A stretch of DNA of 64,000 bases. Source: Acinetobacter pittii. Its GTDB lineage: Bacteria > Pseudomonadota > Gammaproteobacteria > Pseudomonadales > Moraxellaceae. Position numbers and translations under genes: made by a program. The DNA lies in assembly GCF_034064985.1 (NCBI RefSeq), contig NZ_CP139249.1, positions 186,001-250,000 of the forward strand, given 5' to 3'. Below are positions 1-64,000 of this stretch, in pieces. The number at the start of each line of letters is the position of its first letter. Positions within the stretch are counted from its first letter, which is position 1. The notes below the pieces were generated by a model. The model was not told the DNA's origin and ran no database searches. It saw nothing but the letters and a program-made list of their open reading frames with translations.

Positions 1-678
1 GTCGTCATAGCCAATGCCGACTACAAACTCACAGCGTCGTTGCTGATAAGCCGTATTTACAGTTAAAGCACTCGTATAAACAGTGGCATTTGGAATAACA
101 ATACGGCGTCCATCTGGTGAACGTAAAAATGTTGCACGAATTTGAATATCTTCAACAGTTCCTTCAAGTGAATTGACTACGATTGAATCACCAATACGGA
201 ATGGTTCGCTCAATAAAATCAAAATACCTGACAGCAGGTTCTGAAAAATATCTTTAAATGCGAAACCAATTGCGACCGAACCGATCCCTAACGCGCTCAT
301 AAGTTGTCCTGGTGTAAAACCTGGGATCATGATGACAAGTGCAATTAAGAATCCAAAAAATAAAATTGTCGTACTTCCTACACGGTTTAGAACCAAGACT
401 AGGTTTTGGCGCGTGTAAGAACGATTTTCTAAGGTTTTACGAACAAAGAATTTAAATAATTTGGTGAGTAGCCAAAAAATAACGAAGACGATAATCGCAA
501 TACAAATATAAGGCACGCGTTCCCAGAAGCTATCCACGATTTTATCAATGGTGGTATAGGCATCATGATACTTTTCGGTATGGGCTAAAACCGTTTGAGT
601 GGTTTTAGTACCTGCTTCTTGCAAAAGTTCGCCTGTATTTTTTGCAACATCCGTTAAGGATTTTTGTTCATCAGCCAC
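1..678 (-). CDS. MscS-family mechanosensitive ion channel, C-terminus missing at the window edge
   Basis: The reading frame is open from a GTG at 678 down to base 1, giving 226 residues with no stop, so the gene continues to the left. The N-terminal part is polar, then come hydrophobic segments, then the typical MscS beta-domain, including IPNATVYTSAL and a following VGIGYDD. MscS channels sit in the inner membrane and open under membrane tension to release solutes on hypo-osmotic shock. The GTG is chosen because the in-frame codons just upstream end at a TAG with no better start. The short soluble N-terminus is typical of small MscS proteins. Family assignment is firm; the physiological role is inferred from the family. 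Confidence 0.88.
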   Translation of the reverse strand, partial: MADEQKSLTDVAKNTGELLQEAGTKTTQTVLAHTEKYHDAYTTIDKIVDSFWERVPYICIAIIVFVIFWLLTKLFKFFVRKTLENRSYTRQNLVLVLNRVGSTTILFFGFLIALVIMIPGFTPGQLMSALGIGSVAIGFAFKDIFQNLLSGILILLSEPFRIGDSIVVNSLEGTVEDIQIRATFLRSPDGRRIVIPNATVYTSALTVNTAYQQRRCEFVVGIGYDD

Positions 679-791
679 AACAAGTCTCTATTTAAAAAAA
701 TTATGAAAGCGATGATCGGCCTTCATTATAGTAGGAGATAAAATGTGCGCCTACTATAATGAGTTCATCTAAATAATAAAGTGTTTTTTAA

Positions 792-1367
792 TTAAAAGTA
801 TTCCGTTCCTTTTTGTAAGATTTGTGACGGAGTTTCTATAGTATCGGTACCAGAGAAGTAGTAGAAAAAGCCTGCGGTAGAAATAAGGCTAATTAAAATG
901 GCCAATAAAATAAACCAAGCCATGAGTTTTTCTATGAACGTTGATGGTCGAGATGGACCATATTGATTTGGACCTGCTGTACCTGAGGCAAGCAGTAAAT
1001 AAATCATAAAAAAGAATTGAACAACTGGAATGAATAACAGCAATCCCATCCAACCACTTTTATTTAGATCATGCAAACGTCGCACGACGAGAACAACATT
1101 TAAGTAAATCAGGAATAGCCAAAAAGCCCAGACGATCCAAGCACTAGCCCCAGAAAGAGAGCTATAAAACTCAAAATTAAATAAATTGCTTGAAAGCTGA
1201 AAACTTCCAAGAAATGAGGCCAAAATGAAATAGCCCACAAGGGTGACTAAATAAATCAACCCATAACCGCCTAAATAGCTCATGCGATTAAAGCGCCCAT
1301 GAATTGAAAACGGATTATCTTTAAAAGGGAGTTGGGGGGGGCGTGAGGAGCTAGTTTGGGCAAACAT
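792..1367 (-). CDS. DUF805 family inner-membrane protein
   Basis: This 191-residue protein has the DUF805 signatures: an N-terminal NPFSIHGRFNRMSY box, about four hydrophobic helices, an RRLHDLNKSGW motif between helices, and a glycine/asparagine-rich GTAGPNQYG near the C-terminus. DUF805 proteins are small polytopic membrane proteins found widely in bacteria; their biochemical function is not established. The gene is transcribed leftward towards the MscS gene, about 110 bp away, so the two may share a transcript. AGGA lies upstream of the ATG but is rather distant. No function can be given beyond membrane location. Confidence 0.85.
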   Translation of the reverse strand: MFAQTSSSRPPQLPFKDNPFSIHGRFNRMSYLGGYGLIYLVTLVGYFILASFLGSFQLSSNLFNFEFYSSLSGASAWIVWAFWLFLIYLNVVLVVRRLHDLNKSGWMGLLLFIPVVQFFFMIYLLLASGTAGPNQYGPSRPSTFIEKLMAWFILLAILISLISTAGFFYYFSGTDTIETPSQILQKGTEYF

Positions 1368-1539
1368 ATTATTTTATTCCTAGGTTGCATATGAGAGACA
1401 AAATAATCTTTGTTGATGATCAAAACCATCAAATCTTGAAAAAATTATAAAAGTAAAAGCTATAGACAAATGTTTTAAATCAACTTAATTTTATAAAAAT
1501 GTTCATAATTTCGTATGCTTGAGTAAGTGGTTAATATAT

Positions 1540-1549
1540 GACCAAAGTC
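1540..1549 (+). promoter_or_regulatory. GACCAAAGTC motif upstream of acs, candidate response-regulator site
   Basis: The exact ten bases GACCAAAGTC lie 112 bp before the acs start and recur at 12509-12518 before the DUF485-actP operon. A variant, GACTAAAGTC, is at 8674-8683. The outer GAC/GTC arms form a small dyad. I infer binding by the CrbR/ErdR-like regulator encoded at 7085-7735 because all targets sit around its gene; this is not shown by the sequence alone. The rest of the 1368-1661 intergenic stretch holds no other feature I can support. Confidence 0.45.
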
Positions 1550-1661
1550 GCATTGTCTAGGCTTTGAAAGAGTCATCATACTGAAAAGGCATACAAATAA
1601 GATCCAGTAAAATAATAGCCACAGTCTCGAGATGGGATGCACAAGATCAAGGAAGTTGCGT

Positions 1662-3611
1662 ATGAATGAGATCTATCCAGTACCAGAGGAATTTAAAAAG
1701 ACAGCTCGTACTGTTGAAGCAGACTACTTTAAACGTTATCAACACTCTATCGAGAACCCAGATGAATTCTGGGCAGAGCAAGCTAAAATTGTCGATTGGA
1801 TAAAGCCATTTACCCAAGTTAAAAATACAAGTTTTGACAAAGACAATTTCAAAATTGAATGGTTTGCTGATGGCGAGTTGAACGTATCAGCAAACTGCCT
1901 AGACAGGCATCTTAAAGAACATCCACATAAACCTGCAATTATTTGGGAAGGTGACCATCCTTCTCGTCATAAAATTGTCTCTTATAAAGAGTTACACGAC
2001 GAAGTCTGCCGCTTTGCCAACGTTTTGAAGAAATATGGCATTGGTAAAGGTGACCGCGTTGTGCTGTATATGCCGATGGTCACTGAGGCTGCAATTGCCA
2101 TGTTAGCCTGTGCCCGTATTGGTGCTGTTCACTGTGTAGTGTTTGGTGGTTTCTCGCCAGACTCTTTAGCGAGTCGTATTGAGGATAGCCAAGCTAAACT
2201 GGTGATTACTGCAGACTCAAGTCTACGTGCTGGTAAACTCTTACCACTTAAAGAAAACGTCGATTTGGCTTTAGCATTGCCCGGCACAGAATGTGTTGAA
2301 AATGTAGTGGTGGTTTACCGTAATGCCAACCCGATTGAAATGAAGCCGGGTCGTGATTTGTGGTATCACCTTATTATTATGGAGGTGGATGCAAACTGTC
2401 CTCCAGAACCGATGAAGGCGGAAGACCCATTATTCATTCTTTATACGTCAGGTTCGACAGGAAAACCTAAAGGTGTTTTGCATACTACTGGCGGTTATCT
2501 AGTCTATGTGGCGAGTACCTTTAAAGAAGTCTTCGATTTAAAACAAGATGATGTGTACTGGTGTACGGCCGATGTAGGCTGGATTACAGGCCACAGTTAT
2601 CTAATTTATGGACCACTGGCAAATGGTACCACGACCTTAATGTTTGAAGGTGTGCCTCAATACCCAACATGGGCACGTCTTGGTCATGTGGTCGATAAGC
2701 ACAAAGTCTCGATTTTATATACGGCCCCAACTGCGATTCGCGCCATGATGCGAGAAGGTGATTCGTTTGTACGCGAAAGTAACCGTAGCAGCTTGCGTTT
2801 ACTCGGTTCGGTCGGTGAACCTATTAACCCTGAGGCTTGGAACTGGTACTACAACGTTGTTGGTGAAGGTCGCTGCCCGATTGTTGATACGTGGTGGCAA
2901 ACCGAAACAGGCGGTATTTTGATTGCTCCATTACCAGGCGCAACAGCCTTAAAACCGGGTTCAGCAACTCGTCCGTTATTTGGTATTCAACCCGCGATTG
3001 TCGATGGCGAGGGCAATGAACTAGAAGGTGCGGTTGAAGGTAATTTAGTGATTAAAGATTCATGGCCAGGCCAGATGCGTACCATTTGGGGTGATCCGGA
3101 CCGCTTTATTGAGGCTTACTTCTTGACCTTTAAAAATACTTATTTTACGGGTGATGGCGCTCGCCGTGATGAAGATGGCTATTACTGGATTACGGGCCGT
3201 GTTGATGATGTCTTAAACGTTTCAGGTCATCGTCTAGGTACTGCTGAAATTGAAAGTGCTTTGGTTTCGCATGAATCTGTAGCAGAAGCAGCAGTGGTGG
3301 GCATGCCGCATGATATTAAAGGACAAGGTATTTGTACTTTTGTGACCTTGCAAGCAGGCGTTCCAGAGTCGGAAGAACTACGTAAAGAGTTAATTAGCTG
3401 GGTCCGTAAAGTACTTGGACCAGTGGCTTCACCAGATGCCCTGCACTGGGCGCCAGCATTACCTAAAACGCGTTCAGGTAAAATCATGCGCCGTATTTTA
3501 AGAAAAATTGCGGCAAACGAGCTTGATAGTTTGGGTGATACTTCAACTTTGGCTGAACCAGCAGTGGTAGATCAGTTAATTGCAACGGTTTATCCCGATA
3601 GACAAAAATAA
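1662..3611 (+). CDS. acs: Acetyl-CoA synthetase (acetate--CoA ligase, AMP-forming)
   Basis: Activates acetate with ATP and CoA through acetyl-AMP, feeding acetyl-CoA to the TCA and glyoxylate cycles. The 649-residue length is close to E. coli Acs (652). Visible motifs are the AMP-binding P-loop [11 protein letters not shown], the [18 protein letters not shown] hinge region, and a C-terminal [11 protein letters not shown] whose Lys607 corresponds to the acetylation-controlled lysine of Acs. The ATG at 1662 is chosen because GGAAG lies 7 bases upstream; an ATG 30 bases earlier has no ribosome site and would add a non-homologous leader. A strong terminator follows. The gene is monocistronic, preceded by a GACCAAAGTC motif shared with actP. 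A propionyl-CoA synthetase is less likely given length and context. Confidence 0.95.
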
Positions 3612-3620
3612 CGTTTTAAT

Positions 3621-3647
3621 AAAAAAGCCCCTAGCGGGGCTTTTTTA
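3621..3647. terminator. Rho-independent terminator between acs and the convergent hydrolase gene
   Basis: AAAAAAGCCCC, a TAG loop and GGGGCTTTTTT make a strong hairpin with A-tract and T-tract on opposite sides, so it can end transcription in both directions. Confidence 0.9.
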
Positions 3648-3657
3648 TTAATCTTTA

Positions 3658-4200
3658 TTAAGAGCTTGCTAAAAAGTCAACAGTATTTTGTACATTTGCA
3701 AATGTACTCAGCGCAGTCAGAAAAGCAGTTTGTACATCTTCAGCTTTTACAGTTTTTCCGTCATGGCTTAAATCGCGAGTTGCGGTTGCATCTGCAATTA
3801 AGATGGGTTGATAACCTAACTCTTTGGCTGCACGTGTACCTGAATCAATACACATGTGAGTCATCATACCTGTAATCACGAGTTGCTCAATTTGATGTGC
3901 TTTTAAAAGCTCGTCTAAATTGGTTTCTAAAAAACTATTTGGATAATGCTTTGTCACGATTAATGAATCACTATCAGCACTAAGTTCAGGGTGAAGTAAA
4001 ACACCGTCGGTATTTTCTTGAAAGAAGCTCGCTTGTGGCGGGTTAATATGTTGCACATAAATAATCGGCAAGTTTTTCTCGTTAAAATATTGTTCAAGCT
4101 GCTTTATTTTTTCTAGCGCTTGATCTGGCCCAATCAATTCCATTTTGCCATTTTTAAAATAATCATTTTGAACATCGATAACTAATAGTGCTTGTTTCAT
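3658..4200 (-). CDS. Isochorismatase-family cysteine hydrolase
   Basis: This 180-residue single-domain protein has the catalytic triad of the family: Asp9 in VIDVQND, Lys84 in VTKHYPNSF and Cys117 in GMMTHMCID. The family hydrolyses isochorismate, nicotinamide or other amides; the substrate here is not shown. No signal peptide is visible, so it is probably cytosolic. It is divergent from an Lrp/AsnC-type regulator 105 bp away, which very likely controls it. It ends against the shared terminator after acs. Family assignment is secure, substrate unknown. Confidence 0.88.
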   Translation of the reverse strand: MKQALLVIDVQNDYFKNGKMELIGPDQALEKIKQLEQYFNEKNLPIIYVQHINPPQASFFQENTDGVLLHPELSADSDSLIVTKHYPNSFLETNLDELLKAHQIEQLVITGMMTHMCIDSGTRAAKELGYQPILIADATATRDLSHDGKTVKAEDVQTAFLTALSTFANVQNTVDFLASS

Positions 4201-4305
4201 GAGATTACTCTTGTTGATATGAGATAAAACAAGAGTAATCTCTGCTTGAAAAATCGGCTATAGTCAGATGAAAGCATTATCGCCAGTTTTCTTTCGCCAT
4301 GAAAA

Positions 4306-4719
4306 ATGAATATTGAATTAGACCCGATCGATTTAAAAATTATTGCATTGCTTAAACAAGATTCCCGTCTGACAAATAAAGAAATTGGGCAGCGTGTCCA
4401 TCGAACAGGGCAGGCGGTGGGCGCTCGAATTGCTCAGTTAATGGATGCTGGTGTTATCAAAAACTACACCATTGCTGTTCAATATTCGCATAAACAATTT
4501 ATTCACTTGCATTTAAATGAACAACGCGCATTTGAAGAAATTGAAAATTTGGTTAAGCAATATGAACAAATCGATGAATGCTTTAAAGTCATGGGCAATG
4601 CTTGCTATATGATTGTCAGCCATTTTGAACCCGCTGCCTTAAATGAATTTATCGAAAAACTTTCAAAATGGTGCCGTTACTCAGTTGAAACTGTGATTCG
4701 AGAAGTCGAAAAATCTTAA
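4306..4719 (+). CDS. Lrp/AsnC-family transcriptional regulator
   Basis: The 137 residues show the family layout. An N-terminal helix-turn-helix of about 60 residues contains DPIDLKIIALLKQDSRLTNKE and HRTGQAVGARI; a C-terminal alpha/beta ligand-binding domain contains FKVMGNACYMIVSHF. Such proteins bind amino acids or small metabolites and form octamers or dimers on DNA. The divergent arrangement with the isochorismatase-like gene suggests local control of that gene. The C-terminal domain is slightly short compared with Lrp (164 residues) but complete in outline. The ligand cannot be predicted. Confidence 0.85.
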   Translation: MNIELDPIDLKIIALLKQDSRLTNKEIGQRVHRTGQAVGARIAQLMDAGVIKNYTIAVQYSHKQFIHLHLNEQRAFEEIENLVKQYEQIDECFKVMGNACYMIVSHFEPAALNEFIEKLSKWCRYSVETVIREVEKS

Positions 4720-4727
4720 AAAATAAA

Positions 4728-4751
4728 GGCTCCAAGCCGAGTCTTGGAGCC
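4728..4751. terminator. Hairpin terminator between the Lrp-type regulator and sfnG
   Basis: GGCTCCAAG and CTTGGAGCC form a nine-base-pair stem around a six-base loop between two convergent genes. A T-rich run follows a few bases later on the plus strand. Confidence 0.75.
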
Positions 4752-4813
4752 AATAAATTCTTTATTTTTAATTTATTGTTTTTATTATCTTGCGCTGTTT
4801 TAACTGGGGTTTT

Positions 4814-5926
4814 TTAGGCTGATTTAGCTTGGATTTCTACCTCCTTTTCCTGTTGAAGTTCTAACTGACGAACGAGCGGCAGAACTTTTTCACCGAAATA
4901 TTCCACCTCTTCAATAAAGTGTAAAAATCCGGAAAGAATCAAATCAACACCTACATTTTTGAGTGCCACAATACGTTCTGCAATTTGCTGCGGCGTACCA
5001 ATTAAATTGGTTTTAAAGCCATCGTTGTATTGCACTAAGTCTTCAAAACTTGATTTTGCCCAGTTACCTTGTTGCTCTGGTGAAGCAGCACCTGCTTCAC
5101 GTGTAGCATCTCCAAATGCATTTACGGCTTCAGTGTTGGCTTTATCAATAATTTCTTGAAGTACCGCTTTTGCTTCTTCTTCAGTATCTCTAGCAATAAT
5201 GAAAGCATTTACCCCAATTTTGACATGGTGATTATTTGCTTTTGCTTTAGTACGAATATCTTCGACTTGTTTTTGAATTTCTTCCACAGTATTGCCGTTG
5301 GTGAAATACCAATCAGATACACGTGAAGCCATGTCACGTGCGGCACGTGAACTGCCACCTTGAAAGACTTCAATATGCGGTTTTTGCAGAGGTTTTGGTT
5401 TAAGCGTGTAGTTTTGAAACTGATAGTATTTACCATCGAAACTATAGTTATCGGTGGTCCAGATTCCTTTTAGTGTGCGAATAAATTCTTCGGAGCGAAT
5501 ATAACGTTCATCATGCTCAGGCCACTCTTCACCAATGGCATCAAACTCACCTCTGAACCAGCCACTCACCACATTAATCGCAATACGGCCTTCAGTTAGA
5601 TAATCAATCGTTGCAAGTTGTTTTGCCGCCAACGCTGGTTTCCAGGGGCCGGGCAGAATAGCCGCAATGACTTTAAGTTTTTCAGTTTTTGCTAATAATG
5701 CATGACTGAAACTTACCGATTCATGTTGGTTTTCTGCCCCGTACCCCGCCGTAAAACGAATTTGGGTGAGCGCATATTCAAAACCATTGTTTTCGGCAGC
5801 CTGTGCAAGTCGGACATTGTAGTCATAACTCCAGTCTGTACGCTGTTCGATGTTACTCACTACAAGGCCACCGCTTACGTTTGGTACCCAATAAGCAAAT
5901 TTAATTAGTTGTTGTAATTGCGTCAT
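4814..5926 (-). CDS. sfnG: Dimethylsulfone monooxygenase SfnG (FMNH2-dependent)
   Basis: A 370-residue luciferase-like (LLM class) flavin monooxygenase. Recognisable SfnG features are the start FAYWVPNVSGGLVVS, the NVVSGWFRGEFDAIGEEW block, and EVFQGGSSRAARDMAS in the flavin-binding barrel. SfnG oxidises dimethylsulfone to methanesulfinate using reduced FMN, part of sulfur scavenging from organosulfur compounds. It lies 44 bp downstream of msuE on the same strand, so a reductase and its monooxygenase partner appear to be co-transcribed. GGAGAG precedes the ATG. Expression is usually induced by sulfate limitation in relatives; no CysB or SfnR site was identified here. Confidence 0.9.
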   Translation of the reverse strand: MTQLQQLIKFAYWVPNVSGGLVVSNIEQRTDWSYDYNVRLAQAAENNGFEYALTQIRFTAGYGAENQHESVSFSHALLAKTEKLKVIAAILPGPWKPALAAKQLATIDYLTEGRIAINVVSGWFRGEFDAIGEEWPEHDERYIRSEEFIRTLKGIWTTDNYSFDGKYYQFQNYTLKPKPLQKPHIEVFQGGSSRAARDMASRVSDWYFTNGNTVEEIQKQVEDIRTKAKANNHHVKIGVNAFIIARDTEEEAKAVLQEIIDKANTEAVNAFGDATREAGAASPEQQGNWAKSSFEDLVQYNDGFKTNLIGTPQQIAERIVALKNVGVDLILSGFLHFIEEVEYFGEKVLPLVRQLELQQEKEVEIQAKSA

Positions 5927-5970
5927 GGTTCGCTCTCCCCATTCGTTCTTTTTATTTAGCTACATTGCGC

Positions 5971-6708
5971 TTAGGCAACATGCGTTAATGATTTGCCAGA
6001 CTTGTGATGCAAACGAGATTCTGCTGCATCAAGGTCTGGTACAGCCGCTGAAGGTAATACTTCTTCTTGCTCAATTTGCTTGTTAATACCAAGCTCTTGA
6101 TTTGCTTGCTGTGATTTAGATTTGATCACTTCAGCGCGTTTACCTTTCGCTGGCGCCCATTCTAAAATTGGTAATGCGCGTGCCACTGCTAACGTAATAC
6201 GATCTGATAATTGCTCACTTTTCACCGTATATTCAGGGGTAAAGTCACGATCTGTCGCATATACGCCAATTGGTAAAGTTTGTGCTTGGAAGAAACTGAA
6301 TAATGGACGTAGTTGATGTTCAAGTACGAGTGCATGACGATCACTACCGCCTGATGCTGCTAAAAGTACAGGCACATCGACTAAAGCAGTCTGTTCAACA
6401 AAATCGAAGAAATGTTTGAAAAGACCTGTAAAAGATGCACGGTAAACGGGTGTACCTACAATTAAAGCATCTGCTGCTTCAACTGCTGCAAGGTCATCTT
6501 GTACGCGCTGTGGAAGTTGGTTGCGATAAAATGCGCCGCCTAATAGAGGTCCGATTTCGCTTAATTTAATAAAGTGAACTTTAATATCGATTGCTTCTGA
6601 TAATTCATCAAGAATGGCTTGAACCAGACTTTCCGTTTTAGATGGGGTATTTAAGCCACCAGAAACAGCAACGATATTTAAAGGTTTTGGTGATGTGATA
6701 CCAGTCAT
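5971..6708 (-). CDS. msuE: NAD(P)H-dependent FMN reductase, MsuE type
   Basis: The 245-residue protein has the flavodoxin-like NAD(P)H:FMN reductase fold: VAVSGGLNTPSKTESLV near the N-terminus (phosphate-binding loop) and GTPVYRASFTGLFKHFFD mid-protein. It supplies reduced FMN to two-component monooxygenases, here most likely SfnG encoded directly downstream. The last 60 residues form a charged tail rich in Lys, Gln and Glu, longer than a bare reductase domain. AGGA precedes the ATG by about 9 bases. The gene is the first of a two-gene leftward operon. Confidence 0.88.
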   Translation of the reverse strand: MTGITSPKPLNIVAVSGGLNTPSKTESLVQAILDELSEAIDIKVHFIKLSEIGPLLGGAFYRNQLPQRVQDDLAAVEAADALIVGTPVYRASFTGLFKHFFDFVEQTALVDVPVLLAASGGSDRHALVLEHQLRPLFSFFQAQTLPIGVYATDRDFTPEYTVKSEQLSDRITLAVARALPILEWAPAKGKRAEVIKSKSQQANQELGINKQIEQEEVLPSAAVPDLDAAESRLHHKSGKSLTHVA

Positions 6709-7084
6709 AATTTGGTTCCTAAGCCTAAAACAAGAGATTGGACTTATTAATCAACAACGACGGTAAACTGTAAAATAACGAAATTGGTCAACCTTATCAG
6801 TTTTAAATATAAAAGATAAATAGTGGATTTTTATACTTTGTTTTTCTATTAAGTTGCTGTTTTTATTTTATATAATTATAGGTGATATATTTTTTATAAT
6901 AAAAAGGAAGCTTATATAAAAAAAAGATTAATTTTGATTAAAAGTTAAAAAACATCTCAAAATCTTGGCTAAGTTCTGCATTTATCAACATTTTGCATAA
7001 AAATGGATAAGATGAACGTATCTTTCATCTAAATAGTAGGGTTACAATAGGCCATACTTATGCTCAAGATTACTTTAATCGCTT
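6709..7084. other. Intergenic region between divergent msuE and the response regulator gene
   Basis: This 376-bp stretch is very AT-rich, especially 6790-6960. It must hold the msuE-sfnG promoter (leftward) and that of the regulator (rightward). I see no clear sigma-54 element, repeat or extra gene. Confidence 0.5.
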
Positions 7085-7735
7085 ATGAATATTTTAATCG
7101 TTGATGATCATCCTTTGTTTCGTCATGCTTTAATTCAAGCAGTACGTTATAGCCTGCCACAGGCACAAATTCATGAAACAGCCTCGGTTGATGAGTTTTA
7201 TGAGCGTTTGGAAAATGGGGCAGAACCTGATCTAGTATTACTCGATTTAAATTTACCGGGTGCTTCAGGATTTTCGGCTCTGGTTTATGTAAGAGCACAG
7301 TATCCATCTATTCCGATTATTGTTGTTTCTGCACATGAAGAAACTTCAATCATCCAGCGTGCAATCGCTCATGGTGCGATGGGTTATATTCCTAAGTCGG
7401 CTCATCCAAGTCATATTGGCGAAGCGATTCGTCAAGTCTTAGAAGGTGATATCTGGTTACCACCTAATTTGCCATCTAATCTTAACCTTGACCCAAGAGC
7501 AGCAGATGAAACTGCTTTAGCTGAACGTATTCAATCATTAACACCTCAACAATTCCGTGTTTTGATGATGGTTGCGGAAGGTTTGTTAAATAAGCAGATT
7601 GCATACGAGCTAGATGTTTCAGAAGCAACGATTAAAGCTCACGTAACGGCTATCTTTAGAAAGTTAGGTGTGCAAAACCGTACACAAGCCGTATTGGCGA
7701 TTAGTGCACTCAATATTGAAGATAAGAAAATCTAA
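7085..7735 (+). CDS. LuxR/NarL-family response regulator, CrbR/ErdR-like
   Basis: The 216 residues comprise an N-terminal receiver domain (acidic pair in VDDHP, phospho-acceptor Asp54 in LVLLDLNLPG, conserved Lys in YIPKSAH) and a C-terminal LuxR-type helix-turn-helix (TPQQFRVLMMVAEGLLNKQIAYELDVSEATIKAHV spread over about 155-190). CrbR/ErdR-type regulators pair with CrbS/MxtR kinases to turn on acetate use in Vibrio and Pseudomonas. The candidate kinase (8935-12432), acs and actP are all within 8 kb, which supports that role; direct proof is lacking. A terminator follows at 7741. A generic NarL-type regulator is the alternative. Confidence 0.85.
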   Translation: MNILIVDDHPLFRHALIQAVRYSLPQAQIHETASVDEFYERLENGAEPDLVLLDLNLPGASGFSALVYVRAQYPSIPIIVVSAHEETSIIQRAIAHGAMGYIPKSAHPSHIGEAIRQVLEGDIWLPPNLPSNLNLDPRAADETALAERIQSLTPQQFRVLMMVAEGLLNKQIAYELDVSEATIKAHVTAIFRKLGVQNRTQAVLAISALNIEDKKI

Positions 7736-7740
7736 AAAGA

Positions 7741-7769
7741 AAAAAGACCTCGATTGAGGTCTTTTTTAT
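7741..7769. terminator. Bidirectional terminator after the response regulator
   Basis: AAAAAAGACCTC, ATTG-type loop and GAGGTCTTTTTT form a strong hairpin with flanking A and T runs, serving both convergent genes. Confidence 0.88.
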
Positions 7770-7778
7770 AGGTGTCAC

Positions 7779-8546
7779 TTAAGCGAGGCAATCTTGCTTA
7801 GGTGTTAGGCTGTCGCAGTACAACGGATTAAGTGCACATTGCAAATCATCAATTTGTTCTTGAGTCACGTAGCCTTTCATTTTTAAATATTCAGCCACAC
7901 GGTCATCACGTAGGCTTAAGAATGCTGCGTCATAAACGCCTAAATCTACAAAAAGTGCAGCTGTTTCTAGGCTGTTGAAGCGATCAAGGAAAATGTCATT
8001 GCCATACATTAAGAAGATATGGTCGAGTTTTGCTTTTTCATCAACATGTAGTCGTTCAGCAAGTTGATCGGGGTGCGTTTTAATAAAGAGTAAATCAGAT
8101 AATTCATCAAATTGAGTCATATCTAACTGATTCTCGCCGAGTTTGACATGGCCAAGCCAAGCTTTGAAAACGAGTACAGCACCGCCACGGAGTAGCATGC
8201 TCCAGATTTGATGACGTGTGTCATGGTCAAGATTTTCACTTTCAGCGCTAAGAACTTTTAAAAAGTTCTCTTCTTGTTGAGCCAATTTATCAAATAAGCC
8301 TAAACCTTGAGGATGATAAGCCGCAGGTGCAAATACATCAAAATTTAGGTCGTGGAATACATTGAGTGCGAGGGGGACGGCACATTGATAAATTGTATTT
8401 AACGCTTTGATATGGGCTTCATTGAGCTTGCTGTGGGGGAAAATACTTTGCCAATCTAGTTCAGGAAGTAAAGCATTGGCACTGTATTGACGATAAAACT
8501 GTTGAGACGAAAGTTGGCCTTGTGGGCTGTTATCAGAAATATTCAT
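7779..8546 (-). CDS. Conserved hypothetical protein lying within the acetate-switch cluster
   Basis: About 255 residues, acidic, mostly helical by composition, with no signal peptide or membrane segment and no domain I recognise. The second ATG (8546) is preferred over the one at 8564 because AAAGGAC lies 7 bases before it. Notable stretches are LRGGAVLVFKAWLGHV and a cysteine-containing tail ending in DCLA. It sits between the candidate response regulator and kinase genes. A GACTAAAGTC palindrome about 128 bp upstream resembles the motif before acs and actP, suggesting shared control. Function unknown. Confidence 0.75.
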   Translation of the reverse strand: MNISDNSPQGQLSSQQFYRQYSANALLPELDWQSIFPHSKLNEAHIKALNTIYQCAVPLALNVFHDLNFDVFAPAAYHPQGLGLFDKLAQQEENFLKVLSAESENLDHDTRHQIWSMLLRGGAVLVFKAWLGHVKLGENQLDMTQFDELSDLLFIKTHPDQLAERLHVDEKAKLDHIFLMYGNDIFLDRFNSLETAALFVDLGVYDAAFLSLRDDRVAEYLKMKGYVTQEQIDDLQCALNPLYCDSLTPKQDCLA

Positions 8547-8673
8547 GGCAATTGTCCTTTGCATTAATTCGTGAGCAGGGGTGCTTAATATGGAAATGGC
8601 TTATAAAAATAGCTGTACATAGAATAAATTGGTTTTGAATATTTATGTGTCATGAAGAATGCAAGTAGAATAC

Positions 8674-8683
8674 GACTAAAGTC
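8674..8683 (-). promoter_or_regulatory. GACTAAAGTC palindrome upstream of the hypothetical gene
   Basis: The bases form the core of a perfect dyad from 8670 to 8687 (ATACGAC, TAAA, GTCGTAT). The core differs by one base from the motif shared by acs and actP. Apart from this and the terminator at 8899, the 8565-8934 interval shows nothing I can identify. Confidence 0.4.
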
Positions 8684-8898
8684 GTATATGGTTGTTTTTA
8701 TCTAATTATAATTTTAAAAAACAGAAGCTTATGAAATTGTAACTAAGTATACAAGTGTTCACTTACAAAAAAGGTGAGCTTTGCCATAGAAAAAGGACTA
8801 TTGGAAAGTTTGGCCAATTATTTAATCATCAAAAGTAGACTTTTTGAGCAGTTCTGCCTATTGGCTTAAATTAGTCCTATAATTTTTGCCAAAAATTC

Positions 8899-8925
8899 CT
8901 CCCAAACTTATTAAAGGTTTGGGAG
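8899..8925 (-). terminator. Hairpin terminator after the hybrid kinase
   Basis: CTCCCAAAC and GTTTGGGAG form a nine-base-pair stem directly beyond the kinase stop codon. On the minus strand it is followed by a T-rich GAATTTTTGG. Confidence 0.75.
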
Positions 8926-8934
8926 AGAAAAAAA

Positions 8935-11900
8935 TTAATCTGTCTCACTGGCAATTTTAAGACCCGATAGCCATGCTCTTAAAGAAGCTGGCTTAAGCGG
9001 TTTTTTGAGTAAAACAATATTCAGTTCTTTCAATTGTTGAGGTAACTCAGGATGAGAGTCGGCTGTAATCAGAGCAACCGGAACATCATGTTGACGATTT
9101 TGCAAAATAAAATCGACACCGAGTTGGTTATTATTTAAATGCTGATCGATAAGCCAGACCTGAATATTCTCTTTTTGAATAATTTCAAGTGCTTGTTCAG
9201 GTTCAGTGGCTTTAAAAACCTCATAACCCCATCGACCTAATAAGCTGCTCATACCCTCAAGAATGGTTTCATCATTGTCTAAACATAAAATTCGGTAAGC
9301 CTTAGTTTTTAAAGGTACTGCCTGTACGGTTGGGGTTATCACTTTTGGAGCTTCTACCACCGGAACCTCAATCATAAAGCAGGAGCCTTTATCGAGTTGC
9401 GAATAGACATGGACTGGATAATTCAACAAACCCGTCATACGCTGCACAATAGCAAGCCCCAAACCTAAACCTTGTTCGCCCCAAGGCGATAAATGCCCAC
9501 AGCGTTCAAATTCTTGAAATAATTTAATACGTTGCTCTTCGGCAATTCCGGGACCTGTATCCCAGACACCAATTCGAATGTGTCCAGGTTTTTGAGCTGA
9601 GCGTAATACGCCAACAATCACTCGGCCTTTGGCGGTATAACGCAGTGCATTACTCACAAAGTTTTGAATAATGCGTCGAATCCACTGTGGATCTGTGTCA
9701 ATCCAGAATGATACATCATGAACTTTTAATGAAATATTTCGCTGTGCAGCAATCGATTTAAACTGGAGTTCAAGATCGCTTAATAAATCGTGCAGAGGGT
9801 AAGGCTGTCTTTTTGGTTGTATGGTGCCGCCTTCCAAACGTGCAATATCGAGTAGGGCAGAGAGCATACTTTCTGCACCATACAGAGCACGGTCAAGTTG
9901 CTGTAGAGTTTGACGATCTTCTTCGGTTGCAATGCTTTGCTCAAGAACAGTACTAAAGAGACGAGCAGCATGCATGGGTTGTAATAAGTCATGACTGGCC
10001 GCAGCAATAAAGCGGCTTTTTGACATATTGGCCATATCGGCTTGTTCGCGCGCCAGCTGTTGCTCGGTTAAAGCATCGGCAAGTTGTTGGGTTCGGTCTT
10101 TTACGCGGGCTTCGAGTATTGCCTCATTTGCACGGAAAGCAGTAATGTCGGCGAACGTTGTAACGAAGCCTCCACCTGAAATAGGATTACCACGCATTTG
10201 AATAACGCGTCCATCTTTACGAATACGTTCAAACTCATGCGCACTTCCGACTTTCATCCAGTGTAAGCGTTTACGAACATGTTCTTCGACTGAACCGGGG
10301 CCACATTCGCCACGTTCAGCGTTATAACGAATCAGATCGGCAATTGGACAACCCACATAGACTAAATCTTTTGGGTAGCCAAATAGTTTTAAATATTGGT
10401 TGTTCCAAGCGACCAAACACATATTTTTATCGACCACACTTACCCCTTGGGTCATGTGGTCAATCATGGTCATCAGCAGGTTTTGATTAAACCGTTGCCA
10501 CTGTGAGGCTTGGTCTAAAATATTGGCGACTTGGCCTAATGCCAAACCATTATTGATCATTGCTGTGGTCAGTAACGTACGTGCAGAGGCTGCGCCGATA
10601 ATGCCAGCTAGATATTGCTCGGTGAATCGCCACCACATGCCATTGGCAATACTATTCGGATTGAGTGTGAGATGATTTTGCTCACAAAAGTTCTCGAACG
10701 CTTGTGTTGTGGGTTGCTCACCCGTAATTCTTTTAGCAAGGGCGAACAGATCACCTACTTTTAAACGTGCAGCATCGTGGGGTAAATAGGTCAAATCGGT
10801 AGAAGTATGTGGTGATGGCAGAGGCTTAGTTTCATAATAAAAAAAGCTTTCTGCCTGAATTTGTTCTGCCACACTTGGGCGGTAAAGTTTAGAAATCCAG
10901 ATATATAAAACAATATTTAAACCGAGAGACCAAATAACGCCGTGGGTTAAAGGTGCAAATGATTCAAAACCAAAAAGTGATTCTGGACGTAATGCATTAA
11001 TTCCCAAAGGACCAAAAAGCAAAATACTTTGGGCTGTTTCTTGATAGGCTTCCGGCAAACTACGTAAGATCGTTGGAAACAGTAATGTGTAACTCCACAT
11101 TAAGAATCCAACAATAAGACCAGCATAGACACCTTGACGACTTCCGCCTCGCCAATACAAGCCACCAATGAGAGCCGGTGCAAACTGGGCAACCGCACTA
11201 AATGCTAATAAACCAAATACTGAAAGCTGGTTAATATCGTTAAAGAAATGGAAGAATAAAAAGCCAAGAAGCATTACTGCGACAATACTAATACGACGGC
11301 TAAATTTAAGAACTTTCGGTAAGTGTTTATCGTGTCGCGAAAGCAACTTGAACCGCCACAGGGCAGGCATAATCAAGTCGTTACTGAGCATGATAGATAA
11401 TGCAACAGATGAAACAAGTAACATACCTGTTGAGGCAGAAAACCCACCTAAAAAGGCCAGTAGGGCTAACCACTCTTGATTATAACTGAGGGGTAATGAG
11501 AGTACTGCAACATCGGGCACTGTTAGGAATTTTGGCGCTGCATGTAAAGCCCAGCTTGCAATCGGGATAATAGCTAGAATCGTTAAAATGAGATAAGCCG
11601 CAAACCATTTACGTGCACCGCGAATATGCTTTTCATCACGTAATTCAACAACCGCTACATGAAACTGTCGGGGTAAACAGATAATTGCGAGGCCTGCCAA
11701 TAATGTCTGAATCCAGAAAGTTTCAGGGACCCCAAATAATTGAACCTCTTGAAAGGTTTGGTTTACGTCGGCTGTGACTTGAACTAAGTTCGCGGGTGCC
11801 TCAAAAATAAAAAATAAAGCGACACAAATCAGTGCGAATAATTTTACAAAAGATTCAAAAGCGACAGCTAACATGAGGCCGCCATGCTGTTCGGTGTTTG

Positions 11901-12432
11901 CAATTTGCCTTGTACCAAAAATCATGGCTAAGATCGCAAGGACACTGGTTAAAAGCAAAACGCTATTGGTGGTCGTATGAATATGAGCATTTTGTTCCAA
12001 TATGACTGATGTACTTAAGGCAATTGCACGTAACTGTAGGGCGAGGTAGGGAATAATCGCAATAACTGCCAAGATCGTAACCAGCGATGCCAATACGCCG
12101 CTTTTGCCATAACGTGCAGCAACAAAGTCGGCAATTGAGGAAATCGCGTGGTGCTGACGTACTCGGCCTAAACGTCGCCAGATATCGTAACCAAACCAGA
12201 CAAATAACAGCGGACCTAAATAAATAGGTAAGAAAATAACACCTTCTCGGACGGCAGCTCCGGTTGCACCATAAAATGTCCAAGATGAACAGTAAACACC
12301 TAAGGTCAAACTAAACAGGAACATCCGGCCACGTGTACTCAGGCGACTAGCATGCTTTTCGCCAAAAAAAGCACAAATGAATAAGAGTGCTATATAAAGT
12401 GTGAGTACCCCAATAATCAGCCAGCTGTTCAT
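8935..12432 (-). CDS. SLC5-fused hybrid sensor histidine kinase, CrbS/MxtR-like
   Basis: The 1165-residue protein starts with a sodium:solute symporter-like module of about 13 helices (residues 1-520), followed by a linker, a PAS domain near 640-760 and a coiled coil (ARVKDRTQQLADAL). The HisKA domain carries phospho-acceptor His814 in AAASHDLLQPMHAARL. The ATPase domain shows N, G1 and G2 boxes (NFVSNALRY, DTGPGIAEE, GLGLGLAIV), and a C-terminal receiver has acceptor Asp1096 in WLIDQHL. CrbS/MxtR kinases with this architecture control acetate assimilation genes through LuxR-type regulators. Here it is divergent from DUF485-actP and near acs and a LuxR-type regulator. Whether the transporter part moves or only senses a solute is unknown. 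Confidence 0.9.
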   Translation of the reverse strand: MNSWLIIGVLTLYIALLFICAFFGEKHASRLSTRGRMFLFSLTLGVYCSSWTFYGATGAAVREGVIFLPIYLGPLLFVWFGYDIWRRLGRVRQHHAISSIADFVAARYGKSGVLASLVTILAVIAIIPYLALQLRAIALSTSVILEQNAHIHTTTNSVLLLTSVLAILAMIFGTRQIANTEQHGGLMLAVAFESFVKLFALICVALFFIFEAPANLVQVTADVNQTFQEVQLFGVPETFWIQTLLAGLAIICLPRQFHVAVVELRDEKHIRGARKWFAAYLILTILAIIPIASWALHAAPKFLTVPDVAVLSLPLSYNQEWLALLAFLGGFSASTGMLLVSSVALSIMLSNDLIMPALWRFKLLSRHDKHLPKVLKFSRRISIVAVMLLGFLFFHFFNDINQLSVFGLLAFSAVAQFAPALIGGLYWRGGSRQGVYAGLIVGFLMWSYTLLFPTILRSLPEAYQETAQSILLFGPLGINALRPESLFGFESFAPLTHGVIWSLGLNIVLYIWISKLYRPSVAEQIQAESFFYYETKPLPSPHTSTDLTYLPHDAARLKVGDLFALAKRITGEQPTTQAFENFCEQNHLTLNPNSIANGMWWRFTEQYLAGIIGAASARTLLTTAMINNGLALGQVANILDQASQWQRFNQNLLMTMIDHMTQGVSVVDKNMCLVAWNNQYLKLFGYPKDLVYVGCPIADLIRYNAERGECGPGSVEEHVRKRLHWMKVGSAHEFERIRKDGRVIQMRGNPISGGGFVTTFADITAFRANEAILEARVKDRTQQLADALTEQQLAREQADMANMSKSRFIAAASHDLLQPMHAARLFSTVLEQSIATEEDRQTLQQLDRALYGAESMLSALLDIARLEGGTIQPKRQPYPLHDLLSDLELQFKSIAAQRNISLKVHDVSFWIDTDPQWIRRIIQNFVSNALRYTAKGRVIVGVLRSAQKPGHIRIGVWDTGPGIAEEQRIKLFQEFERCGHLSPWGEQGLGLGLAIVQRMTGLLNYPVHVYSQLDKGSCFMIEVPVVEAPKVITPTVQAVPLKTKAYRILCLDNDETILEGMSSLLGRWGYEVFKATEPEQALEIIQKENIQVWLIDQHLNNNQLGVDFILQNRQHDVPVALITADSHPELPQQLKELNIVLLKKPLKPASLRAWLSGLKIASETD

Positions 12433-12508
12433 ATGACCTACATGATTAAAACCTTGTGCCTATCATACCCCAAGCAGGAACAAAGCTATAAATTGATTAA
12501 ATTTTAAC

Positions 12509-12518
12509 GACCAAAGTC
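12509..12518 (+). promoter_or_regulatory. GACCAAAGTC motif upstream of DUF485-actP
   Basis: Identical to the ten bases before acs, placed 96 bp before the DUF485 start in the region shared with the divergent kinase gene. It is a candidate activator site for the acetate-responsive regulator; this is inference from position and recurrence. Confidence 0.45.
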
Positions 12519-12614
12519 TAAGTTACGAATTACACGTAATTTTGCTAATTTGAATAATGAGAAACTACTATTAAAAAAGTGACCAAGGTTGGGCACAGGG
12601 CAAGGAGTTTGGTT

Positions 12615-12947
12615 ATGGATCAAAGCCAAGTAGAAAAGATTCTACACAATCCAAAGTTTCAGAAAATGGTCAAGAAAAAAAGTGCATTAAGCTGGACGCT
12701 CACAATCATTATGTTAGTGCTTTATGTGGGCTTTATGCTACTTGTTGGCTACAACAAAGAATTTTTGATGAGTTCATTTAGTGGTGGTGTAACGACATGG
12801 GGTATTCCACTAGGCTTAGGAATTATCGTTTTATCTTTCCTACTGTGTGGCGTGTATTCCTATATCGCAAACAATACCCTTGACCAGTTGAGTGAAGAAG
12901 CGTTGAAGGAAGTTGAAGCCATCACGCATGAGAAAGGATTACACTAA
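12615..12947 (+). CDS. DUF485 membrane protein, acetate permease companion
   Basis: A 110-residue inner-membrane protein with two hydrophobic helices: one in [20 protein letters not shown] and one in [20 protein letters not shown]. Between them lie a KEF segment and the family-typical [14 protein letters not shown] sits 7 bases before the ATG at 12615, so the start 36 bases earlier is rejected. DUF485 genes (yjcH in E. coli) almost always precede actP and are thought to assist the permease, though the mechanism is unknown. The stop is one base from the actP start, so the two are translationally linked. Confidence 0.9.
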
Positions 12948-12948
12948 T

Positions 12949-14664
12949 ATGAAATGGAATTCATTAAAAGCGAAAGCCTTATTGGCAGCAGCATCGCTAT
13001 ATTCAACTGTTGCTATGGCAAGCCCGGACTTAGGTGAAGCAGAGCAACAAGCTACCAACTGGCACGCTATCATCATGTTTGTCATCTTTGTTGGTTTCAC
13101 TTTGTTTATTACTAAGTGGGCTGCAAAACAAACTCAATCAGCACAAGATTTCTATACCGCAGGGGGCGGAATCAGCGGTTTCCAAAACGGATTGGCAATT
13201 GCCGGTGACTATATGTCAGCTGCATCTTTCCTCGGTATTTCCGCGATGGTGTTTAGTTCGGGTTTTGATGGCTTACTTTATTCTCTTGGGTTTATGGTAG
13301 GTTGGCCAATCGTTTTATTCTTGGTTGCAGAGCGTTTACGTAACCTCGGTAAATACAATCTTTCAGATGTAGTGTCATTCCGTCTCGAAGAAAAACCGGT
13401 CCGTACCTTAGCTGCCTTAAGCTCGCTTGTTGTTGTTGCATTTTACTTGATTGCTCAAATGGTAGGCGCGGGCCAGCTCATCAAATTACTATTTGGTTTG
13501 AACTACAACATCGCTGTTGTCATCGTTGGTCTATTAATGATGGCATATGTGATCTTTGGTGGCATGTTGGCAACAACATGGGTACAGATCATTAAAGCGG
13601 TTATGTTGCTTAGTGGTGCGACTTTCATGGCATTCATGGTGATGAAAGCGGTTGGTTTCAGCTTCAGCAACATGTTCACTCAATCAATTGAAGTATTCAG
13701 TAAAGTTCACAGCGTAAGCTTTGAAGAAGCTGCAAAAATTATGGGTCCAGGTAAACTTGCCGCAAACCCGATTGATGCATTGTCTCTTGGCTTAGCACTC
13801 ATGTTTGGTACAGCGGGTCTTCCACACATTCTTATGCGTTTCTTCACTGTAAAAGACGCAAAAGAAGCACGTAAATCGGTTGTGGTTGCGACAGGTTTCA
13901 TTGGTTACTTCTATCTTTTAACTTTCATTATTGGTTTCGGTGCGATCCTTTTCGTATCAAACAACCCACAGTTCCTTGATGTTGCGAAAATGGCGGTATC
14001 AGGCAAGCTTGAGCTCGTTGGTGGTAATAATATGGCAGCCGTGCATTTAAGTGACGCTTTAGGCGGTGACTTATTCATGGGCTTCATTTCAGCAGTAGCG
14101 TTCGCAACGATTCTTGCTGTTGTTGCTGGTTTAACACTTTCAGGTGCATCTGCAATCTCACACGACTTATACGCTAACGTATTCAAAAAAGGTCAAACGA
14201 CTCCAGCTTCAGAACTTCGTATGTCAAAAATTGCGACACTTGGTTTAGCAATCTTTGCCATGATTTTGGGTATCTTGTTTGAAAAACAAAACGTAGCATT
14301 CATGGTGGGCTTAGCGTTCTCTGTGGCATGTTGTGCGAACTTCCCTATTCTTGTTCTATCAATGTTCTGGAAAGGTTTAACCACTCGTGGTGCAGTTATC
14401 GGTGGTGTAGTTGGTCTTGTAACAGCGGTAGTACTTATTGTTCTGTCTAAAGCGGTTTGGGTAGATACTTTAAAAATCTCTGATACACCAGTTAACCCAT
14501 TCAATGGTCCTGCATTATTTGCGATGCCATTGTCATTCCTTTGCTGTTGGTTCTTCTCGGTGACTGACAACTCTGCACGTGCTAAACAAGAGCGTGCTGC
14601 ATTCGATGCCCAATATGTTCGTTCAATGACAGGTATCGGTGCTTCTGGTGCGTCAGATCACTAA
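12949..14664 (+). CDS. actP: Cation/acetate symporter ActP
   Basis: The 571-residue protein has an N-terminal leader ([24 protein letters not shown]) and about 13 membrane helices of the sodium:solute symporter family. Typical motifs are [30 protein letters not shown] and [15 protein letters not shown]. It imports acetate and related short carboxylates for Acs. The ATG at 12949 has AGAAAGGA upstream and follows the DUF485 stop by one base; a start 36 bases earlier would overlap that gene. E. coli ActP is 549 residues. A terminator follows at 14691. Confidence 0.93.
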
Positions 14665-14690
14665 AATCAATACTGAGTAATTACCTCATT

Positions 14691-14713
14691 AAAAGCCCTT
14701 AGGGGCTTTTTTT
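14691..14713 (+). terminator. Rho-independent terminator after actP
   Basis: AAAAGCCCC-type stem (AAGCCCTTAGGGGCTT) followed by seven T residues. Confidence 0.88.
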
Positions 14714-14831
14714 GTTTATCTTATATACTGAGATGAAAGAGTTTTTTAATAAAGAACAACTTGTTTATCCTATTTTTTGTACAGTATGATTTTCTATAAT
14801 TCAAAATATAACGAAAAAGGAAAATAATTAA

Positions 14832-15524
14832 ATGCGCTCTATTATCGAGTTCTGGGCGAGCTTTCGATTGCTACCTTCTGCGTGGCTGTTGCTGGTTCAG
14901 TTTGTTTTATTGATCTTAGCTATGCTGACCTTTCACGATGCATCTTATAGAACTCTCACTTGGGCATTAGGAGTACTTGCCTTACTCATTATTGCCAAAG
15001 TGATTCGCCAAACCCCCATGTTTACTTTTCTGGGTCTAAGCTTTGTCAGTGGAGCGATTATATCTTCGGTCTTTATTTTATTAGGCTATAGCAATTTAAC
15101 GATCCAGATATTTGCTCATAGTTGTGAAGCGTTAGCTTATTTTTCGGCAGCGTATGGTTTATTTCGTTATATGTTTGCTGACCGATATTTAACAAGAGAT
15201 GAATTATTTGCAGCGGCTGCAGTTTTTACTCTGCTGGCTTGGGGCTTTGCATTTCTCTATAACATTTGTCAGCTATTGATTCCTGCTAGCTTCCAAAATC
15301 CAAATAATACTCATCATTTACAGACGTGGTTAGATCTACTCTTCCTGAGTTTTAGCTTACAGTCAGCGACAGGCTTATCTGATTTAATGCCGCTTAGTCC
15401 GCCAGCACGCGTTTTAGCGATGCTACAAATGTTTTGCGGCGTGATGTATCTCGCTTTGATTGTTACACGTTTGATTGCTCTACAGTATATTGCTCATCCT
15501 CCAAGGAGAAATACCGACAAATAA
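14832..15524 (+). CDS. Ion channel-like membrane protein with an atypical pore motif
   Basis: The 230 residues contain about six hydrophobic helices. The C-terminal part resembles a two-helix ion channel: a pore-helix-like LLFLSFSLQSATGLSDLMPL followed by a final helix (MLQMFCGVMYLALIVTRLI). In potassium channels this position has a TVGYGD-type filter; here it reads TGLSD, so potassium selectivity should not be assumed. AAGGAAAA precedes the ATG. It stands alone between actP and the BCCT transporter. Membrane location is secure, channel activity is inferred from pattern. Confidence 0.75.
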   Translation: MRSIIEFWASFRLLPSAWLLLVQFVLLILAMLTFHDASYRTLTWALGVLALLIIAKVIRQTPMFTFLGLSFVSGAIISSVFILLGYSNLTIQIFAHSCEALAYFSAAYGLFRYMFADRYLTRDELFAAAAVFTLLAWGFAFLYNICQLLIPASFQNPNNTHHLQTWLDLLFLSFSLQSATGLSDLMPLSPPARVLAMLQMFCGVMYLALIVTRLIALQYIAHPPRRNTDK

Positions 15525-15691
15525 AGAAGAAGGTGTTTCAATTTGTTTACACCTTTGTAACTGCAATATTATTTAAGTTTATTTAGAGTATTATCGGCTT
15601 TCTCTATTGAAAGATTTAACTTTGTTCATTCCGTGAATATCTTTATTGGCTTAATGCCTGTCACTTTTCATTAAAATAACATGGAGGAGTT

Positions 15692-17659
15692 ATGCCTTCC
15701 AAACAACCAGGTTGGTTCGCAAACGTTAATCCTAACGTATTTTTTGGTACGGTCATTATTATTGCCTTATTTTTAGCAGTTGTGGTGATCGCCCCGAGTT
15801 CCTTTGAACTTCTAACGCAGCAATTAAAACAATGGATTACCGATTCATTTAGCTGGTTTTATGTTTTATCTGTTGCCTTCTTTCTCATTTTATTGATTTA
15901 TATCGCCTGCTCATCAATAGGCCGGATTAAGTTAGGGCCTGATCACAGCCAGCCTGAATATAATAATGGGTCTTGGTTTGCCATGCTGTTTACAGCAGGG
16001 ATGGGAATCGGTCTCATGTTCTTCGGTGTTGCCGAACCCGTCATGCATTATGTTAATCCACCGAGTGGGGATGCCCAGACTATTGATGCAGCTCAGCAAG
16101 CGCTCAGAGTAACCTTCTTCCACTGGGGCTTACATGCATGGGCAATTTATGCAGTAGTGGGATTGGCATTGGCTTATTTTGCTTATCGACATAATTTACC
16201 TTTAAAGACCCGTTCAGCACTCTATCCGCTCATTGGTAAAAAGATTTATGGACCATGGGGCGACAGCATCGATATATTCGCGACCATTGGTACGGTATTT
16301 GGTGTAGCGACTTCTCTCGGGTTCGGTGTTACTCAGATTAACTCGGGTTTACATTATTTGTTCGGTGTTGAGCAAAGCACCCATATTCAAGTTTTACTCA
16401 TTATTTTTGTGAGTATTTTAGCCTCCTTATCTGTATTCTTAGGTCTTGATAAAGGGGTAAAACGCTTATCAGAGCTAAACTTAGTCTTAGCCTTAATCTT
16501 ATTACTATTTGTTTTTATCGCCGGTCCAAGTATCTATTTACTCCAAACCACTATTCAAAACACTGGGCAATATATCTCTAATCTTTTTACCATGACATTC
16601 AATTTATACGCTTATCAGCCGAATGGATGGATTGGTGGTTGGACAATTTTATATTGGGCTTGGTGGATTTCTTGGTCGCCATTTGTGGGTATGTTTATCG
16701 CAAGGGTTTCACGTGGTCGTACCATTCGAGAATTTATTGTAGGGGTTCTCCTCATCCCGACAGGCTTTACCATTATCTGGATGGGCTTTTTAGGAAACGC
16801 TGCATTATTTAGCATTATTCATGAACATCAAACCACTCTCATTCAGGCTGTTCAGCAAGACTCATCAGTTGCACTGTTTGAATTCTTAGGGCACTTGCCA
16901 TGGTCAGGTGTCATGAATATTCTGGCTACCGTTCTAGTGGTTTTATTCTTTGTGACCTCTGCTGATTCGGGAGCATTGGTAACAGACTACTTAACTGCAA
17001 AAACTGAAAATTCACCAACTTGGCAGCGTTTGTTCTGGACAGTACTAATGGCTGTACTCGCCATTATTTTATTGTTAGTCGGTGGTTTGGCTGCACTTCA
17101 ATCTTCAATCATTATGAGCGCATTGCCGTTTACTGTGGTTATGCTGTTCATGAGTTGGGGATTAATAAAAGCATTACATCTTGATGTTACGAAAATGCAG
17201 GCAATTCAGGAAGCACGTATTACACCACGTGCCATTCATAATCCAAGAAGCTGGCAACAGCGGCTAGGTTTAATCATGCACTATCCTCATAGTGAAGAAG
17301 AGGTTAGAGAATATATCGAAAAACAAGTGGCTCGTGCGTTTGAAAATATCAAACATGAATTTAGACGCCGTCATTTAGAAGTTTCAATTACTCAACTTGA
17401 GGATGGGATGCAACTTCGAGTCGATCATCACAATGAAATTAATTTTATTTATAAAGTTGTTTCACGTGAAACAGTGCCGCCAAGTTTTTTAATCGGACGT
17501 ACTGAGGCTGAAGATGGGCAATATTTCCAAGCTGAAGTCTTTTTAAGAGAGGGTGGGCAGAACTATGATGTAATGGATTGGACTCAAGAAGATTTAATTC
17601 AAGACATTATTGATCAGTATGAACGTCATTTATATTTCTTAAATATTGTACGAAGTTAA
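15692..17659 (+). CDS. BCCT-family transporter (choline/betaine type, BetT-like)
   Basis: The 655-residue inner-membrane carrier has about 12 helices and BCCT hallmarks: GMGIGLMFFGVAEPVMHY, the tryptophan-rich WAWWISWSPFVGMFIARVSRGRTIREF, and FFVTSADSGALVTDYL. The long cytoplasmic tail (about 510-655) with YIEKQVARAFENIKHEF and a C-terminal YDVMDWTQEDLIQDIIDQYERHL resembles the osmosensing tail of proton-coupled BetT. It probably imports choline or a related quaternary amine; the exact substrate cannot be read from sequence. GGAGGAG precedes the ATG. Terminator at 17671. Confidence 0.9.
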   Translation: MPSKQPGWFANVNPNVFFGTVIIIALFLAVVVIAPSSFELLTQQLKQWITDSFSWFYVLSVAFFLILLIYIACSSIGRIKLGPDHSQPEYNNGSWFAMLFTAGMGIGLMFFGVAEPVMHYVNPPSGDAQTIDAAQQALRVTFFHWGLHAWAIYAVVGLALAYFAYRHNLPLKTRSALYPLIGKKIYGPWGDSIDIFATIGTVFGVATSLGFGVTQINSGLHYLFGVEQSTHIQVLLIIFVSILASLSVFLGLDKGVKRLSELNLVLALILLLFVFIAGPSIYLLQTTIQNTGQYISNLFTMTFNLYAYQPNGWIGGWTILYWAWWISWSPFVGMFIARVSRGRTIREFIVGVLLIPTGFTIIWMGFLGNAALFSIIHEHQTTLIQAVQQDSSVALFEFLGHLPWSGVMNILATVLVVLFFVTSADSGALVTDYLTAKTENSPTWQRLFWTVLMAVLAIILLLVGGLAALQSSIIMSALPFTVVMLFMSWGLIKALHLDVTKMQAIQEARITPRAIHNPRSWQQRLGLIMHYPHSEEEVREYIEKQVARAFENIKHEFRRRHLEVSITQLEDGMQLRVDHHNEINFIYKVVSRETVPPSFLIGRTEAEDGQYFQAEVFLREGGQNYDVMDWTQEDLIQDIIDQYERHLYFLNIVRS

Positions 17660-17670
17660 TCTTTAGCTGT

Positions 17671-17700
17671 AAAAAAAGGACTCAAATGAGTCCTTTTTTT
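17671..17700. terminator. Bidirectional terminator between the BCCT transporter and the porin gene
   Basis: AAAAAAAGGACTC, an AAAT loop and GAGTCCTTTTTTT form a strong hairpin with A and T runs on both sides. Confidence 0.9.
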
Positions 17701-17720
17701 AATTCGATTTCTAATTTAAA

Positions 17721-18629
17721 TTAGAAACGGAATTTAGTATTTAAACCGATAGTTTGTGTATCGTAGCTAGTAGACGCATTTTTAACGTCAGCTTTCATGT
17801 AAGATGCACCAACTGCTAAAGCTGGAGTAATGAAGTAGTTTACGTTACCACCCCAAGCTTGACGGAATTCACCAAGATCATTGCCTTTGATGTCAGCTGA
17901 ACCATCGTTACCAATGAACGATGCGCCAACGCTTAACTTAGGAGTTAAGTAAAGGTCAGTTTTTAAACCATATTGATTTTCTTGACCGAAAGCACCAGCA
18001 GCTTCAAAACCAATTGCCATGTTAGTTCCATCGATTGGACCTACATATTTAGCACGAGCTGTAACAGCATCTTGGTCGTCTTGGATCGCAGCAGTTTGGT
18101 TCACAGCAGAGTAGATACCGTTGCTGATGATGCCAAAGTTGTCTAAAGCGAATTGGTTAGCAACACTTGTATAACCAACAGTCATCAAGAAGTTAGGTAG
18201 CAACATAGCACCAACTTCTAATGCATAACGGTCACCGTTGTCATCACGAGAGATAGCGTTTTTACCATCAACATCAGTGTGGTTATAAGTTGCGCTAGCG
18301 TATACAGGAAGGTAAGGAGTAGGAACGTAAGCCTCACCTTTAACACCGTATGTACCAACGTGGTAGTTTAAACCGTTGTTTTGGTCATACTGTTGGTAGC
18401 TATAACCTAAAGATACGCTAGAAGCTTGGTTCAAGAAAGCTGCTTCAGCTAAAGGACCTTTAGCGGTATCAACATTTTTTAAATAGAATGTACCAGCAAC
18501 GTCACCAGTGAAGTTTTTATCATTTGCAGTTGTGTCAACGTATTCAGATTGACCTTGAACTTCAAATTGATAAGCATGAGCACCGGTCATGGCTAATAAT
18601 ACAGCAGTGGCTAAACCAAGTTTTTTCAT
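17721..18629 (-). CDS. Outer-membrane porin Omp33-36
   Basis: The 302-residue protein has a signal peptide (MKKLGLATAVLLAMTGAHA) and mature start YQFEVQGQSEYVD. Alternating amphipathic beta strands lead to a C-terminal aromatic residue in LNTKFRF, typical of outer-membrane barrels. The sequence matches what I recall of A. baumannii Omp33-36, a water-permeable porin linked in the literature to virulence, host-cell cytotoxicity and, when lost, to carbapenem resistance. The ATG at 18629 is preferred because it begins the signal peptide; upstream in-frame ATGs add residues before it. The gene is intact here. A 1-kb gene-free region lies upstream. Confidence 0.93.
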   Translation of the reverse strand: MKKLGLATAVLLAMTGAHAYQFEVQGQSEYVDTTANDKNFTGDVAGTFYLKNVDTAKGPLAEAAFLNQASSVSLGYSYQQYDQNNGLNYHVGTYGVKGEAYVPTPYLPVYASATYNHTDVDGKNAISRDDNGDRYALEVGAMLLPNFLMTVGYTSVANQFALDNFGIISNGIYSAVNQTAAIQDDQDAVTARAKYVGPIDGTNMAIGFEAAGAFGQENQYGLKTDLYLTPKLSVGASFIGNDGSADIKGNDLGEFRQAWGGNVNYFITPALAVGASYMKADVKNASTSYDTQTIGLNTKFRF

Positions 18630-19147
18630 AATCATTTCCAGCATTAACAAGAGATAAAGCTGGGGTCATTGTATTGTAACAATTTATGAAGTCAATAATA
18701 TAGAAAAGGTAATGTTAAAGATATTTGACACTTATGTTAAAATTGGTGAAAAACTAATCAAATGAAAAGTGAATTGTCAACCTGATAAAAAAATGAACAT
18801 TTACAATAAGCTAATAATTATATTTCGTTATGAATTAAGAAGTAAATATTAAAAAGATATTACAATTGCTATTGGAAAAACAGATTATGTTGATCGGTTT
18901 TAACATTAATAAAAGTATCGCTTTGTTTACAAAGTGGGTAAAAAATGGCCATTTTATTATCTAATTTGTTTTATTTTGAGGAATAGTTAACAATATTTAG
19001 ATTAGTTTAGCTAAAAAATTTAACTATTCTTAATTATTATATAAGTGAATAAAGTAAAAGAAATCTCTATTTTAAGTTAAAAAAACGATTAAAGTTTTAA
19101 TTCTGATTAATTTAATCAACTTTACAAAAGTAGAGATAAATCACATA

Positions 19148-19267
19148 ATTCAGTGGCAAAGTTCACTGCCTAACGTTTTTAGGATTTAAAGTGCTTGCCC
19201 AGATACGATGTGTATACCACATCAGACTTTACGAGCTCAGCTTTCCCCAAGGTTGAGCTTTTTTTTA
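19148..19267 (+). ncRNA. Candidate small RNA ending in a Rho-independent terminator
   Basis: Three hairpins follow one another. CAGTG/CACTG lies at 19151-19168 and GATGTG/CACATC at 19207-19223. A terminator stem AGCTCAGCTT/AAGGTTGAGCT at 19234-19259 is followed by eight T residues. There is no open reading frame before the terminator and the neighbouring genes are far away, so the terminator implies a short independent transcript. The 5' end is uncertain and the family is not recognised. Confidence 0.45.
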
Positions 19268-19338
19268 TCTATAAGAAAATCTAAAAATTCTAATAAGAAT
19301 TATGTGAAGTTTATTTTAAAACAGTAGATTAAAAAGAA

Positions 19339-19383
19339 CCCAGCTTAAACAAGCTGGGCAATGGATGCTGGGAGAAAGCATCC
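19339..19383 (+). other. Two adjacent perfect hairpins of unknown role
   Basis: CCCAGCTT/AAGCTGGG (eight base pairs, four-base loop) and GGATGCT/AGCATCC (seven base pairs, seven-base loop) lie five bases apart in an otherwise AT-rich intergenic region, about 260 bp before the diguanylate cyclase gene. They could be part of its leader or a separate RNA. Confidence 0.35.
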
Positions 19384-19641
19384 AAGAGGATAAGTGAATA
19401 TGTTTTATTATCATCACTAAAAAATCTTAATCTGTAAAATGGAGTTTTTTTATAAAAATTATTCAATTTTTCGATCCAGTTTATTATTTAAGCTTACAAA
19501 GTGTAGGACCCGTATAATTATTAAAAAGAGAAAAGAAAGGTTTATGGATGAAATTCTAGTTATTAAAATGCTAGGATAAATTTTAAGCCTAATTTATATC
19601 GTATTAAAAATGGCAGGACATTTACGGAGTACCAGCTAGAA

Positions 19642-21351
19642 ATGTCAGGATTACGTTCAGAACATATTAGTAATCGACTGTTTCTTTTCATGCTGGTTAT
19701 TATTTTGTCCTTATTATTCATGGCAATACCACTTATTGTGGGAAGCTATCAGGATTATATAAAAACAAGACAAGCCTTAGCTGAAATAAAAAGTTTAAGA
19801 GCAGTAGCAGATATTGCTTATAAAATTTCTAAGGAACGTGCTCCTGCTAACAAAATGATGTCGAGTGCTCCGGAGGATTTATTAAAGAATCAACAAGAAT
19901 TAAAAAAATTTCGTTTAATTGTCGATGAGCAAATTGATTCAACTATTCTTATTTTAAAACAAGCGGGTTATGTTTCATTAGCCAATGAGTTGCAAACCAG
20001 TTTAAAGGAAAATATTAAACAGGCGAGAGCTGTCGTTGATTATTACGGTGAAACTCCCTATGCAGCAAGGACTTCCGTTCAAATGGATAATGCTATTTTA
20101 GGGATGTTTGGCGCATGGGATCATTGTAGGGGAATCCTGCAAAAACTGATGTTGCAGCTAAAAAGTAAAGACAGCCGTATTTCTAATTATTTTACGCTCA
20201 TTATAGTTCTAACTGATATGCGTGATCAGGCTGGTCGCATGGCCTCTAACATTATTGCTCCTGTTAGTTTTAATGAAGAGATTCCAAGTAATAACCGGGC
20301 ACGCTCTCTACAAACTCAGCATCAAGCTAGATATTTATGGATTTTGGTCGATACCTTACAGCCTGAACAGGCAAAAACTCTAGAATATCGTCGATTATAT
20401 TCACAGGTAAAAACGGAGTTTATAGACAAAGGTATTCCGATTGTAGAAAAGTTATTGGAAGAAAGCCAAAAGGGCGAACCATATTTTCTAAATGGTACAC
20501 AGTTAACTGAAGCAATCGTAGGTAAATTTACTACTGTCGTTGATTTACAAAGTTATATTCTTGATGAGAGTGTAGTCATTGCGACTCAAGAAAATGCGAT
20601 TGCTCGAAATGATTTCTTTTTAACTTTATTTATTTCTTTAATTTCTTTGGCTACAGCATTACTTACTCTGATATATGCCCAAAGACGTGTATTTTCTCCT
20701 TTAATTAAAGCGAGAACTTTAATTTTAGATTTATCTCATAGTTCTGATCATTGTACAGATGACATGAATGTCACCACAAAAGGTGAATTTTTTTCTTTAT
20801 TTGAAGCGATAGACCGATTACAACGTATGTTGCAACAGCGAGATGCTTTTGAGTTTCAATTAAAGAATATTGCTAATACTGATCCACTCACCGGTGTGTC
20901 TAACCGTTTGGCTTTATCTGAATATCTAAAAATTGTTGAAAGTTATCCTCAAAAATTTATGCAGACCTGTTTAATGATCATCGATATAGATCGTTTTAAA
21001 CAGGTGAATGACCAATATGGCCATATTGTTGGTGACCGTGTCATTGTCAGTATTGCCGAGCAATTAAAGCAAAATATTCGTAGTTCAGATTTAATTGTCC
21101 GTTATGGGGGAGATGAATTTTTAATATTGCTAGAGCAGGTGCAATTTGTAGATGCTCGTCTTTTAGCAGAGAAAATACGGATGGCGATTTCTTTAGAAGA
21201 GATTGATTTATCGGGTTCAGAAGAAAAGTTGCATGTGTCTGTCAGTATTGGTTTTGCTATCGGAGCGACGAGTTGGATTGAGCTTTTAGAAAAAGCTGAC
21301 CGTTCACTCTTAAGAGCAAAAGCCCGAGGTCGAAATGCAGTTGAGGGGTAA
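19642..21351 (+). CDS. Membrane-bound diguanylate cyclase (GGDEF)
   Basis: The 569-residue protein has a transmembrane helix at about 15-32, a helical periplasmic sensor region of about 290 residues, a second helix near 325-345, and a HAMP-like linker. The C-terminal GGDEF domain starts at LANTDPLTGVSNRLAL-like residues (about 410). The active site GGDEF (489-493) is intact, and an allosteric inhibitory RxxD (480-483, RSSD) lies five residues before it, so it should make cyclic di-GMP with product inhibition. No EAL domain is present. The periplasmic sensor is not a domain I can name. A shared terminator separates it from uvrA. Confidence 0.92.
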   Translation: MSGLRSEHISNRLFLFMLVIILSLLFMAIPLIVGSYQDYIKTRQALAEIKSLRAVADIAYKISKERAPANKMMSSAPEDLLKNQQELKKFRLIVDEQIDSTILILKQAGYVSLANELQTSLKENIKQARAVVDYYGETPYAARTSVQMDNAILGMFGAWDHCRGILQKLMLQLKSKDSRISNYFTLIIVLTDMRDQAGRMASNIIAPVSFNEEIPSNNRARSLQTQHQARYLWILVDTLQPEQAKTLEYRRLYSQVKTEFIDKGIPIVEKLLEESQKGEPYFLNGTQLTEAIVGKFTTVVDLQSYILDESVVIATQENAIARNDFFLTLFISLISLATALLTLIYAQRRVFSPLIKARTLILDLSHSSDHCTDDMNVTTKGEFFSLFEAIDRLQRMLQQRDAFEFQLKNIANTDPLTGVSNRLALSEYLKIVESYPQKFMQTCLMIIDIDRFKQVNDQYGHIVGDRVIVSIAEQLKQNIRSSDLIVRYGGDEFLILLEQVQFVDARLLAEKIRMAISLEEIDLSGSEEKLHVSVSIGFAIGATSWIELLEKADRSLLRAKARGRNAVEG

Positions 21352-21381
21352 AAAAAGCCGGAAATGATTTCCGGCTTTTTA
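21351..21381. terminator. Bidirectional terminator between the diguanylate cyclase and uvrA
   Basis: AAAAAAGCCGGAAA, a short loop and TTTCCGGCTTTTT form a long hairpin with A and T runs on the two sides. Confidence 0.9.
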
Positions 21382-21383
21382 TT

Positions 21384-24218
21384 TTATTGCTTCAACATCG
21401 GTTTTAAGAAACGTCCCGTATGGGAAATCTCAACCTCAGCCACTTGTTCAGGTGTACCTTCAGCAATGATCATACCACCACCTGAGCCACCTTCAGGACC
21501 TAAGTCAACAACCCAGTCGGCTGTTTTAATCACATCAAGGTTATGCTCAATCACAACAATGGTATTACCCTTGTTGCGTAGCTCATGCAAAATATCGAGT
21601 AACTTAGCAATATCATGGAAATGTAGACCTGTTGTTGGTTCATCCAAGATATATAAAGTTTTACCCGTATCTCGTTTTGCTAACTCACGTGCAAGTTTTA
21701 CACGTTGCGCTTCACCACCAGAGAGAGTGGTAGCAGCTTGACCTAAACGGATGTAGCCTAAGCCCACCTGAGTTAAGGTTTCTAAACGGCGGTGGATGAC
21801 TGGAATGGCACTAAAGAACTCAGCAGCATCTTCAACAGTCATTTCTAAAACATCAGAAATGTTTTTGCCTTTATAGCCAACTTCAAGTGTTTCACGGTTA
21901 TAGCGCTTACCATGACAAGCATCGCAAGGTACATACATGTCTGGTAAGAAGTGCATTGCGACTTTAATCATGCCGTCGCCTTCACACGCTTCGCAGCGTC
22001 CGCCTTTCACGTTAAACGAGAAACGACCAGCACTATAACCACGGGCTTTTGCCTCTGGCGTTTGAGCAAATAATTCACGGATTGGCGTAAATAACCCTGT
22101 ATAGGTCGCTGGGTTAGAACGCGGTGTACGGCCAATTGGACTTTGGTCAATATCGACAACTTTATCTAGATGTTGAAGACCATCAATTGAGTCAAACTTC
22201 TCAGCTGTTAATGTCGTTGCGCCGTTGAGCTGTGTTGCCGCTAATGGAAGTAAAGTGCGGTTGATTAGTGTTGATTTACCCGAACCTGAAACCCCGGTTA
22301 CGCAGGTCATAATGCCAAGCGGAATCGTTAAATCGACATTTTTTAAGTTGTGACCACTTGCCCCAGAGAGTTTGATGACCTCATCTGGACGTGGGGATTG
22401 AGTACGTTTTTTTGGCACTTCAATTTTGAGTTTGCCAGAAAGATACTGTCCTGTAAGTGAATCTGCATGTTTAGCCAATTCATCATACGTGCCTTCAGCA
22501 ATAATCACACCGCCGTGTACACCAGCGCCTGGACCGATATCAATAATATGGTCAGCAGCACGGATTGCATCTTCATCGTGTTCCACGACTAATACCGTAT
22601 TACCTAAATCACGTAAGCGAATCAGGGTCTGTAATAAACGATCGTTATCGCGTTGATGTAGGCCAATTGATGGTTCATCGAGCACATACATTACGCCCAT
22701 TAAACCTGCACCAATCTGTGAGGCTAAACGGATACGCTGGGCTTCACCACCCGATAACGTTTCGGCAGAACGAGCTAGACTTAAATAGTTCAGACCTACA
22801 CTCACTAAGAAGTGTAGACGTTCACGAATCTCTTTAAAGATTTTATCTGCGATTTCGCCTTTAGCACCTTCAAGGTTTAAGCCTTGGTAGTAGCTTTCAG
22901 CATCACCAATCGACATGCGAGTAATGTCAGCAATCGTTTTATCTTTCACACGAACGTTGCGTGAAATTTCATTGAGACGTGAACCATCACATGCATCACA
23001 CGCTGCATTAGAGAGATATTGAGCTAAATCATCTCGTACATAGTTACTTTCAGTTTCACGGTAACGACGTTCAAGGTGCGGCAAAATACCTTCAAATGGT
23101 TGCACACGAGTATGTTTGCGGCCACGTTCGTCGATATAGCTTAAATCGACTTTTTCTTTACCCGTACCTTGTAAGAATTTCTTTTGAGTATCTTTATCTA
23201 GCTGATTCCAAGGCGTATCAAGTTTCAAACCAAAATGATCGGCAACTTTTTGCAGCATCGAATAATAATATGGACGCTGACGATCCCAACCACGGATAGC
23301 ACCTTCACTGATCGCAAGGTCAGGATTTGGAATCAGCTTTTCAGAACTAAAATGACTGCGTGTACCTAAACCATCACAAACAGGGCAGGCACCGAACGGG
23401 TTGTTAAATGAAAACAAACGTGGCTCAAGCTCTGCGACTGCGCGATCACATTCAGGACACGAGTGCTTTGCAGAAAAAACGCGATCTGGATGTTCGCCAT
23501 TCATCCATGATAAAACAGCAATATCTCCACCTAAACGCAGTGCGGTTTCAAATGATTCTGCAATACGGTTACCTAAGTCTTCACGCACTTTAAAGCGGTC
23601 AACTACAACTTCGATGGTGTGTTTTTTCTTTTTGTCGAGTTCTGGTGGCGTATCAATATCAATGATTTCACCATCTACACGAGCACGAACAAAACCTTGA
23701 CCTTGTAACTGCTCGAACAGGTTACTGTATTCACCTTTACGCTCACGAACGACAGGGGCAAGCAACATGAGTGCTGTGCCTTCCTCAAGGGTTTTTACCG
23801 CATCGACCATTTCAGAAACAGTTTGCGCAACCATTGGCAAGTCGTGTTCAGGGCAGTAAGGGGTGCCGACACGTGCGTAAAGCAAACGCAAATAGTCATA
23901 AATTTCGGTAATCGTACCAACGGTTGAACGCGGGTTATGACTGGTAGATTTTTGCTCAATAGCAATCGCTGGTGATAAACCTTCAATCGAGTCGACTTCA
24001 GGCTTTTCCATTTGCGATAAAAACTGACGGGCATATGCTGAAAGCGATTCGACGTAACGGCGTTGTCCTTCGGCATACAGGGTATCGAAGGCTAGAGAAG
24101 ATTTTCCTGAACCTGATAACCCCGTAATTACCACAAATTTGTCGCGTGGAATATCGAGAGACACATTTTTTAAATTATGGGTACGTGCGCCTCGAATACG
24201 GATATGACTTTGGCTCAT
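21384..24218 (-). CDS. uvrA: Excinuclease ABC subunit UvrA
   Basis: The 944-residue DNA-damage recognition ATPase of nucleotide excision repair loads UvrB at lesions. Both ABC modules are present. The first Walker A is [20 protein letters not shown] near residue 30 and the second [11 protein letters not shown] near 645. Signatures LSGGEAQRI and [12 protein letters not shown] are followed by [11 protein letters not shown] and [11 protein letters not shown]. Zinc-finger cysteines occur in [13 protein letters not shown] and [16 protein letters not shown]. The ATG at 24218 starts [16 protein letters not shown] as in other UvrA proteins; the ATG 12 bases earlier is not needed. Length agrees with E. 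coli UvrA (940). Confidence 0.97.
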
Positions 24219-24478
24219 AAAACATCTCAATTATGTATTGATGAAAATTTAGGTGTTGTTTGATCAGCCGCAGGGAGGTGTGACTAGTGGTAAACAACAG
24301 ACCTTATATATGATAACGATTTAAAATTGTTCAAGTGGTACAAAATGATTTAAAGCGACAAATTGTGACGGTTAAACGACAATCGACAAAATTTGTTTAA
24401 ATAAGCAGGTTGTATTTTTAACATTCCTTACTTCAGATTTCTACTCTAGACAAAATTAAACCAGCAACATAACTTTAC

Positions 24479-24493
24479 TAGACGACTGGTCTA
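24479..24493. promoter_or_regulatory. Perfect inverted repeat upstream of the TetR gene, candidate autoregulatory operator
   Basis: TAGAC, five bases, GTCTA, 21 bp before the start codon. TetR-type repressors usually bind such dyads at their own promoter. The arms resemble the TAGAC/GTCTA arms I recall for the electrophile-sensing NemR operator. The site would control both the regulator and the oxidoreductase gene behind it. Confidence 0.5.
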
Positions 24494-24514
24494 ATAGTTG
24501 TTTATGATGTAGGC

Positions 24515-25117
24515 ATGAAACGTTTAAATAAAAGTGAAACCACGCGACAACACATTTTGGATACCAGCTTTGAGCTGGTACTACATAAAGGTTTTGTTGG
24601 TGTTGGTTTGCAAGAGATCTTAAAAGCTTGTGACGTACCTAAAGGTTCGTTCTATCACTACTTTGCCTCGAAAGAGGCATTTGGCTGTGCATTGTTAGAA
24701 CAATACATGGCCAATTATAAAGTCCGTATGGAACAGCTTTGGCAACACAGTGAGCAAAGTGCCCATGCCCGTTTAATGGCTTTATGGCAGGCGTGGATTG
24801 ATGATCCGGTCCATGGTAGCTGGGCTGAAAACTGCTTGATTGTGAAATTGGCAGCTGAAGTTTCGGACTTATCAGAAGATATGCGTCAAATTCTCAATGA
24901 CGGTGTGCACAAATTAACGCAGCGTCTAGCTTTGCTACTCAAAGAAGGGCAACAAGAAGGATCAATTCCAAAACATATTGAACCTTTGAAAACTGCGCAA
25001 GTCATGTATCAGTTATGGTTAGGTGCTGCTTTACTCACAAAATTGTCGCAAGACAAAGCACATCTACATCTAGCCTTAGAAACCACCCAACAACTCTTAA
25101 AACCGATAGAGGAATAA
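24515..25117 (+). CDS. TetR/AcrR-family regulator, NemR-like
   Basis: The 200 residues begin with a TetR helix-turn-helix (ETTRQHILDTSFELVLHKGF, GLQEILKACDVPKGSFYHYF) over about 8-55, followed by a helical ligand-binding domain. The recognition region is the NemR/AcuR-like type. NemR represses reductases for reactive electrophiles through a cysteine switch; cysteines here are at about 43, 66 and 109 (SWAENCLIVKL), the last in a position typical of this subgroup. The gene is followed three bases later by a quinone reductase-like gene, which is the likely target. The inducer is not known. Confidence 0.85.
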   Translation: MKRLNKSETTRQHILDTSFELVLHKGFVGVGLQEILKACDVPKGSFYHYFASKEAFGCALLEQYMANYKVRMEQLWQHSEQSAHARLMALWQAWIDDPVHGSWAENCLIVKLAAEVSDLSEDMRQILNDGVHKLTQRLALLLKEGQQEGSIPKHIEPLKTAQVMYQLWLGAALLTKLSQDKAHLHLALETTQQLLKPIEE

Positions 25118-25120
25118 AGC

Positions 25121-26098
25121 ATGCGAAGTATTATCCATCGTAATTTTGGCGAACCTGTAGACGTTTTAGAGCAGGCGGATATGCCAAAGCCTGAACCAAA
25201 AGCAGGCGAAGTGCGTATTAAAACCATCATGTCTCCGATCCATAATCATGATGTATGGACAGTACGAGGAAGTTATGGCTATAAACCAACCTTACCTGCG
25301 ATTGGTGGCAGTGAGGCAGTTGGTATTGTAGATGCGTTGGGTGAAGGTGTTGAACATGTACAGGTAGGGCAACGTATTGCCGTTGCGGCTGTGCATGGCA
25401 GTTGGGCTGAATACTTTATTGCGCCAGCGCAAGGGATTATTCCACTCAATAATGAAATTGATGATGAAACAGCAGCGCAGCTGATTGGTATGCCAATTAG
25501 TGCACTCATGCTACTCGACTTTGTTAACGTTCAGCCGGGTCAATGGCTCATTCAAAATACGGCGAATGGTGCAGTTGGTAAAACAGTTGCCATGATTGCG
25601 CAGGCACGTGGTTTACCTGTGATTAATCTGGTTCGTCGTAGTGATGCAATTGCCGAGATGCAGGCATTAGGCATTCAACATGTTGTGGCAACTGATCAGC
25701 CTAACTGGAAAGAGCAAGTTAAACAGATTCACGGTGACCAACCTCTTATTGCCGGTGTGGACTCGATTGGTGGAACCGCAAGTGGCGAAATGCTGAATTT
25801 ACTCAGTGAAAATAGCTTGCTCGTTTCGTTCGGTAGTATGACGGGTGAAACCATGCAGATTTCATCGGGTGATCTAATTTTCAAACAAGCGACAGTAAAA
25901 GGTTTCTGGGCGAGTGTGGTTAATAAAGAAATGCCAGCAGCTCGTAAAAAGGAATTGATCGTTGAGCTGCTAACATTAGCGACTCAGAAAAAATTAATCC
26001 TTCCTGTAGAAGGTGTATTTAGTTTTGATGAGATTAAAACTGCCGCTCAAAGAGCAACGCAAGGTGCTCGTCAAGGCAAAGTATTATTAAAGCCGTAA
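25121..26098 (+). CDS. Zinc-independent MDR-family NADPH:quinone/enoyl reductase-like oxidoreductase
   Basis: The 325 residues match the medium-chain dehydrogenase/reductase fold: an N-terminal GroES-like part (to about 120), then a Rossmann domain with the nucleotide loop NTANGAVGKTVAMIAQ and a C-terminal GARQGKVLLKP end. The zinc-ligand pattern of alcohol dehydrogenases is absent, as in quinone reductases and enoyl-thioester reductases. The enzyme probably uses NADPH to reduce an electrophilic carbonyl or enoyl compound, in line with control by the NemR-like repressor encoded just upstream. The substrate is unproven. Confidence 0.85.
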   Translation: MRSIIHRNFGEPVDVLEQADMPKPEPKAGEVRIKTIMSPIHNHDVWTVRGSYGYKPTLPAIGGSEAVGIVDALGEGVEHVQVGQRIAVAAVHGSWAEYFIAPAQGIIPLNNEIDDETAAQLIGMPISALMLLDFVNVQPGQWLIQNTANGAVGKTVAMIAQARGLPVINLVRRSDAIAEMQALGIQHVVATDQPNWKEQVKQIHGDQPLIAGVDSIGGTASGEMLNLLSENSLLVSFGSMTGETMQISSGDLIFKQATVKGFWASVVNKEMPAARKKELIVELLTLATQKKLILPVEGVFSFDEIKTAAQRATQGARQGKVLLKP

Positions 26099-26104
26099 AA
26101 CACT

Positions 26105-26134
26105 AAAAGATCAGTCAAGAGACTGATCTTTTTT
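26105..26134 (+). terminator. Terminator after the TetR-oxidoreductase operon
   Basis: AGATCAGTC, AAGA loop, GACTGATCT, then a run of T residues. Confidence 0.88.
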
Positions 26135-26162
26135 CATATCTTTAAAATAAAAAGGAAAATGT

Positions 26163-26516
26163 ATGATCGGACAAATTTTAATTGCGCTTATCGCAATATT
26201 ACATGTCTATATTTTAGTGTTAGAGATGTTTTTATGGGACAAACCTTATGGCATGAAAGCTTTTGGAAATAGTGCCGAAAAAGCAAAACTCACTAAAGTG
26301 ATGGCACAAAACCAAGGTCTTTATAATGGTTTTTTAGCGGCAGGTTTATTCTGGTCTTTATTGGCTGATGAGCCATTTGCGACATCAATTGCCAACTTCT
26401 TTTTAGGCTGTGTACTGATTGCTGGTATTTATGGTGGTCTGACTGCCAGTAAAAAGATTATTTATATTCAGGCGGTTCCGGCATTGATTGCTTTAGTCGC
26501 TGTTAATTTTCTTTAA
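26163..26516 (+). CDS. DUF1304 family small membrane protein
   Basis: A 117-residue, four-helix membrane protein with family features LHVYILVLEMFLWDKP, QNQGLYNGFLAAGL and a C-terminal IQAVPALIALVAV. DUF1304 proteins are widespread in bacteria; function is unknown. AAGGAAAA precedes the ATG. It lies just after the terminator of the oxidoreductase operon and 52 bp before a glpM-like gene on the same strand. Confidence 0.88.
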   Translation: MIGQILIALIAILHVYILVLEMFLWDKPYGMKAFGNSAEKAKLTKVMAQNQGLYNGFLAAGLFWSLLADEPFATSIANFFLGCVLIAGIYGGLTASKKIIYIQAVPALIALVAVNFL

Positions 26517-26568
26517 AAAGCGCAAAATACAGCGTTTTGAAATGGAAATGACCAGATAGGATCAGCGC

Positions 26569-26910
26569 ATGTGGGCGTTATTTTTAAAGTGTATGTTGGG
26601 GGCCGGGGTTGTCCTCATCATTTCAATTTTATCGAAAAGTAAGGCATTTTATATTGCAGGCTTGGTCCCGCTTTTTCCTACATTCGCTTTGATTGCCCAC
26701 GTGATTGTTTACCAGCAAAAAGGGGCGGAAGCGTTACAAAAAACGGCTCTGTTTGGTCTATGGTCACTGATTCCTTATGCCATTTATTTAGTTGCTGTTT
26801 ATGTGCTAGCAACGCGCATGTCGATGTGGTCGTGTCTAGGAGTGGCAACCTTATGTTGGGTTGTCGCCGCGGCAGGTTTGATTTACGGCTGGCAGTGGTT
26901 TCAAAGTTAA
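26569..26910 (+). CDS. GlpM-family membrane protein
   Basis: This 113-residue protein with about four hydrophobic helices has the GlpM signature YIAGLVPLFPTFALIAHVIV, followed by an LFGLWSLIPYAIYL segment. GlpM was named in Pseudomonas for an effect on alginate production and glycerol metabolism; its molecular function is unclear. No glp genes are nearby. AGGA lies before the ATG. An inverted repeat at 26919-26946 (CTGACCATTTA/TAAATGGTCAG) beyond the stop may help end transcription, though it lacks a T run. Confidence 0.82.
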   Translation: MWALFLKCMLGAGVVLIISILSKSKAFYIAGLVPLFPTFALIAHVIVYQQKGAEALQKTALFGLWSLIPYAIYLVAVYVLATRMSMWSCLGVATLCWVVAAAGLIYGWQWFQS

Positions 26911-26959
26911 ATTTAAGGCTGACCATTTAACGAAGTAAATGGTCAGAGCTCATCTTGAT

Positions 26960-27634
26960 TTAAATCTGATCTAAACCTAACCATTGTCTTTGATGGTAAG
27001 CACTGTCCCAAAATAACCATTCAAGTTTTGCACCCATGGTATAGGCTGCATGCATTTTCTCTAAAGTATCTGCATCACAACGTGCGGCAACCTTGTCTAC
27101 TGTCGCAATCACATTACGAACCGCTGTATGGAACTCTTCACCTGCGTAGGTATCAATCCATGCCTGATAAGGATTGTTCGGGACAGACTTACTTACAATG
27201 TCTTTACCGACTTCAGCATAAATCCAGAAACAAGGTAAAAGTGCAGCAAGTACAACAGGGTAGCTTTCAGACCAAGCAGTTGCTGTCAAAAATGAAGTGT
27301 AATGATGGCCTGCCAAGGTCAACGGTGTATTTTTAAATTCTTCTTTGGTGACACCAAAGTTTTTCATGAAGTCATCATGCAAACTACGCTCCACCACAAT
27401 CGCAATTTTAGCTGCATCTGAAAATTGCATAATATCGTCAGCTTCAAACGCCTTTGCTGCTGCAACAGCAAGCACACGACCATAGGCCACTAAATATTGA
27501 GCATCTTGAATAACATAATGACAAAAAGCTTCTTTATCTAAAGTACCGTTAGCAAGTTCCTGATTAAAAGGCAGGTCGAGAATTTTTTGATATAAATTTA
27601 AATTGCGTTGCCAAAGTTCTTGAGAAAAAAGCAT
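26960..27634 (-). CDS. tenA: TenA-family thiaminase II (aminopyrimidine aminohydrolase)
   Basis: The 224-residue all-helical protein keeps the catalytic residues of Bacillus subtilis TenA at the same numbers: Asp44 and Tyr47 (IQDAQY), Cys135 (LLPCFW), Tyr163 (DTYAGEEF) and Glu205 (KLEWLF). TenA hydrolyses aminomethyl-pyrimidine breakdown products so the thiamine pyrimidine can be salvaged. It stands alone; no thiamine genes or TPP riboswitch are visible next to it, and the ribosome site is weak. Function is well supported by the intact active site. Confidence 0.92.
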   Translation of the reverse strand: MLFSQELWQRNLNLYQKILDLPFNQELANGTLDKEAFCHYVIQDAQYLVAYGRVLAVAAAKAFEADDIMQFSDAAKIAIVVERSLHDDFMKNFGVTKEEFKNTPLTLAGHHYTSFLTATAWSESYPVVLAALLPCFWIYAEVGKDIVSKSVPNNPYQAWIDTYAGEEFHTAVRNVIATVDKVAARCDADTLEKMHAAYTMGAKLEWLFWDSAYHQRQWLGLDQI

Positions 27635-27896
27635 AAAAACATTCCATTTAAATTAAGACAGCTGAACCAGATTTTAAATCAATTTTAAAATACAAAAATA
27701 ATAATGATAGATATATCGAAAGAAAATATTTAATGCGATTAATGAGTTAATTAAATATTATAAATTTCTTTATTAAACATATAGATAAAGGAAATTGAAT
27801 AACGGCACAAAACATCATCGTTTTGTGGTTAATTATCGATATAATAGCCGCGGTTTTTAAGAAAGATTAAATTTATTCTTGGTATAGGTCTGATCC

Positions 27897-28979
27897 ATGA
27901 AGCATTTCCGATTTTCGATATTTTTTACGGTGGTGTGTTTAGCACTATCCGCGTATTGGGGTTTTACCCACGGACCTGAAGCGGGCGTGTCTACCATGCT
28001 TAAAGCTTTAACCATTACAGCCATTTTAGCTGTAATGGAGGTCTCTTTATCTTTTGACAATGCTGTCGTAAATGCATCGGTTCTACGTAATTGGGACCCG
28101 TTCTGGAAAATGATCTTTTTAACGGTAGGTATTTTAATCGCCGTTTTTGGTATGCGTTTAGTTTTCCCTGTTGTAATTGTTGCAGTGACTGCAGATATGG
28201 GTGTTATTGAAGTGGCTAAATTGGCACTCAATGATCCGAAAACTTACTCTGATCGTTTAATGGCACACCATGCTGAAATTTCAGCTTTTGGTGGAACATT
28301 CCTATTATTGGTGTTCTTGAACTTTTTCTTTGATGACGAAAAAGAAACTCATTGGTTTAGATGGCTTGAATCTAAACTTGCGAGTTTGGCAAGTGTACCG
28401 GCAATGTCTGTGTTTATTGCTTTAATTGCTTTAATCGTGATGGCTGCTTATGTGGACGAAATTCACCGCTTAGCTGTGGTCATGGCTGGTATTTGGGGCA
28501 TTGTGGTTTATATTGGCGTTGAAGTGTTAAGTCATTTGTTAGGTGGTGAGCCTGAAATTGATGAAAATGGTAATGCTGTATTACAAGATGGATCAGGTGC
28601 TGCTTCTGGTGTGGTGAAAGCAGGTTTAGGTGGTTTCTTATATCTTGAAGTGTTAGATGCATCATTTAGTTTTGATGGCGTAATTGGTGCTTTTGCAATT
28701 ACTAGCGACGTTGTTGTGATTATGCTTGGTCTTGCAATCGGTGCTATTTTTGTCCGTTCAATGACAGTTTACCTTGTAGAAAAAGGCACACTAGATGCCT
28801 ATGTGTTCTTGGAACATGGGGCGCATTATGCAATTGGTGCTTTAGCATTCATTATGATTGCAAGTGGTACAGGTGTGCATGTGCCGGAAGTTGTTACAGG
28901 TTTAATTGGTGTAGCGTTTATTGTTTGGGCGGTTATTGCTTCAATTCAATATTCGAAGCGTGAGCAACAATTGCCTTAA
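27897..28979 (+). CDS. DUF475/TerC-like integral membrane protein
   Basis: The 360 residues form about nine hydrophobic helices. Two internally related motifs, MEVSLSFDNAVVNASVL near 50 and VLDASFSFDGVIGAFAIT near 255, carry acidic residues inside helices as in the TerC superfamily. TerC relatives are linked to metal (manganese) export or tellurite resistance; the DUF475 branch is uncharacterised. A TATAAT lies at 27840-27845 but I see no well-spaced -35. AGGT precedes the ATG. A terminator follows at 29008. Confidence 0.88.
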   Translation: MKHFRFSIFFTVVCLALSAYWGFTHGPEAGVSTMLKALTITAILAVMEVSLSFDNAVVNASVLRNWDPFWKMIFLTVGILIAVFGMRLVFPVVIVAVTADMGVIEVAKLALNDPKTYSDRLMAHHAEISAFGGTFLLLVFLNFFFDDEKETHWFRWLESKLASLASVPAMSVFIALIALIVMAAYVDEIHRLAVVMAGIWGIVVYIGVEVLSHLLGGEPEIDENGNAVLQDGSGAASGVVKAGLGGFLYLEVLDASFSFDGVIGAFAITSDVVVIMLGLAIGAIFVRSMTVYLVEKGTLDAYVFLEHGAHYAIGALAFIMIASGTGVHVPEVVTGLIGVAFIVWAVIASIQYSKREQQLP

Positions 28980-29007
28980 GCTAATTTTCAGCAAACTTCG
29001 ATAGAAT

Positions 29008-29028
29008 AAAGAGGCTAAATGCCTCTTT
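29008..29028 (+). terminator. Terminator after the DUF475 gene
   Basis: AAAGAGGC, TAAAT loop, GCCTCTTT, then ATTTTTTT. Confidence 0.88.
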
Positions 29029-29125
29029 ATTTTTTTAAGCCCAAATCGTTATTTTAAATAAGGTGTTCCGTATTTTTAGAAACGAATCGGCTTATAATTT
29101 ACCTAGTTTGATAACGTGTATTGAT

Positions 29126-30490
29126 ATGATGAATGCTTTGGAACGTCGCTCAACTTTTGCCTTAAGTAGTATTTTTGCGCTACGCATGTTGGGCTTGTTC
29201 ATGATTATTCCTGTCTTTTCTGTAGTTGGGCAGTCATATCAATATGCGACTCCAGCACTCATTGGTTTGGCTGTAGGGGTCTACGGCTTAAGTCAGGCAA
29301 TTTTACAAATTCCATTTAGCTTACTGGCAGACCGTTTTAGCCGTAAACCGCTTGTAGTATTTGGTCTATTACTGTTTGCGATTGGTGGTGCAATTGCGGG
29401 ATTATCTGACACGATTTATGGCGTAATTATTGGCCGTGCTATCGCTGGTGCTGGTGCAGTTTCAGCGGTCGTGATGGCGCTTTTAGCCGATGTGACGCGT
29501 GAAGAGCAGCGTACTAAAGCCATGGCTGCGATGGGCATGAGTATTGGTCTGTCTTTTGTAGTGGCGTTTAGCCTTGGGCCTTGGCTCACAAGCCTTGTCG
29601 GCATTTCTGGCTTATTCTTTGTTACGACCATTATGGGCTTAATTGCGATTGCGATGTTATTGCTTGTACCTAAAGTCACTCGCCATCATCGTAATTATCA
29701 GCAAGGCTACATGGCACAGCTTAAGCAAGTCATTCAAATGGGTGATTTAAACCGTTTACACGTTTCGGTTTTTGCATTGCATTTATTACTGACTGCCATG
29801 TTTATTTATGTGCCTTCACAGCTCATCGAGTTTGCACATATTCCTTTAGCAAGTCATGGTTTGGTGTATTTACCCCTGTTAGTCATTAGCCTGTTCTTTG
29901 CATTCCCAAGCATTATCATTGCTGAAAAATATCGCAAAATGCGCGGGATTTTCTTAACAGCCATTACAGGCATTATTGTCGGTTTACTGCTGCTCATATT
30001 TGGTTATCAATCAAAATATGTGTTACTCGCTGGCTTAGGAATTTTCTTTATTGCATTTAATGTGATGGAGGCTTTATTGCCTTCTTGGCTGTCAAAGTCT
30101 GCTCCAATCCAGTCAAAAGCAACGGCTATGGGCGTAAATGCCAGTAGTCAGTTTTTAGGCGCTTTTTTCGGTGGCACACTAGGGGGTCAATTATTGATGT
30201 TACATAATACTGCGATTGGATGGAGTGTCTTGGCAGGGATTGCTATAATATGGTTGCTAATTAGTTTTGGTTTAGCTCAGCCGCGGTATTTGTCATCGAT
30301 TGTGTTGCCATTGCCGCAAGTGCAACAGGTGAATGAGTGGACCACACAGCTATTGGCAATTCGTGGTATCGAAGAAGTTGTGGTGATGCCTGACCAGCAA
30401 GTTGCTTATATTAAAGTCGATAAACAGTCTCTAGATGATGCTGCGCGACGTGATTTAACGCAGTTGTTCGGTAAAGAGGTAGCCATTTAA
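29126..30490 (+). CDS. Major facilitator transporter with a C-terminal YajR-type domain
   Basis: About 455 residues. Twelve hydrophobic helices include the loop 2-3 motif DRFSRKPLVVFGL and a motif resembling RAIAGAGAVSAVVMALLADV. A soluble C-terminal stretch of about 65 residues (LAIRGIEEVVVMPDQQVAYIKVD) resembles the ferredoxin-like YAM domain of E. coli YajR. YajR is a drug/proton antiporter-type protein with unclear substrate. The ATG at 29126 is chosen because homology begins at ALERRSTFALSSIFALRMLGLF; a GTG at 29063 is possible but adds an unrelated leader. It lies 51 bp before ssb. Confidence 0.85.
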   Translation: MMNALERRSTFALSSIFALRMLGLFMIIPVFSVVGQSYQYATPALIGLAVGVYGLSQAILQIPFSLLADRFSRKPLVVFGLLLFAIGGAIAGLSDTIYGVIIGRAIAGAGAVSAVVMALLADVTREEQRTKAMAAMGMSIGLSFVVAFSLGPWLTSLVGISGLFFVTTIMGLIAIAMLLLVPKVTRHHRNYQQGYMAQLKQVIQMGDLNRLHVSVFALHLLLTAMFIYVPSQLIEFAHIPLASHGLVYLPLLVISLFFAFPSIIIAEKYRKMRGIFLTAITGIIVGLLLLIFGYQSKYVLLAGLGIFFIAFNVMEALLPSWLSKSAPIQSKATAMGVNASSQFLGAFFGGTLGGQLLMLHNTAIGWSVLAGIAIIWLLISFGLAQPRYLSSIVLPLPQVQQVNEWTTQLLAIRGIEEVVVMPDQQVAYIKVDKQSLDDAARRDLTQLFGKEVAI

Positions 30491-30541
30491 GCATAACTCT
30501 TATAAAGTAAAACATAGAAATGTATAGGATGAAGACAGCTA

Positions 30542-31129
30542 ATGCGTGGTGTAAATAAGGTTATTTTGGTTGGTACTTTGGGTCGTGATCCTGAAACAAA
30601 AACTTTTCCAAATGGGGGCTCGTTGACCCAATTTTCAATCGCGACAAGTGAAGCTTGGACTGATAAAAATACTGGTGAACGTAAAGAACAAACAGAATGG
30701 CACCGTATTGTTTTGCATAACCGTTTAGGGGAAATTGCTCAGCAGTTCTTACGTAAAGGTTCTAAGGTTTATATTGAAGGTTCACTACGTACACGTCAGT
30801 GGACAGACCAAAATGGCCAAGAGCGTTACACTACAGAAATCCGTGGCGATCAGATGCAAATGTTAGATGCTCGTCAACAAGGTGAACAAGGTTTCGCTGG
30901 TGGTAATGATTTTAATCAACCACGTTTTAACGCACCTCAACAAGGTGGTAATGGTTATCAAAATAATAACAACCAAGGTGGCGGCTATGGCCAAAACAGC
31001 GGTGGTTATGGTAACCAAGGTGGTTTCGGTAATGGTGGAAGCAACCCTCAAGCGGGTGGTTTTGCACCTAAAGCTCCGCAACAACCAGCTTCTGCACCAG
31101 CTGATTTAGACGACGATTTACCGTTCTAA
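30542..31129 (+). CDS. ssb: Single-stranded DNA-binding protein
   Basis: The 195-residue protein begins with an OB-fold domain (1-110) starting [18 protein letters not shown], with aromatic residues for DNA stacking. A long Gly/Gln/Asn-rich flexible linker (about 120-180) follows, then the conserved acidic tip DDDLPF that recruits repair and replication partners. It binds single-stranded DNA as a tetramer. AGGATGAAGACAGCT precedes the ATG. A bidirectional terminator separates it from azlD. Confidence 0.96.
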
Positions 31130-31143
31130 TCAATCAAAGTTTC

Positions 31144-31172
31144 AAAAAAGGCGAGTTTATCTCGCCTTTTTT
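31144..31172. terminator. Bidirectional terminator between ssb and azlD
   Basis: AAAAAAGGCGAG, TTTAT loop, CTCGCCTTTTTT. Confidence 0.9.
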
Positions 31173-31173
31173 A

Positions 31174-31497
31174 TTATTCAATTCCAAGCAAACGTATCAG
31201 TGCCGTGCCCGCAGCTGCCAAGCAAATCACCAATAAAAGCGGTACTTTTTTCCAAACTAAGAACAGTGCTAAGCCAACACCAAATATACGCGCGAAGCCC
31301 GCAAAATGTTGACCTTCAAAAAATGTTGTGGTCACGGCAATCGCACAGAGCAAAACAGTCGCACCGTTTGAGAGTAAAACTTGGTATTTTTCAGAAAAAG
31401 AGAACTTGGCACCCAAGTGAAACCCAGCGAAACGAATCCCATATGTTCCAAGTGCTAGTAAGCCTATACCTAACATAATTAGTAATTGTTGACTCAT
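31174..31497 (-). CDS. azlD: AzlD-family branched-chain amino acid export subunit
   Basis: A 107-residue, four-helix membrane protein with the AzlD features GIGLLALGTYGIRFAGFHLG near the N-terminus and alternating hydrophobic segments to the C-terminus. AzlD works with AzlC as the small subunit of a branched-chain amino acid exporter. Its start overlaps the azlC stop by four bases, so the two are translationally coupled in a leftward operon. Confidence 0.85.
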   Translation of the reverse strand: MSQQLLIMLGIGLLALGTYGIRFAGFHLGAKFSFSEKYQVLLSNGATVLLCAIAVTTTFFEGQHFAGFARIFGVGLALFLVWKKVPLLLVICLAAAGTALIRLLGIE

Positions 31498-32162
31498 TTC
31501 TTTCTACCAAATATCAAACCAAAAAGTGAAATCAGAATTGGAAGTCCTGAGGCCAAAAAAGGTGTAGTAATTAGTGCTAAAGTTGATCCGGCAAAAGCAG
31601 CTTTTCGAGTGGATTTATTCTTTAAAGCATTAAAAGTAAGTGCAATTAAAATTGCTGGGAAAATGGCATCTAAGCCAAATGTTTTAGGGTCTGGAATAGC
31701 ACTTCCAATAAAATAACCCGCCGTTACACCCAGTGGCCAACTCAGCATAATGCCTATCCCACATAACCAGTAAGCAGCTTTTTTTGTTTCAAAATCGGGC
31801 TGTGCCATACCAAACAAAACGCTTTCATCGTTCATGATATGAGTCCCGAAATATCGAGAATATTTACCACGGATTAGTTCATTAACCGCAATACCAAAAG
31901 GTAGATGTCTTAAATTGACGAGTAGTCCTGCAATCGCAGCTGCAATTGGGCTACCACCTACAGCCAAGAAACCAATAAAAATAAATTCAGCAGTTCCTGC
32001 GAGCACAAATACGGATAGACAAAGCGGGATCCAGAGCGCTAAGCCATAACTTGCAGCGAGTGAACCTAAAGACATACCAACAACACTCGTTGCTAGGCAC
32101 ACAAAGAAAATCGAGCGGGTAGTGTCTTTACTAAGTTTTTTAATCAGAGAGTATGTGGACAT
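31494..32162 (-). CDS. azlC: AzlC-family branched-chain amino acid exporter, large subunit
   Basis: About 222 residues with five to six membrane helices and family motifs GMSLGSLAASYGLALW, LSVFVLAGTAEFIFIGF and LLVNLRHLPFGIAV. AzlC-AzlD complexes export leucine, isoleucine and valine or toxic analogues. I chose the ATG at 32162 because the upstream candidate at 32189 falls in the presumed promoter; its ribosome site is weak, so the start is uncertain. The gene is divergent from an XRE-cupin regulator that probably represses it. Confidence 0.82.
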   Translation of the reverse strand: MSTYSLIKKLSKDTTRSIFFVCLATSVVGMSLGSLAASYGLALWIPLCLSVFVLAGTAEFIFIGFLAVGGSPIAAAIAGLLVNLRHLPFGIAVNELIRGKYSRYFGTHIMNDESVLFGMAQPDFETKKAAYWLCGIGIMLSWPLGVTAGYFIGSAIPDPKTFGLDAIFPAILIALTFNALKNKSTRKAAFAGSTLALITTPFLASGLPILISLFGLIFGRKK

Positions 32163-32205
32163 AGCATGATATAACGAACGATTTTCCATTATAATGAATA
32201 AGTCT

Positions 32206-32233
32206 GATCGTTTTGTCAAAACGAACGATCGTT
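32206..32233. promoter_or_regulatory. Overlapping palindromes in the azlC/XRE divergent promoter region
   Basis: CGTTTTG-T-CAAAACG (32209-32223) is directly followed by the palindrome AACGATCGTT (32224-32233). The word ACGAACGAT occurs here and again at 32174-32182. TTGACA, a consensus -35 for leftward transcription of azlC, lies inside the first palindrome. Repression by the adjacent XRE-cupin protein is the simplest reading. Confidence 0.5.
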
Positions 32234-32257
32234 TTTTTTATAGAACGGATGTGGTGA

Positions 32258-32806
32258 ATGTCTCAGCCAATTGAAATTATTGCCAAAGGTTTAACGCGTG
32301 AACGTCAAAGAGCAGGGCTTTCATTGGCAGAGGTTGCTCGTCGTGCAGGTGTTGCTAAATCTACACTGTCACAATTAGAGGCAGGGCAAGGTAACCCTAG
32401 CATTGAAACTTTATGGGCACTTTGTGTTGCGCTCAATATTCCATTTGCACGCCTGATGGAAGAACCGAGCAATCAGGTACAAGTGATTCGCTGTGGTGAT
32501 GGGCCAACGGTGAGTTCTGAGATTGCCAATTACAAAGCAATTTTGCTGGCGACTTGTCCACCTCATGCGCGCCGCGATGTGTATTTATTGATTGTTGAGC
32601 CGGGCGAAGACCGACTTTCAGAACCACATCCAGTTGGCTCTGTGGAACATATTATTGTGGTTGAAGGTAAAGCTTTAGTGGGCTTAATTGATGAAGCTGT
32701 TGAGCTTGGAGTTGGAGACTATATTTGTTATCCAGCTGACCAAAAACATATATTTAGAGCATTAGAAACAGGCACAAAGGCGTTATTAATTTCAGAACAA
32801 AACTAA
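32258..32806 (+). CDS. XRE-family regulator with C-terminal cupin domain
   Basis: The 182 residues start with a lambda-repressor-like helix-turn-helix (LSLAEVARRAGVAKSTLSQLEAGQGNPSIETLW, about 18-55). After a linker comes a cupin barrel (DRLSEPHPVGSVEHIIVVEGKALVG, about 110-180). Such regulators sense small molecules through the cupin. Genes of this type next to azlCD typically control the exporter. The intergenic palindromes are likely operators. The ligand may be an amino acid; this is inference. Confidence 0.87.
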   Translation: MSQPIEIIAKGLTRERQRAGLSLAEVARRAGVAKSTLSQLEAGQGNPSIETLWALCVALNIPFARLMEEPSNQVQVIRCGDGPTVSSEIANYKAILLATCPPHARRDVYLLIVEPGEDRLSEPHPVGSVEHIIVVEGKALVGLIDEAVELGVGDYICYPADQKHIFRALETGTKALLISEQN

Positions 32807-32890
32807 AGAATTCCAATCTGATTAAAATAAAAACTAAAAGCCATTTACCAGCATCCCCTACAAAAAGGGCCAATTTTGCGTATAAATTTT

Positions 32891-32930
32891 GCAATTGGCT
32901 CTCTCTTTTATTACAAAAATGGCTCTCGTT
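32891..32930 (+). promoter_or_regulatory. GabR-type direct-repeat element upstream of gabP
   Basis: GCAATTGGCTCTCTC, 14 bases, then TGGCTCTCGT. The TGGCTCTC repeats start 24 bases apart. The same layout and sequence occur at 36111-36150 between gabR and gabT. MocR-type regulators such as GabR bind direct repeats of this kind. The element lies about 180 bp before the gabP start. Confidence 0.6.
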
Positions 32931-33111
32931 TCTTGAGTGCCGAAACGACAAATTAAAGCTATTGGAAGTATGCATACGGAAGCGCCGGATAAGCTCAGTG
33001 AATTTTCTGTTTTAGGAATTGGGCAGAACGGCTAAATTTTTAGGGGATATTTTTTGGCTTCGGAGGATTTCCGAGACTAGCCGATATCCTCCATATATTA
33101 AGGAAAATGAT

Positions 33112-34554
33112 ATGGCAGCTCATCAAAATGGTTCTGAAGCCAATCACTCCCAAAGTTTAAAACATGGACTCAAATCACGCCACCTGACCATGATCTCGAT
33201 TGCAGGGGTTATTGGTGGTTCTCTATTCGTCGGCTCAGGCAGTATTATTTACAATACCGGACCTGTAGTTTTCTTAACTTACGCTTTAGGTGGTCTACTT
33301 GTTTGGTTCATCATGCGTATGTTAGGCGAGATGGCCGTTTTAAACCCTGATAGTGGCTCTTTTTCAACTTATGCTGACCGTGCGATTGGCCGTTGGGCAG
33401 GTTTCTCAATTGGCTGGTTGTACTGGTGTACTCTGGCCATGCTCATGGGCTGGGAAGCCTATGTGGCAGGTAAAATTCTAAACAATTGGTTCCCGTTTAT
33501 ACCGATCTGGGTCTATATGGTCGTGGTGATTGGCGCACTGGTTGTTGTTAATTTACAAAACGTGAAAAACTATGGTGAATTTGAGTTCTGGTTTGCGCTC
33601 ATCAAAGTTATCGCGATTGTTGTTTTCCTTGTGATTGGTAGTTTAGCCATCATGCATTTGTGGCCTTGGGGCAATCCGGCTGCATCTGGTATTAGTAACT
33701 TAACCTCTCAAGGCTTTATGCCAAATGGCGGTTCTTCAGTGATTACCGCCTTGCTTGGGGTGATGTTCGCCTATATTGGCGCCGAAATTGTTACGGTAGC
33801 TGCAGCAGAGTCGGCAAATCCATCTAAAGAAATTCGTAAAGCCTCGAACTCGGTGGTTTGGCGTATTATTTTATTCTACGTTGGTTCAATGTTCGTTGCG
33901 GTATGTCTTATTCCTCACAACAATGAACTTTTAAAAGATTCGACTTGGGGTACTTATAGTGTAACTCTGTCTGCACTTGGTATTCCGGGCGCGCGCCATA
34001 TCGTAAACTTTGTGGTTCTAACCTCAGTATGTAGTTGCTTTAACTCAGCACTTTATACGTGTTCACGTATGTTGTTCTCTTTAGCTAAACGTGGTGATGC
34101 ACCGAAAAGTTTTGGCTCTGTAAACAGTAAAAGCAGTCCTTGGGTGGGCGTGATTGTGTCATGCTTCTTCTCTGTAATTGCGGTAGTTTTAACTGCAACC
34201 GAGAGTATGAATGTTTATGACTTTTTCATGCTAACAACAGGTGCGGCAACACTGTATGTTTACCTGACCATTGCGTATTCTCAGCTTCGTATGCGTAAAA
34301 AATTAGAGGCTGAAGGCGTAAAAATTGACTTTAAAATGTGGATGTTCCCTTATCTAACTTATGTGGTGATCTTTGCAATTATTGGTGCAATTCTTACCAT
34401 GTTGATTGAAGGCACCTATTTTAAAGAAGTGATTTACACCACAGCGCTGTTCGGCATTATTGTGTTCTTCGGATTGTTATCTGAAAAATTGGGTTGGGGT
34501 AAAGATCGTCGCGCAACCCATTTAACTCATAGCCATGAAGAAAAGTTAGTTTAA
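33112..34554 (+). CDS. gabP: Amino acid permease, GABA permease-like (GabP)
   Basis: The 480-residue, twelve-helix transporter belongs to the APC amino acid permease family. It has the opening HGLKSRHLTMISIAGVIGGSLFVGSG and a central FAYIGAEIVTVAAAESANP. AAGGAAAA stands before the ATG at 33112; an earlier in-frame start would add a non-homologous leader of 31 residues. It is placed directly before gabR-gabT-gabD and carries a GabR-like element upstream, so GABA is the likely substrate. A terminator follows at 34566. Confidence 0.88.
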   Translation: MAAHQNGSEANHSQSLKHGLKSRHLTMISIAGVIGGSLFVGSGSIIYNTGPVVFLTYALGGLLVWFIMRMLGEMAVLNPDSGSFSTYADRAIGRWAGFSIGWLYWCTLAMLMGWEAYVAGKILNNWFPFIPIWVYMVVVIGALVVVNLQNVKNYGEFEFWFALIKVIAIVVFLVIGSLAIMHLWPWGNPAASGISNLTSQGFMPNGGSSVITALLGVMFAYIGAEIVTVAAAESANPSKEIRKASNSVVWRIILFYVGSMFVAVCLIPHNNELLKDSTWGTYSVTLSALGIPGARHIVNFVVLTSVCSCFNSALYTCSRMLFSLAKRGDAPKSFGSVNSKSSPWVGVIVSCFFSVIAVVLTATESMNVYDFFMLTTGAATLYVYLTIAYSQLRMRKKLEAEGVKIDFKMWMFPYLTYVVIFAIIGAILTMLIEGTYFKEVIYTTALFGIIVFFGLLSEKLGWGKDRRATHLTHSHEEKLV

Positions 34555-34565
34555 ATTTTTAAATC

Positions 34566-34594
34566 AAAAGAGCCTCACAGTGAGGCTCTTTTTT
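34566..34594. terminator. Bidirectional terminator between gabP and gabR
   Basis: AAAAGAGCCTCAC, short loop, TGAGGCTCTTTTTT. Confidence 0.9.
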
Positions 34595-34614
34595 ATTTTG
34601 CTCAGATAAAAAGA

Positions 34615-36114
34615 TCAATTCAGTGTGGGTACACCTGCTTCACGTAAGCACTGGAGCAAGACACCAAAAGCCATCACCATATCTTTTTCATTTACACAGG
34701 CAAAGCCCATCAGCAGCCCACGTTCTGCATGTGCATGTGACTGCATGTAGTACTGTGAAAGAGGACGAACTTTGACACCACGTTCAAGCGCTGTGGCTGC
34801 AATCGCAACATCGTCACAAGCGTTTGGCAGTTTTAAAACTAAATGTAATCCTGCCGCTTCATCATATTCATGAATAAACTCGGGGCCAAGATAACGTTGA
34901 ATTAAGCTCACCAAGTAGTCGCGGCGTTTGCCATAAAGTAGCCGCATACGGCGAATATGCGCTTCATAATGGCCTTCACGAATAAATTCAGCGAGGGCTT
35001 TTTGCTCAAGCAAGTGCCCACCACGATACAGCTCGGCTGCCACAATACGTAGGGGTGAAAAGAGTGGTTTAGGTACCACCAAATATCCAATTCTTAAAGA
35101 TGGATAAATAGTTTTACTAAACGTACCCATGTACAGCACAGGCGCATCATTTTCTAAGCCTTGTAATGATGGATACGGTTGGCCTGAGAAACGGAACTCA
35201 CTGTCATAGTCATCTTCTACAATCCAGCTATTGTGCTGACGGGCAATCTCAATCAATTTACGTCGGCGGTTTAGGCTTAAATGAGAGCCAAGCGGATATT
35301 GGTGGGAAGGTGTGACAAAAATGAGTTTAGGAGGCTTTGCTGGATTTTCCTCAGGAATAATACCTTCAGCATCGACAGGCATTGGCTGAATATCAAGCCC
35401 ATTGATACGTAACGTATTACGCATTCCCCAATAAGCAGGATCTTCAATCCAAATTTTATCTCCCATATCACTGAGCGCACGTGAGACTAAGTCGATTGCC
35501 TGGTGAATGCCTTCGGTAATAATAATCTGGTCCGCATCGCACTGGACTGAACGTGCAACACGTAAGTAATCTGCCAACGCACTTCGAAGCTCGATACAGC
35601 CACCAGCATTGCTATAAATCAGGCGGTTAATGTCAGGTTCGCGGCTTAAGCGTGCTTGAATACGACTAAAAATATGATGTGGGAACTCGGTTACGTCAGG
35701 CGCACCTGGCACAAAAGCGCCCCATTGGTGTGGCGACGCTGCGGCATAGCCCAATAAGTTGGAACCACGATTTGAGAGCGCATAAGAGCTTTGAACTTTC
35801 GGGCTAGAAACTACTTTTTTCTTGTTTTGTGTATTTAAAAAACTCTCTGGTAATTTTTCGGCAACCCAAGTGCCGTGCCCTGTACGGGCTTCTAAGTAGC
35901 CTTCAGCTTGTAGCTGTTCATAGGCAGTGAGCACTGTATTTCTAGAAACATGAATTTCACTGGCTAAATCGCGTGACGCAGGTAGACGAGTCTTGGGCTG
36001 GATGACTCCATCAATAATGGCACCACGCAGGCAACGGAAAAGGCGTTGATGTAGTTTCCCTTCAGTGTCCTGTTGGAGTCGTTGCAGCAAATGATCTCCA
36101 AGTAAACTACGCAA
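34615..36114 (-). CDS. gabR: MocR/GabR-family regulator (GntR DNA-binding plus aminotransferase domain)
   Basis: About 500 residues: a GntR-type winged helix (LPASRDLASEIHVSRNTVLTAYEQLQAEGYL) at the N-terminus and a class I aminotransferase-like domain with FSKTIYPSLRIGYLV carrying the presumed PLP lysine. GabR uses PLP and GABA to activate gabT-gabD and represses itself. I propose a TTG start at 36114, preceded by AGGAG with good spacing. A start at 36159 is possible, but the first 15 codons would then coincide with the TGGCTCTC direct repeats, which look like operator DNA. Divergent from gabT. Confidence 0.88.
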   Translation of the reverse strand: MRSLLGDHLLQRLQQDTEGKLHQRLFRCLRGAIIDGVIQPKTRLPASRDLASEIHVSRNTVLTAYEQLQAEGYLEARTGHGTWVAEKLPESFLNTQNKKKVVSSPKVQSSYALSNRGSNLLGYAAASPHQWGAFVPGAPDVTEFPHHIFSRIQARLSREPDINRLIYSNAGGCIELRSALADYLRVARSVQCDADQIIITEGIHQAIDLVSRALSDMGDKIWIEDPAYWGMRNTLRINGLDIQPMPVDAEGIIPEENPAKPPKLIFVTPSHQYPLGSHLSLNRRRKLIEIARQHNSWIVEDDYDSEFRFSGQPYPSLQGLENDAPVLYMGTFSKTIYPSLRIGYLVVPKPLFSPLRIVAAELYRGGHLLEQKALAEFIREGHYEAHIRRMRLLYGKRRDYLVSLIQRYLGPEFIHEYDEAAGLHLVLKLPNACDDVAIAATALERGVKVRPLSQYYMQSHAHAERGLLMGFACVNEKDMVMAFGVLLQCLREAGVPTLN

Positions 36115-36150
36115 TTGGCTCTCTCCTACAGTTAAAAAGTGGCTCTCGTC
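36111..36150. promoter_or_regulatory. GabR-type direct-repeat element between gabR and gabT
   Basis: GCAATTGGCTCTCTC and TGGCTCTCGT with the same 24-base repeat spacing as the element before gabP. It overlaps the ribosome site of gabR and lies about 120 bp before gabT, fitting autorepression plus activation of gabT-gabD. Confidence 0.6.
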
Positions 36151-36270
36151 AGTTGGCATCAGACGAGCGAAATTACATGCATAGGCAGTCGTTGTAAAGC
36201 ACCCTGAAAATTAAGCACAGGATGCAAGAAACCAAAGCTGCAACTGATGATGAAAATATGAGGGAATCAA

Positions 36271-37563
36271 ATGGATAATCAACATTCTGCACTTAACGCA
36301 CGTAAACAGCAAGCAACTCCACGTGGTGTAGGCGTGATGTGCCAGTGGTATGCGGAAAAAGCTGAAAATGCCACGCTTTGGGACAAGGAAGGCAACCAAT
36401 TTATCGACTTTGCTGGTGGTATTGCGGTTTTAAATACAGGCCATCGCCACCCTAAAGTCATTGCAGCGGTGACTGAGCAACTTACTAAATTTACGCATAC
36501 TGCCTATCAAGTAACACCATATGAAAGCTATGTCGCTTTAGCTGAGCGTATTAATGAACGCGCGCCAATTGCTGGTCCTGCAAAGTCAGCTTTTTTCACA
36601 ACTGGTGCAGAAGCAGTTGAAAATGCGGTGAAGATTGCGCGTTCTTATACAGGTCGTCACGGCATTATCACTTTTGGTAACGGTTTCCACGGTCGTTCAT
36701 TCATGACCATGGCAATGACAGGTAAAACTGCGCCTTACAAACGTGATTTCGGCGTAATGCCAGCGGGTGTGTTCCATGCACGTTACCCAGTACCAGCTAA
36801 AGGTATTTCAGTAGAGGCAGCAATTGAAAGCGTTGAAGATATTTTCAGTGAAGATATTGCACCACATGATGTTGCTGCAATTGTGCTTGAGCCAGTACAA
36901 GGTGAGGGTGGTTTCAATGTTGTGCCAGCTGAGTTCTTAAAACGTTTACGTTCAATTTGCGACAAGCACGGCATTTTATTGGTTGCTGACGAAGTGCAAT
37001 CAGGTTTTGCCCGTACTGGTAAATTATTTGCAATGAACTATTACGAGACTAAAGCAGACCTCATCACGATGGCGAAAAGCTTAGGCGGCGGTTTCCCAAT
37101 TTCAGGTGTTGTGGGCCGTGCAGAAGTGATGGATGCACCAAACCCAGGTGGACTAGGTGGTACATACGCAGGTAGCCCGATTGCGGTTGCTGCTGCGCAC
37201 GCGGTAATTGATGCAATTGAAGAAGAAAACTTATGCGACCGTGCAAATGAATTAGGTGCAGAATTAGTCGCTACCCTTAAAGATATTCAGCAAGCAACAG
37301 GCGATGTCGTAACTGATATTCGTGCATTAGGTTCAATGGTTGCAGTAGAGCTTGAAACAGCTGAACAAGCAAAAGTTGTACAAAACTATGCAATGGAAAA
37401 CGGGTTGTTACTTCTTACTTGTGGTAAATACGGTAATGTAATTCGTTTCTTATATCCATTAACCATTCCTGCTGAACAATTCCGTCAAGGCCTTGATATC
37501 TTGAAACAAGGTTTTGCGACACTCAAAGCAGGTAGTGCAAAAGCAATGGAGCAATCTGCATGA
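36271..37563 (+). CDS. gabT: 4-aminobutyrate--2-oxoglutarate transaminase
   Basis: The 430-residue class III aminotransferase converts GABA and 2-oxoglutarate to succinate semialdehyde and glutamate. Motifs are FTTGAEAVENAVKIAR (phosphate binding), VLEPVQGEGG, LVADEVQSGFARTG and the PLP-binding Lys269 in MAKSLGGGFP. The start ATG follows TGAGGGAATCAA. The gene end overlaps gabD by four bases (ATGA), so the two are translationally coupled. Control by GabR is indicated by the repeat element upstream. Confidence 0.95.
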   Translation: MDNQHSALNARKQQATPRGVGVMCQWYAEKAENATLWDKEGNQFIDFAGGIAVLNTGHRHPKVIAAVTEQLTKFTHTAYQVTPYESYVALAERINERAPIAGPAKSAFFTTGAEAVENAVKIARSYTGRHGIITFGNGFHGRSFMTMAMTGKTAPYKRDFGVMPAGVFHARYPVPAKGISVEAAIESVEDIFSEDIAPHDVAAIVLEPVQGEGGFNVVPAEFLKRLRSICDKHGILLVADEVQSGFARTGKLFAMNYYETKADLITMAKSLGGGFPISGVVGRAEVMDAPNPGGLGGTYAGSPIAVAAAHAVIDAIEEENLCDRANELGAELVATLKDIQQATGDVVTDIRALGSMVAVELETAEQAKVVQNYAMENGLLLLTCGKYGNVIRFLYPLTIPAEQFRQGLDILKQGFATLKAGSAKAMEQSA

Positions 37564-39008
37564 TTCAAAATAATTTGCAGTATTTATTAAAACATCCTGA
37601 TATTTCATTAGAAGCACCTGCATCAAATGACTATATCGAGGTTAATGATGCTGCTACGGGTGAAACTTTGGCATGGGTAAAAACCTATGACCGTGCAGGG
37701 GTTGAAGCCGCAATTAACCGTTCAGCAAAAGCGCAGACTGCTTGGAAAAAGCAAACTGCCTTGGCTCGTGCTGATGTGCTATTGGCATGGTACAACCTCA
37801 TGCTTGAGCACAAAGAAAATCTGGCTCAAATCTTAACGGCTGAGCAAGGTAAGCCATTAGCAGAAGCACGTGGTGAAATTGGTTATGCAGCATCATTCAT
37901 TCGCTGGTTTGCCGAGCAAGCGCGCCGTATTGATGGTGAAGTCTTAACACCTACGTTGCCAAACCAACGTCTGCTCGTGATTAAACAAGCGATTGGCGTT
38001 ACAGCGGCAATTACGCCGTGGAACTTCCCAGCTGCCATGATTACGCGTAAAGCAGGCCCAGCGATTGCTGCGGGTTGTTCAATGTTGGTTAAACCAGCAG
38101 AGCAAACGCCGTTAACCGCTTATGCGCTTGAAGTATTGGCATTACAGGCAGGCTTACCAGCAGATGTTTTAATTAACATTAGTGGTGATGCAGTTGAAGT
38201 CGGTAAAACTCTATGCGAAAGCGATATTGTTCGTAAGTTAAGCTTTACTGGTTCAACGCAAGTTGGCCGTATCTTGATGCAACAATGTGCGCCAACTATT
38301 AAAAAGCTTTCACTTGAACTCGGTGGTAATGCGCCAGTTGTGGTATTTGACGATGCCAACCTCGAACAAGCAGTTCAGGGCATTATGGCAAGTAAATATC
38401 GTAACAGCGGTCAAACCTGTGTTTGTGCTAACCGTATTTATGTTCAAGACGGTATTTACGATGCATTGGCAGAGCGTTTGGTTGAAGCTGTGTCTAAGCT
38501 TAAAGTTGGCGATGGCCGTCAAGAAGGTTCAACTCAAGGGCCTTTAATTGATGAAGATGCGATTGCAAAAGTTCAGTCTCATATTGCAGATGCAACTGAG
38601 AAAGGCGCAACAGTTCGTATTGGTGGTCAACGCTCGGCACTTGGCGGCACATTCTTTGAGCCAACAGTTTTAACTGGCGTAACGCAAGACATGAAAGTGT
38701 CTAAAGAAGAAACTTTTGGTCCGCTTGCACCACTATTCCGCTTTAAAACTGAAGATGAAGCAGTGGCAATGGCGAACGATACCGAGTTTGGTTTAGCTGC
38801 TTATTTGTTTACTCAAAGCACAGCTCGTCAATGGCGAGTGGGTGAAGCACTTGAGTACGGTATGGTCGGCATTAACACGGGCGCAATTTCAAATGAAGTT
38901 GCTCCGTTTGGTGGCGTAAAACAGTCAGGTCTAGGTCGTGAAGGTTCAAAATTCGGCATCGAAGAATATGTCGAGATGAAATACCTTTGCGTAGACTTAT
39001 CTGAGTAA
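37560..39008 (+). CDS. gabD: Succinate-semialdehyde dehydrogenase [NAD(P)+]
   Basis: The 482-residue aldehyde dehydrogenase completes GABA breakdown by oxidising succinate semialdehyde to succinate. Catalytic Glu253 (LSLELGGNAP) and Cys287 (NSGQTCVCANR) are present. The Rossmann GSTQVG motif lies near 225, and EEYVEMKYLCVDL is a typical GabD C-terminus. It overlaps gabT by four bases and is followed by a strong terminator at 39074, closing the operon. Confidence 0.95.
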   Translation: MIQNNLQYLLKHPDISLEAPASNDYIEVNDAATGETLAWVKTYDRAGVEAAINRSAKAQTAWKKQTALARADVLLAWYNLMLEHKENLAQILTAEQGKPLAEARGEIGYAASFIRWFAEQARRIDGEVLTPTLPNQRLLVIKQAIGVTAAITPWNFPAAMITRKAGPAIAAGCSMLVKPAEQTPLTAYALEVLALQAGLPADVLINISGDAVEVGKTLCESDIVRKLSFTGSTQVGRILMQQCAPTIKKLSLELGGNAPVVVFDDANLEQAVQGIMASKYRNSGQTCVCANRIYVQDGIYDALAERLVEAVSKLKVGDGRQEGSTQGPLIDEDAIAKVQSHIADATEKGATVRIGGQRSALGGTFFEPTVLTGVTQDMKVSKEETFGPLAPLFRFKTEDEAVAMANDTEFGLAAYLFTQSTARQWRVGEALEYGMVGINTGAISNEVAPFGGVKQSGLGREGSKFGIEEYVEMKYLCVDLSE

Positions 39009-39073
39009 GGAATAAAGCGAGTTCGTTTTGTTCTGAACGAAAACATACAGTTATGCTGTATGTGATGTTTCAC

Positions 39074-39109
39074 AAAAAACCGGTCATGCCCATTCATGAC
39101 CGGTTTTTT
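39074..39109. terminator. Bidirectional terminator after gabD
   Basis: AAAAAACCGGTCATG, six-base loop, CATGACCGGTTTTTT. Confidence 0.92.
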
Positions 39110-39112
39110 ATT

Positions 39113-40087
39113 TTAAGTCGATAGATAGCCATCACGACTTTCAGGCAAACGCCTAAGTTCATCAATCAGCGTTTCAATGAGTTTTTCAACCACAAGACGT
39201 TGGCCTTTTCTCGAAACATAAACCAATTGCAGCGTTCCAATATTCGACTTCCAGTCAGGAAGAATATGGATAAGCGTACCCTTACGAATTTCAGATTCGA
39301 CGGTTAAAAAAGGAAGGTCGGCAATGCCTAAACCATCCATCACGGCATAATACACACCAGCCAAATCATTACTTTTGATTCGTGGTTGATAAGGCACATC
39401 AACCGATTCGCCGTTACGAATATTGCATAAATGCCAAATAGGATTTTGCTTTTGCGTACCTAAGCTAATACTTGGGAAATCTTGTAATTCAGAATAATGT
39501 TCAATGATGCGACCTTGCAGTAATTCAGGCGAAGCCACCAGACAATGATCCGTTTTAATCACATCACGAACAATTAAATTCGAATCTTCATTGGGTTCGA
39601 AATTGGTACGAATCGCGAGGTCGATGTCATCGTGCAAGATATCTACCCGACGGCTTGTTAGCTCGAGTGAGATCTCAACTTTTGGGTAAGTTTTTAAAAA
39701 CTGATTTAAAATTTTTCTAATTTGAAAATGCATCATCAGAGGTGGGCAACTAATTTTGACCAATCCTTGAGGTTCACTTTTTTGCTTTAATAACACGTTT
39801 TCTGCACATTCAACTTGAGTAATAACCTTACAGCATTCCTCATAAAACTCTTGGCCTAAATCGGTCACCTTAAAATGACGTGTTGTCCTTTGAATCAGGC
39901 TGACATTAAATTTATTTTCAAGTTCAATAATGCGTCGGCTGAGCTTAGATTTACTAATATTTTCAGCATCACTGGCTGCACTAAAGCCGCCGTGTTTTAC
40001 GACTAAATAGAAATAATAAAAATCATCAAAAGAACTTATCAATGTCCGATCAATCCATTTAAATTTAAGATTAGAGTGCTTAAGCAC
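39113..40087 (-). CDS. LysR-family transcriptional regulator
   Basis: The 324 residues carry an N-terminal winged helix (YYFYLVVKHGGFSAASDAENISKSKLSRRIIELE, about 24-58) and a periplasmic-binding-protein-like effector domain. The N-terminal 20 residues before the helix-turn-helix are longer than usual, so an internal start is possible. It lies 20 bp downstream of a YcaC-like hydrolase gene on the same strand, with a pirin gene divergent beyond it. LysR genes beside this hydrolase/pirin pair probably control both. The effector is unknown. Confidence 0.87.
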   Translation of the reverse strand: MLKHSNLKFKWIDRTLISSFDDFYYFYLVVKHGGFSAASDAENISKSKLSRRIIELENKFNVSLIQRTTRHFKVTDLGQEFYEECCKVITQVECAENVLLKQKSEPQGLVKISCPPLMMHFQIRKILNQFLKTYPKVEISLELTSRRVDILHDDIDLAIRTNFEPNEDSNLIVRDVIKTDHCLVASPELLQGRIIEHYSELQDFPSISLGTQKQNPIWHLCNIRNGESVDVPYQPRIKSNDLAGVYYAVMDGLGIADLPFLTVESEIRKGTLIHILPDWKSNIGTLQLVYVSRKGQRLVVEKLIETLIDELRRLPESRDGYLST

Positions 40088-40107
40088 TCTAATCTTGGCA
40101 ACAGAAC

Positions 40108-40734
40108 TTATTTTTGGCTAGTGTTGTGATTGTAGCTTGAAATCAGGTTACGGTAGTCAGGAATGTGATTTGAGAACAATGTACCCAAACCTTCGATGTC
40201 GTTACGCCAGTCACGGTGTAATTCACACGCCATGCCAAACCAAGTCATCAGCTGAGCACCTGCTTTTGACATACGGTCCCAAGCAGCATCACGTGTTAAT
40301 TCGTTGAAAGTACCCGAAGCATCAGTAATCACAAATACTTCAAAGCCTTCGGCCAAAGCAGATAAAGCTGGGAATGCCACACAAACCTCAGTTACCACAC
40401 CTGCAATAATCAGTTGTTTTTTACCAGTTGCTTTAACCGCTTTTACGAAATCTTCATTGTCCCATGCATTGATTTGGCCTGGACGAGGGATGAAAGGTGC
40501 ATCTGGATGAATTTTTTTTAACTCAGGAACTAAAGGACCGTTTGGACCAGTTTCAAAACTGGTTGTCAAAATTGTTGGAAGGTTGAAGTATTTTGCTGCA
40601 TTCGCAACAGCAAGTACGTTGTTTTTAAATTTATCTGGATCGATATCTCGAACTAAAGAAAGCAAACCTGCTTGGTGGTCAACTAAAAGAACCGCAGCAT
40701 TATCCTTGTCTAAACGCACGTAATCTTGAGCCAT
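40108..40734 (-). CDS. YcaC-like isochorismatase-family hydrolase
   Basis: The 208-residue protein has Asp19 (LLVDHQAGL) and Cys118 (VVTEVCVAF) at the YcaC positions, and the RPGQINAWDNEDF segment also typical of YcaC. These enzymes are cytosolic octameric hydrolases with unidentified physiological substrates. First gene of a leftward unit with the LysR regulator, divergent from pirin. The 277-bp divergent region contains two copies of TAAAAA(A)TAGGA (40836-40847 and 40858-40868), possible regulator contacts. Confidence 0.88.
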   Translation of the reverse strand: MAQDYVRLDKDNAAVLLVDHQAGLLSLVRDIDPDKFKNNVLAVANAAKYFNLPTILTTSFETGPNGPLVPELKKIHPDAPFIPRPGQINAWDNEDFVKAVKATGKKQLIIAGVVTEVCVAFPALSALAEGFEVFVITDASGTFNELTRDAAWDRMSKAGAQLMTWFGMACELHRDWRNDIEGLGTLFSNHIPDYRNLISSYNHNTSQK

Positions 40735-41011
40735 TTTTTATGTCCTCGTGTTATCAAAATAAATAATCAAAAATTATTGAGTAGGTCGTTATTGCCTAAA
40801 ATTATGCTAGTTGAGTTTTATGTCGTGATTAAGTCTAAAAAATAGGATTAAGAATTTTAAAAATAGGACGATCTTAAAAAGAGCACATTAAATTTTATGA
40901 TTGTCTCATAGATGAAATAATGTGTTGCTAATCCTGATCTATAAACTGCAATTATTGAGGCGTAAAATCAATACCAGTTCAAGAAAATCCTACATATATA
41001 GGAGAGATCAG

Positions 41012-41884
41012 ATGAAGAAATTTCTTGGTGCATATCAAAATAACCACATGCATTGGGTGGGTGATGGTTTCCCTGTATATAACCTATTCTCTTATGACCG
41101 TTTAGGCCAAACCCTAAGCCCATTTTTGCTACTAGATTATGCAGCGCCTTATACATTCTCGCCAACAACTGAACAGCAAGGTGTAGGTTCACATCCTCAC
41201 CGTGGCTTTGAAACAGTGACCATCGCCTACCAAGGTGAAGTAACTCATAAAGATTCAAGCGGCGGCGGCGGAACCATTAAAACTGGTGATGTGCAATGGA
41301 TGACTGCGGGTGCAGGCGTGTTGCATGAAGAGTTCCATTCTCCTGAATTTGCAGAGCATGGTGGTCTGTTTGAAATGGTGCAATTGTGGGTAAATTTACC
41401 TGCTCATTCAAAAATGACGCCTGGAAAATACCAAGCAATTGAAGCGAAAGATATTCCAGACATTGCACTAGACGAGCACGGTAGTCATTTACGTGTGATT
41501 GCTGGTGAATATGCAGATGCAAAAGGTGCTGCAACTACATTTAGTCCATTAAATGTATGGGATGGTAAATTGGCTAAAGGCCAAAAACATACCCTCTATG
41601 TGCCTGAAGGTCACACCACGCTTGTTGTGATATTAGATGGCGCGGTTGTGGTTAATGATGCAAATCGTCTTGAAGGTAAAACCGTTGCGATTTTGTCTCG
41701 TGAGGGGGTCGAGTTTAGTTTAAATGCAGAAGAAGACACTAAATTCTTAGTGTTGACTGGACAACCACTCAATGAACCAATCGAAGGTTATGGTCCATTC
41801 GTAATGAATACCAAAGCTGAGATTATGGAAGCGATTAATGATTTTAATCGTGGAAAATTCGGTTCAATCATGCAAGAAGCATAA
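41012..41884 (+). CDS. Pirin-family protein (bicupin)
   Basis: The 290-residue protein has two cupin domains. The N-terminal one holds the pirin metal ligands in GSHPHRGFETVT and GVLHEEFHS. Bacterial pirins bind iron or other metals; some show quercetinase activity and others modulate metabolism by protein contacts. AGGAGA before the ATG at 41012 fixes the start; an upstream in-frame start has no such site. Divergent from the YcaC-like hydrolase and LysR genes, which suggests joint regulation. Confidence 0.9.
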   Translation: MKKFLGAYQNNHMHWVGDGFPVYNLFSYDRLGQTLSPFLLLDYAAPYTFSPTTEQQGVGSHPHRGFETVTIAYQGEVTHKDSSGGGGTIKTGDVQWMTAGAGVLHEEFHSPEFAEHGGLFEMVQLWVNLPAHSKMTPGKYQAIEAKDIPDIALDEHGSHLRVIAGEYADAKGAATTFSPLNVWDGKLAKGQKHTLYVPEGHTTLVVILDGAVVVNDANRLEGKTVAILSREGVEFSLNAEEDTKFLVLTGQPLNEPIEGYGPFVMNTKAEIMEAINDFNRGKFGSIMQEA

Positions 41885-41926
41885 ATTGCCGAACTGCGTT
41901 TGATTAAGCTCTAAAAGCAAAGTAAT

Positions 41927-41963
41927 AAAAAGCCCGCTATCAAGTGTGAATAGCGGGCTTTTT
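41927..41963 (+). terminator. Terminator after pirin
   Basis: AAAAAGCCCGCTAT, ten-base loop, ATAGCGGGCTTTTT. The remaining 41964-42324 stretch is extremely AT-rich and shows only the presumed promoter region of the next gene. Confidence 0.9.
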
Positions 41964-42324
41964 CGCTGTAAAGGTTCTATTTTTATGATGGTTTGTATTG
42001 TTGTTTCGGCATTGTTTTGTGTGATTTGCTTCTCATTATTATGAGTTAATAATATATTAAAAAAAGATACTTGTAAAACAAATGATATAAATATAGTTAA
42101 ATTATCTTATTTTATTTAAAAGATTTTTTTTAAATTTTGAAAAAATATAAGGTCTTATAGAGTTCTCTGGTTTTGTAAAAAAATATAAAAAATGAGACAA
42201 GTGAGCAGTTAAATATTTTCTATATAAATTGATGCAAAAAATAAAAATCTGGTAGTTTTTAATACGGTGTTTTTTTAGGGTATGAGTGATAATCAAAAAA
42301 ATTCTCGAAAAATGGGACATCATT

Positions 42325-43623
42325 TTGAATATCGCAATTATTGGCAGTGGAATGGCAGGGCTTGCGGCAGCAAGAATTCTGAAAGATGCAGGGCATACGA
42401 TCACGATATTTGAAGCACTTCCTGGCCGGGGAATGGATAGCCATAGCATTGAGTTCGATGGTGGAATTATTGATGCACCGCTACGTGTGATGAATCCTCA
42501 CTTATGGAAAAATACACTTAGCCTTGCTGCTCATTTAGGCATTAAAACTTTCCCAGTTCGTACTTATATGTCTTGTAGCTGGTTATTCGAAGATCGTACG
42601 GAAACATGGTTAACGACTTCTCGTAGCCGTATTGGTAATTTCCCGATTATTAATAACCGTAAAGGCATCCAGCAATATGGCTGGCGTCTTGTGAAAGGGA
42701 TGTTGCAATTAAAAACTGCGATTCACCAGTTTTTCAAATCTAAAAATCAAGATATTACCCTCGCTGAATTTATTAATCAGAACGATATTGAGGAAGTATT
42801 CTGGCATGGTGTGGTTATGCCAGTGCTCTATACAATCTGTACATGTAATCCAAAAACAATTGGCGATTGGCCTGCAAAAAACTTACTTGAGTTTTTACGT
42901 CACTTAACTGATGGCGACATGTTATTGCGCATGAAAGGTGGTACACCTGCATTTGTAGATAGCTTGATTAAAGACATCGATATTCATAGCGGATCGGCAA
43001 TTAAGAAAGTTGAGCAACAAGGCGAAAAAGTACTGGTTGAAAATAGCCAAGGTGAACAGAACTTATTTGATCGAGTAATTGTTGCAACGCCAACATCTAA
43101 AATCGATGAGTTTTTAAATCCTGAACAGTTTGCAGAAGATATGAACTTGCTTAAGCAATTCCGCTTTGAACAAGGCGATCTTGTAATTCATACCGATGCG
43201 ACAGTCATGCCGCCACGCCGTAAAGACTGGTCAGTGTTGAGCTACATGATGGACCGTAAGTTTACGCGTCAGCAATTTACAGTTTGGATGAATGCGGTTG
43301 AGCCAACACTCGTGGGTAAAAATCCTGTATTCCAAACTTGGCGTCCAGTGGTTGATATCGACCCTAAAAAAGTTATTTCAAAAGTGACTTTAACGCGTGC
43401 GGTTGTAGATTCACAAACGGTTGCTTTAAACAAAGAATTGCAACAACGCCATTTAGACCCAAGCCGTAAAGTATTTTACTGTGGTTCATGGTCATGCGAT
43501 GGCTTGCCAATTTTAGAGTCAGCAGTTACTTCTGCCATGCATATTGCTGAAATTTTAGGTGCACCTTTACCATTTGTAGGCTTAAAACCTAAAGTGGAAG
43601 TTGCTCCAGAACTCGGCTACTAA
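42325..43623 (+). CDS. NAD(P)/FAD-dependent amine oxidase-like oxidoreductase
   Basis: About 432 residues with the FAD-binding Rossmann motif at the very N-terminus (IAIIGSGMAGLAAARILKDAG), a GRGMDSHS continuation, and a C-terminal FAD contact region (YCGSWSCDGLPILESAVTSAM). Amine oxidase/desaturase-type flavoproteins of this kind act on varied substrates; this one is unassigned. I favour a TTG start at 42325 because the Rossmann fold begins three residues later and GGGA lies upstream; a GTG at 42286 would add 13 residues. It is followed by methyltransferase and GFA genes, perhaps one operon. Confidence 0.82.
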   Translation: MNIAIIGSGMAGLAAARILKDAGHTITIFEALPGRGMDSHSIEFDGGIIDAPLRVMNPHLWKNTLSLAAHLGIKTFPVRTYMSCSWLFEDRTETWLTTSRSRIGNFPIINNRKGIQQYGWRLVKGMLQLKTAIHQFFKSKNQDITLAEFINQNDIEEVFWHGVVMPVLYTICTCNPKTIGDWPAKNLLEFLRHLTDGDMLLRMKGGTPAFVDSLIKDIDIHSGSAIKKVEQQGEKVLVENSQGEQNLFDRVIVATPTSKIDEFLNPEQFAEDMNLLKQFRFEQGDLVIHTDATVMPPRRKDWSVLSYMMDRKFTRQQFTVWMNAVEPTLVGKNPVFQTWRPVVDIDPKKVISKVTLTRAVVDSQTVALNKELQQRHLDPSRKVFYCGSWSCDGLPILESAVTSAMHIAEILGAPLPFVGLKPKVEVAPELGY

Positions 43624-43627
43624 AATT

Positions 43628-44455
43628 GTGAAAACAAAAGTTCGAGCAGCTCTCTCTCGATTCATTCCTCATAAATATGCAATTGATGCATCAAGCTTAG
43701 GGGATGATCAAGAGCTTGCTTGGACAAATTTGGGTTTTTGGAAAAATACTCAAAACTACCGTGAAGCTTGTCGCCAATTGGCTGACCATTTGGCACAAGC
43801 TGTCAATTTAAATTCAAAAGATCATCTCTTAGATTTAGGCTGCGGACAGGGTGCAAGTTTGTTGCACTGGTTACAGCATTATCAGCCTAAAAGCCTCAGT
43901 GCAGTTGACTTACAAGCCCAATGTGTTTATAAAATTCAAAATCTTATTCCCGAAATAAGCCAGATTTTTTGCGGTTCATTTTTAAATTTAAAACAATTTG
44001 AATTTAAACAAGGCTTCGATGTGGTGATGTGTATTGATGCGGCTTATCACAGCAATTTAAATTCATTTCTAGATTCCATCGCTCTAGTTTTAAATTCAAA
44101 AGGACGATTAGGTTTTCACTACCTAATGCGTTCCGATTCATGTCAAAACATGACCGCTCTACAAGAACAAAAGCATCGTTATTTACTCAAAGCAGCAAAT
44201 GTCGCTTGGGATGCTGTGCCAAATGAAAAAATGCTGAGAACTACCTTGGAACAACAAGGTTTTGTCGATATTCAAATTGAAGATTTATCTGAGCAAGTGT
44301 TACTCGGTTTTTCGAAATATATTCAAAATCAACAAGGACAAAAGCAAAGCCGAGGATTGGCAAATTTTAAAATTCAAATGACTGCAAAGTTATGCCAACA
44401 ACTCTACCAAAATGGATATGTACGTTATATTCAAATCACAGCAATAAAAAAATAG
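43628..44455 (+). CDS. SAM-dependent class I methyltransferase
   Basis: About 276 residues with the SAM-binding motif I LLDLGCGQGASLLHW near residue 75, an acidic motif II (LSAVDLQAQC), and VVMCIDAAYHSNLN further on. A GTG at 43628, four bases past the preceding stop, is the likely start. The fold is clear but the acceptor is not; proximity to the FAD oxidoreductase suggests a joint pathway, possibly of a lipid or small-molecule modification. That is inference only. Confidence 0.83.
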   Translation: MKTKVRAALSRFIPHKYAIDASSLGDDQELAWTNLGFWKNTQNYREACRQLADHLAQAVNLNSKDHLLDLGCGQGASLLHWLQHYQPKSLSAVDLQAQCVYKIQNLIPEISQIFCGSFLNLKQFEFKQGFDVVMCIDAAYHSNLNSFLDSIALVLNSKGRLGFHYLMRSDSCQNMTALQEQKHRYLLKAANVAWDAVPNEKMLRTTLEQQGFVDIQIEDLSEQVLLGFSKYIQNQQGQKQSRGLANFKIQMTAKLCQQLYQNGYVRYIQITAIKK

Positions 44456-44463
44456 GATGAACC

Positions 44464-44889
44464 ATGTCAGCCAAATATCAAGGATCGTGTTTGTGTGGAG
44501 CTGTGAGCTACCAAAGTGAAGCAGAGCCACGTTATAGCTTTAATTGCCACTGTCGGGATTGCCAAAAGGCCACAGGTTCAGCATATGCACCAATTGCTTT
44601 TTTTCACCAATCTGAATTGAAAGTAAGTGGTGAGCTGAAATATTTTGAGACTTTGGGATCTTCTGGCCGATCTATTAAAAGAGCGTTTTGTCCGACGTGT
44701 GGTTCTCAGCTTTTTGGCTTACCTGAAATTGCGCCTGAAATGATTTCAATACGTGCAGGTACTTTGGATGACCCGAGTCTCTATCAGCCTAGAGCAGAGG
44801 TGTTTGTGAGCCAAGCCTACGCATGGGATACGTTGAATCCAAATCTTAAACACTTTGAAAAAATGATAGAGAAGAAGAAAGAAGGATAG
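44464..44889 (+). CDS. GFA-family zinc protein (glutathione-dependent formaldehyde-activating enzyme-like)
   Basis: The 141 residues have the zinc-binding cysteines of this Mss4-like fold: CLCGAVSY, NCHCRDCQKATGSAY and FCPTCGSQLFG. True Gfa catalyses glutathione-formaldehyde adduct formation, but most family members are uncharacterised. It starts eight bases after the methyltransferase stop and so is probably co-transcribed with it. No downstream terminator is obvious until the convergent hairpin at 45082. Confidence 0.88.
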   Translation: MSAKYQGSCLCGAVSYQSEAEPRYSFNCHCRDCQKATGSAYAPIAFFHQSELKVSGELKYFETLGSSGRSIKRAFCPTCGSQLFGLPEIAPEMISIRAGTLDDPSLYQPRAEVFVSQAYAWDTLNPNLKHFEKMIEKKKEG

Positions 44890-45081
44890 AGGCATTCTGA
44901 CAAGCTCGTACGCTTTTTCTTACATACATTCGGAAAATTGGCGTCTTTTTATGACGTGATGAATTGCCTATGATGAACTCATCAGGAACAGGAAGTTCCG
45001 AAACGTAAAACAACAATAATAAGTTTAAGCATCAGGACGTGAGGTATTACAGGAAGTGTACCTAGTAACGAAATACGAAAA

Positions 45082-45104
45082 AAGCCCAACAGGATGTTGG
45101 GCTT
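45082..45104. terminator. Bidirectional terminator before the small exported protein
   Basis: AAGCCCAAC, AGGAT loop, GTTGGGCTT, with A and T runs on the two sides. Confidence 0.9.
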
Positions 45105-45117
45105 TTTTCATTTCTTA

Positions 45118-45501
45118 TTAACGAATTTCTTTACCGCCTAAGGCAGCACAATCAACAGGTGTATTCCATTTCACCGCAGTACCTGTAAGTACTGGGCGAA
45201 CAATACGCCAAGGCCAGAAGCCAAATCTTTGGCTTTGGTGATAATTAATTACCACATCTGCACCATATTTACGGGCAACGATCGCTAATTTAGGTTTTAC
45301 TTCTTCAAAACCACCATAAGTTCCTTTCGCAGCTTTAATACGTTTAATAGATTTATAGTGCTCTGCTGAAGGAGTACCTTCAATTAAGCAAATGGGTGGG
45401 TTTATAGTAGTTTGAATTTGAGGTTGAGATGTAGTTTCTTGAGCATATGTTGTTAAAGGGAATGCTAGAAATAAAGCAGGTAAAATAAAACGAAGTTTCA
45501 T
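45118..45501 (-). CDS. Small exported protein of unknown function
   Basis: A 127-residue protein with a clear signal peptide (MKLRFILPALFLAFPLTTYA) and a mature part with two cysteines (residues near 38 and 119) that could form a disulfide. The segment VARKYGADVVINYHQSQRFGF resembles small periplasmic heavy-metal-binding-like or YbjQ-like folds only loosely, so no family is claimed. It is the last gene before the integration scar and appears to be core chromosome. Probably periplasmic. Confidence 0.75.
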   Translation of the reverse strand: MKLRFILPALFLAFPLTTYAQETTSQPQIQTTINPPICLIEGTPSAEHYKSIKRIKAAKGTYGGFEEVKPKLAIVARKYGADVVINYHQSQRFGFWPWRIVRPVLTGTAVKWNTPVDCAALGGKEIR

Positions 45502-45771
45502 ATTTTTCCGTATAGGTATCTTAATGAATTAAAGTTTATAAAATAGGTCTTATTTATATGACCTTATTTGGTGGCGCATTATAATCTTATCTTTTTCATA
45601 TTTCTTATTTTAAAATTATATTTTTTATAAATTAAGAACGTATATTTTTCTGTTAAAAGAATAAATTGGTTTTAGAAAAAATATTTTGAAGCTCAAGTTT
45701 ATAATAAAATTTTAGTTAAATACCTTCATTCAAAACAGTATGAATATACTATGCCTAAAATTACAGGCAAC

Positions 45772-45806
45772 AAAAAACCCCATAAATCAAATATTCATGA
45801 GGTTTA
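45772..45806 (-). terminator. tRNA-type terminator left behind by integration
   Basis: On the minus strand AACCTCAT, a loop and ATGGGGTT are followed by TTTTTTG, immediately after the tRNA 3' fragment. This is what one expects downstream of an intact tRNA-Thr gene. Confidence 0.65.
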
Positions 45807-45810
45807 ATGA

Positions 45811-45855
45811 TGGTGCCGGCACACGGATTCGAACTGTGGACCTACTGATTACAAG
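45811..45855 (-). repeat. 3' fragment of tRNA-Thr(TGT): island attachment site
   Basis: Read on the minus strand, the 45 bases run from the anticodon loop (CTTGTAATC, anticodon TGT) through the variable loop and T-arm (GTTCGAATC) to the acceptor strand and encoded CCA (GTGCCGGCACCA). The 5' half (acceptor 5' strand, D-arm and anticodon 5' stem) is missing, so it is not a functional tRNA. Such fragments are the direct repeat left when a tyrosine-integrase element inserts in a tRNA 3' end. Orientation implies that the intact tRNA and the other island end lie to the right. Confidence 0.85.
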
Positions 45856-45937
45856 TACGAACAAGTACCTATATTTTTAATAATAAAAACAATGGATTGA
45901 GTGTATGGGTTGATAAGAAATTCAATAAAAACAATGA

Positions 45938-46126
45938 GACCGTGATATTGTCGCTAAGGTGTTGAAAGTTAAGAAAGTAGACGGATGGAGAACAAAGTCT
46001 CTTGTAAAGCGATGATGGTTAAGTAGAAGAAAAATAACACGCATAATTAAAGATAGACCATCACTAGACCATATCTTTTTTGACTTTGAGTTGATGGACC
46101 GTAAACAGAAAATTGAAGAAAACTAA
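45938..46126 (+). pseudogene. Possible decayed coding remnant with an in-frame stop
   Basis: One frame reads DIVAKVLKVKKVDGWRTKSLVKR, a TGA, then WLSRRKITRIIKDRPSLDHI and on to QKIEEN and a TAA. The composition is protein-like on both sides of the TGA and there is no start codon with a ribosome site. I do not recognise the family. It may be the end of an old gene lost near the attachment site. Confidence 0.25.
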
Positions 46127-46275
46127 CACTTTTCATAGAGTACCGTAACGGACCTTGATTAAAGCGTAGAGCTATTAAGGAAAATGAGATAGTACCTTAA
46201 GTTCTGTTTCTGCCTTCAAATAGAAATACAGTGAGTTTAACTTGATCAAATTTTTTGTGGTTAGGGATGAGTAAT

Positions 46276-46454
46276 AGGGGGAGCACGGGATTTAATTTTT
46301 CTTTTATATGATTTCCTCCCCCTAAATTTTACTATTTTTTCATAATTTTCAAAGGAATTTTAATATTTACAATGCGGAAAAGCTTTTCCGCATTTGTATT
46401 CTCTGCTCTCCGAGAGATTGATGTGAGAAGTCTCTATGATCAGAGAATACAAAT
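46276..46454. repeat. Cluster of three strong inverted repeats near the island end
   Basis: AGGGGGAG/CTCCCCCT (46276-46283 and 46316-46323), then a perfect 24-base palindrome centred on AAAAGCTTTT at 46371-46394. Finally ATTTGTATTCTCTG (46392-46405) pairs perfectly with CAGAGAATACAAAT (46441-46454). No gene overlaps them. They may be recombination or transfer sites, a structured RNA, or a transposon trace. The rest of 45856-46701 shows only the possible pseudogene. Confidence 0.6.
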
Positions 46455-46701
46455 GAAAAGAGGAAATACTGAGGTACATGTGCGATGAAATTCAAATATA
46501 ACTACTAAATTTGTAAAATGTTATTTGTCTATAAAGAGTATAGGTTATTCATTAGAAGCATTGTCTTTACAGTTGAATAATCCCCATTCTAATAGTAGTA
46601 AATAGCTAAATACTTGCGTGGTTTATGCATACAGAAATTTATTCTATCTATAAGCATTAACTTTTGGTTTAATAAGCCATTTTATGTAATTGGGATATAA
46701 A

Positions 46702-48018
46702 ATGATTAAAAATATTGTAATTGGTGTCTCTACTATTCTTTCATTATATGGGTGTGTTTCTTCTACTTCTTTAAGAAATCAAGCACAGATAAAATCTATA
46801 TCAGATACGGATTTTAAAAAATATCTGGATGAAGATATCCAAGCAAAATCTAAGATTAATATTCCTCAACCACAAATTTTAGATGAAACATGGGTAGATA
46901 CTCAAAAGGCTAATTGCAAAATTTTTGCTTCGTCTCAATTTAAAAAAGAAGATCCAACAGTAAAATTTTATTGGGATGGGGAGTGTAAAGATGGCTATGC
47001 TATAGGTTTAGGTAGGGAATTTTCGATTGGAAAACAAACTTATGTAGAAGCAATTGGAGAGTATGAAGGAGGAAAAAAGCTACCTGAATACTTCTACAAT
47101 TTTAATAAAGTTAAGAAAATATTCGTTATAGGATATTTGCCAAACAATCCTGAAAATACACTACTTTTTCAAGGAACCTTAGATAACAATAACATGTTCA
47201 AAAAAAGTATTATTTTTTATGATTTTAAACAAAAAGACATGTATGAAAAAATGTCTTACGATGATGTAGGGATGCAAGGGATAGGTTATACAAGTTCAGG
47301 TGGTTTAAATGTAATAGAAAAAACTTTTACTGCTGACCCAATGCTACAAAAGCAAATGCTCGTTCAAATACAAAATAATAAATTATACTCATTTGAGGCA
47401 TTTAAAGATGGTAGAAAATTATTTGTTGATATGACTTCTGGTTCGCCAGTTCTAGCAATCCCTTCAGAGAATTTAAAGGAATTTCTTACGAAAAAGCTAT
47501 CTTTAATTGATAGTAAAGTAACTAATCAAAATGATTTAGATCTGCAAAGATCTTTAAAAGCGGATAAGAAAGTAAATACGTATGTTAATTTAACTTGTAC
47601 TTCGACCAACTATATAAAAGAGGTTGGGAAAGATAATTATTTTGCAATCTGTTCACCTTATAAATCATTAGGAATTTTTAAAAATCAAATTCAACAAGGA
47701 AAAGAATTTGCAAACCAGCAAGCACAAAAAAGATCGGAAGAAGTAGAACAATATCTGGATCAACAAAAAGCTAATATTCAACAAGCTCAACAAATGAGAA
47801 TAGAACAGCAGAAAAGATCTCAAGAAGGTTGGACAACTTTATTGAATGCACTTACTGAAGTAAGTAATGGTGTTGCTGATGGTTATAAGCAACAAGCTGA
47901 TTTGTATAGAAGCTTTGGAAATAGTATGCCAAATTCTACTGCTCCAATACTAAATAAACAGAAATCAACTTTTAATTGTATAAATATTGGGGTGAGTACA
48001 ACTTGTAGAGAGCAGTAA
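46702..48018 (+). CDS. Predicted lipoprotein of unknown function
   Basis: The 438-residue protein begins with a lipoprotein signal (MIKNIVIGVSTILSLYGC; lipobox LYGC, lipid-bearing Cys18). The mature part includes a MORN-like stretch (FYWDGECKDGYAIGLGREF). A helical, Gln-rich coiled-coil region at about 340-390 (QQAQKRSEEVEQYLDQQKANIQQAQQ) and a tail with two cysteines follow. The ATG at 46702 is preferred over a TTG 12 bases earlier because the signal peptide starts there. It is the first cargo gene inside the island and seems to stand alone. It may be an envelope protein; function unknown. Confidence 0.75.
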   Translation: MIKNIVIGVSTILSLYGCVSSTSLRNQAQIKSISDTDFKKYLDEDIQAKSKINIPQPQILDETWVDTQKANCKIFASSQFKKEDPTVKFYWDGECKDGYAIGLGREFSIGKQTYVEAIGEYEGGKKLPEYFYNFNKVKKIFVIGYLPNNPENTLLFQGTLDNNNMFKKSIIFYDFKQKDMYEKMSYDDVGMQGIGYTSSGGLNVIEKTFTADPMLQKQMLVQIQNNKLYSFEAFKDGRKLFVDMTSGSPVLAIPSENLKEFLTKKLSLIDSKVTNQNDLDLQRSLKADKKVNTYVNLTCTSTNYIKEVGKDNYFAICSPYKSLGIFKNQIQQGKEFANQQAQKRSEEVEQYLDQQKANIQQAQQMRIEQQKRSQEGWTTLLNALTEVSNGVADGYKQQADLYRSFGNSMPNSTAPILNKQKSTFNCINIGVSTTCREQ

Positions 48019-48039
48019 TTCTATATATTTGGAATTAAA

Positions 48040-48079
48040 ACATGTAAGAATTAGTAATTACTCGCTAATTCTTACATGT
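48040..48079 (+). terminator. AT-rich 15-bp hairpin after the lipoprotein gene
   Basis: ACATGTAAGAATTAG and CTAATTCTTACATGT pair perfectly around a ten-base loop, 21 bases after the stop. There is no T run, so termination is likely but not certain. The following 150 bases up to 48233 hold only the WYL gene promoter region. Confidence 0.5.
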
Positions 48080-48233
48080 AGATAGAGAATCAATAAATAT
48101 AATTATTAGCAAAAAAACTATAGTACAGATTATTTTATTTAGGAAGATTTCTTCTATTTTTCTTTAATTTTAAGGGTAATATTGCTTTTAAATAGTTTAA
48201 ATTAGTTAGCTGAAAAATATTTGGTCAGTAAGC

Positions 48234-49151
48234 ATGGTAAAAAAGTTAAAAGCTCATGAACGTTTAGCAGAACGGCTTGCAAATATTATAACCCGTTTAA
48301 ATAGAGGAGAGTATTTAGACCCTAATGAATTGACTTTAGATTTTGGTGTAACTAAAAAGACTATACAACGAGATATAGAAAGGCTGTCAATCGCAGGTTT
48401 ACCGTTAGTTATAGATGAAAAAACAAAGAAGTTTCATTTAGGAGTAAATTATGTTGGCAAAATCAGCCCTAAGGATATCCAAAATTTTGCTCAGCTTTCG
48501 GGAATTACAGGTTTATATCCTAATTTGGATCTATCATTTCTAAGAGAGTTACTCGATAGTCGTTCATCTGAGGTCTATGCGGCAAAAGGTTATTTTTTTG
48601 AAAATACAACTCATTTTTCAGAGCTATTTAAATTAATTCGCGAAGCAATACAAGATCGAAAACATATAGCTTTTCAATACAACAGTAAGTTACGTACAGT
48701 ACAGCCATATAAACTTATACATCATCACGGTAGTTGGTACTTAGCAGCGGTAAGAAATGATCAGTTAGAGCTACGAGCATATCGCTTGAGTAGAATTGGT
48801 AACGATTGTCAAATACAACATCATTTAGATCAATTTGAACCTGATATGGAAATAATAAAACAATTAAAAAATGAAGAGAGTATTTGGTTTGGCAAGGAAA
48901 AAAAAGAAATAGTATTGTCAGTTCAATATCAAGCTGCTGAACATTTCGAACAAAGACAGCTTTTTCCTGAGCAGCAAATTATGAAAAAAAACGATGATGG
49001 AAGTTTGATTATTTCAAGTCGTATTGCGCATCAAGATCAGATTAAATCCTTAATTAGATTCTGGATACCTTATGTTAAGGTAATTTCCCCTGTAGAGCTC
49101 CAACAGAGTGTAGAGAATGATCTAAAGTCATATCTAGAGATAAGTTTTTAG
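48234..49151 (+). CDS. WYL-domain transcriptional regulator
   Basis: The 305 residues have a winged helix-turn-helix (LDPNELTLDFGVTKKTIQRDIERL, about 26-60). A WYL domain at about 135-200 (IAFQYNSKLRTVQPYKLIHHHGSWYLAAV and LRAYRLSRI) and a WCX-type C-terminal extension complete it. WYL proteins of this layout (BrxR/CapW type) often sit beside antiphage genes and repress them until a nucleotide or DNA ligand signals infection. It is 108 bp before mcrB on the same strand, so it probably controls McrBC. The ribosome site is weak. Confidence 0.88.
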   Translation: MVKKLKAHERLAERLANIITRLNRGEYLDPNELTLDFGVTKKTIQRDIERLSIAGLPLVIDEKTKKFHLGVNYVGKISPKDIQNFAQLSGITGLYPNLDLSFLRELLDSRSSEVYAAKGYFFENTTHFSELFKLIREAIQDRKHIAFQYNSKLRTVQPYKLIHHHGSWYLAAVRNDQLELRAYRLSRIGNDCQIQHHLDQFEPDMEIIKQLKNEESIWFGKEKKEIVLSVQYQAAEHFEQRQLFPEQQIMKKNDDGSLIISSRIAHQDQIKSLIRFWIPYVKVISPVELQQSVENDLKSYLEISF

Positions 49152-49259
49152 CTTACTTTTAGAAAATTTGAATCAGGTGAGTTCTTAGAGGGACATATCC
49201 TGTCTAACCGCTCATTTATGATTATTTATAGTCTATCAATTTAAAGTACGAGAAATAGT

Positions 49260-51302
49260 GTGAACGTTGAGTTATTAAAGGAATTATATAAAGAATTGAT
49301 AAATATTGATCAATTAGAAGGATGGTATAAGAGTTACAAATCTCGAGTTTCCGAAGTTGAAGAAATGAGAGAAAAGATGACTAAAGGCTATAAATTAAAT
49401 CCTCAAAGTGATGAGAAGTTCTTATTATCTTTATTAAAAATTCAAAAAAATGGAATAGCTTCAAGAGGACAGTCTAATATTAGTGATGTAGCTTATAACG
49501 AATTAATAAATAATAAGGAATTTCTTGAGATTTTAGAAAATGTAATCAAAGAACCAACCTATGAAAATTATATTAATTTTAGAAGAGTTAGTAAGCGTAT
49601 ATTAACTTTAGTGGGTAGCAATAATTTTCCTTTAATTTTTAATAGAGCGGTCGCAGCCTGTAATCTAGATTTGTCCACTGTTGTAGATGAAAGTAAATTT
49701 CATCAATTATTTAAATATCTTGATAAAGAGAAAATTCTTGATATTCCTCAAGAGGTAAAAGATAAAAATTGGTATGCCCAGAATATTTTCTTAGTAAGTA
49801 AATTTCGTGAAATACTAAGTGATCTTAAAGGTATAGTTGAGATTGATAAGTATTGGATAAATATATTTATATGGGAAATATATGTAAAAAAAGTCGAGCT
49901 TTCAAAGCAGAAAATTTCAGTACCAAATAAAGTGGATACCGATGAGGGTGTATCAGAAACCAATAGATATGATGAGAAAAAAATGCAAAAGATAGTTCAG
50001 CCATTAAACCGTATTTTATTTGGTGCAGCAGGAACAGGGAAAACATATCATACAATTAATCATGCACTTAGTATTCTAGATGATGAAACATTAGAAGAGC
50101 TGGAAAAAGTAGAACGTATAGAACTGAAAAATAGGTTTGATCAATATAAAGAGAATGGCAACATTAAGTTTGTTACCTTCCATCAGAGCTTTAGCTATGA
50201 AGATTTTATAGAAGGTATTCGTGCAGAAGTAAGCAATGGCGGTCTTAGCTATAGTATTAAACCAGGTGTTTTTAAAGAGCTGTGTGAAAAAGCGGCTATT
50301 AATAAAAAAGCGACTGATGAAAGTATAAAAATTGCTATTTCAGAATTAACTGAAAAGGCAAAAAATGAGGAAATTACTTTTTATACAAAAAAGGGAGCTG
50401 AATTTAAAGTTAAAAGTAATTCAAGTGGTACGCTAATCGCGACTACTTCTAAAGATACCGAAGTAACATTGGCAAAAAGCTATATCACTAACTATCTATT
50501 AAATCAGTCTGACGAAATAATTGATCAAAGAAGTTATGAATGGGCAATCGCTAAATCTTTACGTACAGTAATTGATTATAGATCTAATACAAGCAAAGAA
50601 AATAATGAACGTTTTATTCTTATCATTGATGAAATTAATAGGGGGAATATTTCCCGTATTTTTGGTGAGTTGATTACTCTAATTGAAGATTCTAAACGTC
50701 AAGGCAATGATGAAGAGTTAAGTACAATTTTGCCTTACTCAAAAGAAGAATTTAGTATTCCCAATAATCTTTATATTATCGGGACAATGAATAGTTCAGA
50801 CCGTTCACTAACCGGGCTGGATGTTGCGTTGCGTCGACGTTTTGAGTTTATTGAAATGCCACCAAAACCTGAGTTGTTAAGAGATCAGGAAGAGAACGAG
50901 ATAGAGATTGATGGCATTAATATTGTGAAATTACTGACTGTAATGAATCAACGCATCGAAATACTATTAGATAGAGATCACTGTATAGGGCATGCCAATT
51001 TTATGCCTTTAAAGGTGGAACCAAGAATCGAAAAATTATCAAAAATTTTCCAGCAAAAAATTATCCCACAATTACAGGAATATTTCTTTGAGGATTGGGA
51101 AAAGATCGACGCAGTTTTAAATGGAAATGGAATGCTTCATAAAAAGTATGATCCAAGTTCACAAAATAGATTATTTAAAGATCAAAGCTTGATTAATCGC
51201 AGTATTTGGGAGATTAAGCCTGAAGCATTTAATAACGTGAAGAATTATATTGCAATTTATAACGAAACATCCGAAGTTGAAAATGATTTAAATGGATATT
51301 GA
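49260..51302 (+). CDS. mcrB: McrB-like AAA+ GTPase of a modification-dependent restriction system
   Basis: The 680-residue protein has a C-terminal AAA+ motor: Walker A GAAGTGKT at 255-262, FVTFHQSFSYEDFIEGIRA, Walker B LIIDEINRGN near 456, and sensor-like GTMNSSDRSL with LDVALRRRFEF. These are McrB hallmarks; the motor uses GTP and drives DNA cleavage with McrC. The first 230 residues, which normally set DNA specificity, are helical and unlike the methylcytosine-binding domain of E. coli McrB as far as I can see. Start is GTG, after GAGAAATA. It overlaps mcrC by a few bases. Confidence 0.9.
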   Translation: MNVELLKELYKELINIDQLEGWYKSYKSRVSEVEEMREKMTKGYKLNPQSDEKFLLSLLKIQKNGIASRGQSNISDVAYNELINNKEFLEILENVIKEPTYENYINFRRVSKRILTLVGSNNFPLIFNRAVAACNLDLSTVVDESKFHQLFKYLDKEKILDIPQEVKDKNWYAQNIFLVSKFREILSDLKGIVEIDKYWINIFIWEIYVKKVELSKQKISVPNKVDTDEGVSETNRYDEKKMQKIVQPLNRILFGAAGTGKTYHTINHALSILDDETLEELEKVERIELKNRFDQYKENGNIKFVTFHQSFSYEDFIEGIRAEVSNGGLSYSIKPGVFKELCEKAAINKKATDESIKIAISELTEKAKNEEITFYTKKGAEFKVKSNSSGTLIATTSKDTEVTLAKSYITNYLLNQSDEIIDQRSYEWAIAKSLRTVIDYRSNTSKENNERFILIIDEINRGNISRIFGELITLIEDSKRQGNDEELSTILPYSKEEFSIPNNLYIIGTMNSSDRSLTGLDVALRRRFEFIEMPPKPELLRDQEENEIEIDGINIVKLLTVMNQRIEILLDRDHCIGHANFMPLKVEPRIEKLSKIFQQKIIPQLQEYFFEDWEKIDAVLNGNGMLHKKYDPSSQNRLFKDQSLINRSIWEIKPEAFNNVKNYIAIYNETSEVENDLNGY

Positions 51303-51304
51303 TT

Positions 51305-52633
51305 ATGTCGAATATCACTATCCGTGAATATGCATATTTAAGAGTTTCACAGAATCCTCCTCTGCAGAATCACAAGTTAGATTTTGCGGAAATTTCACAG
51401 AGTGGATTTGATTACTTATTTCAACTGAATCAGGATCTGCTCAGAAATGGGCAGCGAATTTTAAAGTTAGGTAGAACAGCATCGGAAATTCAAGTACAGA
51501 ATTTTGTTGGGGTTATTGAAACCCCATGCGGTACAGAAATTGAGATCTTACCAAAGCATGCTGATTCAGTAGAGGATAATGGTAATGCTAGGGCTATCTT
51601 GATTAAAATCTTGAAACAGGTTTTACAGTTGCCACAGCGTGATACAGGTCTTGCCTCGATTGAAAAATTTAAAGTACCTCTAACAGACTGGTTCTATGCA
51701 CAATTTTTAGATGCTTTGCAGAAACTTTATCGTACAGGGGTGCGATTTGATTATCAGCGAGTAGAGGCTGAAGAAAACTTCTTACGAGGACAGTTAGATA
51801 CAGCACAACAAATGCGAAAACCTTTAACGAGGCAACATCAATTAAGTATAAAACATGATATTTTTACGTCAAATCGGGCAGAGAATCGGTTGATTCGGTC
51901 ATGTATTGATGTGGTCTGTAAAAGAGCTAAGACTGCTAATTTGTGGCGAACATCACATGAGTTTCATTTACTGTTCTCAGAAGTGCCTCAATCTACAAAT
52001 TATAGGGAAGATTTTAAAAAATGGAAAAATGATCGACTAATGTCACATTATTCCGATATAAGGTATTGGTGTGAATTGATTTTAGGCAATGAAATCCCAT
52101 TTGCTGTAAAAGGTATTAATCAGGCAAGAAGTATTCTATTTCCTATGGAAAAGTTATTTGAAAAATATGTAGAAATACAATTATCAAAGCAACTTATAAA
52201 AGGAGCAAAGCTTGTGGCTCAGAAATCTAGCAAATACTTAGCTCAATATAATTCAAAAGATATATTTAATTTAATACCAGATTTAGCTATCCAATATTAT
52301 TGTGAACACTCAAAGTCTAAAAAATATTTGATCCTTGATACTAAATGGAAGCTTATTAATAGCAATAATATAGAGGATAAGTTTGGATTAAAACAAAGCG
52401 ATATGTATCAGATGTTTGCCTATAACCATATGTATCAGGGCCACACATCAGATATTGTATTAATCTATCCAAAAAATAAAAATTTCCAGATAGCACTAGA
52501 ACCGTTTGAGTTGAACATTCATAAATTATTGAAGACTGGACTGCAACCAAAAATTTGGGTAGTTCCATTTGACTTAGAACGTAGCGAGCTTATTTTAGAT
52601 AATTTGACGATTGCTGGGTTGCATTCTAAATGA
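51305..52633 (+). CDS. mcrC: McrC-like endonuclease subunit
   Basis: About 442 residues. The N-terminal part (TIREYAYLRV, NFVGVIETPCGTEIEILPK) and the middle domain match McrC. The C-terminal PD-(D/E)xK nuclease core is visible as LIPDLAIQYY followed by LILDTKWK, near residues 325-350. McrC joins the McrB hexamer and cuts DNA between recognised sites. The ATG at 51305 begins MSNITIREY and lies within the end of mcrB, giving translational coupling. The system looks intact. Confidence 0.9.
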   Translation: MSNITIREYAYLRVSQNPPLQNHKLDFAEISQSGFDYLFQLNQDLLRNGQRILKLGRTASEIQVQNFVGVIETPCGTEIEILPKHADSVEDNGNARAILIKILKQVLQLPQRDTGLASIEKFKVPLTDWFYAQFLDALQKLYRTGVRFDYQRVEAEENFLRGQLDTAQQMRKPLTRQHQLSIKHDIFTSNRAENRLIRSCIDVVCKRAKTANLWRTSHEFHLLFSEVPQSTNYREDFKKWKNDRLMSHYSDIRYWCELILGNEIPFAVKGINQARSILFPMEKLFEKYVEIQLSKQLIKGAKLVAQKSSKYLAQYNSKDIFNLIPDLAIQYYCEHSKSKKYLILDTKWKLINSNNIEDKFGLKQSDMYQMFAYNHMYQGHTSDIVLIYPKNKNFQIALEPFELNIHKLLKTGLQPKIWVVPFDLERSELILDNLTIAGLHSK

Positions 52634-52677
52634 AGTAAAGGCTACTTAGCGTAGCTTTTACTTCTGAATAATATTTA

Positions 52678-53148
52678 TTAACACTGATTATTTTTGACAA
52701 TCGCCATTACTTCTTTTTTATAGCTATCAGGAATGTAAATGTCATCAATTTGACAATTTTTCCCATCACACTGAACTTTAAAATCTACTTGAAAGCTTTC
52801 CCCAAAGTTTTTCCCTTGAGCTCGAATTAATCCGTTACTAAGTGCAGAGAATTTCATCTGATTTACACGTACATCATAATCATTGCCGGGTATAAGAACA
52901 TTACGGACCCACTCACACATCTCCCCGTTATGACGAAGAGCAATTGTATCTCTGCGAGAAAGCAGTTGTTTAAGTTCAGAAGAACTATTCTGCTTAAGAA
53001 TATCTACTCCCATATATTTATCACTTACAGCCCTCATATATACTTTTTTCACGAAATTTATTTGTTCAAGAGGCTGTTTATCTGTAGAGGCAATAGAAGT
53101 AGTAGAAATTAAAGTTAAGGTTATAGCTGAGGTTAATAATCGATTCAT
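52678..53148 (-). CDS. Small exported protein of unknown function
   Basis: A 156-residue protein with a signal peptide (MNRLLTSAITLTLISTTSIAS). The mature domain contains cysteines in GEMCEWV, KVQCDGKNCQID and the final NNQC, which could form two disulfides. The FKVQCDGKNCQIDDIYIPDS segment recalls DUF3828-like periplasmic proteins, but I am not certain. It is convergent with mcrC and lies 27 bp downstream of the LprI-like gene on the same strand, so they may form a unit. Periplasmic location is likely. Confidence 0.7.
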   Translation of the reverse strand: MNRLLTSAITLTLISTTSIASTDKQPLEQINFVKKVYMRAVSDKYMGVDILKQNSSSELKQLLSRRDTIALRHNGEMCEWVRNVLIPGNDYDVRVNQMKFSALSNGLIRAQGKNFGESFQVDFKVQCDGKNCQIDDIYIPDSYKKEVMAIVKNNQC

Positions 53149-53175
53149 GAAGTACTTTTCCTAATAAATTTACTT

Positions 53176-53574
53176 TTAAGCAGGTCTGTAGTTCATACAG
53201 AAGTTAGATGAACTTTCTAAGCCACAATCCTGCATATATTTGAGTTCATTAATTCTTCTGTTATTCATATTAATCATACATTGAGCATGTAATTGTCCAG
53301 CGATAGTTCCGTAGGAAGCAACTTCAAAATTACATTGTTTCATTTTATAACTTATCCAAGAACGTTGGACTTCTAATAAATTTTTTTGTTCATTAGCGCT
53401 GAGAGTATTTTTATAGTTTGTATAAACCTGCATTATTTTTTTATCTGATTTTTGAACTTCTTTTTTATAACATTCATTAATTGAGATAGTAGTTCCATTG
53501 TTGCGTTCATTTTCGCACATTGCATAGGTTGCAAATGGAATAGTAGTTAAACTTAGGGCAATAAGTATTTTCAT
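53176..53574 (-). CDS. LprI/DUF1311-type exported protein, lysozyme-inhibitor-like
   Basis: The 132-residue protein starts with a signal peptide (MKILIALSLTTIPFATYA). Its mature domain has the LprI pattern: a cysteine in NECYKKEV, then VYTNYKNTLSANEQKNLLEVQRSWISYKMKQC, then QCMINMNNRRINEL. Members of this family in mycobacteria and other bacteria inhibit lysozyme or are periplasmic proteins of unknown role. The ATG at 53574 is preferred over a TTG 12 bases earlier. It is part of a short leftward group of exported or membrane proteins inside the island. Confidence 0.78.
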   Translation of the reverse strand: MKILIALSLTTIPFATYAMCENERNNGTTISINECYKKEVQKSDKKIMQVYTNYKNTLSANEQKNLLEVQRSWISYKMKQCNFEVASYGTIAGQLHAQCMINMNNRRINELKYMQDCGLESSSNFCMNYRPA

Positions 53575-53600
53575 GACGATATCCAATTAATAAAGTTAAA

Positions 53601-53828
53601 TTAGTGACCACATTTTGAGCAGGTCCATCTATTTGTTAGAGCTGTCATGGGTTTAGCAAAAGTATGCCAAAGTAACATAAGCAGCCAAATCCATATCCAA
53701 ATAGTAAGTGTGCAAATAGTTAAGAATAAGTGCATTAACCAACTCATCTGTTTTGAGTTTTTTTGATGTAAAGTTCTATAACCACATTCTTTACACATCT
53801 TCATTTTTTGAGAAACTACTCTAGCCAT
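53601..53828 (-). CDS. Small membrane protein with paired CxxC motifs
   Basis: The 75 residues have a CKECGYR pair at the N-terminal end, a strongly hydrophobic tryptophan-rich helix region (LMHLFLTICTLTIWIWIWLL), and a C-terminal CSKCGH pair. The two CxxC sets could bind one zinc ion across a membrane hairpin. Similar short proteins occur in mobile elements, but function is unknown. It is the first gene of the leftward group ending at 52678. The region 53829-54105 upstream shows nothing else. Confidence 0.6.
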   Translation of the reverse strand: MARVVSQKMKMCKECGYRTLHQKNSKQMSWLMHLFLTICTLTIWIWIWLLMLLWHTFAKPMTALTNRWTCSKCGH

Positions 53829-54105
53829 AAATTGCCTATTAATAGTGAAGTTGATTGCTCATTTCCGGATAAGAAATTTCAATATTTTCTGTGTGTTATT
53901 GCTATAGGCAACTAACTTTTATATTAAAGCATATATAATTGACAGGTTATGTCTTCAAAAATAAGATTATTTTGAAATTGAGAAATTTTTTATATTAAGT
54001 TTTCTTTTATACTTATTTTTATTAGTAGATAGAATTTTATAAAATTAAAAATATAGCCATTAGAGCAATCGAAATTCTGTAACGGCTATCGATTTTTAAT
54101 AAAGT

Positions 54106-54885
54106 TTATTTAGATACTTTTATCATGTATTCAGTCTTAACTTTTTCAAAAATATATTCATAGTATGCATCAGGATTATTTCTAATTTCGATACTAACGA
54201 TGTCACTAACACGTTCATCTCGAATCCAAAAATCTCCATCAAAGATGTAGCAAGAGACTCTAACAAATGGTAGTTTTCTACCTTCTGCTTTGTATGGGGC
54301 ATTGTAATAAGGGGCAGATTTGACAAAAAAGTACCCAATGACAAATGGAAGTTTTCTACTTAGTTCTAGTAATGCTAAGAATGATGCTTTTGATGAGAAA
54401 TGTGTATCTACAACTTCAATTGCAATAAATGGGCTGTGGTTAGTGCAATTCAACGAATTAGGTCTACCTAATAAATCAAATCGTACATAGCCATTTTCTG
54501 ATACGGCGAAAGAAACTTCATCCTTCCATTCATAATCTTTTATAGTTTTTATGGTATGAAGTTTTTTATCTGTAAAGCTACGAAAGAAATAGGTTTTTAA
54601 TTTTATAGACGGATTTGCCTTTAAGTATGAGAGAAGATTCCTAATAGTACGATCATGTTCTTGAGAGTCTTTTTGTCTGTCTAAATTATGGCGTACAACA
54701 CCTTTTCTATAGAAATGAGGTAGATCCTCTCTATTTCTAATGAATAATTCATAATTACAATCTTCTGAGTCATATAATTGCTGAGTTCTAGCAAGTGCTA
54801 GTTTTTCTGGATCTCTTAATTCCTGAGGTGTAATTGTTATCCAGAGACCATCTTTTTCGTATACAGCTTGTTCATGTAAAGGCAT
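54106..54885 (-). CDS. Unknown protein with a faint PD-(D/E)xK-like motif
   Basis: The 259-residue soluble protein has no family I recognise. Residues about 130-165 read YVRFDLLGR, a spacer, then PFIAIEVVDTHFSS. An acidic residue followed by a hydrophobic strand with Glu is the pattern of the nuclease-like fold seen in CoiA-like and repair proteins, but the usual lysine is replaced by valine. AAGGAAAAG precedes the ATG. It lies 171 bp downstream of the RelA/SpoT-type gene, on the same strand, and may belong with it. Confidence 0.55.
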   Translation of the reverse strand: MPLHEQAVYEKDGLWITITPQELRDPEKLALARTQQLYDSEDCNYELFIRNREDLPHFYRKGVVRHNLDRQKDSQEHDRTIRNLLSYLKANPSIKLKTYFFRSFTDKKLHTIKTIKDYEWKDEVSFAVSENGYVRFDLLGRPNSLNCTNHSPFIAIEVVDTHFSSKASFLALLELSRKLPFVIGYFFVKSAPYYNAPYKAEGRKLPFVRVSCYIFDGDFWIRDERVSDIVSIEIRNNPDAYYEYIFEKVKTEYMIKVSK

Positions 54886-55056
54886 ATTTTTATCTTTTCC
54901 TTGTTAATATAGATAATAAGGTAGCTGAAACTTTAATTTAGGAACAATAGATAATTGAATGTCTACGCCAATATTTGACGTGGTAATATTTATATTAAGA
55001 ATAACGTAATAGATAAATTTTAGTTGATCGATAGATAAATTAAATTTAATTCAATA

Positions 55057-56034
55057 TTAATTTAATAAGCTAATACCTATATCTGTCGCCAGATACTCGA
55101 TAATTTTATAATCTAGTGGCCATTGTTCAGTTACGTAATATTTTCTATTTTCTATTAACCAATAGACAAATAGAATGTAACTTTGTTGATAGAAATTGAA
55201 AGAAGCATATCGCTGTTTAATTTTATTGACTAAGTATGGATGTACTTCTAAAAGACTTGAAATATTATCTATAAGTTGATCATTAATAAATTCTTCAAAG
55301 GTGTCAAAAACAATTAAAGATGATTTCTGATTTTTAGAATATAAACCAGTTTTTGATAGATATAAGGAATCTAATCTCTCAATAATTTTAAATTCTGTAA
55401 TAGGTCCCGCATTAAGATCATTAGTAGTTTCAACAAAGAAATTATCGGTTGTTTCAATTAAAGCCATACACTTAGCTACAGTCCGGAGAACTGTAGGCTT
55501 TACCTTTCGTTTACTTTTATAAACAGCATCATGAGTTAACTCAGCATGTGCATGTTGTAAAAGAGTGCGTATCTGCACTTCACAAGTAATATCTGAAGTT
55601 ATTTTTATTCCTTTATATTCTATCTCATCTTTAGGTCTTAAAATATAATGCATTGATTGATAAGAGAAAAGTAGAGGGTCTTTACTTTTCTCTTCTTCAA
55701 AGTCTCGAGCTACTAAGGTTGTCCATTTTTCATGTGATTGTATAATTTGACCTATTTTTGCAACCTCATCAGTTAATAAAACTACAAATCGAATTCCAAC
55801 TTTATCTTCTATTTCTAGGTAGGGGTCTATATAAGGCTTATTTCTATAAAAAGCTTTATCAATTAGAGATTTCCGATTTTTTGTCCTTACTTTAACTGGA
55901 ATTTTTAAAAATACGTCCGATTCAATTTGATGGGTTACCAAAGAATTAACTATTTGAGAGACGATATACTCTCCCCATGCAGTATAGATAGGTTCTTCAG
56001 TAAGCCATCTTTCTAAAAATTCATTTTCTGTCAT
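55057..56034 (-). CDS. RelA/SpoT-type nucleotide synthetase without hydrolase domain
   Basis: The 325 residues contain an apparently intact synthetase domain: Arg50, Lys52 and Ser56 in VRTKNRKSLIDK, Asp77-Gly80-Arg82 in EDKVGIRFVV, Tyr125-Gln126-Ser127-His129 in FSYQSMHY, and Glu152-Gln154-Arg156-Thr157 in CEVQIRTLLQ. These bind ATP, magnesium and the acceptor nucleotide in (p)ppGpp synthetases and in toxic relatives (toxSAS, CapRel). No HD hydrolase domain exists; residues 205-325 are an unrecognised helical region. It lies 41 bp after a NdpA-like gene in the same operon. Role in growth arrest or phage defence is inferred. Confidence 0.85.
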   Translation of the reverse strand: MTENEFLERWLTEEPIYTAWGEYIVSQIVNSLVTHQIESDVFLKIPVKVRTKNRKSLIDKAFYRNKPYIDPYLEIEDKVGIRFVVLLTDEVAKIGQIIQSHEKWTTLVARDFEEEKSKDPLLFSYQSMHYILRPKDEIEYKGIKITSDITCEVQIRTLLQHAHAELTHDAVYKSKRKVKPTVLRTVAKCMALIETTDNFFVETTNDLNAGPITEFKIIERLDSLYLSKTGLYSKNQKSSLIVFDTFEEFINDQLIDNISSLLEVHPYLVNKIKQRYASFNFYQQSYILFVYWLIENRKYYVTEQWPLDYKIIEYLATDIGISLLN

Positions 56035-56075
56035 TTCTTATGAATCAGTCTGGATTTGATAATAATTTTTGTCCA

Positions 56076-57128
56076 CTATGTAGGGCTTCCATTTTCATCT
56101 GGTTCTCCTTGAATAGGTTCGATAGTAATATCTTTACTGAAAGTATCAGGATCAGCCTCAATTTTAACATTATTGCCGAAAGTGACTTTGTGAAGTTTTA
56201 ACTGGTTTTTTATATGCTCGATATCTTTTGTAAAAGGAGTAATAGGAATTTCTCTTTTTCTAAGAAAATTTCTATAGTCATCAATTACTTTTTTATCAAA
56301 AAAACTTTCAGCAAATTCAATAGGGCTTACAGTCGAGGACTGCCCGAGTTTAAGGTAAGTAGTTAATGCATTGGTGAGTTCATATTTTTCTTCTGTTGTT
56401 TTACCATCTAAATCCAGAATAAATTTCTTCGTTGCTTCATAGAAAGTTTTTGTAGTACGAGCACTTGTTTCTGGATACCCACAACCAGCAAATGTATTAT
56501 AGAAATACTCAGCAGAAGCTTTACCATCAACTTGGCTAATTTGATTATCTGAAATCAAGACCAACCATTTATCATTAAGATTTGTTGAAGATGGGTCATA
56601 ATCTTCTTTCTCACAAAAACCCACCGTTTTATAGAGTTTAGAAGATGGTGTTAATAAAAGATGTTTAATATGTTTTAATGAAATTTGTCCATTTTCTGTG
56701 GTAACTCTTTCATATCCACTATGAATATCTGCTTTCATTACACCTAAAATTTTTTTATTAGATACTCCATATGTACCCGTAAAAACAACAACAATACCCC
56801 CTATAATATTCCTTCCTTTTTCAAATTGTGCTTTAGCTAATTTATAGGCAATTTTATACGAAGACTCAATGAAGTCTTCAGAATTATCATCAATCGCTTT
56901 ATCTATGATATTTGGTAAGCTATCAGTCTCTAGATCAACAATATGCATTGTTACAGCTTTAGAGTCTGAGCCTAATGCTCCTATTACACGACTATCAAAA
57001 TCCATCTGAGCAGATGTATCGAATCTTGTATATTCAGTACTTTTCTCTGGTGTTTCCATAGTATCTGATTTCTTTTGAAAAATTTGATGAATAATAATTC
57101 GATGAACAGAAAGATTGGTGATCGACAT
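56076..57128 (-). CDS. NdpA/YejK-like nucleoid-associated protein
   Basis: The 350 residues show the layout of the 37-kDa nucleoid-associated family. The opening is ITNLSVHRIIIHQIF; then come a central block with GGIVVVFTGTYGVSNKKILGVMKADI and WLVLISDNQ with EYFYNTFAGCG. The SPIEFAESFFDK segment and a C-terminal VTFGNNVKIEADPDTFSKDITI strand pattern close it. E. coli YejK is a DNA- and topoisomerase-binding nucleoid protein. An accessory copy beside a RelA/SpoT synthetase and an AbiC-like gene suggests a defence or toxin-control role. First gene of a leftward operon. Confidence 0.8.
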   Translation of the reverse strand: MSITNLSVHRIIIHQIFQKKSDTMETPEKSTEYTRFDTSAQMDFDSRVIGALGSDSKAVTMHIVDLETDSLPNIIDKAIDDNSEDFIESSYKIAYKLAKAQFEKGRNIIGGIVVVFTGTYGVSNKKILGVMKADIHSGYERVTTENGQISLKHIKHLLLTPSSKLYKTVGFCEKEDYDPSSTNLNDKWLVLISDNQISQVDGKASAEYFYNTFAGCGYPETSARTTKTFYEATKKFILDLDGKTTEEKYELTNALTTYLKLGQSSTVSPIEFAESFFDKKVIDDYRNFLRKREIPITPFTKDIEHIKNQLKLHKVTFGNNVKIEADPDTFSKDITIEPIQGEPDENGSPT

Positions 57129-57223
57129 TTAACTAAAGCCCTATTATTTAAAATAATTTAAATAATATTGCATTATAATAATGCCTTACTCAATAAAAAA
57201 ATTATATAATTTATAAGTGGGCT

Positions 57224-57240
57224 ACGACATTTTGTGTCGT
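57224..57240. promoter_or_regulatory. Inverted repeat just downstream of a TATAAT box before the AbiC-like gene
   Basis: ACGACA, five bases, TGTCGT, 27 bp before the AbiC-like start, with TATAAT at 57205-57210. It may be an operator or a leader hairpin. The 139-bp divergent region serves both this gene and the NdpA-like operon. Confidence 0.45.
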
Positions 57241-57267
57241 TTACTTTAATTAATATTAAATAATCTT

Positions 57268-58602
57268 ATGAATGATTCAAATTTGTTACCACCTGATAAA
57301 CAACTTTCAAAAATTGAAAAACAAATTAAATGGTCAATTTTTATTGCTTTAGTTTTAATAGCTTTAGTATTAGTAATGTACTTTATTCATTTCAATGGGG
57401 ACTTTCAAAAAGATCCTGATAAATGGGGGACGTTTGGCGATTTTGTTGGTGGAACTTTAAACCCTGTACTAGCAGCATTAGCTTTTTATTGGCTAACATC
57501 ATCAATACGATTACAAATTCAGGAGTTAAGGGATACACGTATTGTTCTACAAGAGTCAGCAGAACATCAGAAAATAATAGCTGAACTAGATGAAAAAAAT
57601 GTAAACACACAGCAAGAAATTTTAAAACTCCAAAAAAGTAGTTTAGAAATGCAGATTGAGGCATCACAACAACAGCAGCAACAAATTGCTATTCAAAATT
57701 TTGAAAATATTTTTTTTGAATTATTGAAAACGAAAAATGAGGCTATTCAGGGGATTTACTTTAAAACCCGTAGAGGATCATATTCTACGGGTAATATAGA
57801 GGTTGAAACAGTATATGGTAAGGAAGCGATTAATTTGCATTTAAAGTATTTTTCAGAGCATGTTTCAGGAAGCTGGAAAAAATATTATGAGAGTATGTTA
57901 ATCAGTACTTTTAGTAGTTATTTTAGAGTTTGTTATCAAATAGTTAGATTAATAGATAGTAATACAACTTTAAGAGAAATAGATAAAATTGAAAATAAAC
58001 CTTTTTCTAATAAACAGAAACAATATTTTGATATTTTTAAAGCAACTTTACAGCAAGCAGAACTTGAAGCATTATTTTATAATTGTTTGAATGGTTATAG
58101 TAAGTATAAGAGAATATTAGAAAAATATGGGATTTTTGAGCCTTTGTTTATCCTAAGGTATGATAATTATAGTAAGTTAATAAATCAGTTTGCTTATATG
58201 TATGATAGAAGTGCTTTTGATAGAAATAAGTTTTTTTTAAAATATTTTGATGATCTTGAGAAAATTAATTGCAATTTAAATAGTAAAGATATTAATCTTA
58301 ATATTATATTTTTGAATAAGATGGGGCTTGTAAATAAAAATATTCGTAATGATCTTTATGATGATGAAGTACTTGGAGATGATTATGAAGATTTTTATGC
58401 CAAATTTATTAAGAAAAAAAGCGAATATGAGAAACAAATATTAAATGAAAAAAATCTAAGTGAGAGTGTTGATAATGAATATATTGAAAGGTATATCCAA
58501 ATTTTGGATAGTATAGAAGACTTGGAAACTATTTATTATATTGTGAAGTATAATATTAATTATGAGGAATACGTCAAGTCTAGACTTACTACTACATATT
58601 AG
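57268..58602 (+). CDS. AbiC-like putative phage abortive-infection membrane protein
   Basis: The 444 residues begin with a membrane helix (WSIFIALVLIALVLVMYFI, about 29-47), then the family's WGTFGDFVGGTLNPVLAALAFYWL second helix. A coiled coil (about 85-145) starts at QIQELRDTRIVLQES. A long helical cytoplasmic domain begins NFENIFFELLKTKNEAIQGI. This is the pattern of the putative AbiC family. Members are thought to stop phage growth by killing or arresting the infected cell; the mechanism is unknown. It is divergent from the NdpA/RelA-type operon. Very AT-rich codon use suggests recent transfer. Confidence 0.85.
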   Translation: MNDSNLLPPDKQLSKIEKQIKWSIFIALVLIALVLVMYFIHFNGDFQKDPDKWGTFGDFVGGTLNPVLAALAFYWLTSSIRLQIQELRDTRIVLQESAEHQKIIAELDEKNVNTQQEILKLQKSSLEMQIEASQQQQQQIAIQNFENIFFELLKTKNEAIQGIYFKTRRGSYSTGNIEVETVYGKEAINLHLKYFSEHVSGSWKKYYESMLISTFSSYFRVCYQIVRLIDSNTTLREIDKIENKPFSNKQKQYFDIFKATLQQAELEALFYNCLNGYSKYKRILEKYGIFEPLFILRYDNYSKLINQFAYMYDRSAFDRNKFFLKYFDDLEKINCNLNSKDINLNIIFLNKMGLVNKNIRNDLYDDEVLGDDYEDFYAKFIKKKSEYEKQILNEKNLSESVDNEYIERYIQILDSIEDLETIYYIVKYNINYEEYVKSRLTTTY

Positions 58603-58693
58603 TTAACTTGAAATAAACCTTCAATTATATCAATTATTTATAATGTTGATTAGATTAAGCCTATTTTTACTGTTTTTGATTTTAATATTTAAA

Positions 58694-58724
58694 GAAGAAA
58701 TGGCCCATAATGGGCCATTTCTTC
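58694..58724. terminator. Perfect 14-bp hairpin terminator between the AbiC-like gene and the helicase gene
   Basis: GAAGAAATGGCCCA, TAA loop, TGGGCCATTTCTTC. A-rich and T-rich bases flank it, so it can serve both convergent genes. Confidence 0.85.
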
Positions 58725-58730
58725 ATAAGA

Positions 58731-60851
58731 TCAATCACTATCATCTAATAATTCATCTTCATAACCTGTACGAGCGTTATACCTTATATTGTTAATTGTG
58801 ATAAATTTTTTCTGTCTGACTGAAACATCATAAAAGCTATATCCAAATGCTGTTAGGTTTAAGAATTTAATTTTCTTATGCTTGTAATGTTTCTTGTCAT
58901 TAAAAATCTTTACGTGACAATACTTCTTAAGAAAGTTGATAGATTTCCCGTCTTGGAAAAGTATCGAATCATCATTAAATACCTCAACGTACTTAGATGG
59001 ATATTTTCTTAGTGTTTCAAGAAGAGGCTTTGTGTTAGCAATTTTATGAAGTGCCGCATTCATAAGCTGCGTAATATCATAATAGCTGTGAGTTTTATTT
59101 CTAAAATCTTTTCGATCAAAAGCTTTTCGTAAGTGTTGGATGACGCTGAGGACTATAGGATTATTTTCATATTCATGAGCTATCTTAATAACCTGATTTG
59201 TTCTATTTGCTACAAGGCTTTCTTGTACATCTTTTAGATTATCTAACTTTTCTGAAAGAATCATGGCTTCATCAAAAATACCTTTATAGATAGGTTCCTC
59301 TTGTATCTCATAGTAAATACTGTCGTCATCAAATATTGAATCCTCTATTTTTTCTCTTAGGTTTTTAAAGCCTTTAGTAGTTCTTAGGCACTCAAAAAGT
59401 AGATCTATGACTTTTGGAATACCTTCCTCACGACGATCTTTTAATGTTTTCTCACTCTGTTCAAAAGCATTCCTTATTGCGTCAGGAATTAATCCATCTG
59501 AACTGATGATCTTGACTGTTCCATTTGGTAAAAGCTGTAATAGCCGATATTTAAGATAATTGAGATTGCTATAGCATTGCTGAATATCTAATCGATAGAA
59601 GCGAGCCACGATACTTGCGGTATTGTGCCTGATAATATTGTTATCTGACCAAAAACCCTTACATTCGATGAGGTCAGTTGTCAGACCGTTCATGATTTGA
59701 GTTTTATCAATTTTAGTATTAATAATATCCGAAAATTCTTTGAACTTTTCTTTATCTAATGAAAGTTCTATGCCATGTAAAAAAGCAATTAGTCCCATAT
59801 AGTTACTTTTATTCGATTTTCTATATTTTGCAAATAGCCTATCGCAATTAGTTTCATAATCATCAATGGGACTTGGTAAGTGAATATATACAGGTGGTGT
59901 TGCTGCCCGTAATCGCCCAATGAATTGCACAATTTCTTCTGGATGAGCATTGTTGCCAATAATATGTACGCTATCGACCTCATCATTGCTATTTTTTAGG
60001 TTAATTGCCTCATCTAATATAGAAGTACAAATAACTACATCAAATTCAGTGTTAATACGCTCAAGACTCAATAAATCCATACAGCTATGACTAGTAATCT
60101 GCTCACGATTAATCAGCTGGGTTTTATAACCTTTTTGCTCATACATCTCTTTGACTTGATTGGCTAACTTGATGTCATTAACACGTGCAATGACAACCTT
60201 TTTCACATTTTGTTTGCGATTTTTTTCTAAACGTTTTTGTACTTCCCATATCCATGAGAGAGGTTCTGCCGTTTGTGGATTTATAATCCTGATACTTCTT
60301 TTATTATTAGATAATTTTGAAAAACTATAAAAGTGACTGATTTGAATATCTAATTTTTCAAAAAGATACTTGGTTAATGTCGCCGTTAGAAAGAGTACAT
60401 GATCAAATTTTTGAGATTGAATGATGTGCAGTATAGATTGAATAGCCTGTTCCCTATAGTAGCCTACGGCATATAGTTTTTGAGCTTCATCTACGACGAT
60501 GACAGCATCCTTTGATAAATGAGGAGCGAATTTAGAAAATTGATCGTAGGTCATTACCAAATGTTTTTTGGTAATCGACTTAATTTCATCTTTAGGTATA
60601 TTTTTCTTACCATGAATAAAAACGAACCGATCACTTTGATATAGCTCTTCTAACTGTTTTACCTGTGCGACTAAAGGGCATAAGAGAATAACTTGCTTCG
60701 ACTCAGATAAGGTTTCTAATACATAGGAGCTTTTGCCTGTTCCAGTACCTCCAACAATTAAAGTATTTCCATGTAGTAGTGCTGGGATTTCATCAGCAAT
60801 AAACTGCTTAGAATTAAGATGAAACTCTATTGGTTTAGGTAAATTTGACAT
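58731..60851 (-). CDS. DEAD/DEAH-box superfamily 2 helicase linked to the integrase
   Basis: About 706 residues. Helicase motifs are complete: motif I GGTGTGKSS at 34-42, motif II DEAQ at 121-124, motif III LTATL near 158, motif VI QFIGRLRAA near 318. The last 300 residues are unrecognised and end in an acidic DELLDDSD tail. AGAGGA before the ATG at 60851 sets the start; 14 upstream codons are possible but overlap a hairpin. It is the gene after the integrase on the same strand (about 70 bp apart). A role in replication or processing of the excised element is inferred. Confidence 0.82.
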   Translation of the reverse strand: MSNLPKPIEFHLNSKQFIADEIPALLHGNTLIVGGTGTGKSSYVLETLSESKQVILLCPLVAQVKQLEELYQSDRFVFIHGKKNIPKDEIKSITKKHLVMTYDQFSKFAPHLSKDAVIVVDEAQKLYAVGYYREQAIQSILHIIQSQKFDHVLFLTATLTKYLFEKLDIQISHFYSFSKLSNNKRSIRIINPQTAEPLSWIWEVQKRLEKNRKQNVKKVVIARVNDIKLANQVKEMYEQKGYKTQLINREQITSHSCMDLLSLERINTEFDVVICTSILDEAINLKNSNDEVDSVHIIGNNAHPEEIVQFIGRLRAATPPVYIHLPSPIDDYETNCDRLFAKYRKSNKSNYMGLIAFLHGIELSLDKEKFKEFSDIINTKIDKTQIMNGLTTDLIECKGFWSDNNIIRHNTASIVARFYRLDIQQCYSNLNYLKYRLLQLLPNGTVKIISSDGLIPDAIRNAFEQSEKTLKDRREEGIPKVIDLLFECLRTTKGFKNLREKIEDSIFDDDSIYYEIQEEPIYKGIFDEAMILSEKLDNLKDVQESLVANRTNQVIKIAHEYENNPIVLSVIQHLRKAFDRKDFRNKTHSYYDITQLMNAALHKIANTKPLLETLRKYPSKYVEVFNDDSILFQDGKSINFLKKYCHVKIFNDKKHYKHKKIKFLNLTAFGYSFYDVSVRQKKFITINNIRYNARTGYEDELLDDSD

Positions 60852-60863
60852 AAAAAATCCTCT

Positions 60864-60887
60864 GGATATGCCTGTAAGGGCATATCC
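60864..60887 (-). promoter_or_regulatory. Hairpin between integrase and helicase genes
   Basis: GGATATGCC and GGCATATCC pair around a six-base loop, ending five bases before the AGAGGA ribosome site of the helicase gene; the T run after it makes it partly terminator-like. It could attenuate helicase expression. Confidence 0.4.
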
Positions 60888-60921
60888 ATTCAAAATTTAA
60901 AATAAGTGAGAAGAGGTTTAA

Positions 60922-62118
60922 CTAAGCGACATTCGCCGTTGGAATTGGGTGATTACTCTGGGCACGTATAGCCGCAGCAACTTCCTCTGAAGCTTGTTTC
61001 AATGTGCTGGACTGCAAATGTGCATAGCGCTGAGTAGTCTGTGGTGAGGCGTGACCTAACAGATGCTGAACGACATATAGGCTTTGGCCACTGTTCACAG
61101 CTAAACTGGCAAAGTTATGCCTTAAGTCATGGATACGGATATTTCGAATCGAAGCAGCTTTCATGATGCGTTGGAAGGTCTTTCGCATGTCGTTAAACGG
61201 TTGACCTGTCATCGGGTTCGCAAAAATAAATAAATGCTGCCGTGATAGTGAATGCAGTATCGCTAATGCATCCTGATTCAAAGTAATGCGTCGAGCCTTT
61301 CCAGACTTGTTTTCACCTAAAAGCCAAACCCCTGTAGTGAGATCAATATCAGCCCACTTCATGTCCATTGCTTCACGCTTACGTACTCCTGTAAGCAGTA
61401 AAAACTTGACGATAGCGACAATAATCAAGTTGTCTATGCCATGCTGATGCGGTGCATTCAGTACATCCATTAAACGCTTGATCTCTTGAGCATTGAGATA
61501 ACGCTCAATTTGATTGTTTTCTTTAAACTTGGATACCTTGCTTACAGGATTAACATGTATCAAGTCATGATTAATTGCCATGTTGAACATGACAGAGAGC
61601 AGTGCCCGAACCCGATTGATCGAGGCATTCGTTAAGCCTTTTGAACGAAGTTCGGTCAATAGCTTATTGAGCATTCCAGCATTGATATCCTCAAATGGAT
61701 AATCTCCAATGACTAGTAAAATATGCATCCGTAATTTTGCCTCATCATCCTTATAAGACTTTTTACGCATCTCAGCACTTGGCATATAGATCGTTAAAGC
61801 AAACTCACGCAATGTATTTGTAGGTTTGACCTCATCTTCGAATGGCGCTAGGCCTTGAGCGATTCGTTGATGAAATCCCTGCATTTGAGAGACCAGTTTC
61901 TCTAAGTTTTGATCAAAATCAGCATGAGAAAATGTACCTAAACTTTTTGAGGCTTTCTTACCTTGAAAGGTTAAACGAGCTAGAGTACGTACATGTTGTG
62001 CAGTAACCACAAAGCGTAATCCAATCACTTTTAGGTCTGGACGATACTTGCGAATATCGAATTCTTTACCCGATTCAAATTGATTGAGTTGGGTATTTTT
62101 CTCTAAAAACTTTACCAT
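60922..62118 (-). CDS. Tyrosine-type site-specific integrase
   Basis: The 398-residue recombinase carries an N-terminal arm-binding part, a core-binding helical domain (about 100-190) and the catalytic domain. The active-site set is complete: Arg246 (GVRKREAMD), Lys272 (NKSGKARR), His330-Arg333 (HDLRHNF), His356 (LLGHASP) and nucleophile Tyr365 (RYAHL). GAGGA lies 7 bases before the ATG at 62118; a start 27 bases earlier is less likely. The tRNA-Thr fragment at 45811 is its presumed attachment product. A helicase gene follows on the same strand. Confidence 0.95.
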   Translation of the reverse strand: MVKFLEKNTQLNQFESGKEFDIRKYRPDLKVIGLRFVVTAQHVRTLARLTFQGKKASKSLGTFSHADFDQNLEKLVSQMQGFHQRIAQGLAPFEDEVKPTNTLREFALTIYMPSAEMRKKSYKDDEAKLRMHILLVIGDYPFEDINAGMLNKLLTELRSKGLTNASINRVRALLSVMFNMAINHDLIHVNPVSKVSKFKENNQIERYLNAQEIKRLMDVLNAPHQHGIDNLIIVAIVKFLLLTGVRKREAMDMKWADIDLTTGVWLLGENKSGKARRITLNQDALAILHSLSRQHLFIFANPMTGQPFNDMRKTFQRIMKAASIRNIRIHDLRHNFASLAVNSGQSLYVVQHLLGHASPQTTQRYAHLQSSTLKQASEEVAAAIRAQSNHPIPTANVA

Positions 62119-62225
62119 TTTTTGGTCCTCTGATTGATGTGCCAAAAAAATAATATCTGTTTAAAAAATCTTTAAAAAACCAAGCTTTAATTATGTTTTT
62201 TAATCTTTTTAATTGAGTGTGGTTA

Positions 62226-62311
62226 CTTACTGTTATTTAAAAATAAGGCGCACTAATCCCTGATTGTTAAATCATGTATAAGTAGTGGAGTAGTACGCTG
62301 AAAACAGTAAG
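62226..62311. repeat. Inverted repeat pair upstream of the integrase
   Basis: CTTACTGTT (62226-62234) and AACAGTAAG (62303-62311) are perfect complements 68 bases apart in the non-coding stretch before the integrase gene. They could be regulator or recombinase arm sites. Confidence 0.4.
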
Positions 62312-62347
62312 TTGATTTAATCTAAATTGAATGAATAATGTAATAAT

Positions 62348-63067
62348 TTAAATATCTTGCGAGAGAAGAAACGGCAGATTATTTGTTGAAGGCTGCGTTA
62401 AGCATTCTCGAATTTTGGCAGTATCTAATCTTAAGGTATTTTGAGGAGCATTACTTAGATCATAAAATTTAAAATTGGCTTTACTTAAAAGTTCGCCAGA
62501 TTCATTGAATAAAATTACTCCAAATCCACTCACGAATTCTTTACCAGGCTCAGCGAGATCACCGTAAAAAAGTTTAGAAAGCCTAATATGATTTGGCTTA
62601 AACTTCTCTAACATTGAAGTAATATCATCGGCAGTTTTAAGCTCTTCCATATAATTTGGACATATAGCATCATCCCATAGATGAAAGTCAGACTCTCTTA
62701 ATGAAAAAGCATGTGCTTTTTCATATCTATTATTATAGAAATAAACCATACATATATTTTTAAGTACACTGTATAAATATAAAATACAAAATCTATCATT
62801 AGGATTACCTGATTTAATTTTAAAGGCCTTGGTAGGTTCTATATTTTCAAAATCAATAGTATTCAAACTTTGATATCCATCACTATTAAAAAATCTTGTA
62901 AATGCTGCTTCATTAATCTTTCTACCAATTGAACCATTTTCTTTATTAATGCGCTTTTGTATTTCCTTAGAAGAATTCTCATTTGCGAGAACATGCTCAT
63001 TCTGAAGGTTGAGATATTCTAAGGAACCAGAAAGTATTAATTTATTAAAATAAAAATAATTAGACAT
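62348..63067 (-). CDS. Unknown island protein
   Basis: About 239 residues from the ATG at 63067, which has AGAGGG five bases upstream; an open frame continues to 63196 and could add 43 residues. The protein begins MSNYFYFNKLILSG, is soluble, and has a segment GKEFVSGFGVILFNESGELLSKANFKFYD resembling a beta-rich domain. No family is recognised. It lies upstream of the integrase on the same strand and is divergent from a small basic protein gene. A role in control of the element is possible but unproven. Confidence 0.65.
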   Translation of the reverse strand: MSNYFYFNKLILSGSLEYLNLQNEHVLANENSSKEIQKRINKENGSIGRKINEAAFTRFFNSDGYQSLNTIDFENIEPTKAFKIKSGNPNDRFCILYLYSVLKNICMVYFYNNRYEKAHAFSLRESDFHLWDDAICPNYMEELKTADDITSMLEKFKPNHIRLSKLFYGDLAEPGKEFVSGFGVILFNESGELLSKANFKFYDLSNAPQNTLRLDTAKIRECLTQPSTNNLPFLLSQDI

Positions 63068-63342
63068 TTTTCCCTCTACTTCTGAATGATTGTTCAGATT
63101 AGTTAAATTAAGTTTCATAACCTTCTGCTTTCCTAAAGCGTTTAAGCAGGGGTTATGGGATGAAGAGAGGTTAGACTGGGTTAAGATTTTCGTCAAGTAG
63201 GTTTTTTTTATAAGATATTGATATTATTTATTTTTTTTGGTTTCTCACCCCAAATTACCTGAGGGAAATCGGGAAGGTATTTACTTAAATGAATAATTTA
63301 AGTTACATTTGGTAACATTGTTTTGCCTGTGGTTATATATCT

Positions 63343-63825
63343 ATGCAGTTTATTTATTTACCAGAAAATATTTATTTCGCTTTAGAAGATAATCATAATT
63401 TATCAATTAAAAATATTATGGAAATTTCTAAAAGGGGAAGAGCAACTGCTTATAGATATAAAGTTGCTTATAAAAAATTAAAAGGGAATCCAAATAATTT
63501 TCAATTAATTCACAAATATGAGAAAATAAATATTTCAGGCTTTAGAAAAAACAATAATCAGAAAAAAGATTTAAGTTGTTTTATCGAGTCTTTATTGCAA
63601 GATAATGGGTTTATATCAACTGCTGATTTAATAAGTAAATTTTATAAAAAATATCCAATATATAGAGGTCAAACAAAAAATAATTTTAATAAATACTTTA
63701 AAATGGTGCGCGATGATTTGGAAAGGCAGAAGATATCTTATAAATTATTTATTAGAAAATCTCACATGGTAAAGATAGGTTTCCATACTGTCGAGAATCC
63801 CAATTTTGGATCTTCGGACTGCTAA
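63343..63825 (+). CDS. Small basic protein, possible DNA-binding regulator
   Basis: The 160-residue, lysine-rich protein has a helix-turn-helix-like segment (IKNIMEISKRGRATAYRYKVAYKKL, about 23-46). A second helical region (TADLISKFYKKYPIYRG) may be a further DNA-binding fold. The ribosome site is poor. It is divergent from the unknown gene at 62348 and close to the integrase, a common place for element regulators or excisionase-type proteins. Function not assigned. Confidence 0.6.
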   Translation: MQFIYLPENIYFALEDNHNLSIKNIMEISKRGRATAYRYKVAYKKLKGNPNNFQLIHKYEKINISGFRKNNNQKKDLSCFIESLLQDNGFISTADLISKFYKKYPIYRGQTKNNFNKYFKMVRDDLERQKISYKLFIRKSHMVKIGFHTVENPNFGSSDC

Positions 63826-63887
63826 AACGTTTGCCTGTTTATTCTTAAAATTCATTCGTGTTTGATTGATGTGCCTTAATAAAAAAA

Positions 63888-63917
63888 AGACCTTAAGCTA
63901 TTAAAGCTTTAAGGTCT
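63888..63917 (-). terminator. Terminator for a minus-strand gene entering from the right
   Basis: AGACCTTAA-type arms with one bulge pair around a short loop; on the minus strand the hairpin is followed by TTTTTTTT. Confidence 0.75.
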
Positions 63918-63930
63918 ATCTACGGTTCTG

Positions 63931-64000
63931 TTAGTAATCACTAGGTAATAGAATCGTTGTTAATGTCCTATCTGCTTCAGTGATAACCCAAATTTTCTCC
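63931..64000 (-). CDS. C-terminal end of an unknown gene, cut by the window edge
   Basis: The minus-strand frame ends at 63931 and reads EKIWVITEADRTLTTILLPSDY before the stop. The terminator directly beyond it supports a real gene. The fragment is too short to identify. Confidence 0.5.
   Translation of the reverse strand, partial: EKIWVITEADRTLTTILLPSDY

What the first reader, a model, noticed from the sequence alone, without database searches (positions are those of the whole stretch)
55057..57128. NdpA-like nucleoid protein paired with a hydrolase-less RelA/SpoT synthetase: candidate new defence or growth-arrest module
Two genes 41 bp apart on the minus strand encode a YejK/NdpA-like protein and a synthetase-only RelA/SpoT protein with all key residues visible. 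They sit in a tRNA-integrated island with McrBC and an AbiC-like gene. RelA/SpoT-type toxins (toxSAS, CapRel) are known to arrest growth during phage attack, but a pairing with a nucleoid-associated protein is not one I know as a described system. The nucleoid protein could sense phage DNA, or act as antitoxin.
Basis: partly seen in the sequence, partly recalled or inferred. Interest (0 to 1): 0.8.

Follow-up and report, generated by a model that had tools for sequence, protein, structure and literature searches.

The report
Mobile nucleoid-protein and alarmone-synthetase gene pair
Two neighbouring genes on a bacterial genome island, found side by side in many other mobile elements too, encode a DNA-coating-type protein and an alarm-nucleotide-type enzyme that probably together stop cell growth when a phage attacks.

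Summary
Window 55057-56034(-) encodes a synthetase-only RelA/SpoT protein (RSH) whose active-site residues are present. Window 56076-57128(-) encodes a YejK/NdpA-type (NA37) protein. They form a sharply conserved unit: among 398 genomes of the window's phylum each subfamily occurs in 3, the same 3, adjacent. In viral contigs 62 of 62 RSH loci with upstream sequence have NA37 sequence directly before them. In 72 distinct pairs the genes overlap by 4 or 1 nt in 51; over 60 pairs the two proteins diverge in step (r=0.93). Carriers include prophages, plasmids and integrase islands, and 6 of 5426 complete E. coli genomes. Nine of 72 pairs adjoin a SLATT/DUF4231-like gene.

Corrections: the 41-bp gap exists only because the window's NA37 has an in-frame stop 14 codons before its frame would end; 59 of 59 aligned relatives run on. 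The tRNA-Thr lies outside the window, but a 46-bp copy of its 3' end marks the island's left edge.

Best reading: a growth-arrest/phage-defence module in which NA37 restrains the synthetase and senses infection. The pairing is shown; function is inferred. DefensePredictor (2026) already validated an E. coli defence system with a YejK domain; I could not see its partner, so it may be this system.

The parts
55057..56034 (-). synthetase-only RelA/SpoT homologue (RSH), 325 aa: alarmone-synthetase-like core (about 1-210) plus an extra helical C-terminal region (211-325)
56076..57128 (-). NA37 / YejK-NdpA-type protein, 350 aa, upstream partner
56076..56078 (-). in-frame TAG that ends the window's NA37 early; 59 of 59 other proteins of alignment A8 continue 13-20 residues further
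56031..56075 (-). NA37 frame after the early stop: 14 sense codons and a stop that overlaps the RSH ATG by 4 nt, the arrangement seen in 30 of 72 distinct pairs
   Evidence: sequence; gap table
57268..58602 (+). divergent putAbiC-domain gene (neighbour, not part of the conserved pair)
   Evidence: PF16872 E 7.9e-15
49260..52633 (+). McrB-like AAA+ and McrC genes of the same island (neighbours)
58731..62145 (-). DEAD/AAA helicase-like gene (58731-60893) and tyrosine integrase (60922-62145) of the island
45762..45856 (+). 95-bp repeat, left att-type edge of the island; 46 bp of its last 48 are an exact copy of the 3' end of tRNA-Thr(TGT)

Best explanation
A mobile two-gene growth-arrest module used mainly against phages. 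NA37 is encoded first and the overlapping genes suggest coupled translation. NA37 binds the RSH and keeps it off (antitoxin/regulator), and its YejK-type body watches DNA or a phage product. On infection the RSH is released and transfers pyrophosphate from ATP to an acceptor: either GTP/GDP/ATP, making a (pp)pGpp- or (pp)pApp-type alarmone, or the tRNA CCA end. That stops growth and phage production. Shown here: conserved pairing, overlapping genes, co-divergence, presence of the catalytic residues, predicted folds, and carriage by mobile elements. Inferred: coupling, binding, inhibition, sensing, toxicity, the product and the defence effect.
Against: No activity, toxicity or phage data. NA37 is larger than most type II antitoxins (recalled). 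The synthetase core is structurally nearer to RelP/RelQ than to FaRel2. The FaRel2 residue R77 has no strictly conserved counterpart (R64 in only 52%). Both proteins are acidic (window pI 5.8 and 5.5), which gives no support for simple DNA or tRNA binding. The window's own NA37 has lost its conserved tail while its RSH is unbroken, so this copy may be altered or the tail may be dispensable. The three chimeras (two distinct sequences) could be recombination debris or assembly errors.
Confidence: 0.5

Rival explanations
1. NA37 is an activator or scaffold and not an antitoxin: the RSH is silent until NA37, on phage DNA or a replication complex, switches it on.
For: NA37 belongs to a DNA-associated family (Lee and Marians 2013 as cited in PMC10561277, passages). 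In the viral loci RSH is not seen without at least part of NA37 unless the contig ends, which equally fits an obligate activator. DS-5 in PMC13092281 is a precedent for a two-gene defence system that its authors think is not toxin-antitoxin.
Against: In L099, L110 and L111 the RSH is full-length although the NA37 body is gone.
Confidence: 0.2
2. A signalling system: NA37 senses, RSH makes an alarmone-type messenger, and a SLATT 2TM membrane protein is the effector. Where SLATT is absent another effector, or alarmone toxicity itself, does the work.
For: 9 of 72 distinct pairs have a DUF4231/SLATT-like gene: 7 upstream, 1 convergent downstream, 1 overlapping downstream. SLATT proteins are predicted effectors of nucleotide-activated systems (recalled from Burroughs 2015, not held; Pfam's own names for SLATT say '2TM effector').
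Against: 63 of 72 pairs have none by this model, the window included; the window's divergent putAbiC gene has no SLATT hit in Pfam. The model was built from 7 of these genes themselves, so only L069 and L145 are finds beyond its seeds, and Pfam scores are modest.
Confidence: 0.12
3. A non-defence regulatory device of mobile elements: NA37 tunes gene expression or transfer (like NdpA2 of ICE PAPI-1) and RSH reports host starvation to the element.
For: NdpA2, a YejK homologue, controls PAPI-1 transfer (PMC8565334, passages). Some pairs lie beside Q antiterminators (13 of 81 downstream genes scanned) or S24/CI-type genes (7 of 78 upstream genes scanned).
Against: The pair occurs in unrelated elements without a fixed third gene, which is typical of cargo. 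NdpA2 is 97% identical to the host NdpA, whereas this NA37 scores only 13.5 bits against YejK's own model.
Confidence: 0.13

Closest known systems
toxSAS toxin-antitoxin modules (FaRel2/ATfaRel2, FaRel)
   Same: Small synthetase-only RSH encoded beside a partner gene; same ATP/Mg/acceptor residues by motif spacing
CapRel (fused toxin-antitoxin phage sensor)
   Different: Here synthetase and partner are two genes, and the structural match stops before the C-terminal region
DefensePredictor E. coli system with a YejK domain (PMC13092281)
   Same: YejK-type domain in an experimentally validated anti-phage system
   Different: Other genes not named in the text I saw; may be identical to this pair
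PADLOC PDC-S33 (defence candidate; single-gene by its name, my reading)
   Same: Matches 59 of 60 RSH members at E<=1e-5
   Different: No NA37 partner model was hit; the window match covers only profile positions 51-175 of 349
E. coli YejK/NdpA
   Different: 13% identity; far below the YejK equivalog cut-off (13.5 against 341 bits)

Membership tests
RSH synthetase (small alarmone synthetase superfamily) | RelA_SpoT synthetase domain with catalytic residues and no HD hydrolase | tested here: met
   PF04607 above cut-off and the only Pfam hit at E<=1; residues invariant in 60 of 60; fold
NA37 (YejK/NdpA) family | NA37 domain over its curated cut-off and YejK-like fold | tested here: met
   [not shown]
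YejK equivalog (housekeeping) | NF001557 score over cut-off | tested here: not met
   13.5 against 341 bits
toxSAS toxin-antitoxin system | conserved adjacent partner gene | tested here: met
toxSAS toxin-antitoxin system | growth inhibition by the RSH and rescue by the partner | not testable with these tools
   needs expression
toxSAS toxin-antitoxin system | product is pyrophosphorylated tRNA or a toxic alarmone | not testable with these tools
   needs biochemistry
CapRel | antitoxin domain fused to the synthetase in one chain | tested here: not met
   in the window the conserved partner is a separate ORF; a further inhibitory domain in the RSH's C-terminal region is not excluded
CapRel | pseudo-zinc-finger C-terminal fold | tested here: inconclusive
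   PDB rows span residues 1-207 of the model only; C-terminal region not predicted alone
Kiwa (KwaB) | KwaB fold in the NA37 partner | tested here: inconclusive
   [not shown]
DefensePredictor YejK-domain system | same gene composition | not testable with these tools
   figure and supplement not readable here

The most novel reading that the evidence does not exclude
A new kind of phage defence in which a nucleoid-type protein reads the state of DNA (phage genome, replication or supercoiling) and directly gates an alarmone-type synthetase, with a SLATT membrane protein as an optional nucleotide-triggered effector in some carriers. This would link DNA sensing to RSH signalling.
Probability: 0.17. 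Interest if true: 0.85.

Novelty: new variant of a known kind. Interest (0 to 1): 0.62.

Why it matters
The alarmone-synthetase toxins I know of are held off by small antitoxins, hydrolases or fused domains (partly recalled; PMC11782079 passages). A YejK-type partner would be a new way to control them and gives a testable reason why accessory YejK proteins sit on phages and islands. It offers a defined two-gene unit, present in E. coli prophages, for asking whether a nucleoid-type protein can sense phage DNA and trigger growth arrest.

Full report
WHAT IS THERE. The two minus-strand ORFs are as described. RSH (55057-56034, 325 aa) hits only PF04607 (E 1.4e-14) at E<=1, so it is synthetase-only as far as Pfam shows; NA37 (56076-57128, 350 aa) hits only PF04245 (E 3.3e-11). 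The genome has one NA37 match, this one, and two other RSH-type matches, in open frames of 778 and 702 aa, the second under the cut-off.

ISLAND. A 95-bp repeat at window 45762-45856 recurs exactly at G000:C1:261545-261639. Of its last 48 bp, 46 lie in a tRNA-Thr(TGT) at G000:C1:261594-261669, right of the window, at the tRNA's 3' end. In four listed relatives (G014, G016, G061, G150) the left flank lies within about 230 bp of the same tRNA part; two others (G066, G067) match through the repeat without a break. The stretch between the repeats is about 29.8 kb. Its part inside the window holds McrBC, putAbiC, helicase-like and integrase genes. It may be more than one element, because the integrase lies far from both ends. 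The genus is Acinetobacter by inference only: the one plasmid match to the island is an A. baumannii record, 4% of the query at 99.1%; other genera were not tested.

PAIRING. Plasmid records gave Klebsiella NZ_CP092398.1 and Ochrobactrum NZ_CP022602.1 with the two genes overlapping and two Neisseria gonorrhoeae records; in the one examined (L007) the RSH lies in two frames. A Rhizobium pair (L009) and a Streptomyces pair (L065) are very distant. The Rhizobium partner has no Pfam hit but matches the NA37 profile by hhalign, probability 94%, E 8.9e-8. Not every plasmid RSH hit has a partner: L008 and L010 have none, and the remaining weaker hits were not examined. Genome contigs gave two more pairs, a Hyphomicrobiales and a Sphingobacteriales MAG. 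Viral contigs gave 37 NA37 loci and 64 RSH loci. Of the NA37 loci 36 of 37 have the RSH next, the other (L090) ending at a contig edge. Of the RSH loci 62 of 64 have NA37 sequence directly upstream, the other two (L135, L149) starting at a contig edge. Of the 62, 58 have a full-length partner (341 aa or more), 3 (L099, L110, L111) only its C-terminal part, and 1 (L150) has partner and RSH both in pieces. These sets overlap and hold near-duplicates. By the last 120 residues of both proteins there are 72 distinct pairs over the sources held; L007 and L150 were dropped there by a gap limit, and the E. coli loci L152 and L153 came later.

SURVEY. In 398 genomes of the window's phylum NA37 of this subfamily occurs in 3 (E<=1e-6). 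RSH matches at E<=1e-15 occur in 26, of which 3 are better than 1e-100 and the next is 6.6e-34. The 3 are the same genomes and the genes adjoin. In 175 genomes of the genus NA37 occurs in 2 and strong RSH in the same 2 (5.4e-88 or better); five more genomes have weak RSH matches. None of the 28 weaker RSH loci of the two surveys has NA37 in its stretch. One of the 3 and one of the 2 is the window's own genome. E. coli: 4, 3 and 2 of 5426 complete genomes match in three searches, 6 distinct genomes, all places on chromosomes and all with the two genes adjacent.

ANATOMY. Gene overlap is 4 nt in 30 and 1 nt in 21 of 72 distinct pairs (starts called mechanically, so larger overlaps there may be start errors). 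The window is the one pair with a 41-nt gap, caused by the in-frame TAG; 59 of 59 other NA37 proteins of alignment A8 run on. A8 holds the window and 59 relatives from the search for related loci with NA37 of at least 330 aa. Pairwise distances of the two proteins over these 60 pairs correlate at 0.93; the highest of 2000 permutations was 0.19. This shows co-inheritance, not contact.

SETTING. 'Viral contigs' are predicted viral; some may be host islands. I gave 81 of 125 downstream and 78 of 141 upstream neighbour ORFs (two nearest per pair) to the family scans, leaving out mainly short ORFs and near-duplicates. Downstream, 13 of 81 are Q antiterminators; others are terminase, portal or integrase genes. 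Upstream, 7 of 78 have S24 and 6 DUF4231 domains. A SLATT/DUF4231-like gene adjoins 9 of 72 distinct pairs, 7 of which contributed to the model used; Pfam scores are modest, some under cut-off. In two E. coli the pair sits beside the late-control D gene of a prophage with P2-type genes, inserted by guaA; in the other four it sits in islands with an integrase next to tRNA-Thr (3; one integrase has an internal stop) or guaA (1). Three of the six have the SLATT/DUF4231 gene.

LITERATURE. DefensePredictor (PMC13092281) lists a 'YejK nucleoid-associated domain' among domains newly validated in E. coli defence (section 5; outline, sections 7 and 15 and passages). The partner is not stated in what I saw. 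Lambdoid Pseudomonas phages PseuP_222/224 carry NdpA/YejK genes about 88% identical to each other (PMC10305613, passages); my NA37 query found no match in the phage collection, so I cannot say that they belong here. NdpA2 regulates ICE PAPI-1 transfer (PMC8565334, passages). My searches listed no title or abstract start on the pair; the library holds only open-licence papers, listings are capped, and two papers that I know from memory to be relevant were not held.

JUDGEMENT. A conserved mobile two-gene unit: secure. A growth-arrest or defence module: likely, about 0.8 summed over the antitoxin, activator and signalling readings. NA37 as antitoxin and sensor is the leading form. Novelty is limited by toxSAS/CapRel and by the possible identity with the DefensePredictor system.

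Noticed in passing
L005, L018, L019, L035, L061, L062, L069, L070, L145: A SLATT/DUF4231-like small membrane-protein gene adjoins 9 of 72 distinct pairs, in three arrangements.
   Followed up: partly
L099:7330-8004, L110:3194-4036, L111:3028-3870: Partner proteins keep only the NA37 C-terminal part, preceded by NinB (L099) or a Pol-beta-palm-like stretch (L110), beside a full-length RSH.
   Followed up: partly
L008, L010, L011, L027-L031, L038-L060: A wider set of solo RSH proteins (mostly 320-440 aa) without NA37 in the stretch held, for example on a 3.5-kb Klebsiella plasmid and a filamentous Vibrio phage.
   Followed up: no
L007 (NZ_CP119140.1) and L150: Neisseria gonorrhoeae record L007: NA37 unbroken, RSH in two frames; viral contig L150 (host not checked): both genes in pieces. 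The 2.17-Mb gonococcal record is filed as a plasmid.
   Followed up: partly
window 54106-54885 (-): 259-aa ORF downstream of the RSH without a Pfam hit above cut-off (best NCH1 E 0.01).
   Followed up: no
G000:C1:254235-261101 (right of the window): 2288-aa repeat-rich, adhesin-like ORF (by eye) between the island's integrase and the tRNA-Thr.
   Followed up: no
[not shown]
   Followed up: partly
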